A DNA stretch of 39,319 nucleotides from positions 1 through 39,319 of IMG/VR virus record IMGVR_UViG_3300045965_000132. The stretch is one strand, 5' to 3'. A program made the translations under genes and the position numbers. The notes under the pieces are model-generated. The model did no database searches and was not told the origin of the DNA. It was given only the letters and a program-made list of their open reading frames with translations. This document shows positions 1 through 39,319 of the stretch, piece by piece (the first letter of the stretch is position 1; the number at the start of each line of letters is the position of its first letter). The stretch comes from a virus.

Positions 1-127
1 GGGCCAGCTCGAGGCGCAGCTGCTCGTGCTTGGTTCGTACGGAGTTGAACGTCGGCCCCACCGGAGCCTTGACAGGGGCTGGCCCACCCCTACGCCTGGC
101 CCCGATCGAGGTGCCCTGCCGCTTCGC
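1..127. repeat. Left copy of 127-bp terminal overlap
   Basis: These bases are identical to 39193-39319. Together with a gene that reads through the join, this shows that the ends overlap and the molecule is circular, or circularised in the assembly, with a unit length of 39192 bp. A length of exactly 127 matches a commonly used maximum assembly k-mer, so it is probably an assembly overlap and not a biological terminal repeat. Confidence 0.95.
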
Positions 128-331
128 CCGGGACCCTCCGCCCCCCTTCTGCGGGTCGGTGTTGGCTGCCCATTCCCTATCCGCCTCCACCGGATCCAGC
201 AGACCCCCCTCGAGGACGGTGATCCGCCCGCCTTCAATCGCCCGAAGCACCGTCGCGCGAGACAGTCCCCGCGACCGGGCATAGGCGCTAGGAGTCACCA
301 GGTCTTCCGGCAGCATCGCCTCAACGGCCAC
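1..331 (-). CDS. Terminase small subunit, N-terminal part (continues at 39319)
   Basis: N-terminal half of a Nu1-like small terminase, the subunit that recognises the packaging site and recruits the large subunit. Joined across the circular closure, the gene is 582 bp and 193 residues. The start is GTG at 331, preceded by AGGA five bases upstream and by an in-frame TAG; ATG at 316 is an alternative. Residues 12-35 form a helix-turn-helix (SAYARSRGLSRATVLRAIEG), followed by a short wing and a Gly/Arg/Lys-rich linker. This agrees with the lambda Nu1 layout of an N-terminal winged HTH and a C-terminal helical assembly domain. The 160-bp gap upstream is the likely packaging site. Confidence 0.85.
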   Translation of the reverse strand, partial: MAVEAMLPEDLVTPSAYARSRGLSRATVLRAIEGGRITVLEGGLLDPVEADREWAANTDPQKGGGGSRAKRQGTSIGARRRGGPAPVKAPVGPTFNSVRTKHEQLRLELA

Positions 332-415
332 GATGTCCTATCCCCTTGCTATTACGCTAGTTGAAATGTGCCGCCGCCGGGACCCAAGTGACCCCCACCC
401 CTGTCAGGACCCGTA

Positions 416-484
416 AACCATTGCGATTCATGGGGTTGCGTCAGGCGCGCTCCACATTCATAACCCCTTGCACTGCAATGGGTT
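416..484. other. Two dyad elements in the gap before terminase; candidate cos/operator
   Basis: The gap 332-491 has no gene. It holds a near-perfect palindrome at 462-484 (arms AACCCCTTGCA and TGCAATGGGTT, one mismatch, one central base) and a weaker related one at 416-437, also bounded by AACC and GGTT. Their centres are about 46 bp apart. In lambda, cosN (a dyad nicked by terminase) and cosB (Nu1 sites) lie directly upstream of the Nu1 gene, which is the same position. A repressor operator, or a terminator for the gene ending at 492, are alternatives. No T-tract follows in the direction of transcription. Confidence 0.4.
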
Positions 485-491
485 TCGCGCT

Positions 492-1190
492 TTATCCATG
501 ACGAGCGAACGCCTCATTGATCCGTGCCTGGACGTTGCGAGCGAAGTTGGACTCGAGCACGCGCTCGGCGGTGCGGTAGAACTGGAGTGTCGGGGGGATG
601 CGCACGGTGGGCTTGAAGGCATAGAGCACGGTGGCGATACCGGTGCCCAGGCGCTGCAGGATGCCAACGTTGGGGATCTGGAACGTCCCCAGCAGGCCCT
701 TACGAACGATCGTCCCGGCCTTGGCGGGGCGCGCGTTCTTGCGCGGTCGGCCGCGGGTGGTGCGGCGCAGCTGTAGGCGCTGGATGAACAGCGAGTCGGG
801 CACCAGGGCGGCCTTGCCGGGGCGAGCGCCGCCGACTACGGGGACCGCTACCCCGCCGCCTTTGACGCCGCCCCGGATCCCACCGTGCTCGAACCGGGGC
901 AGGAGCAGCGGTGAGCCGCTGAGTTGGCGCCCGATGCCAACCCCAACTCGGGCCTCCCACTTACCCACTCCGGTGCTGGCGTTGAAGCTGGCCCCGAAGT
1001 ACTTGACCTGGCGCTCGAGGAACCCGGGTTTACGCACGGTGAATACACGCCGCACCTGCTGCTGCTCCGCCTGCTGCACCTGCTTGGCGGTGTCGTTGAT
1101 CGCATGCACGGTGGTGAACAGCATGCGCTTGTAGCCCTTGTCCAGGCGCAGCAGGACTTCGGTTGCGCGCGTGTCCACGGTGAAGATCAT
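492..1190 (-). CDS. gpZ-like tail completion / minor tail protein
   Basis: This 232-residue basic protein has features of the lambda gpZ family: an N-terminal helix with AINDTAKQVQQ, a middle segment rich in Gly, Arg and Val (residues about 75-130), and a basic PRKNARPAKAG motif. gpZ-type proteins sit at the tail end facing the head and make the tail competent for joining. ATG at 1190 is chosen because it overlaps the TGA of the upstream small gene (ATGA), the usual coupling here; GTG at 1202 is possible. Its position beside terminase, away from the other tail genes, is odd. The family assignment rests on pattern resemblance only. Confidence 0.5.
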   Translation of the reverse strand: MIFTVDTRATEVLLRLDKGYKRMLFTTVHAINDTAKQVQQAEQQQVRRVFTVRKPGFLERQVKYFGASFNASTGVGKWEARVGVGIGRQLSGSPLLLPRFEHGGIRGGVKGGGVAVPVVGGARPGKAALVPDSLFIQRLQLRRTTRGRPRKNARPAKAGTIVRKGLLGTFQIPNVGILQRLGTGIATVLYAFKPTVRIPPTLQFYRTAERVLESNFARNVQARINEAFARHG

Positions 1191-1312
1191 GGCCTGCCCC
1201 ACTGGGCGAAAATGTATCCAGCCACGAGGCCAACACCGAGAGCAGCGGCAACGAGCGCAGCGAGGATCACGTCCAGGTCGGGAGGCTGGGGTCGCGGCTT
1301 CACGGGGGCCAC
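1187..1312 (-). CDS. 41-residue single-pass membrane protein
   Basis: The frame opens at GTG 1312, directly after the TAG of the upstream regulator, and closes on a TGA that overlaps the ATG of the next gene. The product has a proline-rich start (PVKPRPQPPD) and then one hydrophobic helix of about 22 residues (residues 14-35) ending in Tyr-Ile-Phe-Ala-Gln-Trp. Precise stop-start coupling on both sides supports a real gene. The role is unknown: a small holin-like or superinfection-exclusion protein is conceivable, but nothing in the sequence decides this. Confidence 0.55.
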   Translation of the reverse strand: MAPVKPRPQPPDLDVILAALVAAALGVGLVAGYIFAQWGRP

Positions 1313-1567
1313 CTAGGCGACGCCAGCCCGCCCATTACCTTTGACCGCGGCACGCTGGGCGTAGATGTCTCCCAACGTGATCCAGCCCCCCGCCAGGGTG
1401 ACCATGCGGAGCGCCAGGGCTGGTCTCGGGACGCGGCTACCGGCAAGCCACTGATATACGGGCCACCTGGTGCTGAGGCCTAAGTTGTTGGCCAACCTCG
1501 CCGCACCGTAGCCGTGGACCCACGCCCCGAATGTGGTCTTGCGCCTTACTCGACTGCTTGGCGCCAT
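1313..1567 (-). CDS. Small HTH regulator (YdaS/Cro-like)
   Basis: This 84-residue basic protein has a helix-turn-helix across residues 12-45 (GAARLANNLGLSTRWPVYQW) followed by VPRPALALRMVTLAGG, a pattern typical of YdaS/Cro-type phage regulators. The ATG at 1567 is preceded by a G-rich Shine-Dalgarno region. The promoter at 1606-1634 lies about 35 bp upstream, and its -35 box is one arm of a symmetric site. This suggests that the protein represses its own transcription and that of the coupled genes down to terminase. It could be a Cro, a repressor or a late switch; no effector domain is present. Confidence 0.7.
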   Translation of the reverse strand: MAPSSRVRRKTTFGAWVHGYGAARLANNLGLSTRWPVYQWLAGSRVPRPALALRMVTLAGGWITLGDIYAQRAAVKGNGRAGVA

Positions 1568-1605
1568 CCGCCACCCCCCGCACGTGATTCCCCAAGACCA
1601 CGGCC

Positions 1606-1634
1606 ACGCTATTTGACTTGGGGTTACGAGTCAA
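1606..1634 (-). promoter_or_regulatory. Promoter overlapping a palindromic operator
   Basis: On the minus strand TTGACT (1634-1629) is separated by 17 bp from TAGCGT (1611-1606), a good sigma70-type arrangement. The -35 box is one arm of the inverted repeat TTGACT-N10-AGTCAA (1613-1634), so a bound dimer would block RNA polymerase. It faces the HTH gene that starts at 1567. The gap 1568-1646 holds nothing else. Confidence 0.65.
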
Positions 1635-1646
1635 GGTGCCAAGAAA

Positions 1647-1898
1647 CTAGACCCCCGTCGCCCAGGCGTCGGGGTCCACGCCCGCCTTGCCGGTGGCGAT
1701 GTCCCGGGCGATCCCGGCGAGCGTTGCCGGCCAGTGGGCTGGGTCCAGATCCGGGGCCGCGGCCCTCAACAGGCCCTCGACGGCCGCAATCCGATCTGCC
1801 CCCTCCGGATACTGCTTCGCCGCCTCCACGAGCGCTGCCGCCGCGTCCTCGTCCACCGCGCCCAACGCCTCGAGCAACCGTTGCAGGAAGTCCATCAT
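1647..1898 (-). CDS. Small acidic hypothetical protein
   Basis: This 83-residue product is Ala- and Asp-rich and probably all-helical, with two amphipathic stretches (DFLQRLLEALGAVDEDAAAA and the AAVEGLLRAA segment). ATG 1898 has AGGGGGG about five bases upstream; a second ATG follows immediately. It starts six bases after the stop of the holin/barrel gene and ends just before the operator at 1613-1634, so it is the last gene of the leftward late unit. I do not recognise the family. There is no membrane segment or known motif. Confidence 0.6.
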   Translation of the reverse strand: MMDFLQRLLEALGAVDEDAAAALVEAAKQYPEGADRIAAVEGLLRAAAPDLDPAHWPATLAGIARDIATGKAGVDPDAWATGV

Positions 1899-1904
1899 GC
1901 CCCC

Positions 1905-2783
1905 CTATGGCCAGAGCCGGCGGGCCAGGCCCACGCGGCCGAAGTCGATGTCCACCTTGCCGTCCACCTCGGCGAACCCGTGCGAGTACATGCCGTAGAG
2001 CGCCCAGGCGGGGGCGACCTTGCGCGAGACGACGAGGTGCGCCTCGTAGCCCCGCCAGTCGTGGACGCTGTCCTCCCCCAGCCACATGCCCCCGACTCCG
2101 ATGGCTACGGCATTGGGCGAGCTCGGGGCGCTGGGCCCCGGGTACACCTTCAGGTTCAGTGCCGCCCGAATGGCATTGCGGTGCCCATCGCTGTTGAGCG
2201 GGAATCCGTGATTGTAGAGCCCGTAAGCGGACAGCCGCTGGTGCAGGCTGTAGGTCACTGCCCCACCCAGGTCCACACCACGCCAGTTGGGCGTCTCGGT
2301 GCCGACGTCCGAGAAGATCATGCCCCCGGCCTGCACGGTCGCCTGCACACGCTTGCCAACCGCGAGTATCGGCACGCCGTCTTGCGCCGAGGCCACTCCC
2401 GCCCCCAGCGCCAACAGTGCGACGACCAGCACCACGAGCAGCGCCGGCCTCGGTGCCGCCGTCGTGGTCGGATTGGCCGGGAACACCGGCGAGGTGCTGC
2501 GCGCCACCGGTTCCACCACCAGCATGTACGTCACCTGCACCCACGCGAAGGCGATGGCCGCCTGGCCGGCGATCACCAGCGGTGGCAGCTGTGCCTCGAC
2601 CCCGCCCCACACGGCGAGACCGACGCCCAGGACCGCGGTCAGCACGGCAGTCACCACCAGCGTCTGGCGACCGGCGATGCGCGCGAGCAGCGGCTTGACC
2701 CACTGCATCACCATCGGCAGCAGGGTCAGCTTGGCCGCCACTAGCGGCTGAAACAGCACGTAGAACGGCGATTGCGGATCCAT
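1905..2783 (-). CDS. Holin-like membrane domain fused to signal peptide and beta-barrel domain
   Basis: ATG 2783 has a strong Shine-Dalgarno (AAGGGGGG), giving 292 residues. Residues 12-90 contain three hydrophobic segments (about 12-32, 41-62, 68-90), a holin-like topology. A Pro/Thr linker (91-113) leads to a second hydrophobic stretch at 114-133 ending in Ala-Ser-Ala/Gln, which reads like a signal peptide with cleavage site. The rest (134-292) has alternating polar/aromatic strands (YGLYNHGF, GVGGMW, YGMYSHGF) and resembles a small outer-membrane beta-barrel. Two GTG codons at residues 117-118 could start a separate secreted product. It lies in the lysis region after the M15 peptidase. The function is inferred. 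Confidence 0.7.
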   Translation of the reverse strand: MDPQSPFYVLFQPLVAAKLTLLPMVMQWVKPLLARIAGRQTLVVTAVLTAVLGVGLAVWGGVEAQLPPLVIAGQAAIAFAWVQVTYMLVVEPVARSTSPVFPANPTTTAAPRPALLVVLVVALLALGAGVASAQDGVPILAVGKRVQATVQAGGMIFSDVGTETPNWRGVDLGGAVTYSLHQRLSAYGLYNHGFPLNSDGHRNAIRAALNLKVYPGPSAPSSPNAVAIGVGGMWLGEDSVHDWRGYEAHLVVSRKVAPAWALYGMYSHGFAEVDGKVDIDFGRVGLARRLWP

Positions 2784-2869
2784 TGTGCACCCCCCTTGTC
2801 TAAGCCGCGTGTTCCCCTTTCGGCGGATGCGCGGTCCCCGCCTACCAGCCAACTGCCCCCAGCGAGCTG

Positions 2870-2926
2870 CTAACGGTGAGCCCATGCCGCGACCACCATC
2901 AGCACCACCGTGAGTAGCGCCACCAC
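2870..2926 (-). CDS. Possible 18-residue membrane peptide
   Basis: Between the coiled-coil gene ending at 2938 and the barrel gene starting at 2783 lies a 154-bp gap. It contains a tiny frame, GTG 2926 to TAG 2870, encoding a single hydrophobic stretch (VALLTVVLMVVAAWAHR). It could be translated by reinitiation after the upstream TAG. The length is marginal and the Shine-Dalgarno is weak (GGGGTGTC), so it may be chance. It is worth noting only because small membrane peptides are common in lysis cassettes. Confidence 0.2.
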   Translation of the reverse strand: MVALLTVVLMVVAAWAHR

Positions 2927-2937
2927 GACACCCCAAT

Positions 2938-3165
2938 CTACCTGCCGTCGTCCTCCTCGTAGTCTTGTTCGCCGCTCCCGTGAATCGAGCGCAACTGGCG
3001 GATCTGCTCCCGCACCTGAGCCCGCCATTCGCGGAACGAATCGATCTGCACGCGCTGCGCTGCGCTTTCGCGCTCGAGCACTCCGACCTTCCACCAAGTG
3101 ATCACCGCGTGGGCGGCGATCCCGCCCAGGGGTATCCACAGCCTTGGATCGTCTAGCCACGACAC
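2938..3165 (-). CDS. Small membrane protein with N-terminal TM and coiled coil
   Basis: This 75-residue protein starts at GTG 3165 (GGAAAGG upstream). Residues 8-27 form a hydrophobic segment (LWIPLGGIAAHAVITWW), followed by a charged helix with heptad character (ERESAAQRVQIDSFREWRAQ), and it ends in a run of acidic residues. The topology resembles phage lysis accessory proteins such as inner-membrane spanins or XhlA-like proteins, and it directly follows the endolysin gene. No partner lipoprotein was seen, so a spanin assignment stays tentative. Confidence 0.65.
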   Translation of the reverse strand: MSWLDDPRLWIPLGGIAAHAVITWWKVGVLERESAAQRVQIDSFREWRAQVREQIRQLRSIHGSGEQDYEEDDGR

Positions 3166-3189
3166 GCTGGCCCTTTCCGTGGGGAGGTA

Positions 3190-3621
3190 TCAGGCGAAGC
3201 GTGGGCCGACGCTCGCCCGCATCGCAGCGAGGGTCTGCCCGCCATGGTGCTCGAAGTGCGGCCGATCGGGACGCTTCCACCTGCCACCCCACTCGAGGCC
3301 CAAGGATTCGCCCAGGTCCCCGATCCGGTTCCAGATTGAGTCGTCGTCGCGCGGGCCCGGCGTCCCCAGGTCGTAAGGGGTCCGGTCCTTCTCGGCGACA
3401 TCGAAGGCACGCCCAAAGTTGTGCCAGGAGTACCCGGGCGGTGCGTTGGTGACCGCCGGTCCAGGAGCAGTCCTGCCTCTGGCATACAACTGCGCCTGTT
3501 CCTCCCAAGTCCGTCGGGTGTGCGTCACCATCAAGTTGATGCCCTCGCGGGCGCATGCTGCCAGGAGTTGAACGCACAGCTCCCTCACATCCGGCTCTAG
3601 GTCATCAAGATTGCGGCTCAT
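3190..3621 (-). CDS. Endolysin: M15 family L-Ala-D-Glu/D-Ala-D-Ala-type peptidase
   Basis: This 143-residue single-domain protein carries the zinc-peptidase signature SWHNFGRAFD (His67 and Asp74 as ligands, SxHxxGxAxD) and PHFEH (His122 as third ligand), preceded by GLEWGG around Glu110. M15 enzymes of this size from phages cleave cross-linking peptides of peptidoglycan at the end of infection. There is no signal peptide, so release probably needs a holin, for which the membrane proteins downstream are candidates. ATG 3621 overlaps the TGA of the preceding gene (ATGA). Family assignment is firm; the exact bond cut is not visible. Confidence 0.93.
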   Translation of the reverse strand: MSRNLDDLEPDVRELCVQLLAACAREGINLMVTHTRRTWEEQAQLYARGRTAPGPAVTNAPPGYSWHNFGRAFDVAEKDRTPYDLGTPGPRDDDSIWNRIGDLGESLGLEWGGRWKRPDRPHFEHHGGQTLAAMRASVGPRFA

Positions 3622-4283
3622 GGCTGATGGCCCCTGCCGGTCATCAGTAGTCCCCTCCCATAGGCGTGTGCGTCGTCCAGGATCTCGCGCGTGTACTCGC
3701 CAAGGCGGTCCGGCACCACCTCGACCGGCGGCTCGGGCGGGATGGCCTCCGGCACCCATATCTCCAGTCGGTAATCCACCGCCCACGCTTCGACGGAGGA
3801 GTCGAACTGGGACGGCGGAATCAGGAACGCCACCAACCACCAGCCCCAGCGCTGCCCGTTCACCTTGGCCGCCGTCCACGGCAGGCCGTCCGCCGGGTCG
3901 GTGGCGAAGTCCTGCGTGTCGCTGGTCGGCGTCACCGAGAGGGCCGACCCCGCCCCACGCTTCGCCCCGGCGATGCTGGGCTGATAGAACACCGTGGCCG
4001 TCACCGTCGGGGCCAGGTTGTCCACCCGCTTGCCGCGTGTCACCACCCGCACGAAACTGTAGGGCTCGCTCGCCGTGGCGGTGTCCAGCACCCAGTCCTC
4101 GCGGTACTCGCCGCTCGCTGGGCCACCCTGGTCGAGACACACGATGCGGCTCCCCGTCCCGTCGCTTCCGTCCTGCATCTCGGGCGCGGTGGCCGGGAAC
4201 ACCGTCACCTCGGGGACGTTGACCACGGTGTGCGAGCCGCGGTCGCTCGCCACGCGCAGGGTCTGCGCCAGCACGTCAGCCAC
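3618..4283 (-). CDS. Hypothetical virion-associated protein
   Basis: This 221-residue protein starts at ATG 4283, overlapping the end of the repeat protein gene. The body (residues 20-190) alternates beta-type segments with conserved-looking aromatic patches (RWGWWLVAFLIPP and DYRLEIWVPEA), followed by a helical, charged tail (GEYTREILDDAHAYGRG). It is the last gene of the tail/receptor block before the endolysin and is coupled to both neighbours. That suggests a tail-tip or fibre-associated protein. I do not recognise the family, and there is no signal or membrane segment. Confidence 0.6.
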   Translation of the reverse strand: MADVLAQTLRVASDRGSHTVVNVPEVTVFPATAPEMQDGSDGTGSRIVCLDQGGPASGEYREDWVLDTATASEPYSFVRVVTRGKRVDNLAPTVTATVFYQPSIAGAKRGAGSALSVTPTSDTQDFATDPADGLPWTAAKVNGQRWGWWLVAFLIPPSQFDSSVEAWAVDYRLEIWVPEAIPPEPPVEVVPDRLGEYTREILDDAHAYGRGLLMTGRGHQP

Positions 4284-5604
4284 GGCGCACCACCCAATCC
4301 CGGTGTACCGCCGTAATCGTCTCCCAGGTGTAGGGCCCCAGGATCCGCTTGACCACCGGCGGGGCGGCGGTCGTGGTGTAGCTCAGCGACGCCACACAGG
4401 TGGCAGTTGCCCCCAGGGCCACCGGATAGAGCCGTGCCGCCACCAGCGACGCCACGCCCACCGCGGTCGCCGTCATAGACCGGGCGAGGCTGGCCGCCCT
4501 TGCCAGTGTCGGCACGGTCGCCGCCGCCACCTCGAGCACCCGCCCCAGCGTCAATGCCCGTACCAGGCTCCCCACCCCCACCATCGTGGCGTTGAGCGCC
4601 TGGGGGAACGTGCTGCCCCCGCCCGCAATCTTGTCGGCAGTGAGGCTCGCCACGCTGACCGCGGTCGCCGCGAGGGTCCGGGCGTAGCTCGCCACCCGGC
4701 CCAGCGTCCCCACGCCCAGCGCGGTCGCGGCGAGGGTGCGCGCGTAGGTGGCGAGCTTGGCCAACGTGGCCACAGAGACGGCGCTCGAGCTGAGCGCGCG
4801 GGCGAACACCAGCCCCCGCGCCATGGTGGCGACCGAGACCGCGCTGGCCGACAGCGCACGAGCATAGAGCCGCGCCGCCACCAGGGTCGCCACCCCCACC
4901 GCCGTGGCGGAGAGCGTGCGGAAGAATGAGGCAAGGAACGCCAGCGTGGCAGTGCTGCCGGCGGTGGCCGGCACCGACTGGGGGATGAGCGCGGTGAAGT
5001 CGGTCGATGTGACCAGCGACGCCGTGCTACCGACCCGGTGCAGGATGTTATTGGCCACCATGGAGCCGGCGGTGGTAATGCCCCAGCCGATCTGGACGAA
5101 CAGATACTCATTGGTGACGCTGAACGACGAGATGGAGGTGCCGTTGTGCACCGAGGTGGTCTGGGAGCCGGGGCTGCCAATCGTCCCGCCCACCAGCACG
5201 CCGCTGGTGATCTCTGTGGCGCTCGATCCATCGGCATTGGCGCTGCGAAATAGCCGGAACCGCCCCTGGCCACGCTGCGCGGTGCCGCTGGTCGCGATCA
5301 CCGCCATCTGGAACGTCCAGTTGCCGGTGGCGAACGTGCCGCTATAGGGGTTGGTGGTGCGCCAGCAATCTCCGGCGTTGCTGGTCGTGACAATCGATCC
5401 GTCGGGCTGCGCGGTGCCGCTGAATGTACCGGTGCCCTGGTTGGAACCTGCGTCAGCCGATGAGAAGTTGCCGGAGGCAACCGTGCCGACCGTCCAGCCA
5501 TAGGCCGGGCTCGAGGTGGCATCGCTTCCGGGGGATGTCTCGGACATCTCCTGGTGCGTGCTGCCGACAATCGTATTGGTGACGTACCAGGTTTTAGCTG
5601 CCAC
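4276..5604 (-). CDS. Tail-associated protein with ~10 tandem 20-residue repeats
   Basis: 442 residues. Residues 1-205 look like a beta-rich head with Ser/Thr/Gly-rich strands, similar in flavour to receptor-side virion proteins. Residues about 210-410 are a run of 20-residue repeats with consensus [TA]L-x-A-[ST]-A-V-x-V-A-[TS]-L followed by a variable basic/aromatic half ending Tyr-Ala-Arg. The last 30 residues (ILGPYTWETITAVHRDWVVR) form a separate end domain. GTG 5604 directly follows the TAG of the upstream gene. Position among tailspike and fibre genes suggests an extended fibre or adhesin. A function beyond this is not visible. Confidence 0.75.
   Translation of the reverse strand: MAAKTWYVTNTIVGSTHQEMSETSPGSDATSSPAYGWTVGTVASGNFSSADAGSNQGTGTFSGTAQPDGSIVTTSNAGDCWRTTNPYSGTFATGNWTFQMAVIATSGTAQRGQGRFRLFRSANADGSSATEITSGVLVGGTIGSPGSQTTSVHNGTSISSFSVTNEYLFVQIGWGITTAGSMVANNILHRVGSTASLVTSTDFTALIPQSVPATAGSTATLAFLASFFRTLSATAVGVATLVAARLYARALSASAVSVATMARGLVFARALSSSAVSVATLAKLATYARTLAATALGVGTLGRVASYARTLAATAVSVASLTADKIAGGGSTFPQALNATMVGVGSLVRALTLGRVLEVAAATVPTLARAASLARSMTATAVGVASLVAARLYPVALGATATCVASLSYTTTAAPPVVKRILGPYTWETITAVHRDWVVRRG
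4375..4977 (-). repeat. 60-bp-period coding repeats (about ten units)
   Basis: These encode the 20-residue repeats of the gene at 4276-5604. The unit length is constant at 60 bp except for one insertion of about six residues (KIAGGGSTFP) after the sixth unit. Units differ by many substitutions, so the expansion is old and under protein-level selection, in contrast to the near-identical 27-bp array at 32916-33390. Confidence 0.8.
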
Positions 5605-5880
5605 CTAGTCGGCCTCCATGCGTTTGCGCACTCGCTCGAGGTTGGCGTGACTGGTCCAGCGCCCGAACTTGACCACGCCCAGCTTGCGCAGCAGCGGCCC
5701 CAGATCGTCGGTGTAGCCGAGGCCGCCGTCGTTCAGGTAGTAGTCATGCCCGCTGTAGACGCGTTTCTGGTCCCCTTCCCACTCGACCGCGAACAGCACG
5801 CCGTCGGCCGGAGCTTGGGTCCAGGGGCCGTCCTCGTCCGAGAACGTGCTGCCGTCGTCGTAGTAGAGGCACCAGACCAT
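5605..5880 (-). CDS. Small acidic hypothetical protein
   Basis: A 91-residue protein rich in Asp, Tyr and Trp, with YYDDGSTFSDEDGPW at the start, an EWEGDQKRVYSGHDYY strand pattern in the middle and a basic C-terminal helix (LERVRKRMEAD). Small proteins opening with a similar acidic-aromatic beta pattern occur among phage tail genes, but I cannot assign a family. It starts at ATG 5880, four bases after the stop of the preceding gene, and its TAG abuts the GTG of the repeat protein. It is therefore part of the receptor-module operon. Confidence 0.65.
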   Translation of the reverse strand: MVWCLYYDDGSTFSDEDGPWTQAPADGVLFAVEWEGDQKRVYSGHDYYLNDGGLGYTDDLGPLLRKLGVVKFGRWTSHANLERVRKRMEAD

Positions 5881-5884
5881 CGGT

Positions 5885-6265
5885 CTAGGTGATTTCCAGG
5901 TCGATGGTGAACTCGATCTTGTCGCCGTTCACCAGCGCCACACCGGTGAAGTCGCCCTTGACGATCAGCGGCGTGCCGCCGCTCGGTGGACTGCCACTGC
6001 CCGCGCCGTCGAATACTCCGGCGTTGGTGATGGTCTTGGTGCCGTTGGCCGTGATCTGAGCCACCCAGCGGATCTTATCCGCGGTCGGTTGGGTGCGGGT
6101 CGCCGACACTCGTGCCTCGGTGGCCGGGGTGAACAGGTCGGTGTCGCCCTTGGCCGCCGTCCCCGCCCCGGTGCCCCAGCCGATGTGATCGGCGTTGATG
6201 GTCACCGCCCCGTCCAGGGCGTCGACGATATATTCCTCACCCACCGACGTCAGGACCGTTGCCAT
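5885..6265 (-). CDS. Tail fibre/receptor-module beta protein
   Basis: This 126-residue protein starts at ATG 6265 behind a perfect GGGAGG, in preference to longer in-frame extensions. It has EEYIVDALDG near the start, GWGTGAG at about residue 30, then a run of alternating beta strands (WVAQITANGTKTITNAGVFD, IEFTIDLEIT). This pattern, with a G-x-G-T-G turn and a final FTIDLEI strand, recurs in small phage tail-fibre-associated proteins. It lies between the tailspike and the repeat-bearing fibre protein. Exact role unknown; most likely an adaptor or minor fibre component. Confidence 0.65.
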   Translation of the reverse strand: MATVLTSVGEEYIVDALDGAVTINADHIGWGTGAGTAAKGDTDLFTPATEARVSATRTQPTADKIRWVAQITANGTKTITNAGVFDGAGSGSPPSGGTPLIVKGDFTGVALVNGDKIEFTIDLEIT

Positions 6266-6266
6266 G

Positions 6267-6428
6267 TCATCCTCCCTTGCGATTGAGCCCCACGAGGCGA
6301 GCGGCGAGCCGCTTGAGCCGCTGCCACCAAGTGCCGCCTGCCAGCACGCCCAGATCCTCGACCTTGCCACTCGCCCGGATCACCCGGGCGCGGATCGTGG
6401 TCTTGCCCCTAGCCTTACTCAGTGCCAT
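6267..6428 (-). CDS. 53-residue basic protein
   Basis: Short gene with a strong Shine-Dalgarno (GGGAGGGCGGC before ATG 6428), whose TGA lies just before the next start so that both share the AGGGAGGA region. The product is strongly basic (LSKARGKTTIRARVIRASGK, then TWWQRLKRLAARLVG), with a beta-like first half and an amphipathic second half. It lies between tailspike and fibre genes with only short gaps. It could be a chaperone or small structural protein. No family recognised. Confidence 0.65.
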   Translation of the reverse strand: MALSKARGKTTIRARVIRASGKVEDLGVLAGGTWWQRLKRLAARLVGLNRKGG

Positions 6429-6439
6429 GCCGCCCTCCC

Positions 6440-8275
6440 CTAACTGGCCCCGTGGCGAGCCAACTCGATCCAGTTGGTGCCGTCACAGAGCAAGGTGATG
6501 GAGCGGTCGGCCGCCCCGGTGAAGTTGGCATCCAGTTTCAGGTTGCTGCCATCGGTCAGGCCGGCGGTGGACGCGAACACCAGGATCACCACGCGCCCGC
6601 GGTGCTGGGCGGTGATGCTGGTAATGGTGCTGGTGCCGGTGACGCTGAATACCGACGCCGTCGCGTTGGGCAACGTCATGGTGCCGGCGACGCTCGCCAC
6701 CGCCATGAACCCGGCGCCGGAGCCTGAGAACGCCAGCGGATAGCGCGCCCCGGTGGCGCTGGAGAACGAGTAGCTGTCCTCGATCTCCACGTCGTCGGCC
6801 GCGACGTTGAGCTTGAAGGCGTCGGTGACCGTGGGCGGATTCTGATTAGTGGTCACCATGCAGCCCCGGAATCGGATGTTCTGTGCCGAAGTGAATGCGT
6901 TGTTCAAGTCGCCGCTCTCAAACAGCTTCGGATTGGCGGTGTTGGACTGCATGTAAAACCCGTCCACGATCACGTTATCCACGTCGCCAAACACGGTGAT
7001 GAACGGGAGCGGGTTGGTGAACGGTGTCCCATACTCGCGATAACACTGGTTCAGGAACACGTTGGCGAGTGGAGACAATAGGGATAGACCCACCGACTCG
7101 GCGATGCCCTGCCACGAACAACCGACAAACCGATAGTTTCCGCCGCCCACCAGATGGACCGACCCGGTGGGCAGCCACCCGGACCCGACACTCCCCTCGC
7201 GCATGAATCGAAGCCCCCTCGTGCCGGCCGAAGTTGGCGCGATGGTGAGGTCGGCGGTGTCGGTGGCCCCGCCGGTGCTCAGGCCGGTGATTTTGGCCCC
7301 CTGCGGGATGCCAACGCCATAGACCAGGTCGCCGTTTGCGAGCATAGCAAGTCCACCGTTGGCATCGGTGCGCGACAAGTGCGGTGAGGACGTAGCAACG
7401 GTGATGAGCGTGCCGGCCGCACTGATTCCGAGTGCCCGCATGCTGTTGTAGCCCTTGCTGGAGAACTCGCAGCCGACGATGCGGATGTTGTCGGGTGGGG
7501 CCTGCGAGTCGCCGATCAGCACGTCGCCGCCGCTCTTGGCGTTGCCGAACTGGCAGTTAATGAGGCGAATCTTATTGAGGAAGTTTCCGACCGTTGCGTG
7601 GGCGCGCAGGCCCCACGACGATGAGCGGTCAAAGTTGACATCCTCAAGCAGCAGGCCGGTGGCGGTGCCGCTCGACTTGTTCCAGTAGACATGGCAGCCG
7701 GTGCCCGCGGAGTCGGGTCCGTCAATCTGCAGCCCGCTCATCTGGAAGCTGTTGGCCCGCACGTCGAATCCGTGCTGATTGTTCGATCCGCTGGCGAAGT
7801 TGCGCAGGAACGAGGACGTAGACCCCTCGCCGCGGATACACACTCCGTTCTTCGTCACCACCATGCCCGCCACCGACCCGCTGCCAAACGCAGGCTTGGT
7901 GGCGTGCGAGTAGTGCCCGGCCGGGATGTAGATGGTGCCGCCGGTGGACGGCAGCGCGTCGTGCGCCGCCTGAAACGTGTCGAATTCCTTCACGTTCAGA
8001 ATCGGGTCCAACCGGTTCGCGTTCTGGTTGTCGAACGACGAGTTGTAGTGCCTGACCCGCCCGCCCTCGTGCACCAAGATGCGCACCCCGGCCGGCACCG
8101 CTCCCTGCGTGCCACCGGGAATGGTAATGGCGCTGTTGCCCGGGAACACCGATACCACGCCGTTGCCGCTGCAGTAGGCAATCGCCGCCTCGAGTCCCGC
8201 CTGGGTGCCCTCGAACTCCTTGGCCCGATAGTCCCCGGCCTTCTGCGCCCAGCAGCCGAATGCGCCCGCGCTCAT
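6440..8275 (-). CDS. Tailspike with pectate-lyase-type beta-helix
   Basis: 611 residues from ATG 8275, which overlaps the TGA of the hub gene (ATGA). After a short head region, a pectate_lyase_3-type entry motif (FDTFQAAHDALPSTGGTIYI, then PAGHY) opens a long right-handed beta-helix with recurring short strands and Asn/Gly/Val turns (residues about 100-500). The C-terminal ~85 residues (TMTLPNATASVFSVTGTSTI onward, ending CDGTNWIELARHG) match a widespread C-terminal trimerisation/foldon-like module of tailspikes. Such proteins bind and often cleave surface polysaccharide. Catalytic residues cannot be fixed from sequence, so depolymerase activity is inferred. Confidence 0.88.
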   Translation of the reverse strand: MSAGAFGCWAQKAGDYRAKEFEGTQAGLEAAIAYCSGNGVVSVFPGNSAITIPGGTQGAVPAGVRILVHEGGRVRHYNSSFDNQNANRLDPILNVKEFDTFQAAHDALPSTGGTIYIPAGHYSHATKPAFGSGSVAGMVVTKNGVCIRGEGSTSSFLRNFASGSNNQHGFDVRANSFQMSGLQIDGPDSAGTGCHVYWNKSSGTATGLLLEDVNFDRSSSWGLRAHATVGNFLNKIRLINCQFGNAKSGGDVLIGDSQAPPDNIRIVGCEFSSKGYNSMRALGISAAGTLITVATSSPHLSRTDANGGLAMLANGDLVYGVGIPQGAKITGLSTGGATDTADLTIAPTSAGTRGLRFMREGSVGSGWLPTGSVHLVGGGNYRFVGCSWQGIAESVGLSLLSPLANVFLNQCYREYGTPFTNPLPFITVFGDVDNVIVDGFYMQSNTANPKLFESGDLNNAFTSAQNIRFRGCMVTTNQNPPTVTDAFKLNVAADDVEIEDSYSFSSATGARYPLAFSGSGAGFMAVASVAGTMTLPNATASVFSVTGTSTITSITAQHRGRVVILVFASTAGLTDGSNLKLDANFTGAADRSITLLCDGTNWIELARHGAS

Positions 8276-11200
8276 GTCTCCCCCATCAGGATGTTGCCCA
8301 GCATCAGGCCCTGCCCCACCGGCACGATGCTGGTGGGCAGCGTCGTCATGTCCACCGCGATCACCCGGGTGGCCAGATCGATCGGGCCGTTGGGGTGCAC
8401 CACCTCGACCACCACGAATCGCTTGCCCACCCACAGTCCGTCGGTGCCCCAGGCCGGGTAGGGGCGCGCCATCTCCTCGCGGAACCCGAATACGTGCCCG
8501 CGCTCCACGTCGGGCATGGCGCGGGTCGCGAACTCGATCAGGGGCCGCGGGCCGCGGAACAGGTTGGCGACCCGGTTGCGTAGCGCCCGTGCCGTGTGAT
8601 CCGACTGGATGGTGCGGGCGCGGATCGACAGCTCGCGGCGCCGCCCGTAGAGTGCGGCGGTGGTGTCCATCAGGCGCTCGAGGATCCCCTTGCCGCCATC
8701 GGCGCACCAACTGATGCCGCTGTTAGGGGACAGATCGGCCAACTTGTCCTCGGCGGGGGCGAACCCCAGCAGGTCGGCACAGTTGCGCACCGCGGTCGAG
8801 CTGTCGGCGCCCGCCCCGCCGGACTGGAACATGAGGTTGGTGCGCCACTTGAAACCGCTGGTTTCACCAAGCCCCATGATGGCGAAGTGTTTTTCGATCC
8901 GCACGTCGTCGGCGTAGAGCTTGGTGGGGCTCGCCGGGATGACGATGTCGGCGCTGGCCTGACTGAACCCGAGCGAGGCCCACGCGGTTTCCTGCATGAT
9001 GGCGTCCGATTCGGTGGTCGAGCCGTCGATGTGCCACGTGTTGGCGCCGTCGTTGTGCATGACCCAGAACTTCAACTCGCGCCGGTCGTAGCCGCACAGG
9101 AACTTGTCGGTGGTGCCGGCTTGGGTGTTGACCGCCGACTGGACCGCCGCTGCCAGCGCCTCGCAACTGGCCGGGGTGCCAGCGGTCAGGAAGGCGCTAG
9201 CGTTGCCACCGTTGCGCAGGTAGGCGAGACGATCGTTGTAGTCGGTGGTGATCTGGGTGCCATAGGTCACCTGGAACGTGGCCACGTCGCCCCCGCCGCG
9301 GGTCGCCCAGCGCAGTTGCTGGGCGAAGCCGTCCGCCCGGTCGGCGCCGCTGCCCGGGGCGATGGTCGACTGCGGCACGTAGACCCCCACCGCCAGCGAC
9401 CGGGCGTTGTCGGTCCAGGCGCCGGCTGAGGCCACCTGAATCTGGAACTCGAACGTGTCGTTGACCCCTTCCACCACCTCCATGTTCTGGTCGCGCAGTC
9501 CCCGCCAGTCGTGACCGCCAACACTGTGATCGGGCGAGAGCGTGGCCTCGCTGCGGTAGCTGCCGCTGCGTGCGTCGTGGCGGTAGGCCACCCGTATGTC
9601 GGTGATCACGTCGGTGAGCGGGGTGTAGCGCACCGCCGGCCCGCCCGGCTGCAGGATATCCTCCTTGCGCAGCAGGTACGGGTAATCCACCGTCGGACTG
9701 TCATACCAGGCATGGACGCGGGCATTTCCGTCGTAGGGCGAGATGGAGAACTGCGTCATGCTGTCGGCGGTCAACCACTGGATGACCGACAGCACGTCGG
9801 TGGACTCGGTGACGTTGAAGGCATGGACCGGATCCACCCCATCCACCTGGAGGATTGAGCGGATGGCGTTGAAGCTACCGAAGTCGCCGAACACGCGCGG
9901 GATCTTGGTCAGCGGCAGGCCGCCGTGGACGTTCAGCAGGTGCATGATGATATCCGTGGGCCGCTCGATCAGCGACAGCGCCCCGCCGGTGTAGTTGCCC
10001 GCGTTGTCGTCCAGCACGCCGTCATAGTTGCTATAAAACGACCCCTTCAACTCGGTGACGGCCGGCGTGCGACCGATCGGCGCGAACAGATTGAACGGCG
10101 TCACCTTGGGGTTGTGGATCGCTGCGGCTCCGACGATGCCCTTGACCGCATCGCGTGACTGGACGATGCGCTCCGACTGCACCACGTCCTCGATCGGGCG
10201 AAAGTCCACCATCAGGCCGACGAAGAACAACCGCACCTTGCCGGCCGGCGAGCCCCCCGACCAGTAGAACTTCCACAGGTACTCGGCGGCCAGCGTCGGC
10301 GCGATGTTGGACCCGAGCAGGATCTTGGGCGTGACACTGGCGGCGATGCCGGCCCCGAACAGCGCCACGTCGGCCCCGCCGTTGATGCTCACGTAGCCGT
10401 TGAACCCCGCCAGATCGCTACTCGACTGGTAGCCGATCAGGATCGTGTAGGCGACGCTCGCCTTATCGAACTCGTTGGGCACCGGCGGCAGGACGTAGTG
10501 CAGGGTGCGCTTGAGGGCGGTGTAGTCGAAGAACGCGAAGTTGTTATCGCTCGGGTCGAGGATCTGGCGCGCGTTGTCCGCCATGTTGGACACCACTACC
10601 ACGTCGGAGGGAATCATCCCGAACATGGCATAGCGTTTCTCGGCCGGCAGTTTGTAGCCGGCCAGGGTCGAGGTGTTGAAGCTCTCCACCGCCACCCCGT
10701 TGGCGTAACCGGTGCCCTCGGGGTCCAGCATCGCCAGCCCGGTGCTGGTTTCAATCCACCCGCTACACCCCACCGACTCGTCCGACACGTTGGCAAGCTG
10801 GTGCCCCGCCACCGCAATGCGCGCCTCGCGGTTCACCGTGCCGGCGGCCCCGCTGCGCCCGGTATCCACCATGACCGCCTTGCTGTAGACCCCGGTCGCC
10901 GCCTGACCTGCCGTCATCACGTAATAGAAACGCGCCTTCTCCGGGTAGTCGTAGGCGGTGAACTTGGTCCAGGGACGGCGCATCGGCGTCCAGCGGAACT
11001 TGCCGTAGCACGAGGGTAACGGCAGGCCGATCGCCCCGTCCGGGGCGCGCGCGAACTCCTTGCGACCGACCGCGCGCGGCGCCAGCGGGCGGTTCCAGGG
11101 GATGGCCTGGCGCAGCGACACCGTCAGGTCGTCGCCCACCACCTCCACCTCGAGCACGTTGGCGTCGTAGAGGATACACTGGGCGTCGTCGAAGCCGTCG

Positions 11201-11592
11201 AGCCCGTGGATGTAGCGGTAGATGAATACCCGCGCGTCCGGCCACAAGTGGCTGATCAGCGACTGGCGCAGCGTCTTGGTCAGGACCGCCGCGACCCCGG
11301 CCGGGAACGTCACCTCGGCGTTGGCATAGAACGTCACGCTCGAGGTAGCGAGCCCCAGGTCGGTGTTGGCGAACCCGCCCGGATGGTGGATCGGCCCTAC
11401 CGACCTGACCAGTCCCTGCCACATCCGCGCCGGCTCGCCCACGTCCACCCCGGCATCGGTTGCCGTGTCGGCGGTCGAGGCGTAGAGGGTGTCCACCTGG
11501 GTGCCGTCCACCCGCGGCAGGTCCACCTGGACCAGGAGCGAGAGCCGCCCGCTGCCGCTCCGCCAGTGGTTCAGGAACTGGGCCGTGGCCAC
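8272..11592 (-). CDS. Central tail hub / tail tip protein (gpJ-position)
   Basis: 1106 residues, the largest protein. GTG 11592 overlaps the TAG of the distal tail gene. It follows tape measure and distal-tail genes, the position of the lambda gpJ-type hub that closes the tube and carries receptor-binding structures. The N-terminal ~250 residues are beta-rich with repeated short strands (HWRSGSGRLSLLVQVDLPRV); the middle has Asn/Asp-rich loops and aromatic strands; the last ~100 (VERGHVFGFREEMARPYPAW) look like a separate module attached to the spike gene. I recognise the role mainly from position and size. No peptidoglycan hydrolase motif was found. Confidence 0.75.
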   Translation of the reverse strand: MATAQFLNHWRSGSGRLSLLVQVDLPRVDGTQVDTLYASTADTATDAGVDVGEPARMWQGLVRSVGPIHHPGGFANTDLGLATSSVTFYANAEVTFPAGVAAVLTKTLRQSLISHLWPDARVFIYRYIHGLDGFDDAQCILYDANVLEVEVVGDDLTVSLRQAIPWNRPLAPRAVGRKEFARAPDGAIGLPLPSCYGKFRWTPMRRPWTKFTAYDYPEKARFYYVMTAGQAATGVYSKAVMVDTGRSGAAGTVNREARIAVAGHQLANVSDESVGCSGWIETSTGLAMLDPEGTGYANGVAVESFNTSTLAGYKLPAEKRYAMFGMIPSDVVVVSNMADNARQILDPSDNNFAFFDYTALKRTLHYVLPPVPNEFDKASVAYTILIGYQSSSDLAGFNGYVSINGGADVALFGAGIAASVTPKILLGSNIAPTLAAEYLWKFYWSGGSPAGKVRLFFVGLMVDFRPIEDVVQSERIVQSRDAVKGIVGAAAIHNPKVTPFNLFAPIGRTPAVTELKGSFYSNYDGVLDDNAGNYTGGALSLIERPTDIIMHLLNVHGGLPLTKIPRVFGDFGSFNAIRSILQVDGVDPVHAFNVTESTDVLSVIQWLTADSMTQFSISPYDGNARVHAWYDSPTVDYPYLLRKEDILQPGGPAVRYTPLTDVITDIRVAYRHDARSGSYRSEATLSPDHSVGGHDWRGLRDQNMEVVEGVNDTFEFQIQVASAGAWTDNARSLAVGVYVPQSTIAPGSGADRADGFAQQLRWATRGGGDVATFQVTYGTQITTDYNDRLAYLRNGGNASAFLTAGTPASCEALAAAVQSAVNTQAGTTDKFLCGYDRRELKFWVMHNDGANTWHIDGSTTESDAIMQETAWASLGFSQASADIVIPASPTKLYADDVRIEKHFAIMGLGETSGFKWRTNLMFQSGGAGADSSTAVRNCADLLGFAPAEDKLADLSPNSGISWCADGGKGILERLMDTTAALYGRRRELSIRARTIQSDHTARALRNRVANLFRGPRPLIEFATRAMPDVERGHVFGFREEMARPYPAWGTDGLWVGKRFVVVEVVHPNGPIDLATRVIAVDMTTLPTSIVPVGQGLMLGNILMGET

Positions 11593-12431
11593 TAGCCCAG
11601 CACCTCCAGCTCCAGGTCGGTGTTCCAGGTGTTGGCGGGCGCCCAGGCGTGGACCCAGGCCAGCGAGCCACGCGCCAGCACCACCTGGCGGGCCTGGTCG
11701 GCATGGTTCAACCACACCGCCGGATCCCGCACCGTGTTGGGACCGAATACTGCGTCGATCTTGGACCGGTCGGCGTCCTGCAGGCCACGGAACGTCAGCA
11801 CCGCGAGCGAGCGGTCGTCCCCGATCGCGGTGGTGATCAAGTGGCCGGCCCCGTTCCGCGAGTCGATGGTCGGGTGGATCAACTCCTCGGTCGCCCCCGC
11901 GCTGTAGACGAAGCCCATGTCGCTGGTGATCGTGCCCAGGTAGAGCGACCCGAAGCTCAAGCCCGGCGTGATGCTGCCGGTGAACTTGAACTCCCAGTAG
12001 CGCCCGGTGCCGGTGGAGAGGAACCCCTTGTCGCGCGCCCCGGCGGTGAGCGTATTACTGACGAACGACGTGTAGGCGCTGGCACCGGTCCCGTAGCCGG
12101 CCGCAGCGGTACGGAAGCCCACGTCCACCGTCACGTTGACCGGCGTGCCGAACCAGCGCACGGCATGAAACCCCACGAACGTGGGCGAGATGTCCGCCCC
12201 CATGTCCACGTGCAGCTTGAACGGGCTCGGCGTGCCGCCGATGGTCGTCACCCAGGGCAGGTAGCGGCTCGGGTTGTGGATGTTGGACATGGGAAACGAG
12301 GCGTCCTGCTCGAGCGCCGGGGGGCTCGAGTAGTTGACGCTGTCCCCGTTGGCGATGCGCGGGAACGTCGCCGCCGTGTTGTAGCGCAGCAACTGGTTGC
12401 TGGTGGCGGCAAGGAATCGGGTGTTGGCCAT
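11592..12431 (-). CDS. Distal tail-type protein
   Basis: This 279-residue beta-rich protein lies between tape measure and hub. It starts at ATG 12431 inside the tape-measure stop (TGATG) and ends inside the GTG of the hub gene. It has jelly-roll-like segments (RYWEFKFTGSIT, FGSLYLGTI) and a C-terminal part (DRSLAVLTFRGLQDADRSKI) resembling assembly domains of distal tail proteins. Such proteins form a ring joining tube to hub. Assignment is by order and fold impression, not by a diagnostic motif. Confidence 0.65.
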   Translation of the reverse strand: MANTRFLAATSNQLLRYNTAATFPRIANGDSVNYSSPPALEQDASFPMSNIHNPSRYLPWVTTIGGTPSPFKLHVDMGADISPTFVGFHAVRWFGTPVNVTVDVGFRTAAAGYGTGASAYTSFVSNTLTAGARDKGFLSTGTGRYWEFKFTGSITPGLSFGSLYLGTITSDMGFVYSAGATEELIHPTIDSRNGAGHLITTAIGDDRSLAVLTFRGLQDADRSKIDAVFGPNTVRDPAVWLNHADQARQVVLARGSLAWVHAWAPANTWNTDLELEVLG

Positions 12432-15097
12432 CAGTAGGCCCCCGCCACGTTGATGCGATCCCCCGCCCGGCGCAGGCTGCCGGTGGGCAGTTGCAGCGAC
12501 ATGACCAGGCTATGGGCGTCCAGGGTGCTGATGTTGTAGGTCACCTGCCGCGGTTGTTCCTCGGCGGTCGTGACGCGGCTCCCAACCTCTTGGGCGCCGC
12601 TCGTTCCAAGGCTCTGCGTGCCGGGTCCGAAGCCGCCCGGGACGATGGGAATGGCCGAGGTAGCCGCACCCAGAACCTCCGCCGCTCCACCCCCGGGGCC
12701 GCCCAAGAGCGACAGCGCGAACTTGAGCAGCTTGGCCGCCGCCAGTTGCGCCAGAATCGACAGTACCGCGCTGACGATGCTCTGCATGATGGTTTTCAGC
12801 GCCTCGCCAAAGGTCTGCGTGCTGCTGATCATGTTCTGGAACACGACTTGGAATGAACTGAACAACGCCTGCGAGATGGTTTGCATGCTGGCGGTGAATA
12901 TGTTGTAGCTGTCCAGCACATCATCCAGTTGGAACTTGAACTGCCGGACATCGTCCTCATTGATCATCTGTCCCAGCAGGTCGTGCTGTTCCTCGGTGAG
13001 CGGGGCGCGCGTCAGCGCCGGCCGCAGCGCCTGGATCTGGCGGCTCTGTTCGGACTCCCGGCGCACCTGCTCGAGCGCGTCCGACAACCCCAATACCTGT
13101 TGCTCCAGCGGCGTCAATTCGGCCGACCCCAGCGCCTGGATCGCCCGGTGCAGCGCTTCCGCCTGGCGCACCACCGGATCGAACGTGGTGCCGGAGAGCG
13201 AGAGCGCCGCCTGCCTTAGCGCCTCCGCTTGCGCCGTCAGGGTGGCCAGCGACTCGGGCGACAACCCCACGTTGCCCACGCCCTCGCCCGCGGCCCGCAC
13301 GTCCCGCAGCGCCTCCTCGAGCGCGTCCGCCTGCCGGGACAACTCCGCCAGCGACGCCTCGTTGGCCATCTGGCGCAGGCCCTGGTTCAAGACGTTGACC
13401 TGCTCCACCCCGAGGCTGACTTCCGACGCCGCCTTGAGCGAGCGCTGGAGCGCCGCCACGTCGGCCGCCAGGGGCTTTAGGTCCACCGCGCCAAACCCCA
13501 GCAGGGTGCGCGCCAGGCGCTCGGCCTGGGTGTTGGTGCGCCCGAATGCATTGGCCACGTCCACCAGGTCCTGCGCCTGGGCGAAGCGGGCCGGGTCCAG
13601 GTCCTGCGCCACCCTTAGCAGTGCGTCCTCGTCCTCGAGGGCGGCGAGCGAGGCGGCGAGCCGGTCCACCTCCTCGCGCGCCAGCCCGGTGCGGCGCCCG
13701 AACTCGCGCAGCGCTTCGAGGTTCCGATCCGATACCACCGTGGCCGCCGGCTTCACCTCGAGCGGCGGCAGCGGCACGAAGAACAACTGCTCGCTCAACT
13801 GGCGCTTGCGGTCGGCCCGCTCCAGCGCTTCCTGCGCCCGGATCACCTCCTCGGCCTTGGACCGCTGCATGCCGAACAGGTCCACCAGCTCCTGCACCTG
13901 GGCGGCGTGTTTCTTGACCGCGGCGCTCGCCTTCTCGTGCTCAGCGGTGGCCTTGGCCACCACGTCCACCACCGCTCCGGTCTCGCTCACCATCTGAGGC
14001 AGGTCGTCCTGTCCGAACTCGCGCACCGTGCCCTGCAGAATCCCCAGCTGCAGCTCGGCCTCGGCGACTTTCTTCTTGAACATCTCCACCTGTTCCTGGG
14101 GCTTGCCGAACAGCACGTCGCTCAACCCTGAGCGCTGGCCGCCGACATTGAACAGGGCGACTTCCTGCTGCTCTTGCGCCTGGCGCTGCGCCTCGGCGAG
14201 CCCGCGGCGCAATCGGGCGATCCGCTCCTGGAGCTGCTCCTCGTGGCGCGCCAGAGCTTCGTCGGGGGCCGCCTCGGTGAACGTGTCGATGATGTCGTTG
14301 GCCGCCTCGGCCGCCGCGCCCTTGACGCGGTTCATGAAGCCCTCGAACCGCCCGGTGAACTTTTCCCACTCGCGGTCGAACTTGCGACCCGCCTCCACCA
14401 TGTCGGTGCCCATGAGTTGGCCGGTCTGCTCCATCTCGCTGCGCAGCTCGGGGAACGACTGGCGGAGCCCGTCCAGCACCGCCAGCAGGTCCTTGCCGCC
14501 GCGCCCCAGCAGTTCCTGGGCGGCATGGGCGCGCGCTGCAGCGTCGCTGCTGGTGCGGAAGGCATCCGACAATTGGAGCAGCGCCTCGAACGGGTCGCGG
14601 GTGCTGACCCCGAGGCGTGCCAGCAGCGGGTTCTGCTTGTCGATTTCCTGGTTGAGCCGGAACAGGGCGGTGCGCGCCACCTCGGCATCGAGCCCGGCCC
14701 GCTTGAACAACTCCTGTAGCACCTGGAGGTTGTCCACCGAGACGCCGGTGACCCGCGACAGGTTATCCAGCTGCTCGACCGTGTCGCCGAGGTTCTTGGC
14801 CAGCAGCACCGCGCCGCCCGCGGCGATCCCCAGGGCGGCCCCCAGTCCCGCTACCACGCCGGCCACCGGGCCCAGCGCACCGGCGGCGCTCGCCACGCTG
14901 CTGATCTGGCTTGCCGCCTGGCTCGCCGCCGGGGAGATGGTGGCCAACGCCCCGTTCAATTGGCGCAGGTCGATCGCGGACGCCCCGGCCTTGCGCGACT
15001 GGGTTTCCAGTTGCTTGAGTTGGCCGATCGCCTGGTTGAGCGCCGCCTGGGCCTCGTTGCGGGCCCTGATGATCACCTCGACCGGGGTTTCGGCCAC
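12431..15097 (-). CDS. Tape measure protein
   Basis: 888 residues, mostly coiled coil with long Ala/Glu/Gln/Arg/Leu heptads. It sets tail length and is passed into the host at ejection. Two hydrophobic patches are visible: residues ~60-115 (ALGPVAGVVAGLGAALGIAA) and near the C-terminus (~730-800, ILAQLAAAKLLKFALSLLGG). The start, EVIIRARNEAQAALNQAIGQ, is the typical opening of phage tape measures. GTG 15097 lies a few bases after the stop of the chaperone extension. At roughly 0.15 nm per residue the tail would be about 130 nm. No lysozyme or peptidase domain seen. Confidence 0.93.
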   Translation of the reverse strand: MAETPVEVIIRARNEAQAALNQAIGQLKQLETQSRKAGASAIDLRQLNGALATISPAASQAASQISSVASAAGALGPVAGVVAGLGAALGIAAGGAVLLAKNLGDTVEQLDNLSRVTGVSVDNLQVLQELFKRAGLDAEVARTALFRLNQEIDKQNPLLARLGVSTRDPFEALLQLSDAFRTSSDAAARAHAAQELLGRGGKDLLAVLDGLRQSFPELRSEMEQTGQLMGTDMVEAGRKFDREWEKFTGRFEGFMNRVKGAAAEAANDIIDTFTEAAPDEALARHEEQLQERIARLRRGLAEAQRQAQEQQEVALFNVGGQRSGLSDVLFGKPQEQVEMFKKKVAEAELQLGILQGTVREFGQDDLPQMVSETGAVVDVVAKATAEHEKASAAVKKHAAQVQELVDLFGMQRSKAEEVIRAQEALERADRKRQLSEQLFFVPLPPLEVKPAATVVSDRNLEALREFGRRTGLAREEVDRLAASLAALEDEDALLRVAQDLDPARFAQAQDLVDVANAFGRTNTQAERLARTLLGFGAVDLKPLAADVAALQRSLKAASEVSLGVEQVNVLNQGLRQMANEASLAELSRQADALEEALRDVRAAGEGVGNVGLSPESLATLTAQAEALRQAALSLSGTTFDPVVRQAEALHRAIQALGSAELTPLEQQVLGLSDALEQVRRESEQSRQIQALRPALTRAPLTEEQHDLLGQMINEDDVRQFKFQLDDVLDSYNIFTASMQTISQALFSSFQVVFQNMISSTQTFGEALKTIMQSIVSAVLSILAQLAAAKLLKFALSLLGGPGGGAAEVLGAATSAIPIVPGGFGPGTQSLGTSGAQEVGSRVTTAEEQPRQVTYNISTLDAHSLVMSLQLPTGSLRRAGDRINVAGAY

Positions 15098-15101
15098 CGG
15101 C

Positions 15102-15756
15102 CTAGACCCTCATGGCCAGCCGCGCCAGCAGGCGCAGCCGGTGAGCCACCGCGTCCGGCCCCGGGTCGGACTGCAGGTCGCGCGACACGTCGTAGGCCCG
15201 GTGCTTACGCGCCGCCGCCAGCACGGCGCGGTCGGCCTCGAGGGCGGCGAGCGGGGGAAGCCTCCACCCCAGCAGCCGGTGCGGGCGGCTCTCCGGGTGC
15301 ATCCGGGCGATGTCCACCAGGTCCTCCGCCAGCAGGCCCAGCTTCTCCCCCAGCGGCGACTCCTCCGCGAAAGGCCGCGCCCGCAGCGGCCTGCGTGGCG
15401 ATCCCTTCCGTCGTGAACGCGGCAATGGCGGTCGCGACCGCGTTCTGTGCGGCCACCGGCAGGTCATCCCAGCGCGGGGGGCCGCCGCCGTTGAAGCTCA
15501 ACGACGGCGCCACCACCGCCGCCTCCGCCCACTTGCGGTACAACTCGAGCCGCGCCTGGAACCGCTCGGCGTTGCTCACCGTGCCCTCGGCCGGCTCGTC
15601 GGCCAGCGTGTAAACCATGACGTTGGGGAGCCGGCGGATGGTCAGTACCAGCGGCTGACCATCGGCGCCGCGCGTCCCCGGCAGCGACACGTTGCGTGTC
15701 TCCTCGTGGGTGAAGTCCTCAGCCGGTGACGCCGGCCGATCGGTGAACAGGTCCAT
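15102..15756 (-). CDS. Tail assembly chaperone GT (frameshift product)
   Basis: Long form of the tail chaperone: the first 128 codons of the 15756 frame, then a +1 (or -2) shift into the frame that ends at 15102, giving about 217 residues. After the shift the sequence becomes protein-like (FAEESPLGEKLGLLAEDLVD onward, a helical Leu/Arg-rich domain), while the other frame degenerates into Gly/Pro/Arg repeats. G/GT pairs between tube and tape-measure genes are a conserved feature of long-tailed phages; GT binds the tape measure and recruits tube subunits. That this is one product and not an assembly error is inference. Confidence 0.7.
15205..15756 (-). CDS. Tail assembly chaperone G (unshifted product)
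   Basis: The short form, 183 residues from ATG 15756. Residues 1-128 are a compact alpha/beta domain (LVLTIRRLPNVMVYTLADEP, then a helix with ERFQARLELYRKWAEAAVVA). Residues 130-183 are low-complexity Gly/Ala/Pro/Arg, as expected for out-of-frame reading past the slip site. It sits between the tube gene (nine bases away) and the tape measure, exactly where chaperone G lies in lambda-like phages. Confidence 0.75.
   Translation of the reverse strand: MDLFTDRPASPAEDFTHEETRNVSLPGTRGADGQPLVLTIRRLPNVMVYTLADEPAEGTVSNAERFQARLELYRKWAEAAVVAPSLSFNGGGPPRWDDLPVAAQNAVATAIAAFTTEGIATQAAAGAAFRGGVAAGGEAGPAGGGPGGHRPDAPGEPPAPAAGVEASPARRPRGRPRRAGGGA
15367..15372 (-). promoter_or_regulatory. Candidate +1 frameshift site TTT CGC
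   Basis: TTT (15372-15370) is codon 129 of the chaperone and is followed by CGC. Moving one base forward converts TTT to TTC, both Phe codons read by the same tRNA, and enters the frame that closes at 15102. This is precisely where the coding character switches frames. A GCGCG stretch just upstream could instead support a -2 slip. Confidence 0.5.
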
Positions 15757-15765
15757 GCGTTGCTC

Positions 15766-16752
15766 CTAGATGGCGGACTGGCTGTTGCGGAATCGCATCC
15801 ACAGGGTGCCGAGGGTGCTGTCGTGATAGGCCTCGACCGTGGATTCCAGTGAGATCACACCATAACCCGCCACCGGATGCGAGGCCCGCGTCACCACCGC
15901 CTTCTCCGACTTCACCTCGAACTCGTAGAAGTTGGCCCCCAGCGCCGGCCCCACGAACACCATGCGCGGGGTGGCGTTGGTGAACAACTGGAGCGCGTTC
16001 AGCACGTCGGTGGTCTGCAGCGTCTCGGTGAACCGGTACGTGGCCTTGACGAAGTCGTTGCGGATGAACTCGGCCGGGTTGCGGCTGCCGAAGAAGAACC
16101 GCTCCGAGTCCACCGGGGCCTCGTAGCGCAGCTCCACCGTCGTCATCAGCAGGCCGGTGGTGAGCACGCCGTTGTCCATCGTGGTGCCGTGGTGGAACAG
16201 CACCGGGAGCACGTTGGGAGCGACCAGCGACGAGGTGGGCGTGAATCCGGTCACCTTGTCCTTGGCCAGCACCTCGAACTCGGCCGTGAGCATTGCCTCC
16301 TGCCCCTGGCCGGCAGTGCCGCGGATGGTGAGCGACGTCAGGATGCAGCCCAGCAGCCGCTGACAGGTGCCGGGCTCGATGTCGCCTTCGATCAGTTCGA
16401 TGGTGAGCGAGCGGACCGCCAGCTGGGCCAGGTTGTCGTGGATGATGTGGTCCCACGACACCGCCGACTCCACCACGGTCGGCGTCCAGGTGACGCCGAA
16501 CAGCGATTTCATCAGCTTGAGCATGCCGTTGTAGTTGACGCGCACCACGAAGTTGCCGCGGTAGAGCGTGCCGCCCTGGAACACGCCGCGCCGGCCGACG
16601 CTGTTGTTGAGCGACGGGTCGAGAATGATGCCCTGCTCGGGCCCGACGTCGATGCTGATGACCTCCAGCCGGTCGGTCGCCGCCACTCCGGTGCCCCAGG
16701 TGGACTCGAGGCCAAACTGGATGTAACTCTTTCTGCCCTCGCCAATGGCCAT
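15766..16752 (-). CDS. Major tail (tube) protein
   Basis: 328 residues. The opening KSYIQFGLESTWGTGVAATD is the common start of siphovirus tube proteins in which a sample-variation or similar domain follows; the middle alternates beta strands (ELIEGDIEPGTCQRLLGCIL, AMLTAEFEVLAKDKVTGF) consistent with the tube/Hcp-like fold. It lies between the tail terminator and the chaperone pair, the canonical location. At this length it may carry an extra surface domain beyond the ~200-residue core. ATG 16752. Confidence 0.85.
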   Translation of the reverse strand: MAIGEGRKSYIQFGLESTWGTGVAATDRLEVISIDVGPEQGIILDPSLNNSVGRRGVFQGGTLYRGNFVVRVNYNGMLKLMKSLFGVTWTPTVVESAVSWDHIIHDNLAQLAVRSLTIELIEGDIEPGTCQRLLGCILTSLTIRGTAGQGQEAMLTAEFEVLAKDKVTGFTPTSSLVAPNVLPVLFHHGTTMDNGVLTTGLLMTTVELRYEAPVDSERFFFGSRNPAEFIRNDFVKATYRFTETLQTTDVLNALQLFTNATPRMVFVGPALGANFYEFEVKSEKAVVTRASHPVAGYGVISLESTVEAYHDSTLGTLWMRFRNSQSAI

Positions 16753-16770
16753 GTCCCCGCCCCTCCCCCC

Positions 16771-17229
16771 TTACGCCGTCAGGTCAACATGCCAGTCGGC
16801 GGTCAGTGTCATCGAATAGACGGTCGCGCCGGTCACTTCCTCGGCTCGCTCGTCCCGCGCGTAATGACCCATGGCGATGCCCGCATTGGCCCCCGCCGCC
16901 TCGAGCGCCGGGTAGCCGGATCGCAACGCCTTCTGCACGTCGCGCACCAGACGCAGGGCCTTGCGCTGCCCCAGATCGCTGTCCCGCGACATGGCCCATA
17001 TCTGGTAGGTAGCTCGCTCCATGTGCCGCGGCGAAGCGTCGGGCAGCAGGGTCTGACTCTCGCTGTGCACCAGATAGATGGCCTCGCCCAGACCCTGCGG
17101 CACCGCGCTGCGCGGCACCCCCACCTGCTTGGTCGGGTTGGTGTTGTAGTCCGGCCCGCCGACGATCAGGTCGAGCCGCGCCTTGATGGCGTCCAGCACC
17201 GTCTCCGCCGTCACCACCGGGACCGGCAT
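16771..17229 (-). CDS. Tail terminator protein
   Basis: 152 residues. It has an N-terminal helix (TAETVLDAIKARLDLIVGG), a central beta segment (GEAIYLVHSESQTLLPD), a second helix (ALRLVRDVQKALRSGYPALE) and a final strand (VYSMTLTADWHVDL). This alpha-beta arrangement and size are those of lambda gpU-type terminators, which cap the tail tube and contact the head. It lies between the head-tail joining gene (three bases upstream) and the tube gene. Confidence 0.65.
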   Translation of the reverse strand: MPVPVVTAETVLDAIKARLDLIVGGPDYNTNPTKQVGVPRSAVPQGLGEAIYLVHSESQTLLPDASPRHMERATYQIWAMSRDSDLGQRKALRLVRDVQKALRSGYPALEAAGANAGIAMGHYARDERAEEVTGATVYSMTLTADWHVDLTA

Positions 17230-17232
17230 GCG

Positions 17233-17538
17233 TCACACCCTCGCGCATATGACAGACTCGTGTTCCGTGGACACCCGACGCACCGCCACCGCCTTGTAGG
17301 CGGTCGCGGGCGCCGGGTAGTCCACCGTCACCGTCACGCCTTCCACCAGTGCGGGGAATGTCCCCGGGACGGTGCGCAACGTGATGGCGCGCCCGACCAG
17401 CACCGAGTTGGCGGTGGCGGCGATCTGCTCGTCGTTGTCCGACACAATGCAGCGCGCCGTGACGCTGCCGACGGTGACCGACACTCCCCACTCGTCCAAC
17501 ATGGGCTGGATGTCGGCCTGTCGCCAGATGTTCGCCAC
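17233..17538 (-). CDS. Head-tail joining protein (gpFII-like)
   Basis: This 101-residue small beta protein, from GTG 17538, has a strand pattern typical of gpFII-type connectors: GVSVTVGSVTARCIVSDNDE, then TLRTVPGTFPALVEGVTVTV and YKAVAVRRV. gpFII-type proteins form the ring at the portal exit to which the tail attaches. It lies just before the tail terminator, the expected order FII-Z/U-V. Family call by pattern and position. Confidence 0.65.
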   Translation of the reverse strand: MANIWRQADIQPMLDEWGVSVTVGSVTARCIVSDNDEQIAATANSVLVGRAITLRTVPGTFPALVEGVTVTVDYPAPATAYKAVAVRRVSTEHESVICARV

Positions 17539-17550
17539 GGCGGCCGCCTG

Positions 17551-17922
17551 CTACCGGTACTTCTTGAATCCGGTCAGCGTCACGCTGATGAGCGCCGACG
17601 TGCCGACGGTCGCCCCGTACTTGAGGAACCGCTTGGCGGTGCTGGCGTTGAAGCGCACCGACGAGAGAGCGCTGGCCGACGTGCCGAACGCACCGCTGGT
17701 GAGCTCCACGTTGGTGTAGGTGCCGCCGCTGGTGTCCGACGCAGTGAGCAGCGGGACCGTGAAGGCGCCGGACAGTGCGCCCAGGTTCTGCTGCACCTCC
17801 ACCTCGCCCTCGTAGTCCAGCAGGTCGAGGGCCGTGGACAGGAACGCACCAGCGCCCTGGCTGACCGGCGAGACGATGTTGACGGGGACCGACTGCGACA
17901 TCTGCACGCTGGGTGCGGGCAT
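17551..17922 (-). CDS. Small capsid-associated protein, possibly decoration
   Basis: A 123-residue beta-rich protein dominated by Ser, Thr, Ala and Val: ALDLLDYEGEVEVQQNLGAL, then SGAFTVPLLTASDTSGGTY and a C-terminal Phe-Lys-Lys-Tyr-Arg. The pattern of an N-terminal ALDL segment followed by a jelly-roll-like sandwich resembles small virion proteins encoded after the capsid gene in several siphoviruses, some of which decorate the shell. It lies between the capsid gene and the joining protein. A decoration role is inferred from position. Confidence 0.55.
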   Translation of the reverse strand: MPAPSVQMSQSVPVNIVSPVSQGAGAFLSTALDLLDYEGEVEVQQNLGALSGAFTVPLLTASDTSGGTYTNVELTSGAFGTSASALSSVRFNASTAKRFLKYGATVGTSALISVTLTGFKKYR

Positions 17923-17926
17923 GGTG

Positions 17927-18172
17927 CTATTCCTCCTCGCGCCGCATGCGCGGCTCGCGGTGTTCCGGCTCAGGCTCGCGCGTCTCGATGACGTCGAGCG
18001 TTCCGGCCCGCCGCCCGGACACCGGTGGCGGTGCCGGGTCCGCCTCCGCCGGTACGACGTAGCCCATTTGCGTCCACCGACGGGCGTTGTACTCGTCGGT
18101 CTCGAACACCTGCCCGGCCTCGACGTTCTCGCCGCTGCCGATGCAGAACCCTGTCAGCGCTTTGACCTTCAC
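17927..18172 (-). CDS. Small head-region protein
   Basis: This 81-residue protein starts at GTG 18172 behind CGGGAGG. The first 42 residues (KVKALTGFCIGSGENVEAGQ, then FETDEYNARRWTQMGYVV) match a small beta domain that recurs in phage head/neck regions; the rest is a charged Arg/Glu/Pro tail that is probably disordered. It follows the capsid gene after the hairpin at 18198-18224. It may be a head completion accessory. The function of such proteins is not established. Confidence 0.6.
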   Translation of the reverse strand: MKVKALTGFCIGSGENVEAGQVFETDEYNARRWTQMGYVVPAEADPAPPPVSGRRAGTLDVIETREPEPEHREPRMRREEE

Positions 18173-18197
18173 TGGTTGCCTCCCGTGTGCGGGGTGC

Positions 18198-18224
18198 GGG
18201 GCCCGTCAAGGATGCCCGGGCCCC
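18198..18224 (-). terminator. GC-rich hairpin after the capsid gene
   Basis: Perfect 8-bp arms (GGGGCCCG and CGGGCCCC) with an 11-base loop lie in the 67-bp gap after the capsid stop at 18240. No T-tract follows, so it may be an attenuator or an RNA-stabilising 3' structure that lets the capsid mRNA accumulate over downstream genes. Confidence 0.5.
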
Positions 18225-18239
18225 CTCCGCACAAACCGG

Positions 18240-20255
18240 TTACGCGATGGTCGCGCCGTGGGACTTGGAGAACGACTGACCGTGACGCAGCAGGATGTCG
18301 ACCATCTGGAACGAGGTGACCTCGATCAACGCCCGCTTCTTCTTGGCGTAGGGGTCCACCACGATCTCCAGCGAGCCGAACATGCCGATGAGCATGTCGC
18401 CCCAGTTGCCGAACACGATGCCGTGCTGCGACCCGCCGGACTCCGCCGAGTCCACCATGGTCTTGCTGACCTGATTGGTGGCGCGCGCCGGGTAGCCGAG
18501 CACCGTGCCCTCGCGGAACGTGCCCTGCCAGATCCAGTTGGCCATCGTGCCCGTCGGGTGCTCGGCGATGCCCTTGAGCTTGGCCGCCATGAGCGGCGTG
18601 GTCACCCAGCCCAACGACCCCTCGTCGGCGTTCTGGTCCGCCACCTTGCCCGCCTGCGACAGCAGCAGGAGGTAGGTGGGATTGCCACCATGCGCCTCAC
18701 TGGAAACATCCGGGGCGAGGTAGATGCCGGTCGGCTGGCCGGCCGCGGACTGCCCGTGGATGGCCGCCCGGTCCCACGCCAGGGCGTGGATGAGGGCGAG
18801 GTCGTTGCGCACCAGACCCTCCGCGTCCACGCTGGACTGGACCAGCAGCTGGCGCGAGTAGGCCGTGGTGCTTTGCAGCGTCTTGGGCTGCATGGTGACC
18901 AGACCCAGCGCCAGGTCGCTGTCGGCCAGGTCTGCCGCCGGGTTTTCACCCACCCACGACGCCGTTCCCGCCCCGGTCTGCTTGGGGAACCCGACCGGGC
19001 CCGACAGGCCGGTCAGCGTCCGCGCACCCAGCGCGACCACCGCGCTGCGGTTGCGGAGCAGCTCGATCAACTCGCCCGGCTGTTCGAACACCGTCTCCGC
19101 GCCCTTGGTGCCGGTCTTGCTGTCGAGTGCGCGGCGCTCCATCTGCTGCCAGTACTCGTCCGGCGTGCGCAGGTCCATGGGCACCAGGACGCTGTTCTGC
19201 CGGACCGACAGCCCGGCCTGCAGGTAGCGGTCGGAGAGCGCCTGGTGCATCTCGGCCTCGATCCCGTCGAGCTTGCCGTGGCCGGCAGCGAGCAGGATGG
19301 CGCGCGCGTAGCTGTACCGCTTGCGGTCGCTGTAGCGCAGGCCCTTCATCATGTCGCCGCCCGCCGGCGCCACGTCCTCGGCCGCCCGCGCCTTGCCGCG
19401 GTGGCGGATGATCTCGCGGCACACTTGGTCGAGGGTCAGGCCCTGCTCGATGAACTCGGGCGCCATCGCCCCCATGCCGTTCGTGTCGCAGACGCGCAGG
19501 ATCTCGGCGCGGTCCTTGTCCCGCTGCCGCTCCGTCTCGCTGCGGTGGTCCTCGGTGAGAATCTGCGCCGCCGTCTTGCCGGCCGCCGGTGCCCCGTTCC
19601 CCTCGCCCATCTCCCCCACCTTTCCGGCCGGCTCACCGGCCCCCGCCGCGGGAACACCCGCGACACTTCGGCCCACACCGACCGACAGGTCGGCCGGCAC
19701 GCTGACGATGCTCAACTCCGCCGGCTCCCACCGCGTGACGTGGAATACGTCCACGTACATCGGCTTGCCGTTGGCGTCCTTCCCGACCTCCCGCGACTCC
19801 ACCTCCCAGTCGTGCACCATGTAGCCGACCGACGTGCTTTCGCGCGTCTGGTCGGCCACGTCCTGCTCGATCTCCTGCCCGCGGGTGCTGCGGCTGAACC
19901 GCACCCACCCGCGCTGGACCCGGTCCGCATCGACGCGCACCGTGCCGTTCATCACCTTGCCGACCTGGTCGCCGCCGTGGTCCACCAGCACCGGCGCGCC
20001 GGTGTTGATGCGCGTCTGGACGATGGCCCCCGGGGCGTGCGACAGGATCTCGATGCCGAACCAGCGCTGGATTTCGGCCTCGCTGCTGATGGCCACCTCG
20101 TAAAGCATTCGCCCGTCGTCGCCTTCCTTCGCGACGCCGCGCGTCACAAGCTCGTCAGCGGGCACCGCCCGACGCGCCATCGGAAACTCGGCGTGCCGGA
20201 TCCCCCCCGCCGCCTCCCCCGGTGCCAGGGGAAACGGCCGCTTGTCACCTGCCAT
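18240..20255 (-). CDS. Fused prohead protease and HK97-type major capsid protein
   Basis: 671 residues joining two usual genes. Residues 30-200 are an S78 prohead protease: His93 in VLVDHGGDQVGKV, Ser142 in ESTSVGY and the EPAELSIVSVPAD segment around Glu180. A Gly/Ala-rich linker and a charged helical delta-like region (TEDHRSETERQRDKDRAEIL) follow. From about residue 350 the HK97 capsid fold begins, with an N-arm, TGLSGPVGFPKQTGAGTASW (typical P-x-x-T-G-x-x-x-x-W) and a C-terminal VVDPYAKKKRALIEVTSFQM strand. The protease probably cuts itself and the scaffold away from the shell. ATG 20255 overlaps the portal stop. Confidence 0.92.
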   Translation of the reverse strand: MAGDKRPFPLAPGEAAGGIRHAEFPMARRAVPADELVTRGVAKEGDDGRMLYEVAISSEAEIQRWFGIEILSHAPGAIVQTRINTGAPVLVDHGGDQVGKVMNGTVRVDADRVQRGWVRFSRSTRGQEIEQDVADQTRESTSVGYMVHDWEVESREVGKDANGKPMYVDVFHVTRWEPAELSIVSVPADLSVGVGRSVAGVPAAGAGEPAGKVGEMGEGNGAPAAGKTAAQILTEDHRSETERQRDKDRAEILRVCDTNGMGAMAPEFIEQGLTLDQVCREIIRHRGKARAAEDVAPAGGDMMKGLRYSDRKRYSYARAILLAAGHGKLDGIEAEMHQALSDRYLQAGLSVRQNSVLVPMDLRTPDEYWQQMERRALDSKTGTKGAETVFEQPGELIELLRNRSAVVALGARTLTGLSGPVGFPKQTGAGTASWVGENPAADLADSDLALGLVTMQPKTLQSTTAYSRQLLVQSSVDAEGLVRNDLALIHALAWDRAAIHGQSAAGQPTGIYLAPDVSSEAHGGNPTYLLLLSQAGKVADQNADEGSLGWVTTPLMAAKLKGIAEHPTGTMANWIWQGTFREGTVLGYPARATNQVSKTMVDSAESGGSQHGIVFGNWGDMLIGMFGSLEIVVDPYAKKKRALIEVTSFQMVDILLRHGQSFSKSHGATIA

Positions 20256-21855
20256 AGCGCCACCTCCACCGCCTCGTCGTCACGACGTGGCCATTGCCGT
20301 TACCGTTGGTCGTGCCGTTCGCCACCCCAACCACCCATCGCTCGCCCTCGTCCTCCGCCGGCGCCGCAGCCTTGGGAGCGCTCGCCGGCTGCGGGCCCGC
20401 GATGTCCACGCCGTAGGCGCGCGCCAGCTCCTGCTCCTCTGCCAGCTGCTCGAGCGTTTCCTCGTAGTCCTTGCCCTGCTCCGCCAGCAGGGCCGTGCGC
20501 GACCCCAGGCCGGTCTGGATCTCCTTGATGCCGGCTTCCGTGTCCTTGGCCGGGTCCACCCACTGCCAGCCGCGCGGGGTCCACTTGACCGCGAGGAACT
20601 TCCGGCGGTCTCGGCTGTCGAGCGACAGCGCACCATTCAGGAGCGCCATGTTCATCCACTCGGCATAGACGGGTTGCAGGAACGCGTTGATCCACCACGT
20701 CTGCAGCGTGCGCCACAGGTCGCGCTCGATCAGCGTGCCGCTGCGCATGCTCGAGTAGTTGACGTGCTCGAGGTCGTTGGCGAGCGCGTTGTAGGACAGG
20801 CCCAGGCCACTCGCGATCTTGCGCAGCACGCCCTTGATGAACGCCTGGTAGTTGTTGTTGGGGTGTTGCGGGTCCCACGACGCGAGGTCGTAGCCCTCCG
20901 GCGCGAACACGAACTGGCCCGGGTTGGCCTCCAGCTCCGCGCGGCCCTCCGGGTCGGTGGCGACGTCGCCCGCGCCCTCTTTGCGCGTGAAGAACCCCAT
21001 CGCGCTGGCGGCCAGGCGGCACGCCGTGATCTCCGCGTCCTCGTACCCGTCCAGCATGTTGAGCGCCCACATGACCGGTGCCAGCCAGGTCACTCCGCGC
21101 GTCAGGTTGGGACGGTCCATGCGGTAGAGGTGCAGCACCTCGTCCGCCGGCACGCGCTCCATCTCGCGCCGCGGCGCCACGCCGCCCTGGGTGAGCGGGG
21201 AGTCCCAGATGTGGTAGGCCAGCGGCTTACCGTAGGAGTCGATTTCGACCCCCATGCGGATCTCTGGGCGGCGCTGCGAGACCGGGCGCTGGTAGAGCTC
21301 GTCCACCAGGTCCGGGTCCACGGCCTCGAGCGCGAAGCCGAACCGGTTGCCGGTGAAGCCGCGGCGCAGGCGCACGAACGCCTCGCCCTCCTTGGCCGCC
21401 GTCTCGAGCGTCAGGTGCTGGAAGTCCACCAGAGACAGCTTGCCGTCCACCGTCGGCGCCCGCCCCCACTCGTCCCAGGCGGCCTCGATGCGATCGTTGG
21501 AGAGCCGCGACAGGACCCCGCTGTTGTCCCGCACCTGCGCCTGGTGGCGCGGGCCGTCCGGGCCCACCACGTTCACCCGCAGCAGGTTCAGGTACTGCCG
21601 GATATACGGGTTGTTGCGCGCCAGATCCCGCGCCCGGGCTCGGAGGCGCCCCAGGACGTGTCGGATCTCCTCGTCGGCCGGCACCCGGCTGGCGTTCCAG
21701 TCCAGGGTGAGCCGGTTGAACTCGGCCCCCTTGAACGCCATGTCGCGGCGCCCACGGCGGGGTGGTGCGACGGCCTTGGGCACCCGCTTGGCGCGTCGGT
21801 GCGCGGCGGCGGCGGCCTTGGCGCAGTCGGTGAACGACATGCGGTCGGGGATCAC
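20245..21855 (-). CDS. Portal protein (lambda gpB family)
   Basis: 536 residues. The opening has an Ala/Arg-rich arm, then RARARDLARNNPYIRQYLNL and LLRVNVVGPDG, the hallmark of the lambda portal family. It continues with FQHLTLETAAKEGEAFVRLR, VDPDLV and EVLHLYRMDRPNLTRGVTWL, all standard landmarks, and the wing segment LSYNALANDLEHVNYSSMRS. The portal forms the dodecameric DNA gate at one capsid vertex. The Gly/Asn-rich C-terminus (TNGNGNGH) is unusual and probably flexible. GTG 21855 overlaps the TGA of the gpW-like gene; ATG 21840 is an alternative. Confidence 0.95.
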   Translation of the reverse strand: MIPDRMSFTDCAKAAAAAHRRAKRVPKAVAPPRRGRRDMAFKGAEFNRLTLDWNASRVPADEEIRHVLGRLRARARDLARNNPYIRQYLNLLRVNVVGPDGPRHQAQVRDNSGVLSRLSNDRIEAAWDEWGRAPTVDGKLSLVDFQHLTLETAAKEGEAFVRLRRGFTGNRFGFALEAVDPDLVDELYQRPVSQRRPEIRMGVEIDSYGKPLAYHIWDSPLTQGGVAPRREMERVPADEVLHLYRMDRPNLTRGVTWLAPVMWALNMLDGYEDAEITACRLAASAMGFFTRKEGAGDVATDPEGRAELEANPGQFVFAPEGYDLASWDPQHPNNNYQAFIKGVLRKIASGLGLSYNALANDLEHVNYSSMRSGTLIERDLWRTLQTWWINAFLQPVYAEWMNMALLNGALSLDSRDRRKFLAVKWTPRGWQWVDPAKDTEAGIKEIQTGLGSRTALLAEQGKDYEETLEQLAEEQELARAYGVDIAGPQPASAPKAAAPAEDEGERWVVGVANGTTNGNGNGHVVTTRRWRWRYGR

Positions 21856-22616
21856 GACTCGGCGCTCGCCCCGGTGAATACCGCGCGCACGATGCCCAAC
21901 TTCCCGGGGTTGCGCTGCTGGGCGACGGCCCGCTCGAGGTAGCTACGGAACTCGAACCAGTCGCGCATGCGCGTTGCGGTCTTGGCGCGGTCGGCGATCT
22001 GGTAGGACTCGGTGTCGGTGGCGATGCGCCCGAGGATGATGTCGTTGACCATGCGCAGCATGGTTTCTTCGGGCGACTGATAGGTGCCCGCCGGCGCCCC
22101 GGCGATGTCCGGCGCGATCGTCAACGTGCCCTGGTCGCCGGTCACGACTTCGCTGCCCTTGGTCAACCGTTCCTGCCAGGTGTAGATCCCCTCGGGGAAG
22201 CGGAACGGCAGCGTGACGCTGGACCCCGCAGCGCTCGCCGGGGCGTTGATGCGCGCCGTGGTCGCGCTGGGGAGCGATAGCGCGTAGCCGTGGGGCGGCA
22301 GGTCCGGGTGGGTGACGAAGTATCCGGGCAGCACGCCGTCTGACGGGAAGCTGCCTGCCGCGCGCGTGATGACGTCGCCGCCCGCAGACCAGCCGCAGCC
22401 GGCCACCTGCACGGTGGCGGTCGCGGCGGCCGGGATCGTGACCAGGTAGCCCTCGCCGGACGTAGTGGCCACCACCGACAGCGTCGACTGGCCGGCGAGG
22501 TACAGGGTGAGCGTCCAGCCGTCGCCGGGCGTGTACGGCGCGCGCGTACAGGTATAGGCCACCGTGGTGCCGGCGATGAATCGCGACGGCAGGCTGGCGG
22601 CAGGGCTGGTCGCCAT
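21852..22616 (-). CDS. gpW-like head-tail connector with N-terminal beta domain
   Basis: 254 residues in two parts. Residues ~10-170 form a beta domain (FIAGTTVAYTCTRAPYTPGD, then GWTLTLYLAG and a closing FPEGIYTWQERLTKGSEVVT), the Ig-like module often seen upstream of phage portals. The C-terminal ~70 residues (MLRMVNDIILGRIATDTESY, ADRAKTATRMRDWFEFRSYL) are helical and resemble gpW, which adds to the portal to finish DNA packaging. Lambda order W-B is kept. ATG 22616 is preferred over GTG 22625, but neither has a clear Shine-Dalgarno. The length of the middle region is unusual. Confidence 0.7.
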   Translation of the reverse strand: MATSPAASLPSRFIAGTTVAYTCTRAPYTPGDGWTLTLYLAGQSTLSVVATTSGEGYLVTIPAAATATVQVAGCGWSAGGDVITRAAGSFPSDGVLPGYFVTHPDLPPHGYALSLPSATTARINAPASAAGSSVTLPFRFPEGIYTWQERLTKGSEVVTGDQGTLTIAPDIAGAPAGTYQSPEETMLRMVNDIILGRIATDTESYQIADRAKTATRMRDWFEFRSYLERAVAQQRNPGKLGIVRAVFTGASAES

Positions 22617-22630
22617 GCCCGCCACGGTGA

Positions 22631-22651
22631 GTCACGGCGGGGAGCCGTGAC
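22631..22651 (-). terminator. 8-bp hairpin upstream of the connector gene
   Basis: Perfect arms GTCACGGC and GCCGTGAC with a 5-base loop lie in the 55-bp gap between the accessory block (ending 22681) and the structural operon. No T-run follows, and the start codon lies 15-35 bases downstream. It may end accessory transcripts or influence translation of the connector gene. Confidence 0.45.
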
Positions 22652-22680
22652 TAGATTACTCTACGCTAATACTTCTGGCC

Positions 22681-23199
22681 CTACTTTCGCGCGGCGATTT
22701 GCCGCAACAGGAGCAGCTCCTGTCGATTCTGAACTGCCTGGAGGAAAGCGAGCTGGAGCAGCGCTTCATCGACTAGTTGCGTTACCTGCGGAGCGGACCT
22801 TGCACGGCCTTTTGCCAGCACATAGTCGCCCAGCACATCGCCAAGCAGCATCGTTAGTAGCGCCGGGTCGGAAGCCGCTTTGGAGTAGATCTCGACCACG
22901 CGCAAAGACAGAGCAGGGGGCACGGGGCGGTCCCTGCCAAAGAGAGACATTAGCGATAGCGTCTCGCCGAGATCGTCCAAGGCATCCAGCGTGTCGAGCG
23001 CCGCGCGGTATTCCGTCAGAGCCCTGAGAGAATCGAGTCGGGCTGCCTGTAAAAACGCGGAACGCGCCTTCAGCGAATCTATCCTCGTGGTGTACGCGTC
23101 CTTCGCCTGCGCGCCGGCACTCCGCGCCCCCAGGTGGTAGGCCAGCGCGAGCAGGCAGATCCCCGCGCATACGTAGAAAAACGCCTTCGCCCGATGCAT
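22681..23199 (-). CDS. Membrane-anchored or exported helical protein
   Basis: 172 residues from ATG 23199, behind a perfect GGGAGGT. Residues 6-25 are a hydrophobic helix (AFFYVCAGICLLALAYHLGA) followed by RSAGAQA, which reads as signal peptide or anchor. The rest is helical with Leu/Ala/Arg heptads (ARSAFLQAARLDSLRALTEY; QLVDEALLQLAFLQAVQNRQ). It is the last gene of the accessory block. A periplasmic coiled coil in an infected cell could take part in exclusion or envelope stress; no family was recognised. Confidence 0.7.
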   Translation of the reverse strand: MHRAKAFFYVCAGICLLALAYHLGARSAGAQAKDAYTTRIDSLKARSAFLQAARLDSLRALTEYRAALDTLDALDDLGETLSLMSLFGRDRPVPPALSLRVVEIYSKAASDPALLTMLLGDVLGDYVLAKGRARSAPQVTQLVDEALLQLAFLQAVQNRQELLLLRQIAARK

Positions 23200-23265
23200 G
23201 TGGACCTCCCATGTCTGCCGGGGGCCCGTCGAGCACCGTGCGCGGCGGCCTGCGGCGCATCGAGT

Positions 23266-23979
23266 TTACGCCTCGGCTGCCTTGCCTGGCCATACCCCGA
23301 CGGTAGGTGTGGTTTGGACGGCAGTAGCGCGCGGGTCCCACGGCGGTATTTCGCGCCCCGCTGGCAATCTGTTCTGCGACTTCAGTTCCTCGCCATATCC
23401 AGCCAGCAGCAGGGCGAGGTTGCCGTTAGCGGGAGTGACCGTCCGCAATATGCCGGACATGCAGGCGATCACGTGCCCACTGGCGCGGTGGTCGCGTTCG
23501 TGGTCAAAACACGGCCATAGATTCACAAGGAAGCTCCATGCGGCGCGGTCGCTGCTGGTGCCGCGCCTGACCGAACGCTTCCACGGGGGCAGTGTGGCCC
23601 ACAACTCTGCGTCCTTCGGGTCCACCTCGTGTAGTTCCAGAAAGTCGGCTTGTTCGTTGGGCGGCATCGTTGCGAGTTTCCGGCAGAATGCCACATCGGT
23701 ATTTAGCCCCCGGCGCAATAGGTGGCGGTCAACGCCGGGGTCGATGCCGGGAAATAGCACCGACGCGACTACAAAATGTTGCCAATTCCTTCGCAGCTTG
23801 ACCGCAATGCCCACGCTTAGGGCTATGCGATCGTGGCCCCGGATTGATTCTGCTAGCTCGTTTCCAACCTTGTTAAGGCACGTGGTCAAGATATATTTTC
23901 GATCCCTCCGCGCACATTTTTGACACCTGCGGCCATCGGACCGCAGGTGTCCACAACCGCATCGCTTGCTCCTATGCAT
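23266..23979 (-). CDS. Zinc-ribbon protein of unknown function
   Basis: 237 residues. The N-terminus carries a compact metal-binding knuckle: CGCGHLRSDGRRCQKC (C-x-C and C-x-x-C separated by about ten residues). A basic region follows (ARRDRKY), then a mixed alpha/beta body with many Trp, His and Cys residues. ATG 23979 lies four bases from the stop of the DGQHR gene, so the two are an operon. Base composition looks less GC-rich than the structural genes. Nucleic-acid binding is likely from the ribbon; the enzymatic role, if any, is not visible. Confidence 0.65.
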   Translation of the reverse strand: MHRSKRCGCGHLRSDGRRCQKCARRDRKYILTTCLNKVGNELAESIRGHDRIALSVGIAVKLRRNWQHFVVASVLFPGIDPGVDRHLLRRGLNTDVAFCRKLATMPPNEQADFLELHEVDPKDAELWATLPPWKRSVRRGTSSDRAAWSFLVNLWPCFDHERDHRASGHVIACMSGILRTVTPANGNLALLLAGYGEELKSQNRLPAGREIPPWDPRATAVQTTPTVGVWPGKAAEA

Positions 23980-23983
23980 TGAA

Positions 23984-24853
23984 CTACGCCGCCTTCTTCT
24001 TGCGGTTCTTCCTTGTTCCGCGAGCAGTCAACAGATTCATGACTTTCCCCTCGCGTTCTGAGTGCAACCCGGCCAGCACCCACTGGACGACGTTTTTCGT
24101 CGGCGCCTTCTTCGATTTGAAGGCGTTTTCCATGGCGAGGTATAGCTGTTTACCAACCTGGAAGCGGATACTATCGGCCGGTGCGGTAGCACCCTGGTTG
24201 ATGGCGTCCACCAGCAACTGGTCTACCGTGGCCGGGGTTTCGCCGTATTCCTGAATCAGTCTCGCGCGCACGACCGACAGTTGCCGCGGCGGGAAGATGC
24301 GCGACAGCAACGGCTGTTGCTCTGCCAGCCATTCCTGCGGCACGCGCACACACTCCATGATGAAGGCCTCCTTGGAGATAAAGAACTCAAGGAGTTCGCG
24401 CCTACCGGCGGCGAACACCTTGCACAACGCCCTCGTAACCGCTGACGCAATGCCCGCATCTGTTTCGGACAATTTCCTTAACACCGTGAGGTCGTCAGCA
24501 AGGGTCCGGGTGGCACCGATGTCCATGCCCATGGTGTCGCCGATTACCGCCACCGAAACGACAACCGCCTTGCCCGTTTCAGCCACGGCCCGCGCCCGGT
24601 GCTGTCCGTCTGCCAGGCGATTGCCAATAAAACAAATGGGCGGGGATTTGCGCGGGTCCCACCAGCCTTGTGTGATTTCCCGCTTCAACCTCTCCAGATT
24701 ACCAGCGCGGATTTTGCGGTTGAGTTCGTTACCGACTTCCAGAATTTCTTTCGCCAACTCCGGCGTAAGCGTTACGGCAGGAAGCAGCCCATCGGCGGGG
24801 AGCTTGGAAAGCGCGACTTGCAGTTCGACCAGCGATGCAAAGTTCTGCGACAT
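23984..24853 (-). CDS. ParB-like DGQHR-motif protein
   Basis: 289 residues. The key segment is FIGNRLADGQHRARAVAETG, the ParB/Srx-type DGQHR signature, preceded by NLERLKREITQGWWD and followed by DIGATRTLADDL. This combination is a recurrent phage protein in which the motif binds nucleotide. The C-terminal half is helical (LLSRIFPPRQLSVVRARLIQ) and ends in a Lys/Arg tail (TRKNRKKKAA). Homologous domains occur in partition proteins and nucleases, but the role in phages is not settled. ATG 24853 has AAAGGA upstream. It pairs with the zinc-ribbon gene downstream. Confidence 0.75.
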   Translation of the reverse strand: MSQNFASLVELQVALSKLPADGLLPAVTLTPELAKEILEVGNELNRKIRAGNLERLKREITQGWWDPRKSPPICFIGNRLADGQHRARAVAETGKAVVVSVAVIGDTMGMDIGATRTLADDLTVLRKLSETDAGIASAVTRALCKVFAAGRRELLEFFISKEAFIMECVRVPQEWLAEQQPLLSRIFPPRQLSVVRARLIQEYGETPATVDQLLVDAINQGATAPADSIRFQVGKQLYLAMENAFKSKKAPTKNVVQWVLAGLHSEREGKVMNLLTARGTRKNRKKKAA

Positions 24854-24877
24854 GGCGTGCCTAGTCCTTTACGTGTT

Positions 24878-24927
24878 GGAGCCGTGCCGGATTATTCCGC
24901 ATTTGCGGATTCGTTGGAGTTGGCTCC
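24878..24927 (-). promoter_or_regulatory. Nested inverted repeats before the DGQHR gene
   Basis: Inner dyad TCCGCA-TT-TGCGGA (24896-24909) lies within outer arms GGAGCC (24878-24883) and GGCTCC (24922-24927). The element occupies the 116-bp gap 24854-24969 between the secreted LamG gene and the DGQHR gene. It could be a terminator for the former or an operator/leader structure for the latter; no T-tract is evident. Confidence 0.4.
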
Positions 24928-24969
24928 GCTTGGGTTGCCTTGGATTAGCTTGACACCTTGAGCACCGCC

Positions 24970-25851
24970 TCACCGATACATTGTCTTGATCCTCCCCCAG
25001 GTCGTGGCGCCGACCGGAACCGCCTGCGCCCGCCCCGCGTCGTAGTGGCGGACGGCATCGTGCTCGCCCAACGCGCGCTTGTAGAACGCAACGTGAGCGA
25101 GCGAGCCGTGGAACGGCGGATTGCCGCAGTAGCTCTCCGTCCCGTTGATGCACCAGTAGAGCGGCACGCTGGCACCGCCGAGACGTAGCGGACTGCCGCT
25201 CGTCGCCGGATAGCCGTCGGGCACCGGCATGGACGCATCGAGCGCGCCGTTGACGTAGACGGTCATGGTCCCGCTGGCGACGGTGGCCAGCACGTGCGTC
25301 CATTCCCCGACTGCGGGCTTGGCGTTCGTGTAAAGGACGTGCCCGTCGTACACGCCGCTCTTGGCCACGTTCGACTGGAACCCGCCGTGGTAGTACCGGG
25401 TGCTCAGGTTGTAGCCGCCGCCCGCGTACGGATGGCTCCAGTTGAGCGGACCGTAGGCGGCCATCTTCTGCACGAGGACCTGCTCGCGCAGGTGGAGCCC
25501 GATGTCGCTCTTGAACCACGCCTCGATGGTGTAGGGCGGCACGAGATCGATGGCGTCGCAGTGCTCGGCTTCCCAGTATCCGGCCTGCGCGAAGTTCCAC
25601 TCCATCGGCCCGTTGTAGTGCCACGAGGTGCCGCCCGCCGGTATCCCGGGAGAGCCGAGCCCGCCGAAGGCAACCCACACGTTGTACGTCGGCGTATGAC
25701 TCGCGACTTCGTGCACCGACATGGAGTTGGGCGGGTCGTTCAGCGGCCAGTAGGCGCTCGGGCGGTCGGCGAGCACGGTGTTGATGTAGAGGTCTTGTGC
25801 GAGCGCGGGAACGGCGCACAACAAGGCGATTACTACGACGATGCGTTTCAT
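24970..25851 (-). CDS. Secreted LamG/concanavalin-like protein
   Basis: 293 residues starting at ATG 25851 behind GGAGGG. The first 19 residues are a clear signal peptide (KRIVVVIALLCAVPALAQ). The mature part opens with DRPSAYWPLND, the standard beginning of LamG/jelly-roll lectin domains. It contains YTIEAWFKSD, GEWTHVLATVASGTMTVYVN and FHGSLAHVAFYKRAL, the successive landmark strands of that fold. It should be exported and bind glycan or another surface ligand. Export makes a virion role less likely unless it is anchored. It follows an operon with a membrane-bound glycosidase-like protein. Confidence 0.85.
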   Translation of the reverse strand: MKRIVVVIALLCAVPALAQDLYINTVLADRPSAYWPLNDPPNSMSVHEVASHTPTYNVWVAFGGLGSPGIPAGGTSWHYNGPMEWNFAQAGYWEAEHCDAIDLVPPYTIEAWFKSDIGLHLREQVLVQKMAAYGPLNWSHPYAGGGYNLSTRYYHGGFQSNVAKSGVYDGHVLYTNAKPAVGEWTHVLATVASGTMTVYVNGALDASMPVPDGYPATSGSPLRLGGASVPLYWCINGTESYCGNPPFHGSLAHVAFYKRALGEHDAVRHYDAGRAQAVPVGATTWGRIKTMYR

Positions 25852-26207
25852 TGACCCTCCTTGGTCTCCCCCGCCGCGCGCCGGATGGCCATGGCAGCCT
25901 CGTCGCGGTTGTGCGGGTCCATGACCGCGGACTCGACAATCCGCGCCGCCTGTTCCATGCCAGCCAATCGCGCCGTGCGCTCTCGGTCGCACAACCAGGC
26001 GGCGATGCGCGACACATCCCGGCGCGATCTCCAACCGATCGCATCGAGCAGCGCGCCCACCGCCTGGACCGCCGCGTCCCGCTCCGCCAGCATCGCGCCG
26101 ATACGCGCCAACTCCGCCCGCGCGTCCGGCGGTTGGGCGGGGTGCGCGTCCGTGTGCAGGCCCGGGCTGTCCACTACCCTCCCCCGCCCGCATTCCGTTT
26201 CGTTCAT
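25848..26207 (-). CDS. Helical hypothetical protein
   Basis: 119 residues, Ala/Arg/Glu-rich and almost wholly helical (RAELARIGAMLAERDAAVQA; AAWLCDRERTARLAGMEQAA). The start at ATG 26207 follows GGGGGCGGC and overlaps the TGA of the HTH gene (ATGA); the end overlaps the start of the LamG gene. The C-terminal ARIVESAVMDPHNRDEAAMA stretch resembles short helical motifs in small phage accessory proteins. No function assigned. Confidence 0.65.
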   Translation of the reverse strand: MNETECGRGRVVDSPGLHTDAHPAQPPDARAELARIGAMLAERDAAVQAVGALLDAIGWRSRRDVSRIAAWLCDRERTARLAGMEQAARIVESAVMDPHNRDEAAMAIRRAAGETKEGQ

Positions 26208-26470
26208 GCCGCCCCCACGACCCGGCCGCGCACAGAGCCGCACCGCTGCCCGTATTCGAGCGTGCCGCCCTGGCGGATCGTCGTCCGCCACCGCCACAGG
26301 GTGCTGGGCGTCACACCCAGCTCGTCCGCCGCCCACACGAGACTGCCGCCGCAGTAGTCCATCACCATGGCGACGTGGCGTTGCACGGCTGACGCCAGGC
26401 GCAGGTCGGCAAGTCCGTTGGCGTGGTGCCATGGCGGGGATGGGATGCTGACTTCTTCAGGCCACCTCAC
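26204..26470 (-). CDS. Small Fis-type HTH protein
   Basis: 88 residues from GTG 26470, whose GTGA overlaps the stop of the glycosidase-like gene. The second half contains CGGSLVWAADELGVTPSTLW followed by RWR, the Fis/NtrC-type DNA-binding helix-turn-helix (G-G-x-x-x-x-A-A-x-x-L-G-x-x-x-x-T-L-W-R). No sensing domain is present. It probably modulates accessory or late promoters by binding DNA. The longer upstream frame is a shadow of the glycosidase gene. Confidence 0.7.
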   Translation of the reverse strand: MRWPEEVSIPSPPWHHANGLADLRLASAVQRHVAMVMDYCGGSLVWAADELGVTPSTLWRWRTTIRQGGTLEYGQRCGSVRGRVVGAA

Positions 26471-27837
26471 TGCGGCCCCCGGCGTCGCACGAGGAAAACG
26501 GCGTCCTGGCCTGGCACCGTCAGGCTCGATGCGGTGGCACCGTTGTTGACCGACGGCGTCACGGTCCCGAAGATCCGCCACAATCCGCCGCCCGTGTAGA
26601 GCGTGACCGGGACGCGCCGCATGTTGACGAACACCGCGCCGTTCTCGAAGTCGCGCCGGAATAGGACCGGCGTCGGTACGCCTTGAACAGTGTCCCTCGC
26701 CAGCACCTGCGCCGTATCGCGCGGCGCGCCCAACCACCCCTTGAACCGCACGTCCTTGACCGCGACACCCTTCGGCGTGACCGCGTACTCATCCCACCAC
26801 CACGGCAAGTAGCCGCGCGCGTTGTCCTGAATCGAGCCGGTCAGCGACCCGGCGCCACTGCCCAGCGTCGCCACCGCCATCACCAGCCGCTGATGCTTGA
26901 CGTTGTAGGGATCCTGCTGGTTCGCGCTCGAGCGCCAGGTGGTCAGCAGGTTGCGCGTGGGCTGGTTGTAGTAATGCTCGCTGGCCAGGTAGTGCTGGAC
27001 GCTTTCACCCGGCTGGTAGGGCCAGTTCTCGTTCATCCACGCGTTGGCCGTGGAGTCGCCGCGCGGGCCACAGTTGCCGCACACCGGCAGGCCGGGCGCC
27101 TGTTCGCGCAGGCGGGCGAAGTAGGCGGTCACCCCCGCCTTGTAGGCGCGATCCCAATCGGCGAGCGACGCGTAGCCGCTGCGCACGTAGTCGATCTTGT
27201 CACCGAGGTTCTGCGTCCAGGTAATGCCCTGGCATATCTCGTCGGCGAACAGGTCGGTGAAGATGGACGGGTCAGCCCAGCGCACGAACGTATCGGCGAG
27301 CGCCACGGCGATGCCCGGCTTGGCGAGATCCACGTAGCCGCACCCGTAGCCGCGGTAGTTCCCGCCCGTCACGCTGCTGTAGAGCACCGCATTGTGCTGG
27401 CGAATGGCGCGCCACCTAGCCCACAGGTAGTTCGTGCCGCTCGTGTCGCAGCCATAAGGCACTTCCCCGCCGTCGTAGCACTCGACGCACGCGTGGAAGG
27501 TCCCGGCGGGCGAGAACGCATAGAGCCGCATGCCGGGGTTGAGCGAGCGTAGATAGCGAAGCGTCTTGTTCCCAGGTGTCCCGGGCGCCGCCACGTCGAG
27601 CAGGACCCAGTCCCACATCGCCTGTTCGCGCACCAGGGCGCTGTCCATGACGCCGCCAGACCAGAACGGGGCGCCGTTACTGAACTGCCAGGAGTACATG
27701 GCGACGCGCGGATACACGTCTCGTGCGACGGCGGTCGGTGGCGGCTTCGGTTTCGGTTTGTGCAGGATGATCGCGATCCCGATCGTAGCTGCGAACATCG
27801 CACCGAAGATGGCGCCCAGCTTCAACAGGTCCCTCAC
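26467..27837 (-). CDS. Membrane-anchored glycosidase-like protein
   Basis: 456 residues from GTG 27837 (AAGGGGGG upstream; GTGA overlap with csrA). An N-terminal anchor, KLGAIFGAMFAATIGIAIIL, is followed by a Lys/Pro spacer. The body suggests a TIM-barrel glycoside hydrolase of the putative GHL15 type: YSWQFSNGAPFW start, NPGMRLYAFSPAGTFH, TDLFADEICQG with acidic residues in a strand-end position, and SEHYYNQP. A C-terminal beta domain (FENGAVFVNMRRVPVTLYTG) ends the protein. Glycosidase activity is inferred; the catalytic pair cannot be fixed. It may remodel host polysaccharide or block superinfection. Confidence 0.65.
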   Translation of the reverse strand: MRDLLKLGAIFGAMFAATIGIAIILHKPKPKPPPTAVARDVYPRVAMYSWQFSNGAPFWSGGVMDSALVREQAMWDWVLLDVAAPGTPGNKTLRYLRSLNPGMRLYAFSPAGTFHACVECYDGGEVPYGCDTSGTNYLWARWRAIRQHNAVLYSSVTGGNYRGYGCGYVDLAKPGIAVALADTFVRWADPSIFTDLFADEICQGITWTQNLGDKIDYVRSGYASLADWDRAYKAGVTAYFARLREQAPGLPVCGNCGPRGDSTANAWMNENWPYQPGESVQHYLASEHYYNQPTRNLLTTWRSSANQQDPYNVKHQRLVMAVATLGSGAGSLTGSIQDNARGYLPWWWDEYAVTPKGVAVKDVRFKGWLGAPRDTAQVLARDTVQGVPTPVLFRRDFENGAVFVNMRRVPVTLYTGGGLWRIFGTVTPSVNNGATASSLTVPGQDAVFLVRRRGPQ

Positions 27838-28016
27838 GATTCGCCCCCCTTCTTCGGTTTCTCCACGCGGTCGATCACCATGTGCGCCGGTGCGTCGATT
27901 CCCAGCTTCACCTGGGCCCCGCGCAGCTCCATCCCGCTGACCGTGATCTTCGTCACCATGATCTCGATCTCGCCGATGCGGATCGATTCGTTGACGCGTC
28001 GGGTCAGGATCAACAC
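27834..28016 (-). CDS. csrA: CsrA/RsmA-family RNA-binding regulator
   Basis: 60 residues. The protein begins LILTRRVNESIRIG, matching the invariant start of CsrA (LILTRRVGE-x-x-x-IG), and continues to VKLGIDAPAHMVIDR, the counterpart of VRIGVNAPKEVAVHR. Arg6, Arg7 and the RNA-contacting Arg50 (Arg44 in the host protein) are kept. His43 is replaced by Asp49, and the beta2-beta3 loop has about six extra residues. CsrA dimers bind GGA motifs in mRNA leaders. The start is taken as GTG 28016, giving the canonical N-terminus; it overlaps the stop of the preceding gene. A phage copy could reprogramme host carbon storage, motility or biofilm mRNAs. Confidence 0.9.
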   Translation of the reverse strand: MLILTRRVNESIRIGEIEIMVTKITVSGMELRGAQVKLGIDAPAHMVIDRVEKPKKGGES

Positions 28017-28414
28017 GAGGGCGCCTCGAGTGGTGATGTTGGCCACGCCACACCGAGCGCACGCACCGAATCCGCGACGAACTCGTTCAGGCGTGGATAG
28101 CCGTTGCTGCGAGCGTTCGTGATGATCCGGGCGACGTCTCCAGGACCGAGCTGCTCGATTGCGACGCGGCGGTAGAGCTCGGCGTGGAACGTGGCGTAGC
28201 GTTGGAGTTCGCGCGGATCCGCGGTGCCGATCGTGAGCGGCTTGCTCTTGGCGGCCTTGCGCACCAGGCTCACCAGCAGACCGCTCGCGTTGCGCACGAC
28301 CTTCCGCTTCGCCATGTCGATGACCTGGCCGGCGATCGCGTGCACGTCGACCTGCTCGTACTGGAGCGCCAGGCGGTCGACCAGGCCGGGCTCGAACAGG
28401 CTCGCGACCTTCAC
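28010..28414 (-). CDS. Hypothetical protein next to the replication gene
   Basis: 134 residues, mainly helical and basic (DMAKRKVVRNASGLLVSLVR; YATFHAELYRRVAIEQLGPG). GTG 28414 overlaps the TGA of the DUF1376 gene (GTGA) behind GGGGGAGG, so it is translated with it; its end overlaps csrA. Position immediately after a replication initiator would suit a helicase loader or primosome accessory factor, but no AAA or DnaC-like motif is present. Not recognised. Confidence 0.6.
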   Translation of the reverse strand: MKVASLFEPGLVDRLALQYEQVDVHAIAGQVIDMAKRKVVRNASGLLVSLVRKAAKSKPLTIGTADPRELQRYATFHAELYRRVAIEQLGPGDVARIITNARSNGYPRLNEFVADSVRALGVAWPTSPLEAPSC

Positions 28415-29157
28415 GCGGGCCTCCCCCGTAGCCGACGCAGCTGCTCGTCGCGCTCCTGGGCGGCGCCCTGCTCGGTGCTCACGTCGGCACCGGTGAGCGT
28501 GCCTCGAGACGTGGGGATGCCGGACATGATGCCGGCAAGGACCTGGCCTATCGGGGTCGGTCCCGTGCCAGACGGTGCGGCGCTCGATCGATCGGGTTCG
28601 GGTGTTCCCTGACGCGAGATATCGCCGGCCGTGCCGGCCTCTGGCGGCCCGACCCGTGTATCGGAGTCAGAATTTGGCACGGAGTAATTCTTAGATTCTT
28701 CTTTTAAGGCAGAGGCAGGGCTGACAGTTGAGCGACGGGTCGAGCGACGCTTGAGCGACGCATCAGCGACAGTTGAGCGACCTTCAAGCGACGATTCAGC
28801 GACGTTTGAGCGACGTCCCCAACGCATTGCGTTAGTTGCGTTTGCTCCACGCGTCGCTATTTCCCGCCTCTCGATCTGTGCTTTTCGCTCCCGAATTGCT
28901 CTCCGTTGAAGCCACGTTCCGTCGTCCCGCACCTGAAATCTCTCCGAAAAAACCTGTCGGTGGGCTGGCCATTCCTCCTCGGTGTACCCCGCCCAGCGCC
29001 TCACCTGGTCCTCGGTCATGACCCCTGGGGTTGGGGTCTGGTGCGTGAACGCCAGGACGTCGATATACCCCCCGCGCTCGTCGCGAGACATGCCGCGGGT
29101 GTCGACGATCCAGTCGCGCCAGTAGAACTGGCTTGACGGCGCTCGATCTCGGGCCAT
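28411..29157 (-). CDS. Replication initiator-like protein, DUF1376 N-terminal domain
   Basis: 248 residues. Residues 8-100 are a DUF1376 (YdaU-type) domain: FYWRDWIVDTRGMSRDERGG, DVLAFTHQTPTPG, then WAGYTEEEWPAHRQVFSERF and DDGTWLQRRA. Such domains are typical of phage replication proteins acting like lambda O. Residues ~113-145 are a Ser/Arg-rich linker encoded by the 11-bp iteron array. The C-terminal part (GTGPTPIGQVLAGIMSG and RDEQLRRLRGR) is probably a partner-binding region. ATG 29157 overlaps the previous stop (TGATG). With the internal iterons it is the best candidate initiator. Confidence 0.82.
   Translation of the reverse strand: MARDRAPSSQFYWRDWIVDTRGMSRDERGGYIDVLAFTHQTPTPGVMTEDQVRRWAGYTEEEWPAHRQVFSERFQVRDDGTWLQRRAIRERKAQIERREIATRGANATNAMRWGRRSNVAESSLEGRSTVADASLKRRSTRRSTVSPASALKEESKNYSVPNSDSDTRVGPPEAGTAGDISRQGTPEPDRSSAAPSGTGPTPIGQVLAGIMSGIPTSRGTLTGADVSTEQGAAQERDEQLRRLRGRPA
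28671..28833. other. Candidate replication origin: AT-rich block, eight iterons, dyad
   Basis: Within the DUF1376 gene, the plus strand shows eight copies of a 9-base core (consensus TTGAGCGAC) starting at 28728, 28740, 28751, 28762, 28773, 28784, 28795 and 28806, a spacing of 11 bp after the first. The period equals about one helical turn. On one side lies an AT-rich stretch (28671-28707, including TAATTCTTAGATTC) that stands out in this GC-rich genome; on the other a perfect dyad AACGCA-T-TGCGTT (28821-28833). Lambda carries iterons and an AT-rich unwinding element inside gene O in the same way. Confidence 0.75.
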
Positions 29158-29414
29158 CAGTGGCCAGCCCGAGCAGTCTGAGCGCGCAACGGGAGCTTGC
29201 CCTGCCGCTGCTCGATCGTGACCGTGACGGGGTCCCCCAGGTCGAACGAGTCGGCGTGCTCGCCGGGGACGAAGTACAGGGACCCGCGGATCCCATCGGC
29301 GTTGTCGAGCTTCGCGGTGACGACCAGGACCTCGTGGGCCTCGGCGTCCTTGCCCTTACCGACGTCCTTGATCTCCTTCTTGATGATTCTCCCGACGAGC
29401 TCCAGATCGGACAT
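29157..29414 (-). CDS. Small beta-rich protein in the recombination block
   Basis: 85 residues from ATG 29414 with AAAGGAG eight bases upstream. The first half has a basic patch (GRIIKKEIKDVGKGKDAEAH), the second a run of strands (EVLVVTAKLDNADGIRGSLY; DPVTVTIEQRQGKLPL). The pattern could be a small OB- or SH3-like nucleic-acid binder. Neighbours are the VRR-NUC nuclease and the replication protein. No family identified. Confidence 0.6.
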   Translation of the reverse strand: MSDLELVGRIIKKEIKDVGKGKDAEAHEVLVVTAKLDNADGIRGSLYFVPGEHADSFDLGDPVTVTIEQRQGKLPLRAQTARAGH

Positions 29415-29427
29415 GGATAAGCTCCTT

Positions 29428-29862
29428 TCAGCTGATGGTGGGTGCGGCGTGGTAGGCCCCGTCGCGGCCGTGTGTGGGCCGTGTGGCCCCGATCGCCCGC
29501 GGGAGGTCCTGGACATCACGAACGACGAGGGTCAGGGCTCCAGCGGCCTCGAAGCGACGCTGGAGGTCACGCTGGGCACGGGTCCGGACCGCGTTCCCGG
29601 TCTTGCACTCGAGCAGGCCCATGCGGCCCGTGGGCGGCAGGCAGATCACGACGTCCGAGAAGCCCTCTTGGCGCTCGTTCGTGTGGAGCTGGACCCTGCC
29701 GTCCGCGCACAGCACGGGGATGCCGGTGGTCGATATCGGGACCGCCGGGATCCGGTGGAGCGCGCACCAGTCGAGGCAGGCGTCCACCAGACTCCGGTGG
29801 GCGCGCTGGGAGCCTCCGAGGACGCGCTTTAGATCGCGGGCGTGGATGACACGCTGCGGCAT
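29428..29862 (-). CDS. VRR-NUC domain nuclease
   Basis: 144 residues with the PD-(D/E)XK signature of VRR-NUC enzymes: GFSDVVICLPP (Asp70), GLLECKTG (Glu85, Lys87) and a following helix with RAQRDLQRRFEAAGA (Gln97). Stand-alone phage VRR-NUC proteins are thought to resolve branched DNA such as Holliday junctions before packaging. ATG 29862 behind GGGAGG overlaps the zinc-ribbon gene by 34 bp. It belongs with the exonuclease genes upstream as a recombination module. Confidence 0.85.
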   Translation of the reverse strand: MPQRVIHARDLKRVLGGSQRAHRSLVDACLDWCALHRIPAVPISTTGIPVLCADGRVQLHTNERQEGFSDVVICLPPTGRMGLLECKTGNAVRTRAQRDLQRRFEAAGALTLVVRDVQDLPRAIGATRPTHGRDGAYHAAPTIS

Positions 29863-30110
29863 CCGGCCTCCCTGGCCCGTGCTTCGTCCATACGTTCGCG
29901 CTCAGCCTCGGCGCGGAATCCCTCCTGACGGCAGGCGATGCACTCCCATACCCGGCGGACAGCGTTGAAATACGCCTTGGTGCCGCGCGTGCCGGTCGAG
30001 TTCCCCGGCTTACAACGCGGGATCGTCTCCCAGCAGAAGTCGCAGCGCTGTGGAAAGCGCACGTAGCGCACCGGCGTCCACTGCTCGCGGGCGATCACGT
30101 TGGCTGCCAC
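29829..30110 (-). CDS. Zinc-ribbon protein
   Basis: 93 residues from GTG 30110; GTG 30098 and TTG 30164 are other possible starts. It contains two metal knuckles, CDFCWETIPRCKPG and WECIACRQ, spaced about 30 residues apart, the arrangement of a zinc ribbon, then a charged helix (RAEAERERMDEARAREA). A small DNA- or RNA-binding protein is likely. The 11-bp inverted repeat at 30117-30182 lies directly before its start. Confidence 0.65.
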   Translation of the reverse strand: MAANVIAREQWTPVRYVRFPQRCDFCWETIPRCKPGNSTGTRGTKAYFNAVRRVWECIACRQEGFRAEAERERMDEARAREAGCRSVSSTPAI

Positions 30111-30116
30111 AGAACG

Positions 30117-30182
30117 GCCCCGGAGCCACGAGCGTGCACGCACACGCCCGCCCTCACTTCCCAACGAATACGGCTCCGGGGC
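30117..30182. promoter_or_regulatory. 11-bp perfect inverted repeat in an intergenic gap
   Basis: Arms GCCCCGGAGCC (30117-30127) and GGCTCCGGGGC (30172-30182) are separated by 44 bp, which include a self-complementary GCGTGCACGC at 30132-30141. The pair fills the 76-bp gap 30111-30186 between two early genes. It could form a large mRNA hairpin that separates upstream and downstream gene expression, or serve as a two-site operator. No promoter-like hexamers were recognised in it. Confidence 0.5.
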
Positions 30183-30186
30183 TCTC

Positions 30187-30477
30187 TCACTGGTTCAGCC
30201 CGCCGGTGCAGCGGTGCAGCGTGAGGCCGTTGGACGGGCGTGCGACGATCGGTGTGCCGTCGCTGCGCTCGCCGATCTGCAGCAGGACGACGGGCTCCTG
30301 GTCGGCGCGCGCCGACTCGCCGACCGTGGCATCGTGAACGATCACGATCGGATCGCCACAGGACGGACAGGCCACAGTCTGGAGCTCGACGCGGTCGCCC
30401 TGCTTCTCGAGCTGGACCTGAACCCATGCCTCGCTCCCAAGGCCGAGCGATCCCTGACGCATCCCGAAGGCTCGCAT
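30187..30477 (-). CDS. Small protein with CxxC motif
   Basis: 96 residues from ATG 30477, whose start overlaps the stop of the preceding gene (TGATG). There is one knuckle (VACPSCGDPIVIVHDA) and a later LHRCTGG, so a single metal site with a distant Cys is possible. The sequence is otherwise beta-rich (SEAWVQVQLEKQGDRVELQT; QEPVVLLQIGERSDGTP). It probably belongs to the recombination/replication accessory set. No family recognised. Confidence 0.6.
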   Translation of the reverse strand: MRAFGMRQGSLGLGSEAWVQVQLEKQGDRVELQTVACPSCGDPIVIVHDATVGESARADQEPVVLLQIGERSDGTPIVARPSNGLTLHRCTGGLNQ

Positions 30478-31202
30478 CAGAGCACCTGCAGTCGCGCGTA
30501 GACCTCGAGCAGCTGCTCCCGGGTACAGAGCAGCGTCCTCGTGGTCGCGTCGTAGAGCTTGAGGGCCGGATCGGCGAGCGCCGGGTCCGCCGTCCACCAG
30601 GTCCCGCTCTTAGGCGGAGCCTGGCGGAGGAGCGTGCGCTCCCCACCGAACGATGACTCGACCTTCGTGGAGAGCTTCGACAGGTCCGCGAACAGGTCGG
30701 CGTCGGTACGGTCGGCATCGGGAGCCGGCTCGACGCCGGCATCGTCGGGGGCCGCCTTCCCCTCCGCGCCGGACGCCTGAGCCGACTCCTCGTCGTCGAT
30801 GCTCAAATCCTCGGCCGCGGTGGCCGGCCGGCTCGCAGTGTTGCGGATCCGCAGGCAGTCCACCATATCCCGGCCGAAGCGGGTCTGCGTCACGAACAGC
30901 GTGACCTGCTTCCCGCGCCAGTCCTTCGTCAGCTTCCCGAACATGAGGTTCAGCGCGAGCCGGTTGGTCTTGTTGAGCACCAGCTCGCGGTCCATGCCCT
31001 TGAGCTTGAGCGACAGGGCGTTGCGGCGGACCTTGCCGTCCTGGAACTTGAGCCCGTCGTACTTGAGCACGTGCTCGATCGTGACGGTGAGCTCGGTCTT
31101 GCCGCGGGCCTGCAGGTCCTCGGACGTGAGCCACGGGGAGTCGTGGGCGATGCCGCTGTGACCCTCGTAGGGCTTTCCGACCTGCCGCTGTTGCTCGTTC
31201 AT
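30477..31202 (-). CDS. Probable ssDNA-binding/recombination protein
   Basis: 241 residues from ATG 31202 behind AGGAGGT. The core (residues 20-125) has SPWLTSEDLQARGKTELTVT, FQDGKVRRNALSLKLKG, LVLNKTNRLALNLMFGKLTK and DWRGKQVTLFVTQTRFG, a pattern shared by phage proteins encoded beside RecE/Cas4-like exonucleases. The middle is an acidic disordered linker (EEDLSIDDEESAQ-type), like the tails of SSB proteins. A C-terminal basic domain follows. Position after a RecE-like and a DnaQ-like exonuclease supports binding to the single strands they make. No RecT/Beta fold could be recognised. Confidence 0.65.
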   Translation of the reverse strand: MNEQQRQVGKPYEGHSGIAHDSPWLTSEDLQARGKTELTVTIEHVLKYDGLKFQDGKVRRNALSLKLKGMDRELVLNKTNRLALNLMFGKLTKDWRGKQVTLFVTQTRFGRDMVDCLRIRNTASRPATAAEDLSIDDEESAQASGAEGKAAPDDAGVEPAPDADRTDADLFADLSKLSTKVESSFGGERTLLRQAPPKSGTWWTADPALADPALKLYDATTRTLLCTREQLLEVYARLQVL

Positions 31203-31831
31203 GACGTGACCTCCTGTCGAATGGGTGATGACAACGCACGCGCCAGCGCGATCGTCAGCCGGACGTCGGTCAGCGCCTCGTGGGCGCCCTCGATGGGAAT
31301 GCCGAAGTACTGACAGAGGGTGGTGAGCTTGAAGTCGCGTGGCCCGTCCCCGGCTGGCGGAGCAAGGCGACTCAGCTCGAGCCGGTTCTCGTCGAACCAC
31401 CACATCGCCCGCTGCATCGTGTCGCGCACGCGCAGGTCGATCGGGAGCCAGAACGACTCGGCCTTCGCCGCCCGGATGAGCCGCGGCCCGTCGAACGTAG
31501 CGGCGTTGTGTCCGATCAACTTCGCGGCCATGTAGGCCCGGCCGGTGCGATGACTCACCAGGCGGACCGAGCGGTGCCGGTCGAGGAACTGGACGAACTG
31601 CGACAGCACCAGGCGCCGCGGCGCTGCGTCCTTCCACGCCTCGGGCGAGTAGTGGTTGATCTGCAGAGCCTCGAGGACGGCGTCGTCCGGGTTGAACGCG
31701 ATCTTCCGCTCGAACGTCTCCAGCTCCGTCCAGGTCTCCTCATCGACCGCGATCGCCGCGAGCTGGATATCCGGGTGCTGCGGCTCGACGCCGCCGGTCT
31801 CGAGGTCGAAGAAGACGGCCCGGGGCTTCAC
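31199..31831 (-). CDS. DnaQ-like 3'-5' exonuclease
   Basis: 210 residues with all DEDDh landmarks: FFDLETGG (Asp9, Glu11), IGHNAATFDGPRL (Asp114) and HEALTDV (His184, Asp189). These bind two metals for 3'-5' hydrolysis of nucleic acid. Stand-alone phage members act in proofreading-like or repair/recombination roles; no polymerase is encoded here. GTG 31831 overlaps the TGA of the RecE-like gene (GTGA), and the stop overlaps the next ATG, so it is part of a tightly coupled nuclease operon. Confidence 0.9.
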   Translation of the reverse strand: MKPRAVFFDLETGGVEPQHPDIQLAAIAVDEETWTELETFERKIAFNPDDAVLEALQINHYSPEAWKDAAPRRLVLSQFVQFLDRHRSVRLVSHRTGRAYMAAKLIGHNAATFDGPRLIRAAKAESFWLPIDLRVRDTMQRAMWWFDENRLELSRLAPPAGDGPRDFKLTTLCQYFGIPIEGAHEALTDVRLTIALARALSSPIRQEVTS

Positions 31832-32712
31832 GAGGCCACCTCCTCGCCCTCGGGCATCGACTCGAACGCCCGATCGGTGACGGTGGCCATGACGGGGCCC
31901 GGGAACATGCCGGGCCAGCGGTCGTCCCGCTCGCAGGCCTCGAGCGTCATCATGAGCTGCTCGTTCCGGACACTCCCGCAGACCAGGGCGGCCTGCTCGA
32001 GCTCGAAGACGCCGACGTCGTGGGGCGGCGTCGACTCGACGGCGATGAAATAGAACAGGGGAACCTCGCGCCCGAGCCGGGAGAGGCCGTCCATGTACCA
32101 GGCGGCCTTCCGGTGGTAGCCGTAGCGCGTCATCTCGTAGGGGCTGAAGTCGCGCAGCGAGCGCGTCGTCTTGACGTCTGCGACCCAGCCCTCACCCAGT
32201 AGGTCGGCGCGGCCGCGGCAGAGGCGCGGCTTGCCGGTCTTCCCGTGAGGCCAGCCCCACCAGAGCATCGTCAGCTCACGCTCGCGCGCCCGCGGCAGCA
32301 GCCGGCCCACCCGGGGGTGCGCCGTGATCGAGAGTGCCATGGCCCGGACCTTCTCCATGACGTCGGTCCGGAGCACCGTGAAGCCCCCCTGCTCGATGTC
32401 CGCGACCGCGTCCTTGTAGGCCCGGGTCGCGCGCGGCTTAGAGTTGCCGGCGGCGACGTCGAGCGGCTCCAAGACGAAGCGCTTCTCGAACAGCTCGGGC
32501 TCGAGCACCGCGGCGTGCAGCGCCGTGCCGAGTGCGAGTGACGGTGATTCCTCCGCCGGCTGGCCGAGCCGCCAGCGGTAGTGAAGCGGACTCACCTCGA
32601 GCCACTCGAGTCGGCCCGAGTTCATGGCGTCGAACTTCAGGTACTCGGCCATCGGGACGTCTCGGTAGAAGCCGCCCTCGACGGGATCGGCCAGCACGCG
32701 CTCAGTCGTCAT
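31828..32712 (-). CDS. RecE/exonuclease VIII-like PD-(D/E)XK exonuclease
   Basis: 294 residues. The N-terminal SPLHYRWR and LGTALHAAVLEPELFEKRF segments, followed by CRGRADLL (Asp170), VADVKTT (Asp179, Lys181) and YGYHRKAAWYMDGL, are the ordered motifs of the RecE C-terminal exonuclease family. The enzyme chews the 5' strand of double-stranded DNA to expose 3' ends for annealing. ATG 32712 overlaps the repeat-protein gene by 11 bp. No RecT was recognised; the 241-residue protein two genes downstream is a possible partner. Confidence 0.9.
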   Translation of the reverse strand: MTTERVLADPVEGGFYRDVPMAEYLKFDAMNSGRLEWLEVSPLHYRWRLGQPAEESPSLALGTALHAAVLEPELFEKRFVLEPLDVAAGNSKPRATRAYKDAVADIEQGGFTVLRTDVMEKVRAMALSITAHPRVGRLLPRARERELTMLWWGWPHGKTGKPRLCRGRADLLGEGWVADVKTTRSLRDFSPYEMTRYGYHRKAAWYMDGLSRLGREVPLFYFIAVESTPPHDVGVFELEQAALVCGSVRNEQLMMTLEACERDDRWPGMFPGPVMATVTDRAFESMPEGEEVAS

Positions 32713-33760
32713 GGCTCACCCTCCGCTCCACGAGCTCGCCATTAACGACCTCGTACCACGTGTCCGCCTTGATGCCATCCTCGCCGACGTAGCCCACGGC
32801 AACGCGCGGCCGACCTTCGACCTGGTCGCCATCCCACCACGCGATTACGACGCAGCCCTTCTCGCCTGCGCGAGCTCGGCTCTTCAAGCCAAGGCAGGCG
32901 GCGATCGAGCACTTGCCGGCGGTGGACGCCGGCGCGCGGTCCCCGGCGGTGGACGCCGGCGCGAGGTACCCGGCGGTGGACGCCGGCGCGCGGTGCCCGG
33001 CGGTGGACGCCGGCGCGCGGTACCCGGCGGTGGACGCCGGCGCGAGGTTCCCGGCGGTGGACGCCGGCGCGCGGTCCCCGGCGGTGGACGCCGGCGCGCG
33101 GTCCCCGGCGGTGGACGCCGGCGCGAGGTACCCGGCGGTGGACGCCGGCGCGCGGTCCCCGGCGGTGGACGCCGGCGCGCGGTCCCCGGCGGTGGACGCC
33201 GGCGCGAGGTCCCCGGCGGTGGACGCCGGCGCGCGGTGCCCGGCGGTGGACGCCGGCGCGCGGTACCCGGCGGTGGACGCCGGCGCGAGGTCCCCGGCGG
33301 TGGACGCCGGCGCGCGGTGCCCGGCGGTGGACGCCGGCGCGCGGTACCCGGCGGTGGACGCCGGCGCGAGGTCCCCGGCGGTGGACGCCGCACCCTCCCA
33401 TGCCTTGCTGTTCATCCGAATATAGGCGGTAGCTCCCACCAGCCCGCGCGCCTGGCCCTGCTGCACGAAGACCAGTTCACCCGTCCGAAACTTAACCTTC
33501 GAACCGTCGGGGAACCGCACGAGGTTTTCCGACGAATCCTCAACTTTGTAGATCTGCCACCATGCGAGAGGATCGTCGAGGCGCATCAGCCCGTAATCGC
33601 CGAGCCCGTACTCCAGCCCGTGAATGCCGCCGCCGCACTGCGCTCTGCCATCCCAGTCTGGAGCCGTCACAACAGCGCCGACCTCGATCGGATGCTTGAA
33701 ACCGTTGTAACTACCGCCATCCGCCTCGCATGTGCGCAACACGAGCACCGTCTTCGTCAC
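32702..33760 (-). CDS. Repeat protein with 18 nonapeptide units and conserved C-terminal domain
   Basis: 352 residues in three parts. Residues 1-120 form a globular head (GGGIHGLEYGLGDYGLMRLD; ENLVRFPDGSKVKFRTGELV). Then 17 full and one partial nonapeptide repeats follow, consensus ASTAG-[DYHN]-[LR]-AP. The C-terminus has CSIAACLGLKSRARAGEKGC, VVIAWWDG and IKADTWYEVVNGELV, a recurrent ending of proteins with ASATG/ASTAG-type repeat stems. Such repeats probably build a beta-solenoid. It lies between HNH and RecE-like genes and has no export signal, so an intracellular role is expected. Function unknown. Confidence 0.8.
   Translation of the reverse strand: MTKTVLVLRTCEADGGSYNGFKHPIEVGAVVTAPDWDGRAQCGGGIHGLEYGLGDYGLMRLDDPLAWWQIYKVEDSSENLVRFPDGSKVKFRTGELVFVQQGQARGLVGATAYIRMNSKAWEGAASTAGDLAPASTAGYRAPASTAGHRAPASTAGDLAPASTAGYRAPASTAGHRAPASTAGDLAPASTAGDRAPASTAGDRAPASTAGYLAPASTAGDRAPASTAGDRAPASTAGNLAPASTAGYRAPASTAGHRAPASTAGYLAPASTAGDRAPASTAGKCSIAACLGLKSRARAGEKGCVVIAWWDGDQVEGRPRVAVGYVGEDGIKADTWYEVVNGELVERRVSHDD
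32916..33390 (-). repeat. 27-bp tandem array with one four-way variable base per unit
   Basis: Seventeen full and one partial unit of 27 bp, contiguous and nearly identical in DNA. On the minus strand each unit reads GCG TCC ACC GCC GGG NAC CKC GCG CC-. N is G (8 units), T (5), C (3) or A (1), giving Asp, Tyr, His or Asn. K is T in every third unit exactly and G in the others (Leu/Arg/Arg), so a perfect 81-bp higher-order period overlies the 27-bp one. The absence of silent drift implies recent expansion or homogenisation. Confidence 0.95.
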
Positions 33761-34059
33761 GCGGCACGCTCCCGGAGCCGGCGGCCCCGCGCATAGGCGT
33801 CCTGCATGTTCGTGCTGTGGTTCCCGGCGTAGAGGTGTTGCGGCCGCACACAGGCCGGCGTGTCGCAGTGGTGGCAGATGATCCGGCCCTTCGGGATCCG
33901 GCCGTGGAACAGGCGGTAGGCCACGCGGTGCGCGTAATGGACGATGCCGCGGAGCTTGAAGATCCCGTAGCCCTCGCCCATCCGGGCGCGGCGCCAGATC
34001 CAGCAGCCGCCGGCCGTGACCCGGACGTGCCGACGCAGGGACTCGCGCGTGAGGATCAT
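33757..34059 (-). CDS. HNH endonuclease
   Basis: 100 residues with a complete HNH_3-type core: GGCWIWRRARMGEGYG start, HYAHRVAYRLFHG, IICHHCDTPACVRPQHLYAG (His63/His64, metal Cys residues) and GNHSTNMQDA (Asn80). Such enzymes nick or cut DNA; in cos-type phages HNH proteins near terminase assist end formation, while others are free-standing homing nucleases. It sits between the SbcC-like ATPase and the repeat gene. ATG 34059 overlaps the ATPase stop. Confidence 0.92.
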   Translation of the reverse strand: MILTRESLRRHVRVTAGGCWIWRRARMGEGYGIFKLRGIVHYAHRVAYRLFHGRIPKGRIICHHCDTPACVRPQHLYAGNHSTNMQDAYARGRRLRERAA

Positions 34060-35336
34060 GAACGCACCCCCTGCGCGGCGGCCGCGGCGACGGTCCCGTC
34101 CTCGATGACGACGGTCGCGCCCTCAGCCTCCACCCGCTCGAGCCAGAGCTGGGTGTCGTACTGGTCCGCGAGCTGCCCCATGAGCTCGAGCGCCTCGCTG
34201 TCGAGCAGCGAGGCGTCGCGCACCAACATGACGCGGAGCGACGGATTGAGCGCCGCCCCGATCGCGACCGAGACCCGGAGCTGCTCGGCCGCAGACGCCT
34301 GGTCGAACGGCAGGCCGTTGAGCGTGACGCCGCCGTTCACATCGAAGGCGAGCCCCTCAACCGGGAACTGCGCCTCCGCGATCGCCTTCTGCTTGGCGGC
34401 GAGGATCCCGTCGATCCGCTCCGTGAGCTTCGCCGACTCGGCCCGCTTTGCCTCGAGTTCGCGCTCGGCGGTCGCGCGAGAACGGTTCTCGCGTACCTTG
34501 CGGTTCGTCGCCTCGAGACCAGCCAGGCGCTCGCGGAGCGGCGCCAGGTCGACGTCCACCAGCTTGTCGACGCCCGCCTTCCACTCGGCGACGTTCAGCC
34601 GCTGGACCTCGGCACGCTTCTCGTACTCGGCAAGGCTGGCGGTGAGGGTCGCGATCTGCTCGCGGCAGGTCGCGATCGCGTCCTCGGTATCGTGTACGCG
34701 CTGGACCAGCTGCTCGGTCTTCTCGCGCGCATCCTTGTGCGAGAGGTTCGTCTCCTGCGCGCGTTCGATCTCGTCGAGCAGCTCGTGCGCCGAGACCTCG
34801 AGCTCCGGCGCCTCGTGCTGCGCGGGTATGCCGTCCAGGCGCGCCTTGAGCGCACGCCCCTCGCGGTTCACATCGGTCCGGGCGTTGAACGCCGCGTCGC
34901 GCTCCCGGTCGAGCTCGGCGAAGTCCAGACCCACGAGGGCCCGCAGCGTCGCCGCCTGGCCGGCCGGAGCCATGCGTGCGAACTCCAGCGGGTCGAACGA
35001 CAGGCTGCCGGTCAGGTCGTTGAGCCGGCCCTGCGGCGAGGTGAACCGGGCGCCGTCCTTGGTCTCTACGGTGAGAGTTCCGCCCCCCTCGGCCGTGAAG
35101 GTCCGTCTCACGATGAGTTCGCCGAGGTCGCAGGTGACCTCGGCGTGCTTCTCGCCGCGGCGCACCGGTTCCTTGCAGATCAGGTCCTTGCCGCCGAGCG
35201 CGTAGGCGATCGAATCGAGCACGGAGCTCTTTCCCTGCCCGTTGCGCCCGCCGACAATGACGACGTTCCCGTCCGGGCGGATCTCGACGGCCCGGATGCG
35301 CTTCACGTTCTTGACGACCAGGTCGAGGATCTTCAT
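34056..35336 (-). CDS. RecF/SbcC-like SMC-type ATPase
   Basis: 426 residues from ATG 35336. The N-terminus has VVKNVKRIRAVEI and the Walker A loop GGRNGQGKSSVLDSIAYALG (residues 29-48). A central coiled coil (about 140-330) contains heptads such as ERAQETNLSHKDAREKTEQL and AELEAKR-type runs, without a clear zinc hook. The C-terminal half-site has QLRVSVAIGAALNPSLRVML and RDASLLDSEALELM, the signature and Walker B region. Such ATPases act in DNA end processing or recombination. No SbcD-like nuclease is encoded; the HNH gene overlaps its stop and could be the partner. Confidence 0.9.
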   Translation of the reverse strand: MKILDLVVKNVKRIRAVEIRPDGNVVIVGGRNGQGKSSVLDSIAYALGGKDLICKEPVRRGEKHAEVTCDLGELIVRRTFTAEGGGTLTVETKDGARFTSPQGRLNDLTGSLSFDPLEFARMAPAGQAATLRALVGLDFAELDRERDAAFNARTDVNREGRALKARLDGIPAQHEAPELEVSAHELLDEIERAQETNLSHKDAREKTEQLVQRVHDTEDAIATCREQIATLTASLAEYEKRAEVQRLNVAEWKAGVDKLVDVDLAPLRERLAGLEATNRKVRENRSRATAERELEAKRAESAKLTERIDGILAAKQKAIAEAQFPVEGLAFDVNGGVTLNGLPFDQASAAEQLRVSVAIGAALNPSLRVMLVRDASLLDSEALELMGQLADQYDTQLWLERVEAEGATVVIEDGTVAAAAAQGVRS

Positions 35337-35524
35337 GGCCGCCCCCGCAGGAGCTCGAGCAGGCCGAGCAGGTCGGTCCACACGAGGGGAGCGACGTGGC
35401 CGCCGAAGTAGACGGCGGCCACGAACAGCATGACGGCGATGATGAACTCCCCGGTCGGGCGGGGAGCCCGGTCGGGGTCGAACGATGGGACGTGACGCGA
35501 GGGAGCTTTCTGGTCGGACTTCAT
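35333..35524 (-). CDS. Small single-pass membrane protein
   Basis: 63 residues from ATG 35524 behind GGAGGTC. It has a charged Pro-rich N-terminus (SRHVPSFDPDRAPRPTG) and one hydrophobic segment (residues 27-50, FIIAVMLFVAAVYFGGHVAP), and ends LLGLLELLRGRP. It is the first gene of the leftward early operon after the 35571-35647 dyad, with its stop overlapping the ATPase start. A superinfection-exclusion or host-takeover role would suit such a gene; nothing specific is seen. Confidence 0.65.
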   Translation of the reverse strand: MKSDQKAPSRHVPSFDPDRAPRPTGEFIIAVMLFVAAVYFGGHVAPLVWTDLLGLLELLRGRP

Positions 35525-35570
35525 GGCGACCTCCGATGTCGTCGGTGGCCGCCTGCAGCTGCTCAGATTC

Positions 35571-35647
35571 TTCGACCTAAACCCTGTCGCTCCTTCGGAT
35601 TACGCAAGTCAACCCGACTACTGATTATGCGACAGGCCAGGGTCGAA
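35571..35647. promoter_or_regulatory. Two-part long inverted repeat in the early intergenic region
   Basis: Outer arms TTCGACC (35571-35577) and GGTCGAA (35641-35647) and inner arms CCTGTCGC (35583-35590) and GCGACAGG (35629-35636) are arranged symmetrically around a 38-bp centre, which itself has AGTC-N5-GACT and is AT-richer. A TTGACT (minus strand) lies in the centre but lacks a good -10 at 16-18 bp. The gap 35525-35660 is among the largest non-coding stretches, and it precedes the early operon. Early promoter/operator or single-strand origin are the main options. Confidence 0.6.
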
Positions 35648-35660
35648 AAAAAGGGACAGC

Positions 35661-36014
35661 TCAGGCGGCTAGATCGAGTTCCAGCTGCCGAATCCCTTCC
35701 AGCCGGAGCGCCTCCTCCCATGGCGCCCGGGACTCGATGAGAACCACCTCCGCGAAGTTCAACCGCACGCGATGCCGGATGTGCATCGGCTTGAGCTCCA
35801 GGTTGTGCAGGTCTTCGATCAACCACTTGAGTGCGGCCTGCAATCTCGGGGCTGCTGCTGCCAGGTGCACCGCCCGGATCCTGACGAGCGGGTCGGCTGA
35901 CCAAATCGGCTGGTCACCCGAGTCGTCCGTCACGATCCACTGCCCTGCTCCATCTCGCCGCGCCCACCATTCTGAGTGTGCTGGTGGGACCATGCGGCGC
36001 ATTGGCACTGCCAT
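35661..36014 (-). CDS. Small phage hypothetical protein
   Basis: 117 residues from ATG 36014. It contains WWARRDGAGQWIVTDDSGDQ, then VHLAAAAPRLQAALKWLIED, a common phrase (AAP-x-L-x-x-AL) in small phage early proteins, and ends RLEGIRQLELDLAA. It abuts the stop of the 54-residue gene (TAG-ATG). After its stop a short TTTTTTT run precedes the long dyad. The family is widespread but without an assigned function. Confidence 0.65.
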   Translation of the reverse strand: MAVPMRRMVPPAHSEWWARRDGAGQWIVTDDSGDQPIWSADPLVRIRAVHLAAAAPRLQAALKWLIEDLHNLELKPMHIRHRVRLNFAEVVLIESRAPWEEALRLEGIRQLELDLAA

Positions 36015-36179
36015 CTACGCCACGCGCTCCCTCGGTACGACCCGCAAGATATCTTCGCGTGCCGCCGAATCCGGAGGTGGTGGTTCCGAGACTGCTTCGA
36101 GTGCGGCCTCGATAACCTCCTTCAGATCCTCCAGGTGCGAGACGACGAAGATTCCTACGAACTGAGGACGCCGTGACAT
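36015..36179 (-). CDS. 54-residue acidic protein
   Basis: ATG 36179 has a strong GAAGGAGG. The product has a beta-alpha start (RRPQFVGIFVVSHLEDLKEV), a helix rich in Glu/Ala, a Pro run (SEPPPPDSAA) and a short basic end. Its TAG immediately precedes the ATG of the next gene, indicating coupling. It may be a small regulatory or inhibitor protein. Not recognised. Confidence 0.65.
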   Translation of the reverse strand: MSRRPQFVGIFVVSHLEDLKEVIEAALEAVSEPPPPDSAAREDILRVVPRERVA

Positions 36180-36231
36180 CTGGCCCTCCTTCGCTGGCCG
36201 CCTTCACTCTGGCCGCCAGCCGCGAGGGACC

Positions 36232-36561
36232 CTACTCCCGATACTCCACGCGGTGCAATAGCTTTTTTGCCATGCCAGAAATGCGCCGCCGACTGGCCGT
36301 CCGCAGCCGACCGATGGATGCCCGGGTCGCGCGGTGCGCCCTGTGAACGACGTCGACCGATACGCCGATCGCTTCGGCGTACAGCTCGACGAACCTTTCC
36401 GGTGGATTCTTGATCGTGCCGCGCTCGAAGGCCCCGATCGCCTTGTTCGTGCGGGGGAAGTTGCGGCGCGCGAAGTGACGCACAACGTCTAACGCCGTGA
36501 GGGAGCCCGGCGCCGCCTTGCGCAGGAGAGTCAATGGTGTGTGGAGCACGGGCGACACCAT
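36232..36561 (-). CDS. XRE-type HTH regulator
   Basis: The conserved part (from about residue 20) reads TALDVVRHFARRNFPRTNKA, IGAFERGTIKNPPERFVELY and AEAIGVSVDVVHRAHRATR, an XRE/Cro-like helix-turn-helix with E-R-G in the expected loop. The start is uncertain: ATG 36561 lies within the -10 box described below, GTG 36549 would be leaderless, and there is no clear Shine-Dalgarno. The frame stays open upstream but overlaps terminase. As the first gene after terminase and before the early block it is a candidate master repressor or antirepressor switch. Confidence 0.7.
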   Translation of the reverse strand: MVSPVLHTPLTLLRKAAPGSLTALDVVRHFARRNFPRTNKAIGAFERGTIKNPPERFVELYAEAIGVSVDVVHRAHRATRASIGRLRTASRRRISGMAKKLLHRVEYRE

Positions 36562-36584
36562 AGCGGGCCGCAGCGGCGGGTCAA
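36557..36584 (-). promoter_or_regulatory. Sigma70-type promoter before the XRE gene
   Basis: On the minus strand TTGACC (36584-36579), a 16-bp spacer and TATGGT (36562-36557). It lies in the 40-70 bp between the terminase stop (36602) and the regulator. It would start transcription near 36550, giving a leaderless or near-leaderless message. Confidence 0.55.
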
Positions 36585-36601
36585 TAGCCTTTCCATAACT
36601 C

Positions 36602-38560
36602 CTACTTCCGCCACGCGTTGAGCCAACCCCCGGGGCGCGGACGGCGGTAGAGATTCTGCGGAGCGCGCACTCCACCCGTGGCGGGTTCCTGTGGTTCCGG
36701 AGCGGGTGGCGGTGCGGCCTCCCCCCGTCGACGCGCCCACACCTGCGCGCGATCGCCCAGGCCCCGGATGAACGGCTCGCCCAGGATCTTGAGCGCCGCC
36801 AGCGCATACACTTCGAGGTCGAACGCCTCGTTACGGTCACGCTGCTTTTTCCAGATGCGCCCCGTGTGCCCCTTGCTGTAGCGCCAGATCGCCTTCTCGC
36901 TCACCAGCTGCTCGCAGTATTCGCGGTCGAGCCCGTTGGGCAGGTGGATGTAGCCGGGGCCCGCGGCGGGGATCCGCAGGCGGGCGAGGATGGTTCCCTT
37001 GCCGGTGTCGGTGCAGAGAACGTACAGCGGCGTGCGGTAGCGGTTGTGCCGCGACGGGCGGCCCACCAGCGGCAGCTTGGTTTCCGCGCCGCCCTTGACC
37101 GCGAACAGGTGCTGGGTCCACGCGGTGTTTCCGGCAGCGAGCTTGCGTCGGGTGCGAGTGCGACAGAACCGGTAGACCTCGTCCGTGTGGTGTCCGCCGC
37201 TGTCAATCGTGACGCATTCGATGCCAACCGCACGCACGCCCGCGGTGGTGAAGGTGCCGCACAGATACTTATCGAGCGCCAGCCACACCGCGTCCTGGGC
37301 GGGGTCGCCCAGGAATGCCTCCCACTCGATGAGCCAAGACTCCTCAGCCTCGCCGTAGCCTTTGACGATGGCCTCGAGGCGATCGCCCTGGACGTCGACC
37401 GCCGCCACCAACACGCCGACACCGCTCGGCACCTGGGCGTCGTAGCGCTCGAGGCGCGAGTGGAGCGTGTCCACGTCTACCGCTTCTGCGCGTTCCTCCC
37501 ACGTCTCGCCCAGCACCTCGTTGACGAACGATCGGAGCTCCGACGGATCGGATCGCTTGCGCTCGAACTCGATCGCGCACTCGGCCCACGACTTGAACCC
37601 GAACGGGCTGTAGAGGCTCGACAGGTGGTAGCTGCGCGTGTCCCCATCCCCATCGGCAGTCGGCTGCCATTCGCCGTTCGCCAGCATCCACTCTTTGGCT
37701 GGCTCCTCGACCCGAGCCCCGCAGGCCCCGCATAGCATGTGCGCGGTACGAGGGGCCCCGTCCTCCCAGCGGATCCGGTGGTGTCCTGGCTCAATCTGAC
37801 CCACGAAGTCGCGGTAGCCAGACCAGGTCAAGTAGTCGAGCACGCCACAGGTCGGGCAGGGGATGAAATAACGCCGCTGGTCGCCGGCCAGATACTCGCG
37901 TTCGATGCGCGAGGCGCCGCGGATTCCCGGGTTGCCCGTGATGTAGACCTTGCGGTTGGGGAAGTTGTTGGTGCACGCCTCGGCGATGGATAGCGCCGAC
38001 CCCTTGTCCTCGACCGTGTCCGGGTATTCGTCCGCCTCATTCGCGAACAGGTAGCGGATGGGCGTGGACCTGAGCGCGGCGCTGCTGTTGGAACCAGTCA
38101 ACATCAGCATGCCGCCGGGGAACTCCTTGATGAAGATGTTGTTCCCCGCCGCGCGCGCTGTTGCCACTGGAACGCGGTCGTGGAGCGCCGGGGTCTCCAC
38201 GAGCATGGGCGTGATGCGCTGTCGGCTGGTCTTCTTCGCCATGTCCACCGACGGCTCGACCAACAGCATCGGCCCCGGGGCGTGGTGGATGACGTAGCCG
38301 ATCCAGTTCAGGCCGATTTCCGACTTGGCGATCTGCCGGCCGCCCTGAAACACCACCCGCCGGGCGTCCGACACCACCGACAGGGCGTCCATGATCTCGC
38401 GGGCGAACGGGAAGCGCGACGTGCGCCATGGGCCGGGCTCTGCGCTCGAGCGACCGGTCAACACCCGGTGCATGTCCGCCCAGGCGCTCACCGTTAAATC
38501 CGGCTCCGGCTCGAGGCCCCGCCGGTACGCCTCGAGGTAGACCGCCGCCGCGGACGCCAC
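36602..38560 (-). CDS. Terminase large subunit (lambda GpA family)
   Basis: 652 residues. The ATPase half has Walker A GGRQIAKSE (73-81), Walker B region YLFANEADEYP (170-180) and the GpA landmark SRQRITPMLVETPAL. A zinc site follows: CPTC (235-238) and CGAC (277-280). The nuclease half includes AAVDVQGDRLEA and TIDSGGHHTDEVYRFCR with the metal-binding Asp residues, and a Pro/Arg tail that would contact the portal. It cuts and translocates DNA at cos-type sites. GTG 38560 directly follows the TAG of the preceding small gene. Separation from the portal by 15 kb is unusual. Confidence 0.95.
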   Translation of the reverse strand: MASAAAVYLEAYRRGLEPEPDLTVSAWADMHRVLTGRSSAEPGPWRTSRFPFAREIMDALSVVSDARRVVFQGGRQIAKSEIGLNWIGYVIHHAPGPMLLVEPSVDMAKKTSRQRITPMLVETPALHDRVPVATARAAGNNIFIKEFPGGMLMLTGSNSSAALRSTPIRYLFANEADEYPDTVEDKGSALSIAEACTNNFPNRKVYITGNPGIRGASRIEREYLAGDQRRYFIPCPTCGVLDYLTWSGYRDFVGQIEPGHHRIRWEDGAPRTAHMLCGACGARVEEPAKEWMLANGEWQPTADGDGDTRSYHLSSLYSPFGFKSWAECAIEFERKRSDPSELRSFVNEVLGETWEERAEAVDVDTLHSRLERYDAQVPSGVGVLVAAVDVQGDRLEAIVKGYGEAEESWLIEWEAFLGDPAQDAVWLALDKYLCGTFTTAGVRAVGIECVTIDSGGHHTDEVYRFCRTRTRRKLAAGNTAWTQHLFAVKGGAETKLPLVGRPSRHNRYRTPLYVLCTDTGKGTILARLRIPAAGPGYIHLPNGLDREYCEQLVSEKAIWRYSKGHTGRIWKKQRDRNEAFDLEVYALAALKILGEPFIRGLGDRAQVWARRRGEAAPPPAPEPQEPATGGVRAPQNLYRRPRPGGWLNAWRK

Positions 38561-38665
38561 CTAGAACAGCCGCCGCAGGCCCTCGAGCACCACCTGCGCC
38601 GCCCAGAACCCCAGCCCGAACAGTAGCCCGTCGATGAATCGCTGCACCATGTCCCCCCGCTTCAC
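38561..38665 (-). CDS. 34-residue membrane protein
   Basis: GTG 38665 overlaps the TGA of the upstream gene (GTGA); ATG 38650 is an alternative with GGGGGGAC just before it. The product has a basic start and one hydrophobic amphipathic helix (FIDGLLFGLGFWAAQVVLEG) ending Leu-Arg-Arg-Leu-Phe. Its stop abuts the terminase start. In lambda, gpW-sized genes lie near here, but this one is too short and hydrophobic to be that. Role unknown. Confidence 0.5.
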   Translation of the reverse strand: MKRGDMVQRFIDGLLFGLGFWAAQVVLEGLRRLF

Positions 38666-38958
38666 GCCGCCCCCCGCTTGCCCGCGCGCTGCCGCGTGAA
38701 GGTCACCACGTACTCGGGCGGCACTTCGCCGATAGGACAGGGTCCGAATTCGTCCGACTCCACCAACAGCGTCAGCACCCCGCCGCCCCGCACCTGGTCT
38801 TCTGGCATCTCGACCACCCGGATGATCTCGGCGTCCCGCGGCAGGTTCGAAGTCACCGTCTCCCCTGCCGCCACATGCCGACACTTCAGCATGTCAGATA
38901 GGACCGGCAGCGATACCCGGACCCGCACAACCCGCCGCGCCTCAGCCCCCGTCGCCAT
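38662..38958 (-). CDS. Small beta-rich protein between terminase subunits
   Basis: 98 residues from ATG 38958, overlapping the small terminase by 17 bp. Sequence has RVVRVRVSLPVLSDMLKCRH, then AEIIRVVEMPEDQVRGGGVL, TLLVESDEFGPCPIGEVPPE and YVVTFTRQRAGKR, a strand-rich pattern with a charged end that recurs in small phage proteins. Being inside the terminase operon suggests a packaging accessory, but no function is known. Confidence 0.65.
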   Translation of the reverse strand: MATGAEARRVVRVRVSLPVLSDMLKCRHVAAGETVTSNLPRDAEIIRVVEMPEDQVRGGGVLTLLVESDEFGPCPIGEVPPEYVVTFTRQRAGKRGAA

Positions 38959-39319
38959 CCGTGGCGCCCTCCTCCCCGTCGGCCGAATCCATGGCCCCCC
39001 GCAAGGCGGCCCGTAAGCACTCCGCCATCAGTCGCCGACACTCCCCCACGTCGCCGGTCGCCGCCATCTGGGCCGCCAGCTGCGCCGGCACCCGCAACAC
39101 GGCCTCTTTCACCCGCTGCGCGGACTCGAATGCCTGCCGCGCCACCTCGTCCGCCCGCACCAGGATCCCTCGGCGCTCGTCGGCGTCCATCTGGGCCAGC
39201 TCGAGGCGCAGCTGCTCGTGCTTGGTTCGTACGGAGTTGAACGTCGGCCCCACCGGAGCCTTGACAGGGGCTGGCCCACCCCTACGCCTGGCCCCGATCG
39301 AGGTGCCCTGCCGCTTCGC
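38942..39319 (-). CDS. Terminase small subunit, C-terminal part (begins at 331)
   Basis: Continuation of the small terminase begun at base 331. This part is almost entirely helical and charged: from about residue 90 it has heptad-like Leu/Arg/Glu stretches (TKHEQLRLELAQMDADERRG), then a basic-hydrophobic helix, and it ends in an acidic Asp/Glu/Gly tail. Such a region would oligomerise the subunit and contact the large terminase. It overlaps the next gene (start 38958) by 17 bp, so the two are translationally coupled, and the large subunit follows within 400 bp, as in lambda Nu1-A. Confidence 0.85.
   Translation of the reverse strand, partial: AKRQGTSIGARRRGGPAPVKAPVGPTFNSVRTKHEQLRLELAQMDADERRGILVRADEVARQAFESAQRVKEAVLRVPAQLAAQMAATGDVGECRRLMAECLRAALRGAMDSADGEEGATDGDGG
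39193..39319. repeat. Right copy of 127-bp terminal overlap
   Basis: Exact duplicate of bases 1-127. It lies inside the terminase small-subunit gene, whose reading frame continues through it into the left end of the window. Collapsing one copy gives the true circular map. Confidence 0.95.

Follow-up and report, generated by a model that had tools for sequence, protein, structure and literature searches.

Class I holins of the lambda S105 type are small proteins of three helices that are encoded beside the endolysin and carry the charges of an N-out/C-in topology, as described for this class (PMC9636201). Spanins, such as T1 gp11 and Rz/Rz1, occupy a place in the same cassette, combine a hydrophobic helix with an exported part that can be rich in β-structure, and serve the outer-membrane step of lysis. 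Kongari et al. (2018) reported that about 13% of genomes are without a spanin, and considered it possible that an outer-membrane protein (OMP) acts as o-spanin (PMC6139136); how spanin-less phages breach the outer membrane is an open question (PMC6139136, PMC12819732). The disruptin of phage phiKT, a short amphipathic antimicrobial peptide, is one agent other than a spanin, and the nature of other outer-membrane disruptors has likewise been called an open question (PMC12819732). In the literature that we searched, no example of an OMP acting in lysis was found. Here we describe a phage gene in which a holin-like domain, an internal signal-like sequence and a predicted small β-barrel are joined in one reading frame.

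The gene lies in a virus record of 39,319 bp that was analysed over its whole length (the window). An exact 127-bp direct repeat is present at both ends (1..127 and 39193-39319), and the genome is therefore complete. Its genes are on the minus strand, and include a gpA-type terL, a lambda-family portal and an S78-protease/capsid fusion. In the order of transcription, the lysis region begins with an endolysin of the VanY/Peptidase_M15 family (143 aa, 3190..3621, minus strand, assigned by Pfam and homologues), followed by a 75-aa gene (2938..3165, minus strand), the fusion gene (1905..2783, minus strand), an 83-aa gene for a cytoplasmic-looking protein directly 3' of it (1647..1898, minus strand), an 84-aa helix-turn-helix-like gene (1313..1567, minus strand) and, last in this order, a minor-tail-like gene (492-1202, minus strand). 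The 75-aa product has an N-terminal hydrophobic helix and a charged, coil-like tail; its family matches are weak and non-specific, and it is possible that it is an i-spanin-like or XhlA-like partner. A tiny possible membrane peptide, VVALLTVVLMVVAAWAHR, can be read between this gene and the fusion (2870-2926, minus strand).

The fusion gene, complement(1905..2783), encodes 292 residues from an ATG at 2783-2781 to a TAG stop at 1907-1905, and a Shine-Dalgarno-like AAGGGGGG (2790..2797, minus strand) is found 6 nt before the start codon. Hydrophobic segments are located at about residues 8-29, 42-60 and 69-90, with a fourth at about 112-131. We divide the protein into an N-domain (residues 1-105; 2469..2783) with three hydrophobic helices, a linker with an internal signal-like helix that ends in ASA/Q (residues 106-133; 2385..2468), and a C-domain (residues 134-292; 1908..2384) predicted to form an 8-stranded β-barrel, all on the minus strand.

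With the window protein as sole query, Pfam, PHROGs, phages, plasmids and viral contigs gave no relative; the fusion matched nothing in Pfam, PHROGs, NCBIfam or PDB sequences, and scans of genome contigs revealed no relative in bacterial genomes. Relatives were reached step by step, from the endolysin to L002 and L003, then by way of a small β protein to L128, and with a holin alignment to L130 and L132. The closest relatives of the endolysin are in L002 and L003, and separate small genes for a secreted β-rich protein are present in the lysis regions of these two; L128, found in a scan with these small β proteins, has such a gene together with a separate homologue of the N-domain. With the two N-domains as query L130 was found, and with the window and L130 together L132. 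Both encode in-frame fusions of the same architecture, at L130:5001-5858 (285 aa) and L132:6001-6855 (284 aa); the two come from one metagenome (same IMG number). The terL identities to that of the window (L128 56%, L130 51%, L132 46%) indicate that these phages are related. A weak profile match in L076 (E = 8e-4) was dropped, as it lies in an antisense frame.

Identity to the window is 51% over residues 1-135 for L130, which extends through the linker and the signal, and 60% over residues 1-105 for L132, the C-domain of which is 45% identical over 155 aa. In each part of the gene (N-domain, linker with signal, C-domain), divergence is highest at codon position 3; together with the in-frame architecture shared by L132 and L130, this shows that the window gene is not a chance frame. 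The fusion gene is thus confirmed as one conserved reading frame, and what the sequence-only reading had described, namely three helices, a second hydrophobic stretch with Ala-Ser-Ala/Gln and a β-rich C-terminal part in a single frame, is seen again in the other fusions.

The placement of the gene in a lysis region also held up. It lies downstream of the M15 endolysin, and in the window, L130 and L132 alike the endolysin is followed by a coil gene that encodes a membrane helix, then by the fusion, a gene of 82-84 aa and the helix-turn-helix gene, with small lipoprotein genes inserted into this order in L130 and L132. The endolysin of the latter two is an Amidase_2 enzyme unrelated to the M15 enzyme of the window; no Amidase_2 is present in the window, and no M15 enzyme in L130 or L132. 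Lysis modules typically swap endolysins around a fixed gene, and the constant position of the fusion despite the exchange of the endolysin fits what would be typical of such a module. The 83-aa gene has a similar 82-aa counterpart after the L132 fusion, and in L130 this position is taken by a gene of 84 aa; the conservation with L132 includes YPEGA...GIA.DIATG..GVDPDAWA, and the gene might be a lysis regulator.

The N-domain also occurs alone, in the stand-alone homologue L128:4585-4944, which reaches a local alignment score of 145 (31.6 ± 5.7 for shuffled sequences), and its identity to the window is 60% in L132 and about 51-55% in L130. Three hydrophobic segments are present in the four homologues; with a strict hydropathy cut-off only segments starting near 36 and 106 pass. 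In the four homologues, positive charges are found in the loop between helices 1 and 2, while the loop between helices 2 and 3 is neutral or net negative; this pattern fits a predicted N-out/C-in orientation. The N-domain resembles class I holins in its small size, three putative helices, charges and position beside an endolysin; in contrast to these, the fusion has no holin-family sequence match and adds a C-terminal signal and barrel. As the N-domain matches no holin family in Pfam, PHROGs or NCBIfam, the term holin-like, already used in the sequence-only reading and retained here, refers to topology, size and place in the endolysin cassette. The holin-like genes of L002 and L003 were considered as kin of the N-domain and showed no similarity to it.

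For the C-domain, AlphaFold2 (AF2) was run on an input of two sequences, those of the window and L132. The model has eight antiparallel strands (145-158, 165-179, 184-193, 205-213, 226-237, 242-257, 260-272 and 276-288) with an average length of about 13 residues, at a mean pLDDT of 45.5 and a pTM of 0.38; the C-terminal half reaches a pLDDT of 47-63, and a single-sequence run on residues 118-292 gave a pLDDT of 30. Given this low confidence, the fold searches are indicative only. Foldseek matches in the PDB are overwhelmingly outer-membrane barrels, designed and natural, with TMB2.3, OmpA, OmpW, OmpX and Ail as the best (E 0.004 and above), and among the best matches in the viral structure library BFVD are many proteins of phages with an outer-membrane barrel annotation. 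With VIA-align, a designed transmembrane barrel (Z 11.0, 117 residues, 2.3 Å) and OpcA (Z 10.4) come out on top, and soluble barrels rank lower, at Z 8.1 and below. The sequence itself contains an internal repeat (residues 150-194, 2202..2336, and residues 228-270, 1974..2102, both on the minus strand), the self-comparison score of which is 60, against 26 ± 4.3 in 300 shuffles, none of which scored as high.

These features make a small 8-stranded outer-membrane-type barrel the most likely fold for the C-domain, as judged from the predicted model. Preceded by a signal sequence, it would share its up-and-down topology and its size of about 150 residues with OmpX, Ail, the OmpA transmembrane domain, NspA, OpcA and the phage barrels of BFVD. 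It differs from these in being synthesised in one chain with a holin-like domain, and it has no detectable sequence similarity to solved or family-listed OMPs (its profile matched no known OMP family in Pfam, NCBIfam or PDB sequences). The sequence-only reading had proposed such a barrel and named structure prediction as a check; eight strands, OMP fold matches and the internal repeat speak for the proposal, and a mean pLDDT of only 45.5 leaves the fold predicted at low confidence. In L130, the C-domain has seven strand-score peaks (as many in 0 of 300 shuffles) and, by pairwise and profile comparison, no detectable sequence relation to the C-domains of the window or L132; it may have diverged or been exchanged.

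We suggest that this is a late gene of the lysis cassette and that its product is a polyprotein. Residues 1-105 would form a holin-like domain of three helices in the inner membrane, oriented N-out/C-in, which would place the linker in the cytoplasm, so that the fourth helix can act as an internal signal sequence and export the remainder. Signal peptidase I would then cut at ASA/Q to release a free protein of 159 residues, and the outer-membrane assembly machinery of the host would insert it as a barrel of eight strands, in which a unit of four strands is present twice. The barrel, produced in a 1:1 ratio to the holin-like part, would exert its effect on the outer membrane at the end of the infection, most likely as an outer-membrane partner or destabiliser in lysis; here an OMP would take the place of an o-spanin or work alongside one. 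We give this reading, a processed polyprotein of a holin-like part and an outer-membrane barrel with a role in lysis, a probability of roughly 0.4. The data show one conserved frame, its position in the cassette, the exchange of endolysins around it, a conserved junction and the internal repeat. Export, cleavage and the location of the barrel in the outer membrane are steps that we infer, and its role in lysis, as well as a host that has an outer membrane, are the most speculative parts.

The fourth stretch ends in GVASA/Q in the window, VPAASA/Q in L132 and GLAFG/Q in L130, so that an AxA/G-Q motif is kept in all three fusions, in agreement with the internal signal-like stretch noticed initially; cleavage, after residue 133 of the window protein (V-A-S-A/Q-D), is putative. 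An internal cleaved signal has a bacterial precedent in the Bradyrhizobium cytochrome b/c1 precursor, on which no paper came up in the literature searched. Several other readings of the same gene have to be weighed against ours. The sequence-only reading had also considered that an internal GTG at residues 117-118 could give two separate products. Although GTG codons are indeed present at 117 and 118, a good ribosome site at the proper distance is lacking, L132 and L130 have no equivalent start codon with a ribosome site, and the products would be without a basic n-region, with no more than about 10 residues ahead of the cleavage site in that of L132; we consider this start highly improbable. 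A polypeptide that serves both membranes, proposed at the same time, would amount to a new unimolecular spanin in which the uncut chain bridges the inner and outer membrane. The single open frame without a stop is compatible with this, and a helix followed by a β-rich periplasmic domain recalls the T1 gp11 u-spanin (PMC6139136). However, strand 1 begins only about 15 residues after helix 4, which in our view favours cleavage over a chain that stays intact. About 15 residues are too short to span the periplasm. The conserved AxA/G-Q also speaks against the bridge, and the fusion differs from spanins in that it has no lipobox (the junctions ASA/Q, ASA/Q and AFG/Q contain no lipobox Cys) and no C-terminal transmembrane helix as in u-spanins, the C-terminus being a predicted strand; its barrel would instead be embedded in the membrane and is likely cut free. 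An uncut spanin is thus improbable. Somewhat less so, while still rather unlikely, is that the C-domain is exported as a soluble periplasmic β-barrel or sheet of the lipocalin or avidin kind, acting for example on the cell wall or the endolysin. The low AF2 confidence leaves room for this, Rv2717c, Rv0813 and avidins are among the VIA-align matches at Z 7-8, and the amphipathic-strand count of the window C-domain is not above that of shuffles (p = 0.22). This ad hoc score tells OMPs apart from soluble proteins of E. coli but not from membrane proteins of the helical type, and we do not rely on it as proof. On the other hand, the best-scoring fold matches are membrane barrels, the predicted strands average about 13 residues, and the polar strand faces are conserved at 28 of 52 positions and the hydrophobic faces at 18 of 50 (p = 0.08), the opposite of what is expected for a soluble core and a trend that would suit a membrane barrel.

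The main rival to a lysis role accepts the processed fusion and its barrel, and assigns the barrel to adsorption control (superinfection exclusion, or protection of progeny from binding to debris) or makes it a surface protein that benefits the infected cell; the barrel would merely share the expression unit of the holin and mask or alter a receptor late in infection. Phage-encoded outer-membrane barrels do occur in the viral structure library, and divergence is much more rapid in the C-domain than in the N-domain, as is the case for surface proteins. In addition, lipoprotein genes lie directly upstream of the fusion in L130 (60 aa) and L132 (49 aa); these could be ordinary o-spanins, in which case disruption of the outer membrane need not be the task of the barrel. 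Against this stands that in three phages the barrel is retained in the lysis cassette, covalently tied to the holin-like domain, a coupling that a moron would not need. Moreover, two scans of the window genome revealed no convincing lipoprotein gene, and consequently no o- or u-spanin is recognised there. Adsorption control is in our view unlikely, if well worth keeping in mind. The lack of a recognised lipoprotein in the window, taken together with the suggestion that an OMP could serve as o-spanin (PMC6139136), makes an outer-membrane lysis partner the most likely role for the barrel. That the polyprotein is a new outer-membrane lysis effector in the strict sense, yielding holin and barrel 1:1 with the barrel replacing a lipoprotein o-spanin, is a more demanding claim, which we put forward only tentatively. 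Such an effector would share with disruptin the idea of an outer-membrane agent that is not a spanin, although the C-domain is a domain of 159 residues with predicted strands and not a helical peptide.

The kinds of components are all known already: holin-like domains, signal peptides, small barrels and phage barrels. The expectation that a phage-encoded barrel would in itself be new does not stand, given the many phage outer-membrane barrels in BFVD; the fusion of a holin-like domain to a barrel in a lysis cassette, however, matched nothing in the libraries or literature searched. With regard to the spanin-less phages (about 13% of surveyed genomes, PMC6139136), this conserved fusion provides a definite gene for experiments. 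If our reading is true, it would also be a polyprotein of a kind unusual among prokaryotic viruses, with a signal sequence inside the chain. Should the barrel instead function in superinfection exclusion, the fact that it is covalently joined to a holin-like domain would still be new.

The small secreted proteins at L128:3884-4279, L002:7561-7968 and L003:7086-7439 form a rare family. They share the motifs GFRW ... RLP ... DRDFTD.P ... R.G, are encoded in lysis regions and have about four strongly amphipathic strands; they might form oligomeric barrels, and the family has no database relative. Like the fusion, they have a signal peptide and amphipathic strands and belong to the same type of cassette, and that of L128 is near the stand-alone N-domain homologue; yet they are separate genes with about half the strands of the fusion. 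We do not claim homology between them and the C-domain, as the profile comparison was not significant and only one of three pairwise tests gave p = 0.004.

Other features of these genomes were noted in passing. The window contains a 27-bp tandem repeat at 32916-33390 (17.6 copies, 94% matches), which codes for APASTAG-type repeats inside a 352-aa gene (32702-33760, minus strand). It also encodes a signal-peptide protein with a Laminin_G_3 (concanavalin-like) domain and, upstream of it, a membrane-anchored protein without a Pfam match that looks like a glycoside hydrolase (24970-25860 and 26467-27834, respectively, both minus strand). FN3-like secreted or lipoprotein genes recur at L130:4391-4804, where the gene sits beside the lysis genes, L002:8685-9134, L003:8887-9294 (minus strand) and L050:3367-3795. 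Finally, folE-, queE- and queD-like genes of the 7-deazaguanine pathway adjoin the lysis cassette of L130 (L130:6377-8217, minus strand).

Follow-up and report, generated by a model that had tools for sequence, protein, structure and literature searches.

Origins of replication that lie inside the gene of their own initiator are an established kind, with examples in lambda O, SPP1 gene 38 and TP901-1. Ori-lambda, located in gene O, and the origins of Shiga-toxin phages consist of intragenic iterons followed by an AT-rich tract (PMC7466680), and oriL of SPP1, in gene 38, combines direct repeats with an AT-rich unwinding element within the gene for the origin-binding protein (PMC6316719). The replisome organizers of TP901-1 (ORF13) and Tuc2009 (Rep2009) are described as binding direct-repeat-rich origin regions in their own genes (PMC8965321), and the Rac prophage as having an active origin, oriJ (PMC3945230).

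The locus considered here lies in a viral DNA record of 39,319 bases, the whole of which was analysed and is called the window. It carries eight iterons and an AT-rich block in the middle of a gene with a DUF1376 domain, and array and block together very probably form a replication origin inside its own initiator gene, working like ori-lambda. The likeness to ori-lambda lies in the succession of iterons and AT-rich tract in the middle of the initiator gene, a putative one in the window: in the lambda locus (L321), four annotated iterons at 39034-39118 are followed by an AT-rich stretch. Behind this stretch a palindrome can be made out by eye, which our hairpin scan did not list; nor did the scan list a TAAA/TAAC tetraloop hairpin in this locus. 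The two loci differ in that the lambda iterons are 18 bp long with starts 20–24 bp apart, whereas the steps in the window are of 11 bp. The likeness to SPP1, a Bacillus subtilis phage with the initiator gp38, consists of repeats and an AT-rich element inside the initiator gene, putative in the window, and that to the lactococcal phages TP901-1 and Tuc2009 of repeats within such a gene.

In Rac, the DUF1376 gene ydaU is next to ydaV, which encodes an IstB-like ATPase, and the repeats of ydaU are not significant. The reference attached to oriJ is reportedly Potrykus 2000; a statement placing oriJ in ydaU was not found in the literature searched. In agreement with the sequence-only reading, which knew of no described origin of this layout for the DUF1376 family, we found no account linking DUF1376 with an origin of replication or with iterons in the literature searched, in which DUF1376 is named by five papers (subscription papers lay mostly outside it).

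An iteron array inside a DUF1376 gene

The features of the locus are as follows.

28411..29157, minus strand: putative replication initiator gene, 248 aa (P0001); best PHROG 'primosomal protein', E 1.2e-12
28894..29130, minus strand: DUF1376 domain (PF07120), predicted winged-helix-like, proposed iteron binder; Pfam E 6e-10
28821..28833: 13-bp dyad AACGCATTGCGTT, judged to be due to chance and not counted as a part of the origin
28728..28815, minus strand: iteron array with eight copies of a core that reads GTCGCT in the sense of the gene; steps 11 bp (six) and 12 bp (one)
28809..28814: iteron core 8 (AGCGAC)
28798..28803: iteron core 7 (AGCGAC)
28787..28792: iteron core 6 (AGCGAC)
28776..28781: iteron core 5 (AGCGAC)
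28765..28770: iteron core 4 (AGCGAC)
28754..28759: iteron core 3 (AGCGAC)
28743..28748: iteron core 2 (AGCGAC)
28731..28736: iteron core 1 (AGCGAC), next core 12 bp on
28658..28717: AT-rich block, proposed DNA unwinding element, downstream of the array in gene orientation

The eight core repeats claimed by the sequence-only reading are real, as AGCGAC occurs eight times at 28731-28814. Its even 11-bp spacing was confirmed for six steps, the first step being of 12 bp. Tandem Repeats Finder reports a period of 11 with 7.9 copies at 28728-28815, and none of 500 dinucleotide shuffles of the DUF1376 gene matched the periodicity of the array. The density of AGCGAC is 8 per 100 bp at the array and at most 2 per 100 bp anywhere else in the window. 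Moreover, the chain score of this array is the highest among 127 DUF1376 representatives.

The eight copies lie in reading frames 1, 0, 2, 1, 0, 2, 1 and 1. A hexamer that is invariant across three frames cannot be a product of protein coding and is a DNA signal, in line with the earlier view that selection acts here on the DNA and not on the encoded Ser/Arg linker. The placement of the array inside a DUF1376 gene was also confirmed, since the PF07120 profile matches at 39.8 bits against a Pfam cut-off of 30.1; the PHROG label of this host gene, 'primosomal protein', points to a putative initiator.

The gene has no close relative in our searches, of which one gave none, another a single record at 28% and a third matches of 34% at most. 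The model of the DUF1376 domain reaches a mean pLDDT of at least 90 in every block of residues 11-110. In VIA-align it weakly resembles winged-helix domains, with a best Z of 6.3, to an ORC chain, among the structures listed; several transcription regulators are among the weak fold matches. Foldseek gave no match to the domain model at E values up to 0.001, and no chain with sequence kinship to the domain was found by a profile search of the PDB. The DNA-binding initiator domain of PDB 4pt7 and 5kbj, a RepA_N-type initiator of staphylococcal plasmids, aligned to model residues 7-86 with a Z of 4.4–4.5, which is below the trusted range and may reflect a common arrangement. In such a staphylococcal plasmid initiator, the iterons also lie within the rep gene. 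Kinship of DUF1376 to lambda O was rejected (hhalign probability 0.3%, E 0.2), and none of the five PHROG matches of P0001 is labelled O-like.

The record also encodes a lambda-family portal, a Phage_capsid-family capsid, a GpA-type terminase and an exonuclease VIII-like (RecE-like) protein. Near the exonuclease VIII-like gene, an SMC/RecN-like AAA protein is encoded at 34056-35381 (phrog_1499, E 1e-98). A 27-bp tandem repeat of 17.6 copies with 94% match is present at 32916-33390, in an ORF (32702-33760) that matches PHROGs labelled unknown or tail fibre. The scan of window ORFs, which covered a part of them, revealed neither a helicase gene nor a partition gene.

An AT-rich block next to the array

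The conspicuous AT-rich block that the sequence-only reading had pointed out, on the array side opposite the DUF1376 domain, turned out, when melting energies were computed, to be less stable than any other part of the record at three window lengths. The lowest duplex stability in the 39.3-kb record was found for the 30-bp window from 28682 (rank 1 of 39,289), the 40-bp window from 28668 (rank 1 of 39,279) and the 60-bp window from 28658 (rank 1 of 39,259); the best 100-bp window at the block ranks 66th of 39,219.

The 13-bp perfect dyad, earlier counted as a flank of the origin, is present at 28821-28833, on the array side away from the AT-rich block, but the frequency of dyads with 6-bp arms and a spacer of 0–3 bp is 12% among shuffles of this stretch and 22% among the 163-bp windows of the record. 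At such a chance-level frequency, we ruled it out as a part of the origin. The sequence-only reading had also named a change of GC skew as a mark of the origin; the cumulative curve is flat at the array locus, with no turn.

Periodic arrays behind the DUF1376 domain in relatives

DUF1376 genes were collected from viral contigs, named and further genomes, Rac (ydaU) and one phage record. A profile built from seed sequences was applied to 321 sequences and detected the gene in 315; L155-L160, the six loci in which it was not detected, were left out. Clustering at 70% gave 136 clusters. The 132 representatives with a linker of at least 200 nt entered the first test, and the 127 with a linker of at least 300 nt the later ones; some control sets are smaller, owing to genes of insufficient length or to neighbouring ORFs absent from the set.

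In the first test, a significant tandem period behind the domain was found in 56 of 132 representatives, and in 48 of these 56 it was 11, 12, 22, 23 or 24. The controls gave 6/132 for the domain itself, five of the six at period 11, and 7/90 for the rest of the gene. When 3- and 6-bp repeats were masked, chains with 11/12-bp steps were present at p≤0.02 in 65 of 127 DUF1376 representatives vs. 1 of 116 neighbouring ORFs, and at p≤0.05 in 78/127 vs. 8/116. A periodic array is thus found in relatives at the same place, as the sequence-only reading had proposed to check. Without masking, at p≤0.033, chains were found behind the domain in 76/127, within it in 18/127 and further downstream in 6/105; the 18 domain chains are above expectation, and the domains are not independent of one another because they are homologous.

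The spacing is confined to two values. With a single fixed step, 48 of 127 representatives were found at 11 bp and 31 at 12 bp, as compared with 0–4 at 9, 10 and 13–18 bp. In the chains of at least three copies (p≤0.02), 126 of 204 steps are of 11 bp and 78 of 12 bp, many relatives having 12-bp steps or a mixture of the two. The position is also fixed: in a scan of the whole gene, the best chain begins within 180 nt around the domain end in 82/127, where 25.8 would be expected by length, and 37 of the 41 chains with a score of at least 12 lie at one place behind the domain. Averaged over 127 genes, GC relative to the gene has its minimum in windows beginning 90–120 nt behind the domain.

The iteron motifs vary by lineage (e.g., AGCAATGCTCA, ATGCCAATCGC and CGTTCAACGAA), and similarity of motif is weakly correlated with similarity of domain (Mantel 0.154, a value reached in 10 of 2000 permutations; 64 genes). 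In one relative, L389, the AGCGAC core recurs at 11 bp within the DUF1376 gene as well, but runs in the reverse direction with respect to the gene.

Hexamer repeats and hairpins behind the iterons

The relatives contain two further elements. One, a 6-bp tandem repeat with roughly three units (such as ACCCAC, TCACCT or CAGTCA), is present in 66 of 127, compared with 0.24% of shuffles, 0/127 domains and 1/115 downstream stretches, and the other, a hairpin with a stem of at least 7, in 54 of 127, compared with 5.7% of shuffles, 5/127 domains and 9/115 downstream stretches. Among 56 tetraloop hairpins with a stem of at least 6, the loop is TAAA in 15, TAAC in 14, TGAC in 4, TAGC in 1 and another sequence in 22. 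Stem sequences vary. Of the 34 hairpins with a TAAA, TAAC, TGAC or TAGC loop, 30 are closed by a C-G pair, and loops of these types occur in 5 of 3,810 shuffles. In 32 of the 33 representatives with a TAAA, TAAC or TGAC loop, the first loop base is the third base of a codon (xCT RAM Gxx).

Where two elements co-occur, their order is constant, iterons preceding hexamers in 37/37 cases, hexamers preceding the hairpin in 23/23 and iterons preceding the hairpin in 18/18, although the search stretches for the three elements, which overlap and are not identical, may partly favour this order. All three elements are found together in 9/127 representatives. When the domains are clustered at 50% identity, iterons occur in 16 of 26 clusters and at least one of the three elements in 20 of 26. 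Random sequence at this place, which the sequence-only reading had named as an outcome that would speak against it, is not what most relatives show; it does describe a minority, as 27 of 127 representatives have none of the three elements by the thresholds used. YdaU of Rac is one of these, its chain not being significant (p 0.115).

The window has iterons alone of the three elements, in addition to its AT-rich block: no 6-bp repeat over the threshold and no tetraloop hairpin were found in it, its best hairpin, 201 nt behind the domain, having a stem of 6 bp and a loop of 3 bases. Rfam searches assigned no family to the hairpin in any of 14 loci, and none to the window. Among the papers met in literature searches for other terms, we found no account of a 6-bp repeat block and tetraloop hairpin behind iterons. 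The hexamer block and the hairpin may have a role in strand opening or priming.

Natural recombinants

Four loci, L322 to L325, form a set of natural recombinants. From the hairpin, which is common to all, through the C-terminus, L322/L323 and L324/L325 are 88–97% identical, and the 6-bp repeats of the four are near-identical. In contrast, their DUF1376 domains are 56–59% identical between the two pairs, and their iterons differ, being of the ATGCCAATSGC type in one pair and of the AGCAATGCTCA or GCAAATGC type in the other. Between L324 and L325, 78% of the domain is shared, and the iterons also differ in detail. Domain and iterons thus appear to move together, as is expected if one binds the other.

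Similar arrays in other initiator genes

We also searched the viral contigs by DNA pattern only, asking for three GTCGCT at 11-bp steps. This gave 85 stretches. Setting aside 6 duplicates and 17 stretches whose array is not covered by an ORF of 100 aa leaves 62 ORFs, of which 59 were scanned. A DnaD-like helicase loader PHROG was matched by 38 of the 59 and an O-like initiator PHROG by 22, the two groups overlapping, and one was a DUF1376 gene. Behind the arrays of the 57 ORFs that entered this count, a 9-bp repeat was found in 15, a 6-bp repeat in 5 and a stem of at least 7 in 11, the shuffle rates being 0.2%, 0.2% and 3.5%, respectively.

Initiator-like phage genes with AGCGAC arrays at 11-bp steps include L343, L358, L383 and L387, among others, and several such genes have a AAGAATGAA-type 9-bp repeat behind the array. 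Hairpins with TAAC/TAAA loops lie behind the iterons of L347, L357 and L399, which had been picked by DNA pattern and not by DUF1376.

A permuted hexamer, CTGCGT, at the same spacing had been intended as a negative control. It gave 54 stretches, and among the 43 ORFs scanned, 14 matched DnaD-like and 4 'primosomal' PHROGs, a smaller share than for GTCGCT; three of these ORFs are DUF1376 genes with arrays. Since the permuted core also meets initiator genes, the control fails to separate motif from spacing. It suggests that the spacing, 11 bp being the one scanned, rather than the GTCGCT hexamer marks initiator genes. A DnaD-like kinship of the DUF1376 domain was rejected when the domain was compared with 12 N-terminal domains of array-bearing ORFs (hhalign probability 0.1%).

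Downstream of DUF1376 genes, the next ORF (at least 110 aa) matched a DnaB-like helicase in 11 and an IstB-like ATPase in 3 of the 55 scanned, one of them being ydaV of Rac; the 55, out of 112 ORFs, are chiefly the longer ones. The YdaV ATPase bears a likeness to DnaC.

No account bringing together DnaD-like proteins, iterons and phages was found in the literature searched, most subscription papers being outside it. The review of phage replication modules by Weigel and Seitz 2006 may, reportedly, already list some such genes.

Discussion

The interpretation of the array as an origin, first put forward by the sequence-only reading, is supported by these data. By analogy with lambda O, SPP1 gp38 and TP901-1/Tuc2009, we infer binding by DUF1376, melting, helicase recruitment and origin activity. 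The DUF1376 domain, predicted to be winged-helix-like, would bind the 11-bp iterons. A step of this length is about a full turn of the helix, so that bound molecules would be stacked along a single face of the DNA in a nucleoprotein complex. This complex would open the AT-rich block next to it, and recruitment of the replicative helicase or its loader would fall to the C-terminal part of the initiator.

Could the array be an operator instead, bound by the DUF1376 protein or by a repressor that controls transcription through the gene, with no replication start? Helically spaced repeats suit any stacked DNA-binding protein, and the transcription regulators among the weak fold matches of the model agree with such a role. 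However, the array lies mid-gene and adjoins the least stable stretch of the record, the strong arrays of the relatives sit at one place behind the domain (37/41), and similar arrays are present in initiator genes of other families, so that we regard an operator as unlikely. Arrays of 11-bp repeats are also known from plasmid centromeres, and a partition site, or another phage DNA site such as one for packaging, could have come to lie in this gene by chance; yet the window ORFs scanned, a part of the total, include no partition gene, and array and DUF1376 domain go together in the recombinants, which makes this very improbable. That the array is a protein-level tandem repeat of the Ser/Arg linker without a function at the DNA level can hardly be maintained: the linker is indeed of low complexity, and relatives with 12-bp steps repeat a peptide every four residues, but the hexameric core stays unchanged across all three frames and the commonest spacing is 11 bp (126 of 204 steps).

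With the origin as the preferred reading of the array, a broader proposal can be made, tentatively and with rather less than even confidence. Unrelated phage initiators might share one intragenic origin plan, of which the DUF1376 phages would be one branch: 11/12-bp iterons immediately behind the DNA-binding domain, then a 6- or 9-bp tandem repeat, then a hairpin with a restricted set of tetraloops that would act on single-stranded DNA or on the transcript, perhaps to signal priming or helicase loading. With iterons placed between the binding and recruitment domains, recombination in the linker would swap specificity and origin at once.

The DUF1376 domain, which has no assigned function, occurs in phages and in prophages such as Rac of E. 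coli K-12. Our finding offers it a concrete predicted role, that of an origin-binding initiator, and the replication start of DUF1376 phages would become predictable from sequence alone.

Follow-up and report, generated by a model that had tools for sequence, protein, structure and literature searches.

A Bbp36/VR2-type phage repeat protein with copied two-residue words on a predicted solenoid

The virus record IMGVR_UViG_3300045965_000132 of IMG/VR, analysed here over positions 1 to 39,319 (the window, 39,319 nucleotides), carries on its minus strand a gene for a repeat protein that, judged by homology along its full length, is a member of the Bbp36/VR2 type, an already known kind of phage protein. 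In this family the two variable residues of each repeat behave as copied cassettes, or words, and the arrays turn over far faster than their flanks. Confidence in this anatomy and in cassette shuffling is high, and we regard as probable the whole model, in which the repeats of a Bbp36/VR2-type protein would form the rungs of a solenoid carrying shuffled words on an outward surface under selection. VR2 has been known since the Bordetella phage genomes were published. It now appears as one case of a broad family, spread over phages and bacteria of several phyla: in more than 200 arrays it is the same two residues of each rung that vary, while silent sites hardly do. This makes it testable which partner would read the words and which recombination route would shuffle them. 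The gene, its parts and its neighbours are the following:

32702-33760, minus strand: repeat-protein gene, 352 aa, GTG start, Bbp36 homologue (ORF; phrogs; tblastn)
33404-33760, minus strand: N-terminal domain, residues 1-119, putatively of Bbp36/DUF7666 type (40% identity to the Bbp36 N-terminus, E 7e-17)
32916-33390, minus strand: array of 17 x 27-bp (9-aa) units (TRF; unit table; AlphaFold2 strand at ASTA)
32705-32914, minus strand: C-terminal domain, residues 283-352 (homologues' C-termini; predicted strands 303-345)
31828-32712, minus strand: next gene, exonuclease VIII-like (PDDEXK, DUF3799; phrog_412 E 1.1e-54; PF12684 E 8e-19)
33757-34059, minus strand: preceding gene, HNH endonuclease (PF13392 E 1e-12; phrog_1872 E 7.9e-28)
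34056-35381, minus strand: SbcC-like ATPase (PF13476 E 2e-12; phrog_77 E 9.2e-14)

The 27-bp array that had been proposed from the letters alone is real: TRF reports at 32916-33390 a period of 27 with 17.6 copies, 94% matches and a score of 845, the unit-by-unit table agrees, and the array belongs to the coding sequence of the minus-strand ORF 32702-33760. The unit reads NAC CKC GCG CCG GCG TCC ACC GCC GGG on that strand and encodes X1 X2 A P A S T A G. Across the 17 full units 3 of the 27 columns vary, namely the first base of X1 (codons GAC/TAC/CAC/AAC; G in eight units, T in five, C in three and A in one), the second base of X2 (codons CTC/CGC; TGGTGGTGGTGGTGGTG) and a silent G-to-C change at the final base of the last unit, position 32915, just beyond the array range. 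The words follow one another as DL YR HR DL YR HR DL DR DR YL DR DR NL YR HR YL DR, with the three copies of His at X1 in the YR-HR block. The strict T-G-G alternation described earlier is borne out at X2 (14 of 14 lag-3 matches, shuffle mean 7.2, p = 6e-4), so that the 81-bp super-period stands for this column, but not for X1 (6 of 14 lag-3 matches, p = 0.2). With two variable columns, the window alone says little on selection, and it is the relatives that inform. All six reading frames are open across the array; the ORF on the plus strand over it is an artefact of the GC-rich repeat. A CRISPR array was also considered and rejected, the array being coding and its units differing at two codons. 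A second tandem repeat of the window, degenerate and of 11/33 bp, lies at 28728-28815 inside a primosomal-like ORF (28411-29157).

The repeat protein matches phrog_18079 (E 5.7e-33), phrog_4433 (E 3e-23) and phrog_27197 (E 6.9e-14), and its best full-length relatives are the VR2 genes of the Bordetella phages BMP-1, BPP-1 and BIP-1 (39-43% identity over 97% of the query, tblastn), whose bbp36 array bears the annotation 'variable region 2'. VR2 consists of a 24-bp element of bbp36, present in 9-20 copies according to isolate (Liu et al., 2002, 2004, via PMC2884959); it is independent of tropism, and bbp36 is a non-essential gene (PMC2884959). Homologous N- and C-terminal domains, a constant core and a variable dipeptide after Gly, as in the VR2 type, are all present in the window, and the array has the same place in the protein and the gene lies in the early region; unit number and order vary between near-isogenic Bordetella phages and between other phages of the family. 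The two differ in that VR2 has 24-bp/8-aa units (GTATAG plus YR, ES or NY), whereas the window has 27-bp/9-aa units and other words, and the 81-bp period, at X2 only, is found in the window. The N-terminal domain has an invariant G, C and G-x-H motif. The N-terminus of Bbp36 matches Pfam DUF7666 (PF24703) with E 1.7e-10, whereas the window protein gave no match to this model above the cut-off (profile-profile P 0.06), and the link to DUF7666 thus runs via Bbp36 only. Repeat proteins with DUF7666 from phages and prophages (e.g., ES18 gp53 and P. aeruginosa phage genes) share the layout, with a 9-aa unit, X1X2 and a related C-terminal domain, but their core is SAASNTG or SAATNTG instead of APASTAG and the N-domain of the window is unrecognised by the DUF7666 model. 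The C-terminal domain is 39-54% identical (E 3e-10) to the C-termini of homologues with both 8-aa and 9-aa repeats. A literature search returned no papers on DUF7666 or on mycobacteriophage tetrapeptide repeat proteins, and none relevant on the repeat motifs.

The gene belongs to a run of overlapping minus-strand genes for an SbcC-like ATPase, an HNH endonuclease, the repeat protein, an exonuclease VIII-like protein and a DnaQ-like exonuclease, the repeat gene sharing 4 bp with the HNH gene and 11 bp with the exonuclease VIII-like gene. The record is that of a tailed phage and includes genes for a GpA-type terminase, a portal and a tape-measure protein. In the eight relatives with annotation (BPP-1, Flu_PA14_4, Vibrio 1.185.O, GF-2, Mica, ES18, Montmirail and Shpa) the gene adjoins N, CI, recombination or replication genes, away from tail genes. 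At the DNA level the window gene had no relatives among phages, and the region from 26 to 39.3 kb had only a short terminase match to AcaML1. No match to the ES18-type gene was found in E. coli genomes, and a search of bacterial genomes with P0001 gave pattern matches with no confirmed relatives.

Where the variation falls was established on two sets of arrays: 164 viral ones with at least five units, taken from loci collected from IMG/VR with four queries, and 54 of bacterial genomes, which include Pseudomonadota, Bacillota, Bacteroidota and other groups; the arrays are partly non-independent, many coming from related phages, and the bacterial-genome set spans phyla. In the viral arrays mean heterozygosity is 0.585, 0.059 and 0.054 at the three bases of X1 and 0.416, 0.348 and 0.253 at those of X2, against 0.008 at non-synonymous and 0.032 at four-fold silent sites of the core. 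The X positions exceed four-fold silent sites in all 164 viral and all 54 bacterial-genome arrays (218/218). The concentration of variation at the X1 column that had been read from the window therefore holds family-wide, and homologues do not vary evenly over all positions, silent ones included, in either set (164 + 54 arrays). The first base of X1 is variable in 99% of arrays, and its second and third bases in about 16% and 15%. The claim of a four-state base fits the window and does not carry over to the family, in which X1 has three states, normally D, Y or N, and X2 is equally important: His occurs in 3 of 148 arrays and all four states in the window only (1/148), whose X1 column is thus the exception. 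His is one transition away from Tyr. The words DY, YQ and NR recur, in several codon spellings, on 84 different spellings of the core, while in 9-aa arrays 107 occurrences of the pair YY would be expected and 3 are seen. Selection, one of the two causes suggested earlier, is favoured by these data: X variants are kept in nearly all arrays, X1 residues are restricted and silent sites are near-constant, whereas neutral turnover would treat silent and replacement variants alike. We infer that several words are maintained by selection acting on the protein, and that the core is meanwhile homogenised.

The way in which arrays change can be read from spellings and from close pairs. Within an array a word has one DNA spelling in 454 of 465 multi-copy array-words; as many spellings exist across arrays, this indicates that arrays are homogenised internally. 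Where the Gly codon ahead of a word varies at its silent base, this marker moves along with the word: in L009, a close relative, YL always follows GGT, and DL/DR follow GGG. Single spellings and co-travelling markers point to cassette copying by repeat recombination plus selection, and the targeted change at one four-state base proposed as the other cause is not supported, given the same evidence and the three-state nature of X1. Arrays differ where flanks barely do: among BPP-1, BMP-1 and BIP-1 some 6.5 kb of flanking DNA holds 0-2 substitutions, yet they carry about 13, 20 and 19 units in different orders, L097 and L108 have 1 substitution in 1.87 kb and 27 versus 18 units, ES18 and L196 have 9 substitutions in 2 kb and 11 versus 28 units, and L143 and L147 have 0 substitutions in 2 kb, yet their words are rearranged. 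Identical arrays occur in none of the nine pairs at 0.05-0.5% flank divergence. Duplication of blocks is supported too: of 95 arrays compared with shuffles, 16 have longer repeated blocks (p < 0.05), and the periods of these blocks are varied. One unit of BMP-1 (L001:3850-3897) lacks the dipeptide (GTATAG GTATAG) and is a trace of imprecise repeat joining.

The two close relatives of the window are 82-86% identical to it and their contigs end in the array. L009 (82% identical, 16 units read) has no T-G-G pattern, and L010 is too short to judge the period. Expansion by 81-bp units would thus be a 3-unit duplication in this lineage and not a general feature. From the sequences the period looks like one recent local history of 3-unit duplication, and on the simplest reading the expansion of a 3-unit block was followed or accompanied by X1 changes and reshuffling; the predicted solenoid offers no obvious reason for a three-unit period. 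More generally, unequal recombination or strand annealing between the near-identical 18-21-bp cores would duplicate, delete and reorder blocks of words. Since an exonuclease VIII-like gene lies next to the repeat gene, phage-encoded annealing is a reasonable guess; the recombination signal Chi (GCTGGTGG) has no copies in 16.3 kb of ES18-like arrays.

The solenoid suggested for the array is also what AlphaFold2 predicts. Run on the window protein with alignment A3 (mean pLDDT 79.6 overall, about 70 in the repeats), it gives a beta-solenoid in which ASTA forms a short strand, recurring at nine-residue intervals, and G-X1-X2-A-P lies in the turn between strands. The notion of a variable column on a solenoid is accordingly upheld as far as the model goes, since X1X2 vary family-wide and sit in predicted turns. 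X1 likely faces outward, as judged from its turn position and from its having the same place after Ala-Gly as the outward Tyr of the ice nucleation protein. No even/odd word bias is found along arrays (lag-2 ratio 0.96); two solenoid faces with different partners might give such a bias, and its absence is a point against the preferred reading. In VIA-align the best match of the model is the RTX beta-roll 6sus (Z 11.3, 189 residues, 4.4 A, 5% identity) and beta-helices match at Z 7-9.7, while plain Foldseek against the PDB finds no significant match. By sequence, the window protein finds in the PDB only a compositional Spt5-repeat match and a weak CdiA match, and Bbp36 finds none. In BFVD the window model has weak matches (E 0.03-0.4), to RIIB of phages and to ankyrin-repeat proteins of mimivirus. 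As a lead only, the N-domain weakly resembles the ADP-ribosyltransferase fold in two separate models, that of the window (7zhl Z 4.8, 9iaf Z 4.2) and that of L186 (2aua Z 6.9, Arr Z 5.4, PARPs about Z 5); the tool warns that Z 4-7 may reflect a common arrangement, and with Foldseek the likeness is not significant.

Several known repeat systems resemble the array in part. The RTX beta-roll has nine-residue repeats and is the top structural match, but an RTX protein was rejected because the unit, XXAPASTAG, has no GGxGxDxUx calcium motif and identity is 5%. In the TAL effectors, too, a constant repeat carries two adjacent hypervariable residues; they are an analogy, with 34-residue helical repeats that read DNA and no relation to the window array. 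The ice nucleation protein is a solenoid with the 16-residue consensus AGYGSTQTAGEESSLT, whose Tyr is outward in the model (PMC9418140). This consensus resembles two VR2 octapeptides, AGYRGTAT AGESGTAT, and its Tyr sits at the X1 place. The likeness is in the repeats only, and this identity was rejected for the window protein, which has a 9-aa unit without TxT ice face, no membrane anchor and no Pfam match. Tweety gp54 of a mycobacteriophage has repeats that are invariant at silent sites, variable in amino acids and different in number between relatives (PMC2884959); the likeness is one of description, and its repeats are tetrapeptides with 12-bp units versus 27 bp in the window.

As to function, the words at X1/X2 would form a re-arrangeable, outward-facing binding surface on an early, non-virion protein. 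It would act within the host cell, and its most likely target would be a host partner that itself varies, e.g., a defence component. An early, non-virion variable binding surface is our best guess, and an early protein with a fast-changing surface would fit a role against such a partner. A counter-defence role is perhaps to be entertained, tentatively; PADLOC gave no match on eight family members. More doubtful is a bolder version, a widespread diversification independent of reverse transcriptase in which repeat recombination would rewire the two-residue words of early phage proteins within a few phage generations. Their ADP-ribosyltransferase-like head would thereby be re-aimed as host targets change, or the protein would escape recognition by the host. 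Should the solenoid be a binding surface, phages would have a second route to protein diversification, alongside diversity-generating retroelements, and both would occur in the same Bordetella phages.

These views compete with others. The array might be a neutral minisatellite, in which slippage and homogenisation move words that have no selected role, and the free expansion and contraction of arrays, the local super-period and the dispensability of the gene in the laboratory (PMC2884959) would suit it. We consider this unlikely, however, as X1 base 1 and X2 bases 1-2 exceed four-fold sites more than tenfold in diversity, X lies above those sites in all 218 arrays, identical amino-acid words are met in different phyla under different spellings and the reading frame is kept. 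Even less probable is a retroelement- or deaminase-like process that would target a single base in each unit for mutation, which had been raised by the sequence-only reading. Although X1 base 1 varies in 99% of arrays against about 16% and 15% at bases 2 and 3, and the window, alone, has all four bases, C (His) is almost absent family-wide (3/148 arrays), variation at X2 extends to all three bases, the words of BIP-1 (TATCGC, GAATCC, AATTAC) differ at several bases together and silent markers show linkage with the words. Mutagenesis by diversity-generating retroelements alters adenines at many sites; no RVT_1 reverse transcriptase match is present in the 39-kb record, which is possibly incomplete.

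A receptor-binding or virion surface protein, diversified for host range, is equally improbable. Variable surfaces are common in such proteins and there are weak phrog matches to tail fibre repeats (E 0.006-0.009), but the gene lies among early recombination/replication genes, outside tail modules, here and in the eight annotated relatives, and VR2 is unrelated to tropism (PMC2884959). Finally, an assembly artefact of a short-read metagenome can be set aside almost with certainty. In its favour, the contigs of both close relatives (L009, L010) terminate inside the array, and several other related contigs have both ends within an array, which indicates that assemblers break phage genomes at arrays. 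Against it, like arrays exist in isolate phages (BPP-1, ES18 and others) and in the complete chromosome of Haemophilus aegyptius, and the longest exact repeat within the array is 125 bp, no 127-mer occurring twice. With this length, 150-nt reads only barely resolve unit order, and the contigs of the relatives are broken; that the array exists is therefore surer than exactly how many units it has here. A surface of selected words shuffled by recombination is thus the reading that we prefer.

Some minor observations concern annotation and gene copies in the family. A like coding array of Vibrio phage 1.185.O (MG592551.1, L012:4039-4256) is annotated as CRISPR spacers 1-4 in GenBank, likely a mis-annotation, and the homologue of Burkholderia phage Mica (L014:4001-4660) is annotated 'ice nucleation protein' from repeat similarity. 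The IMG/VR contigs with both ends in an array are those with L036/L078, L046/L085, L049/L086, L052/L067, L043/L070, L080/L082 and L089/L092. One metagenome contig carries two copies of the gene (L053 and L064), a second contig carries two identical copies (L194 and L195), and the chromosome of Haemophilus aegyptius NCTC8502 has two copies (L257 and L260).
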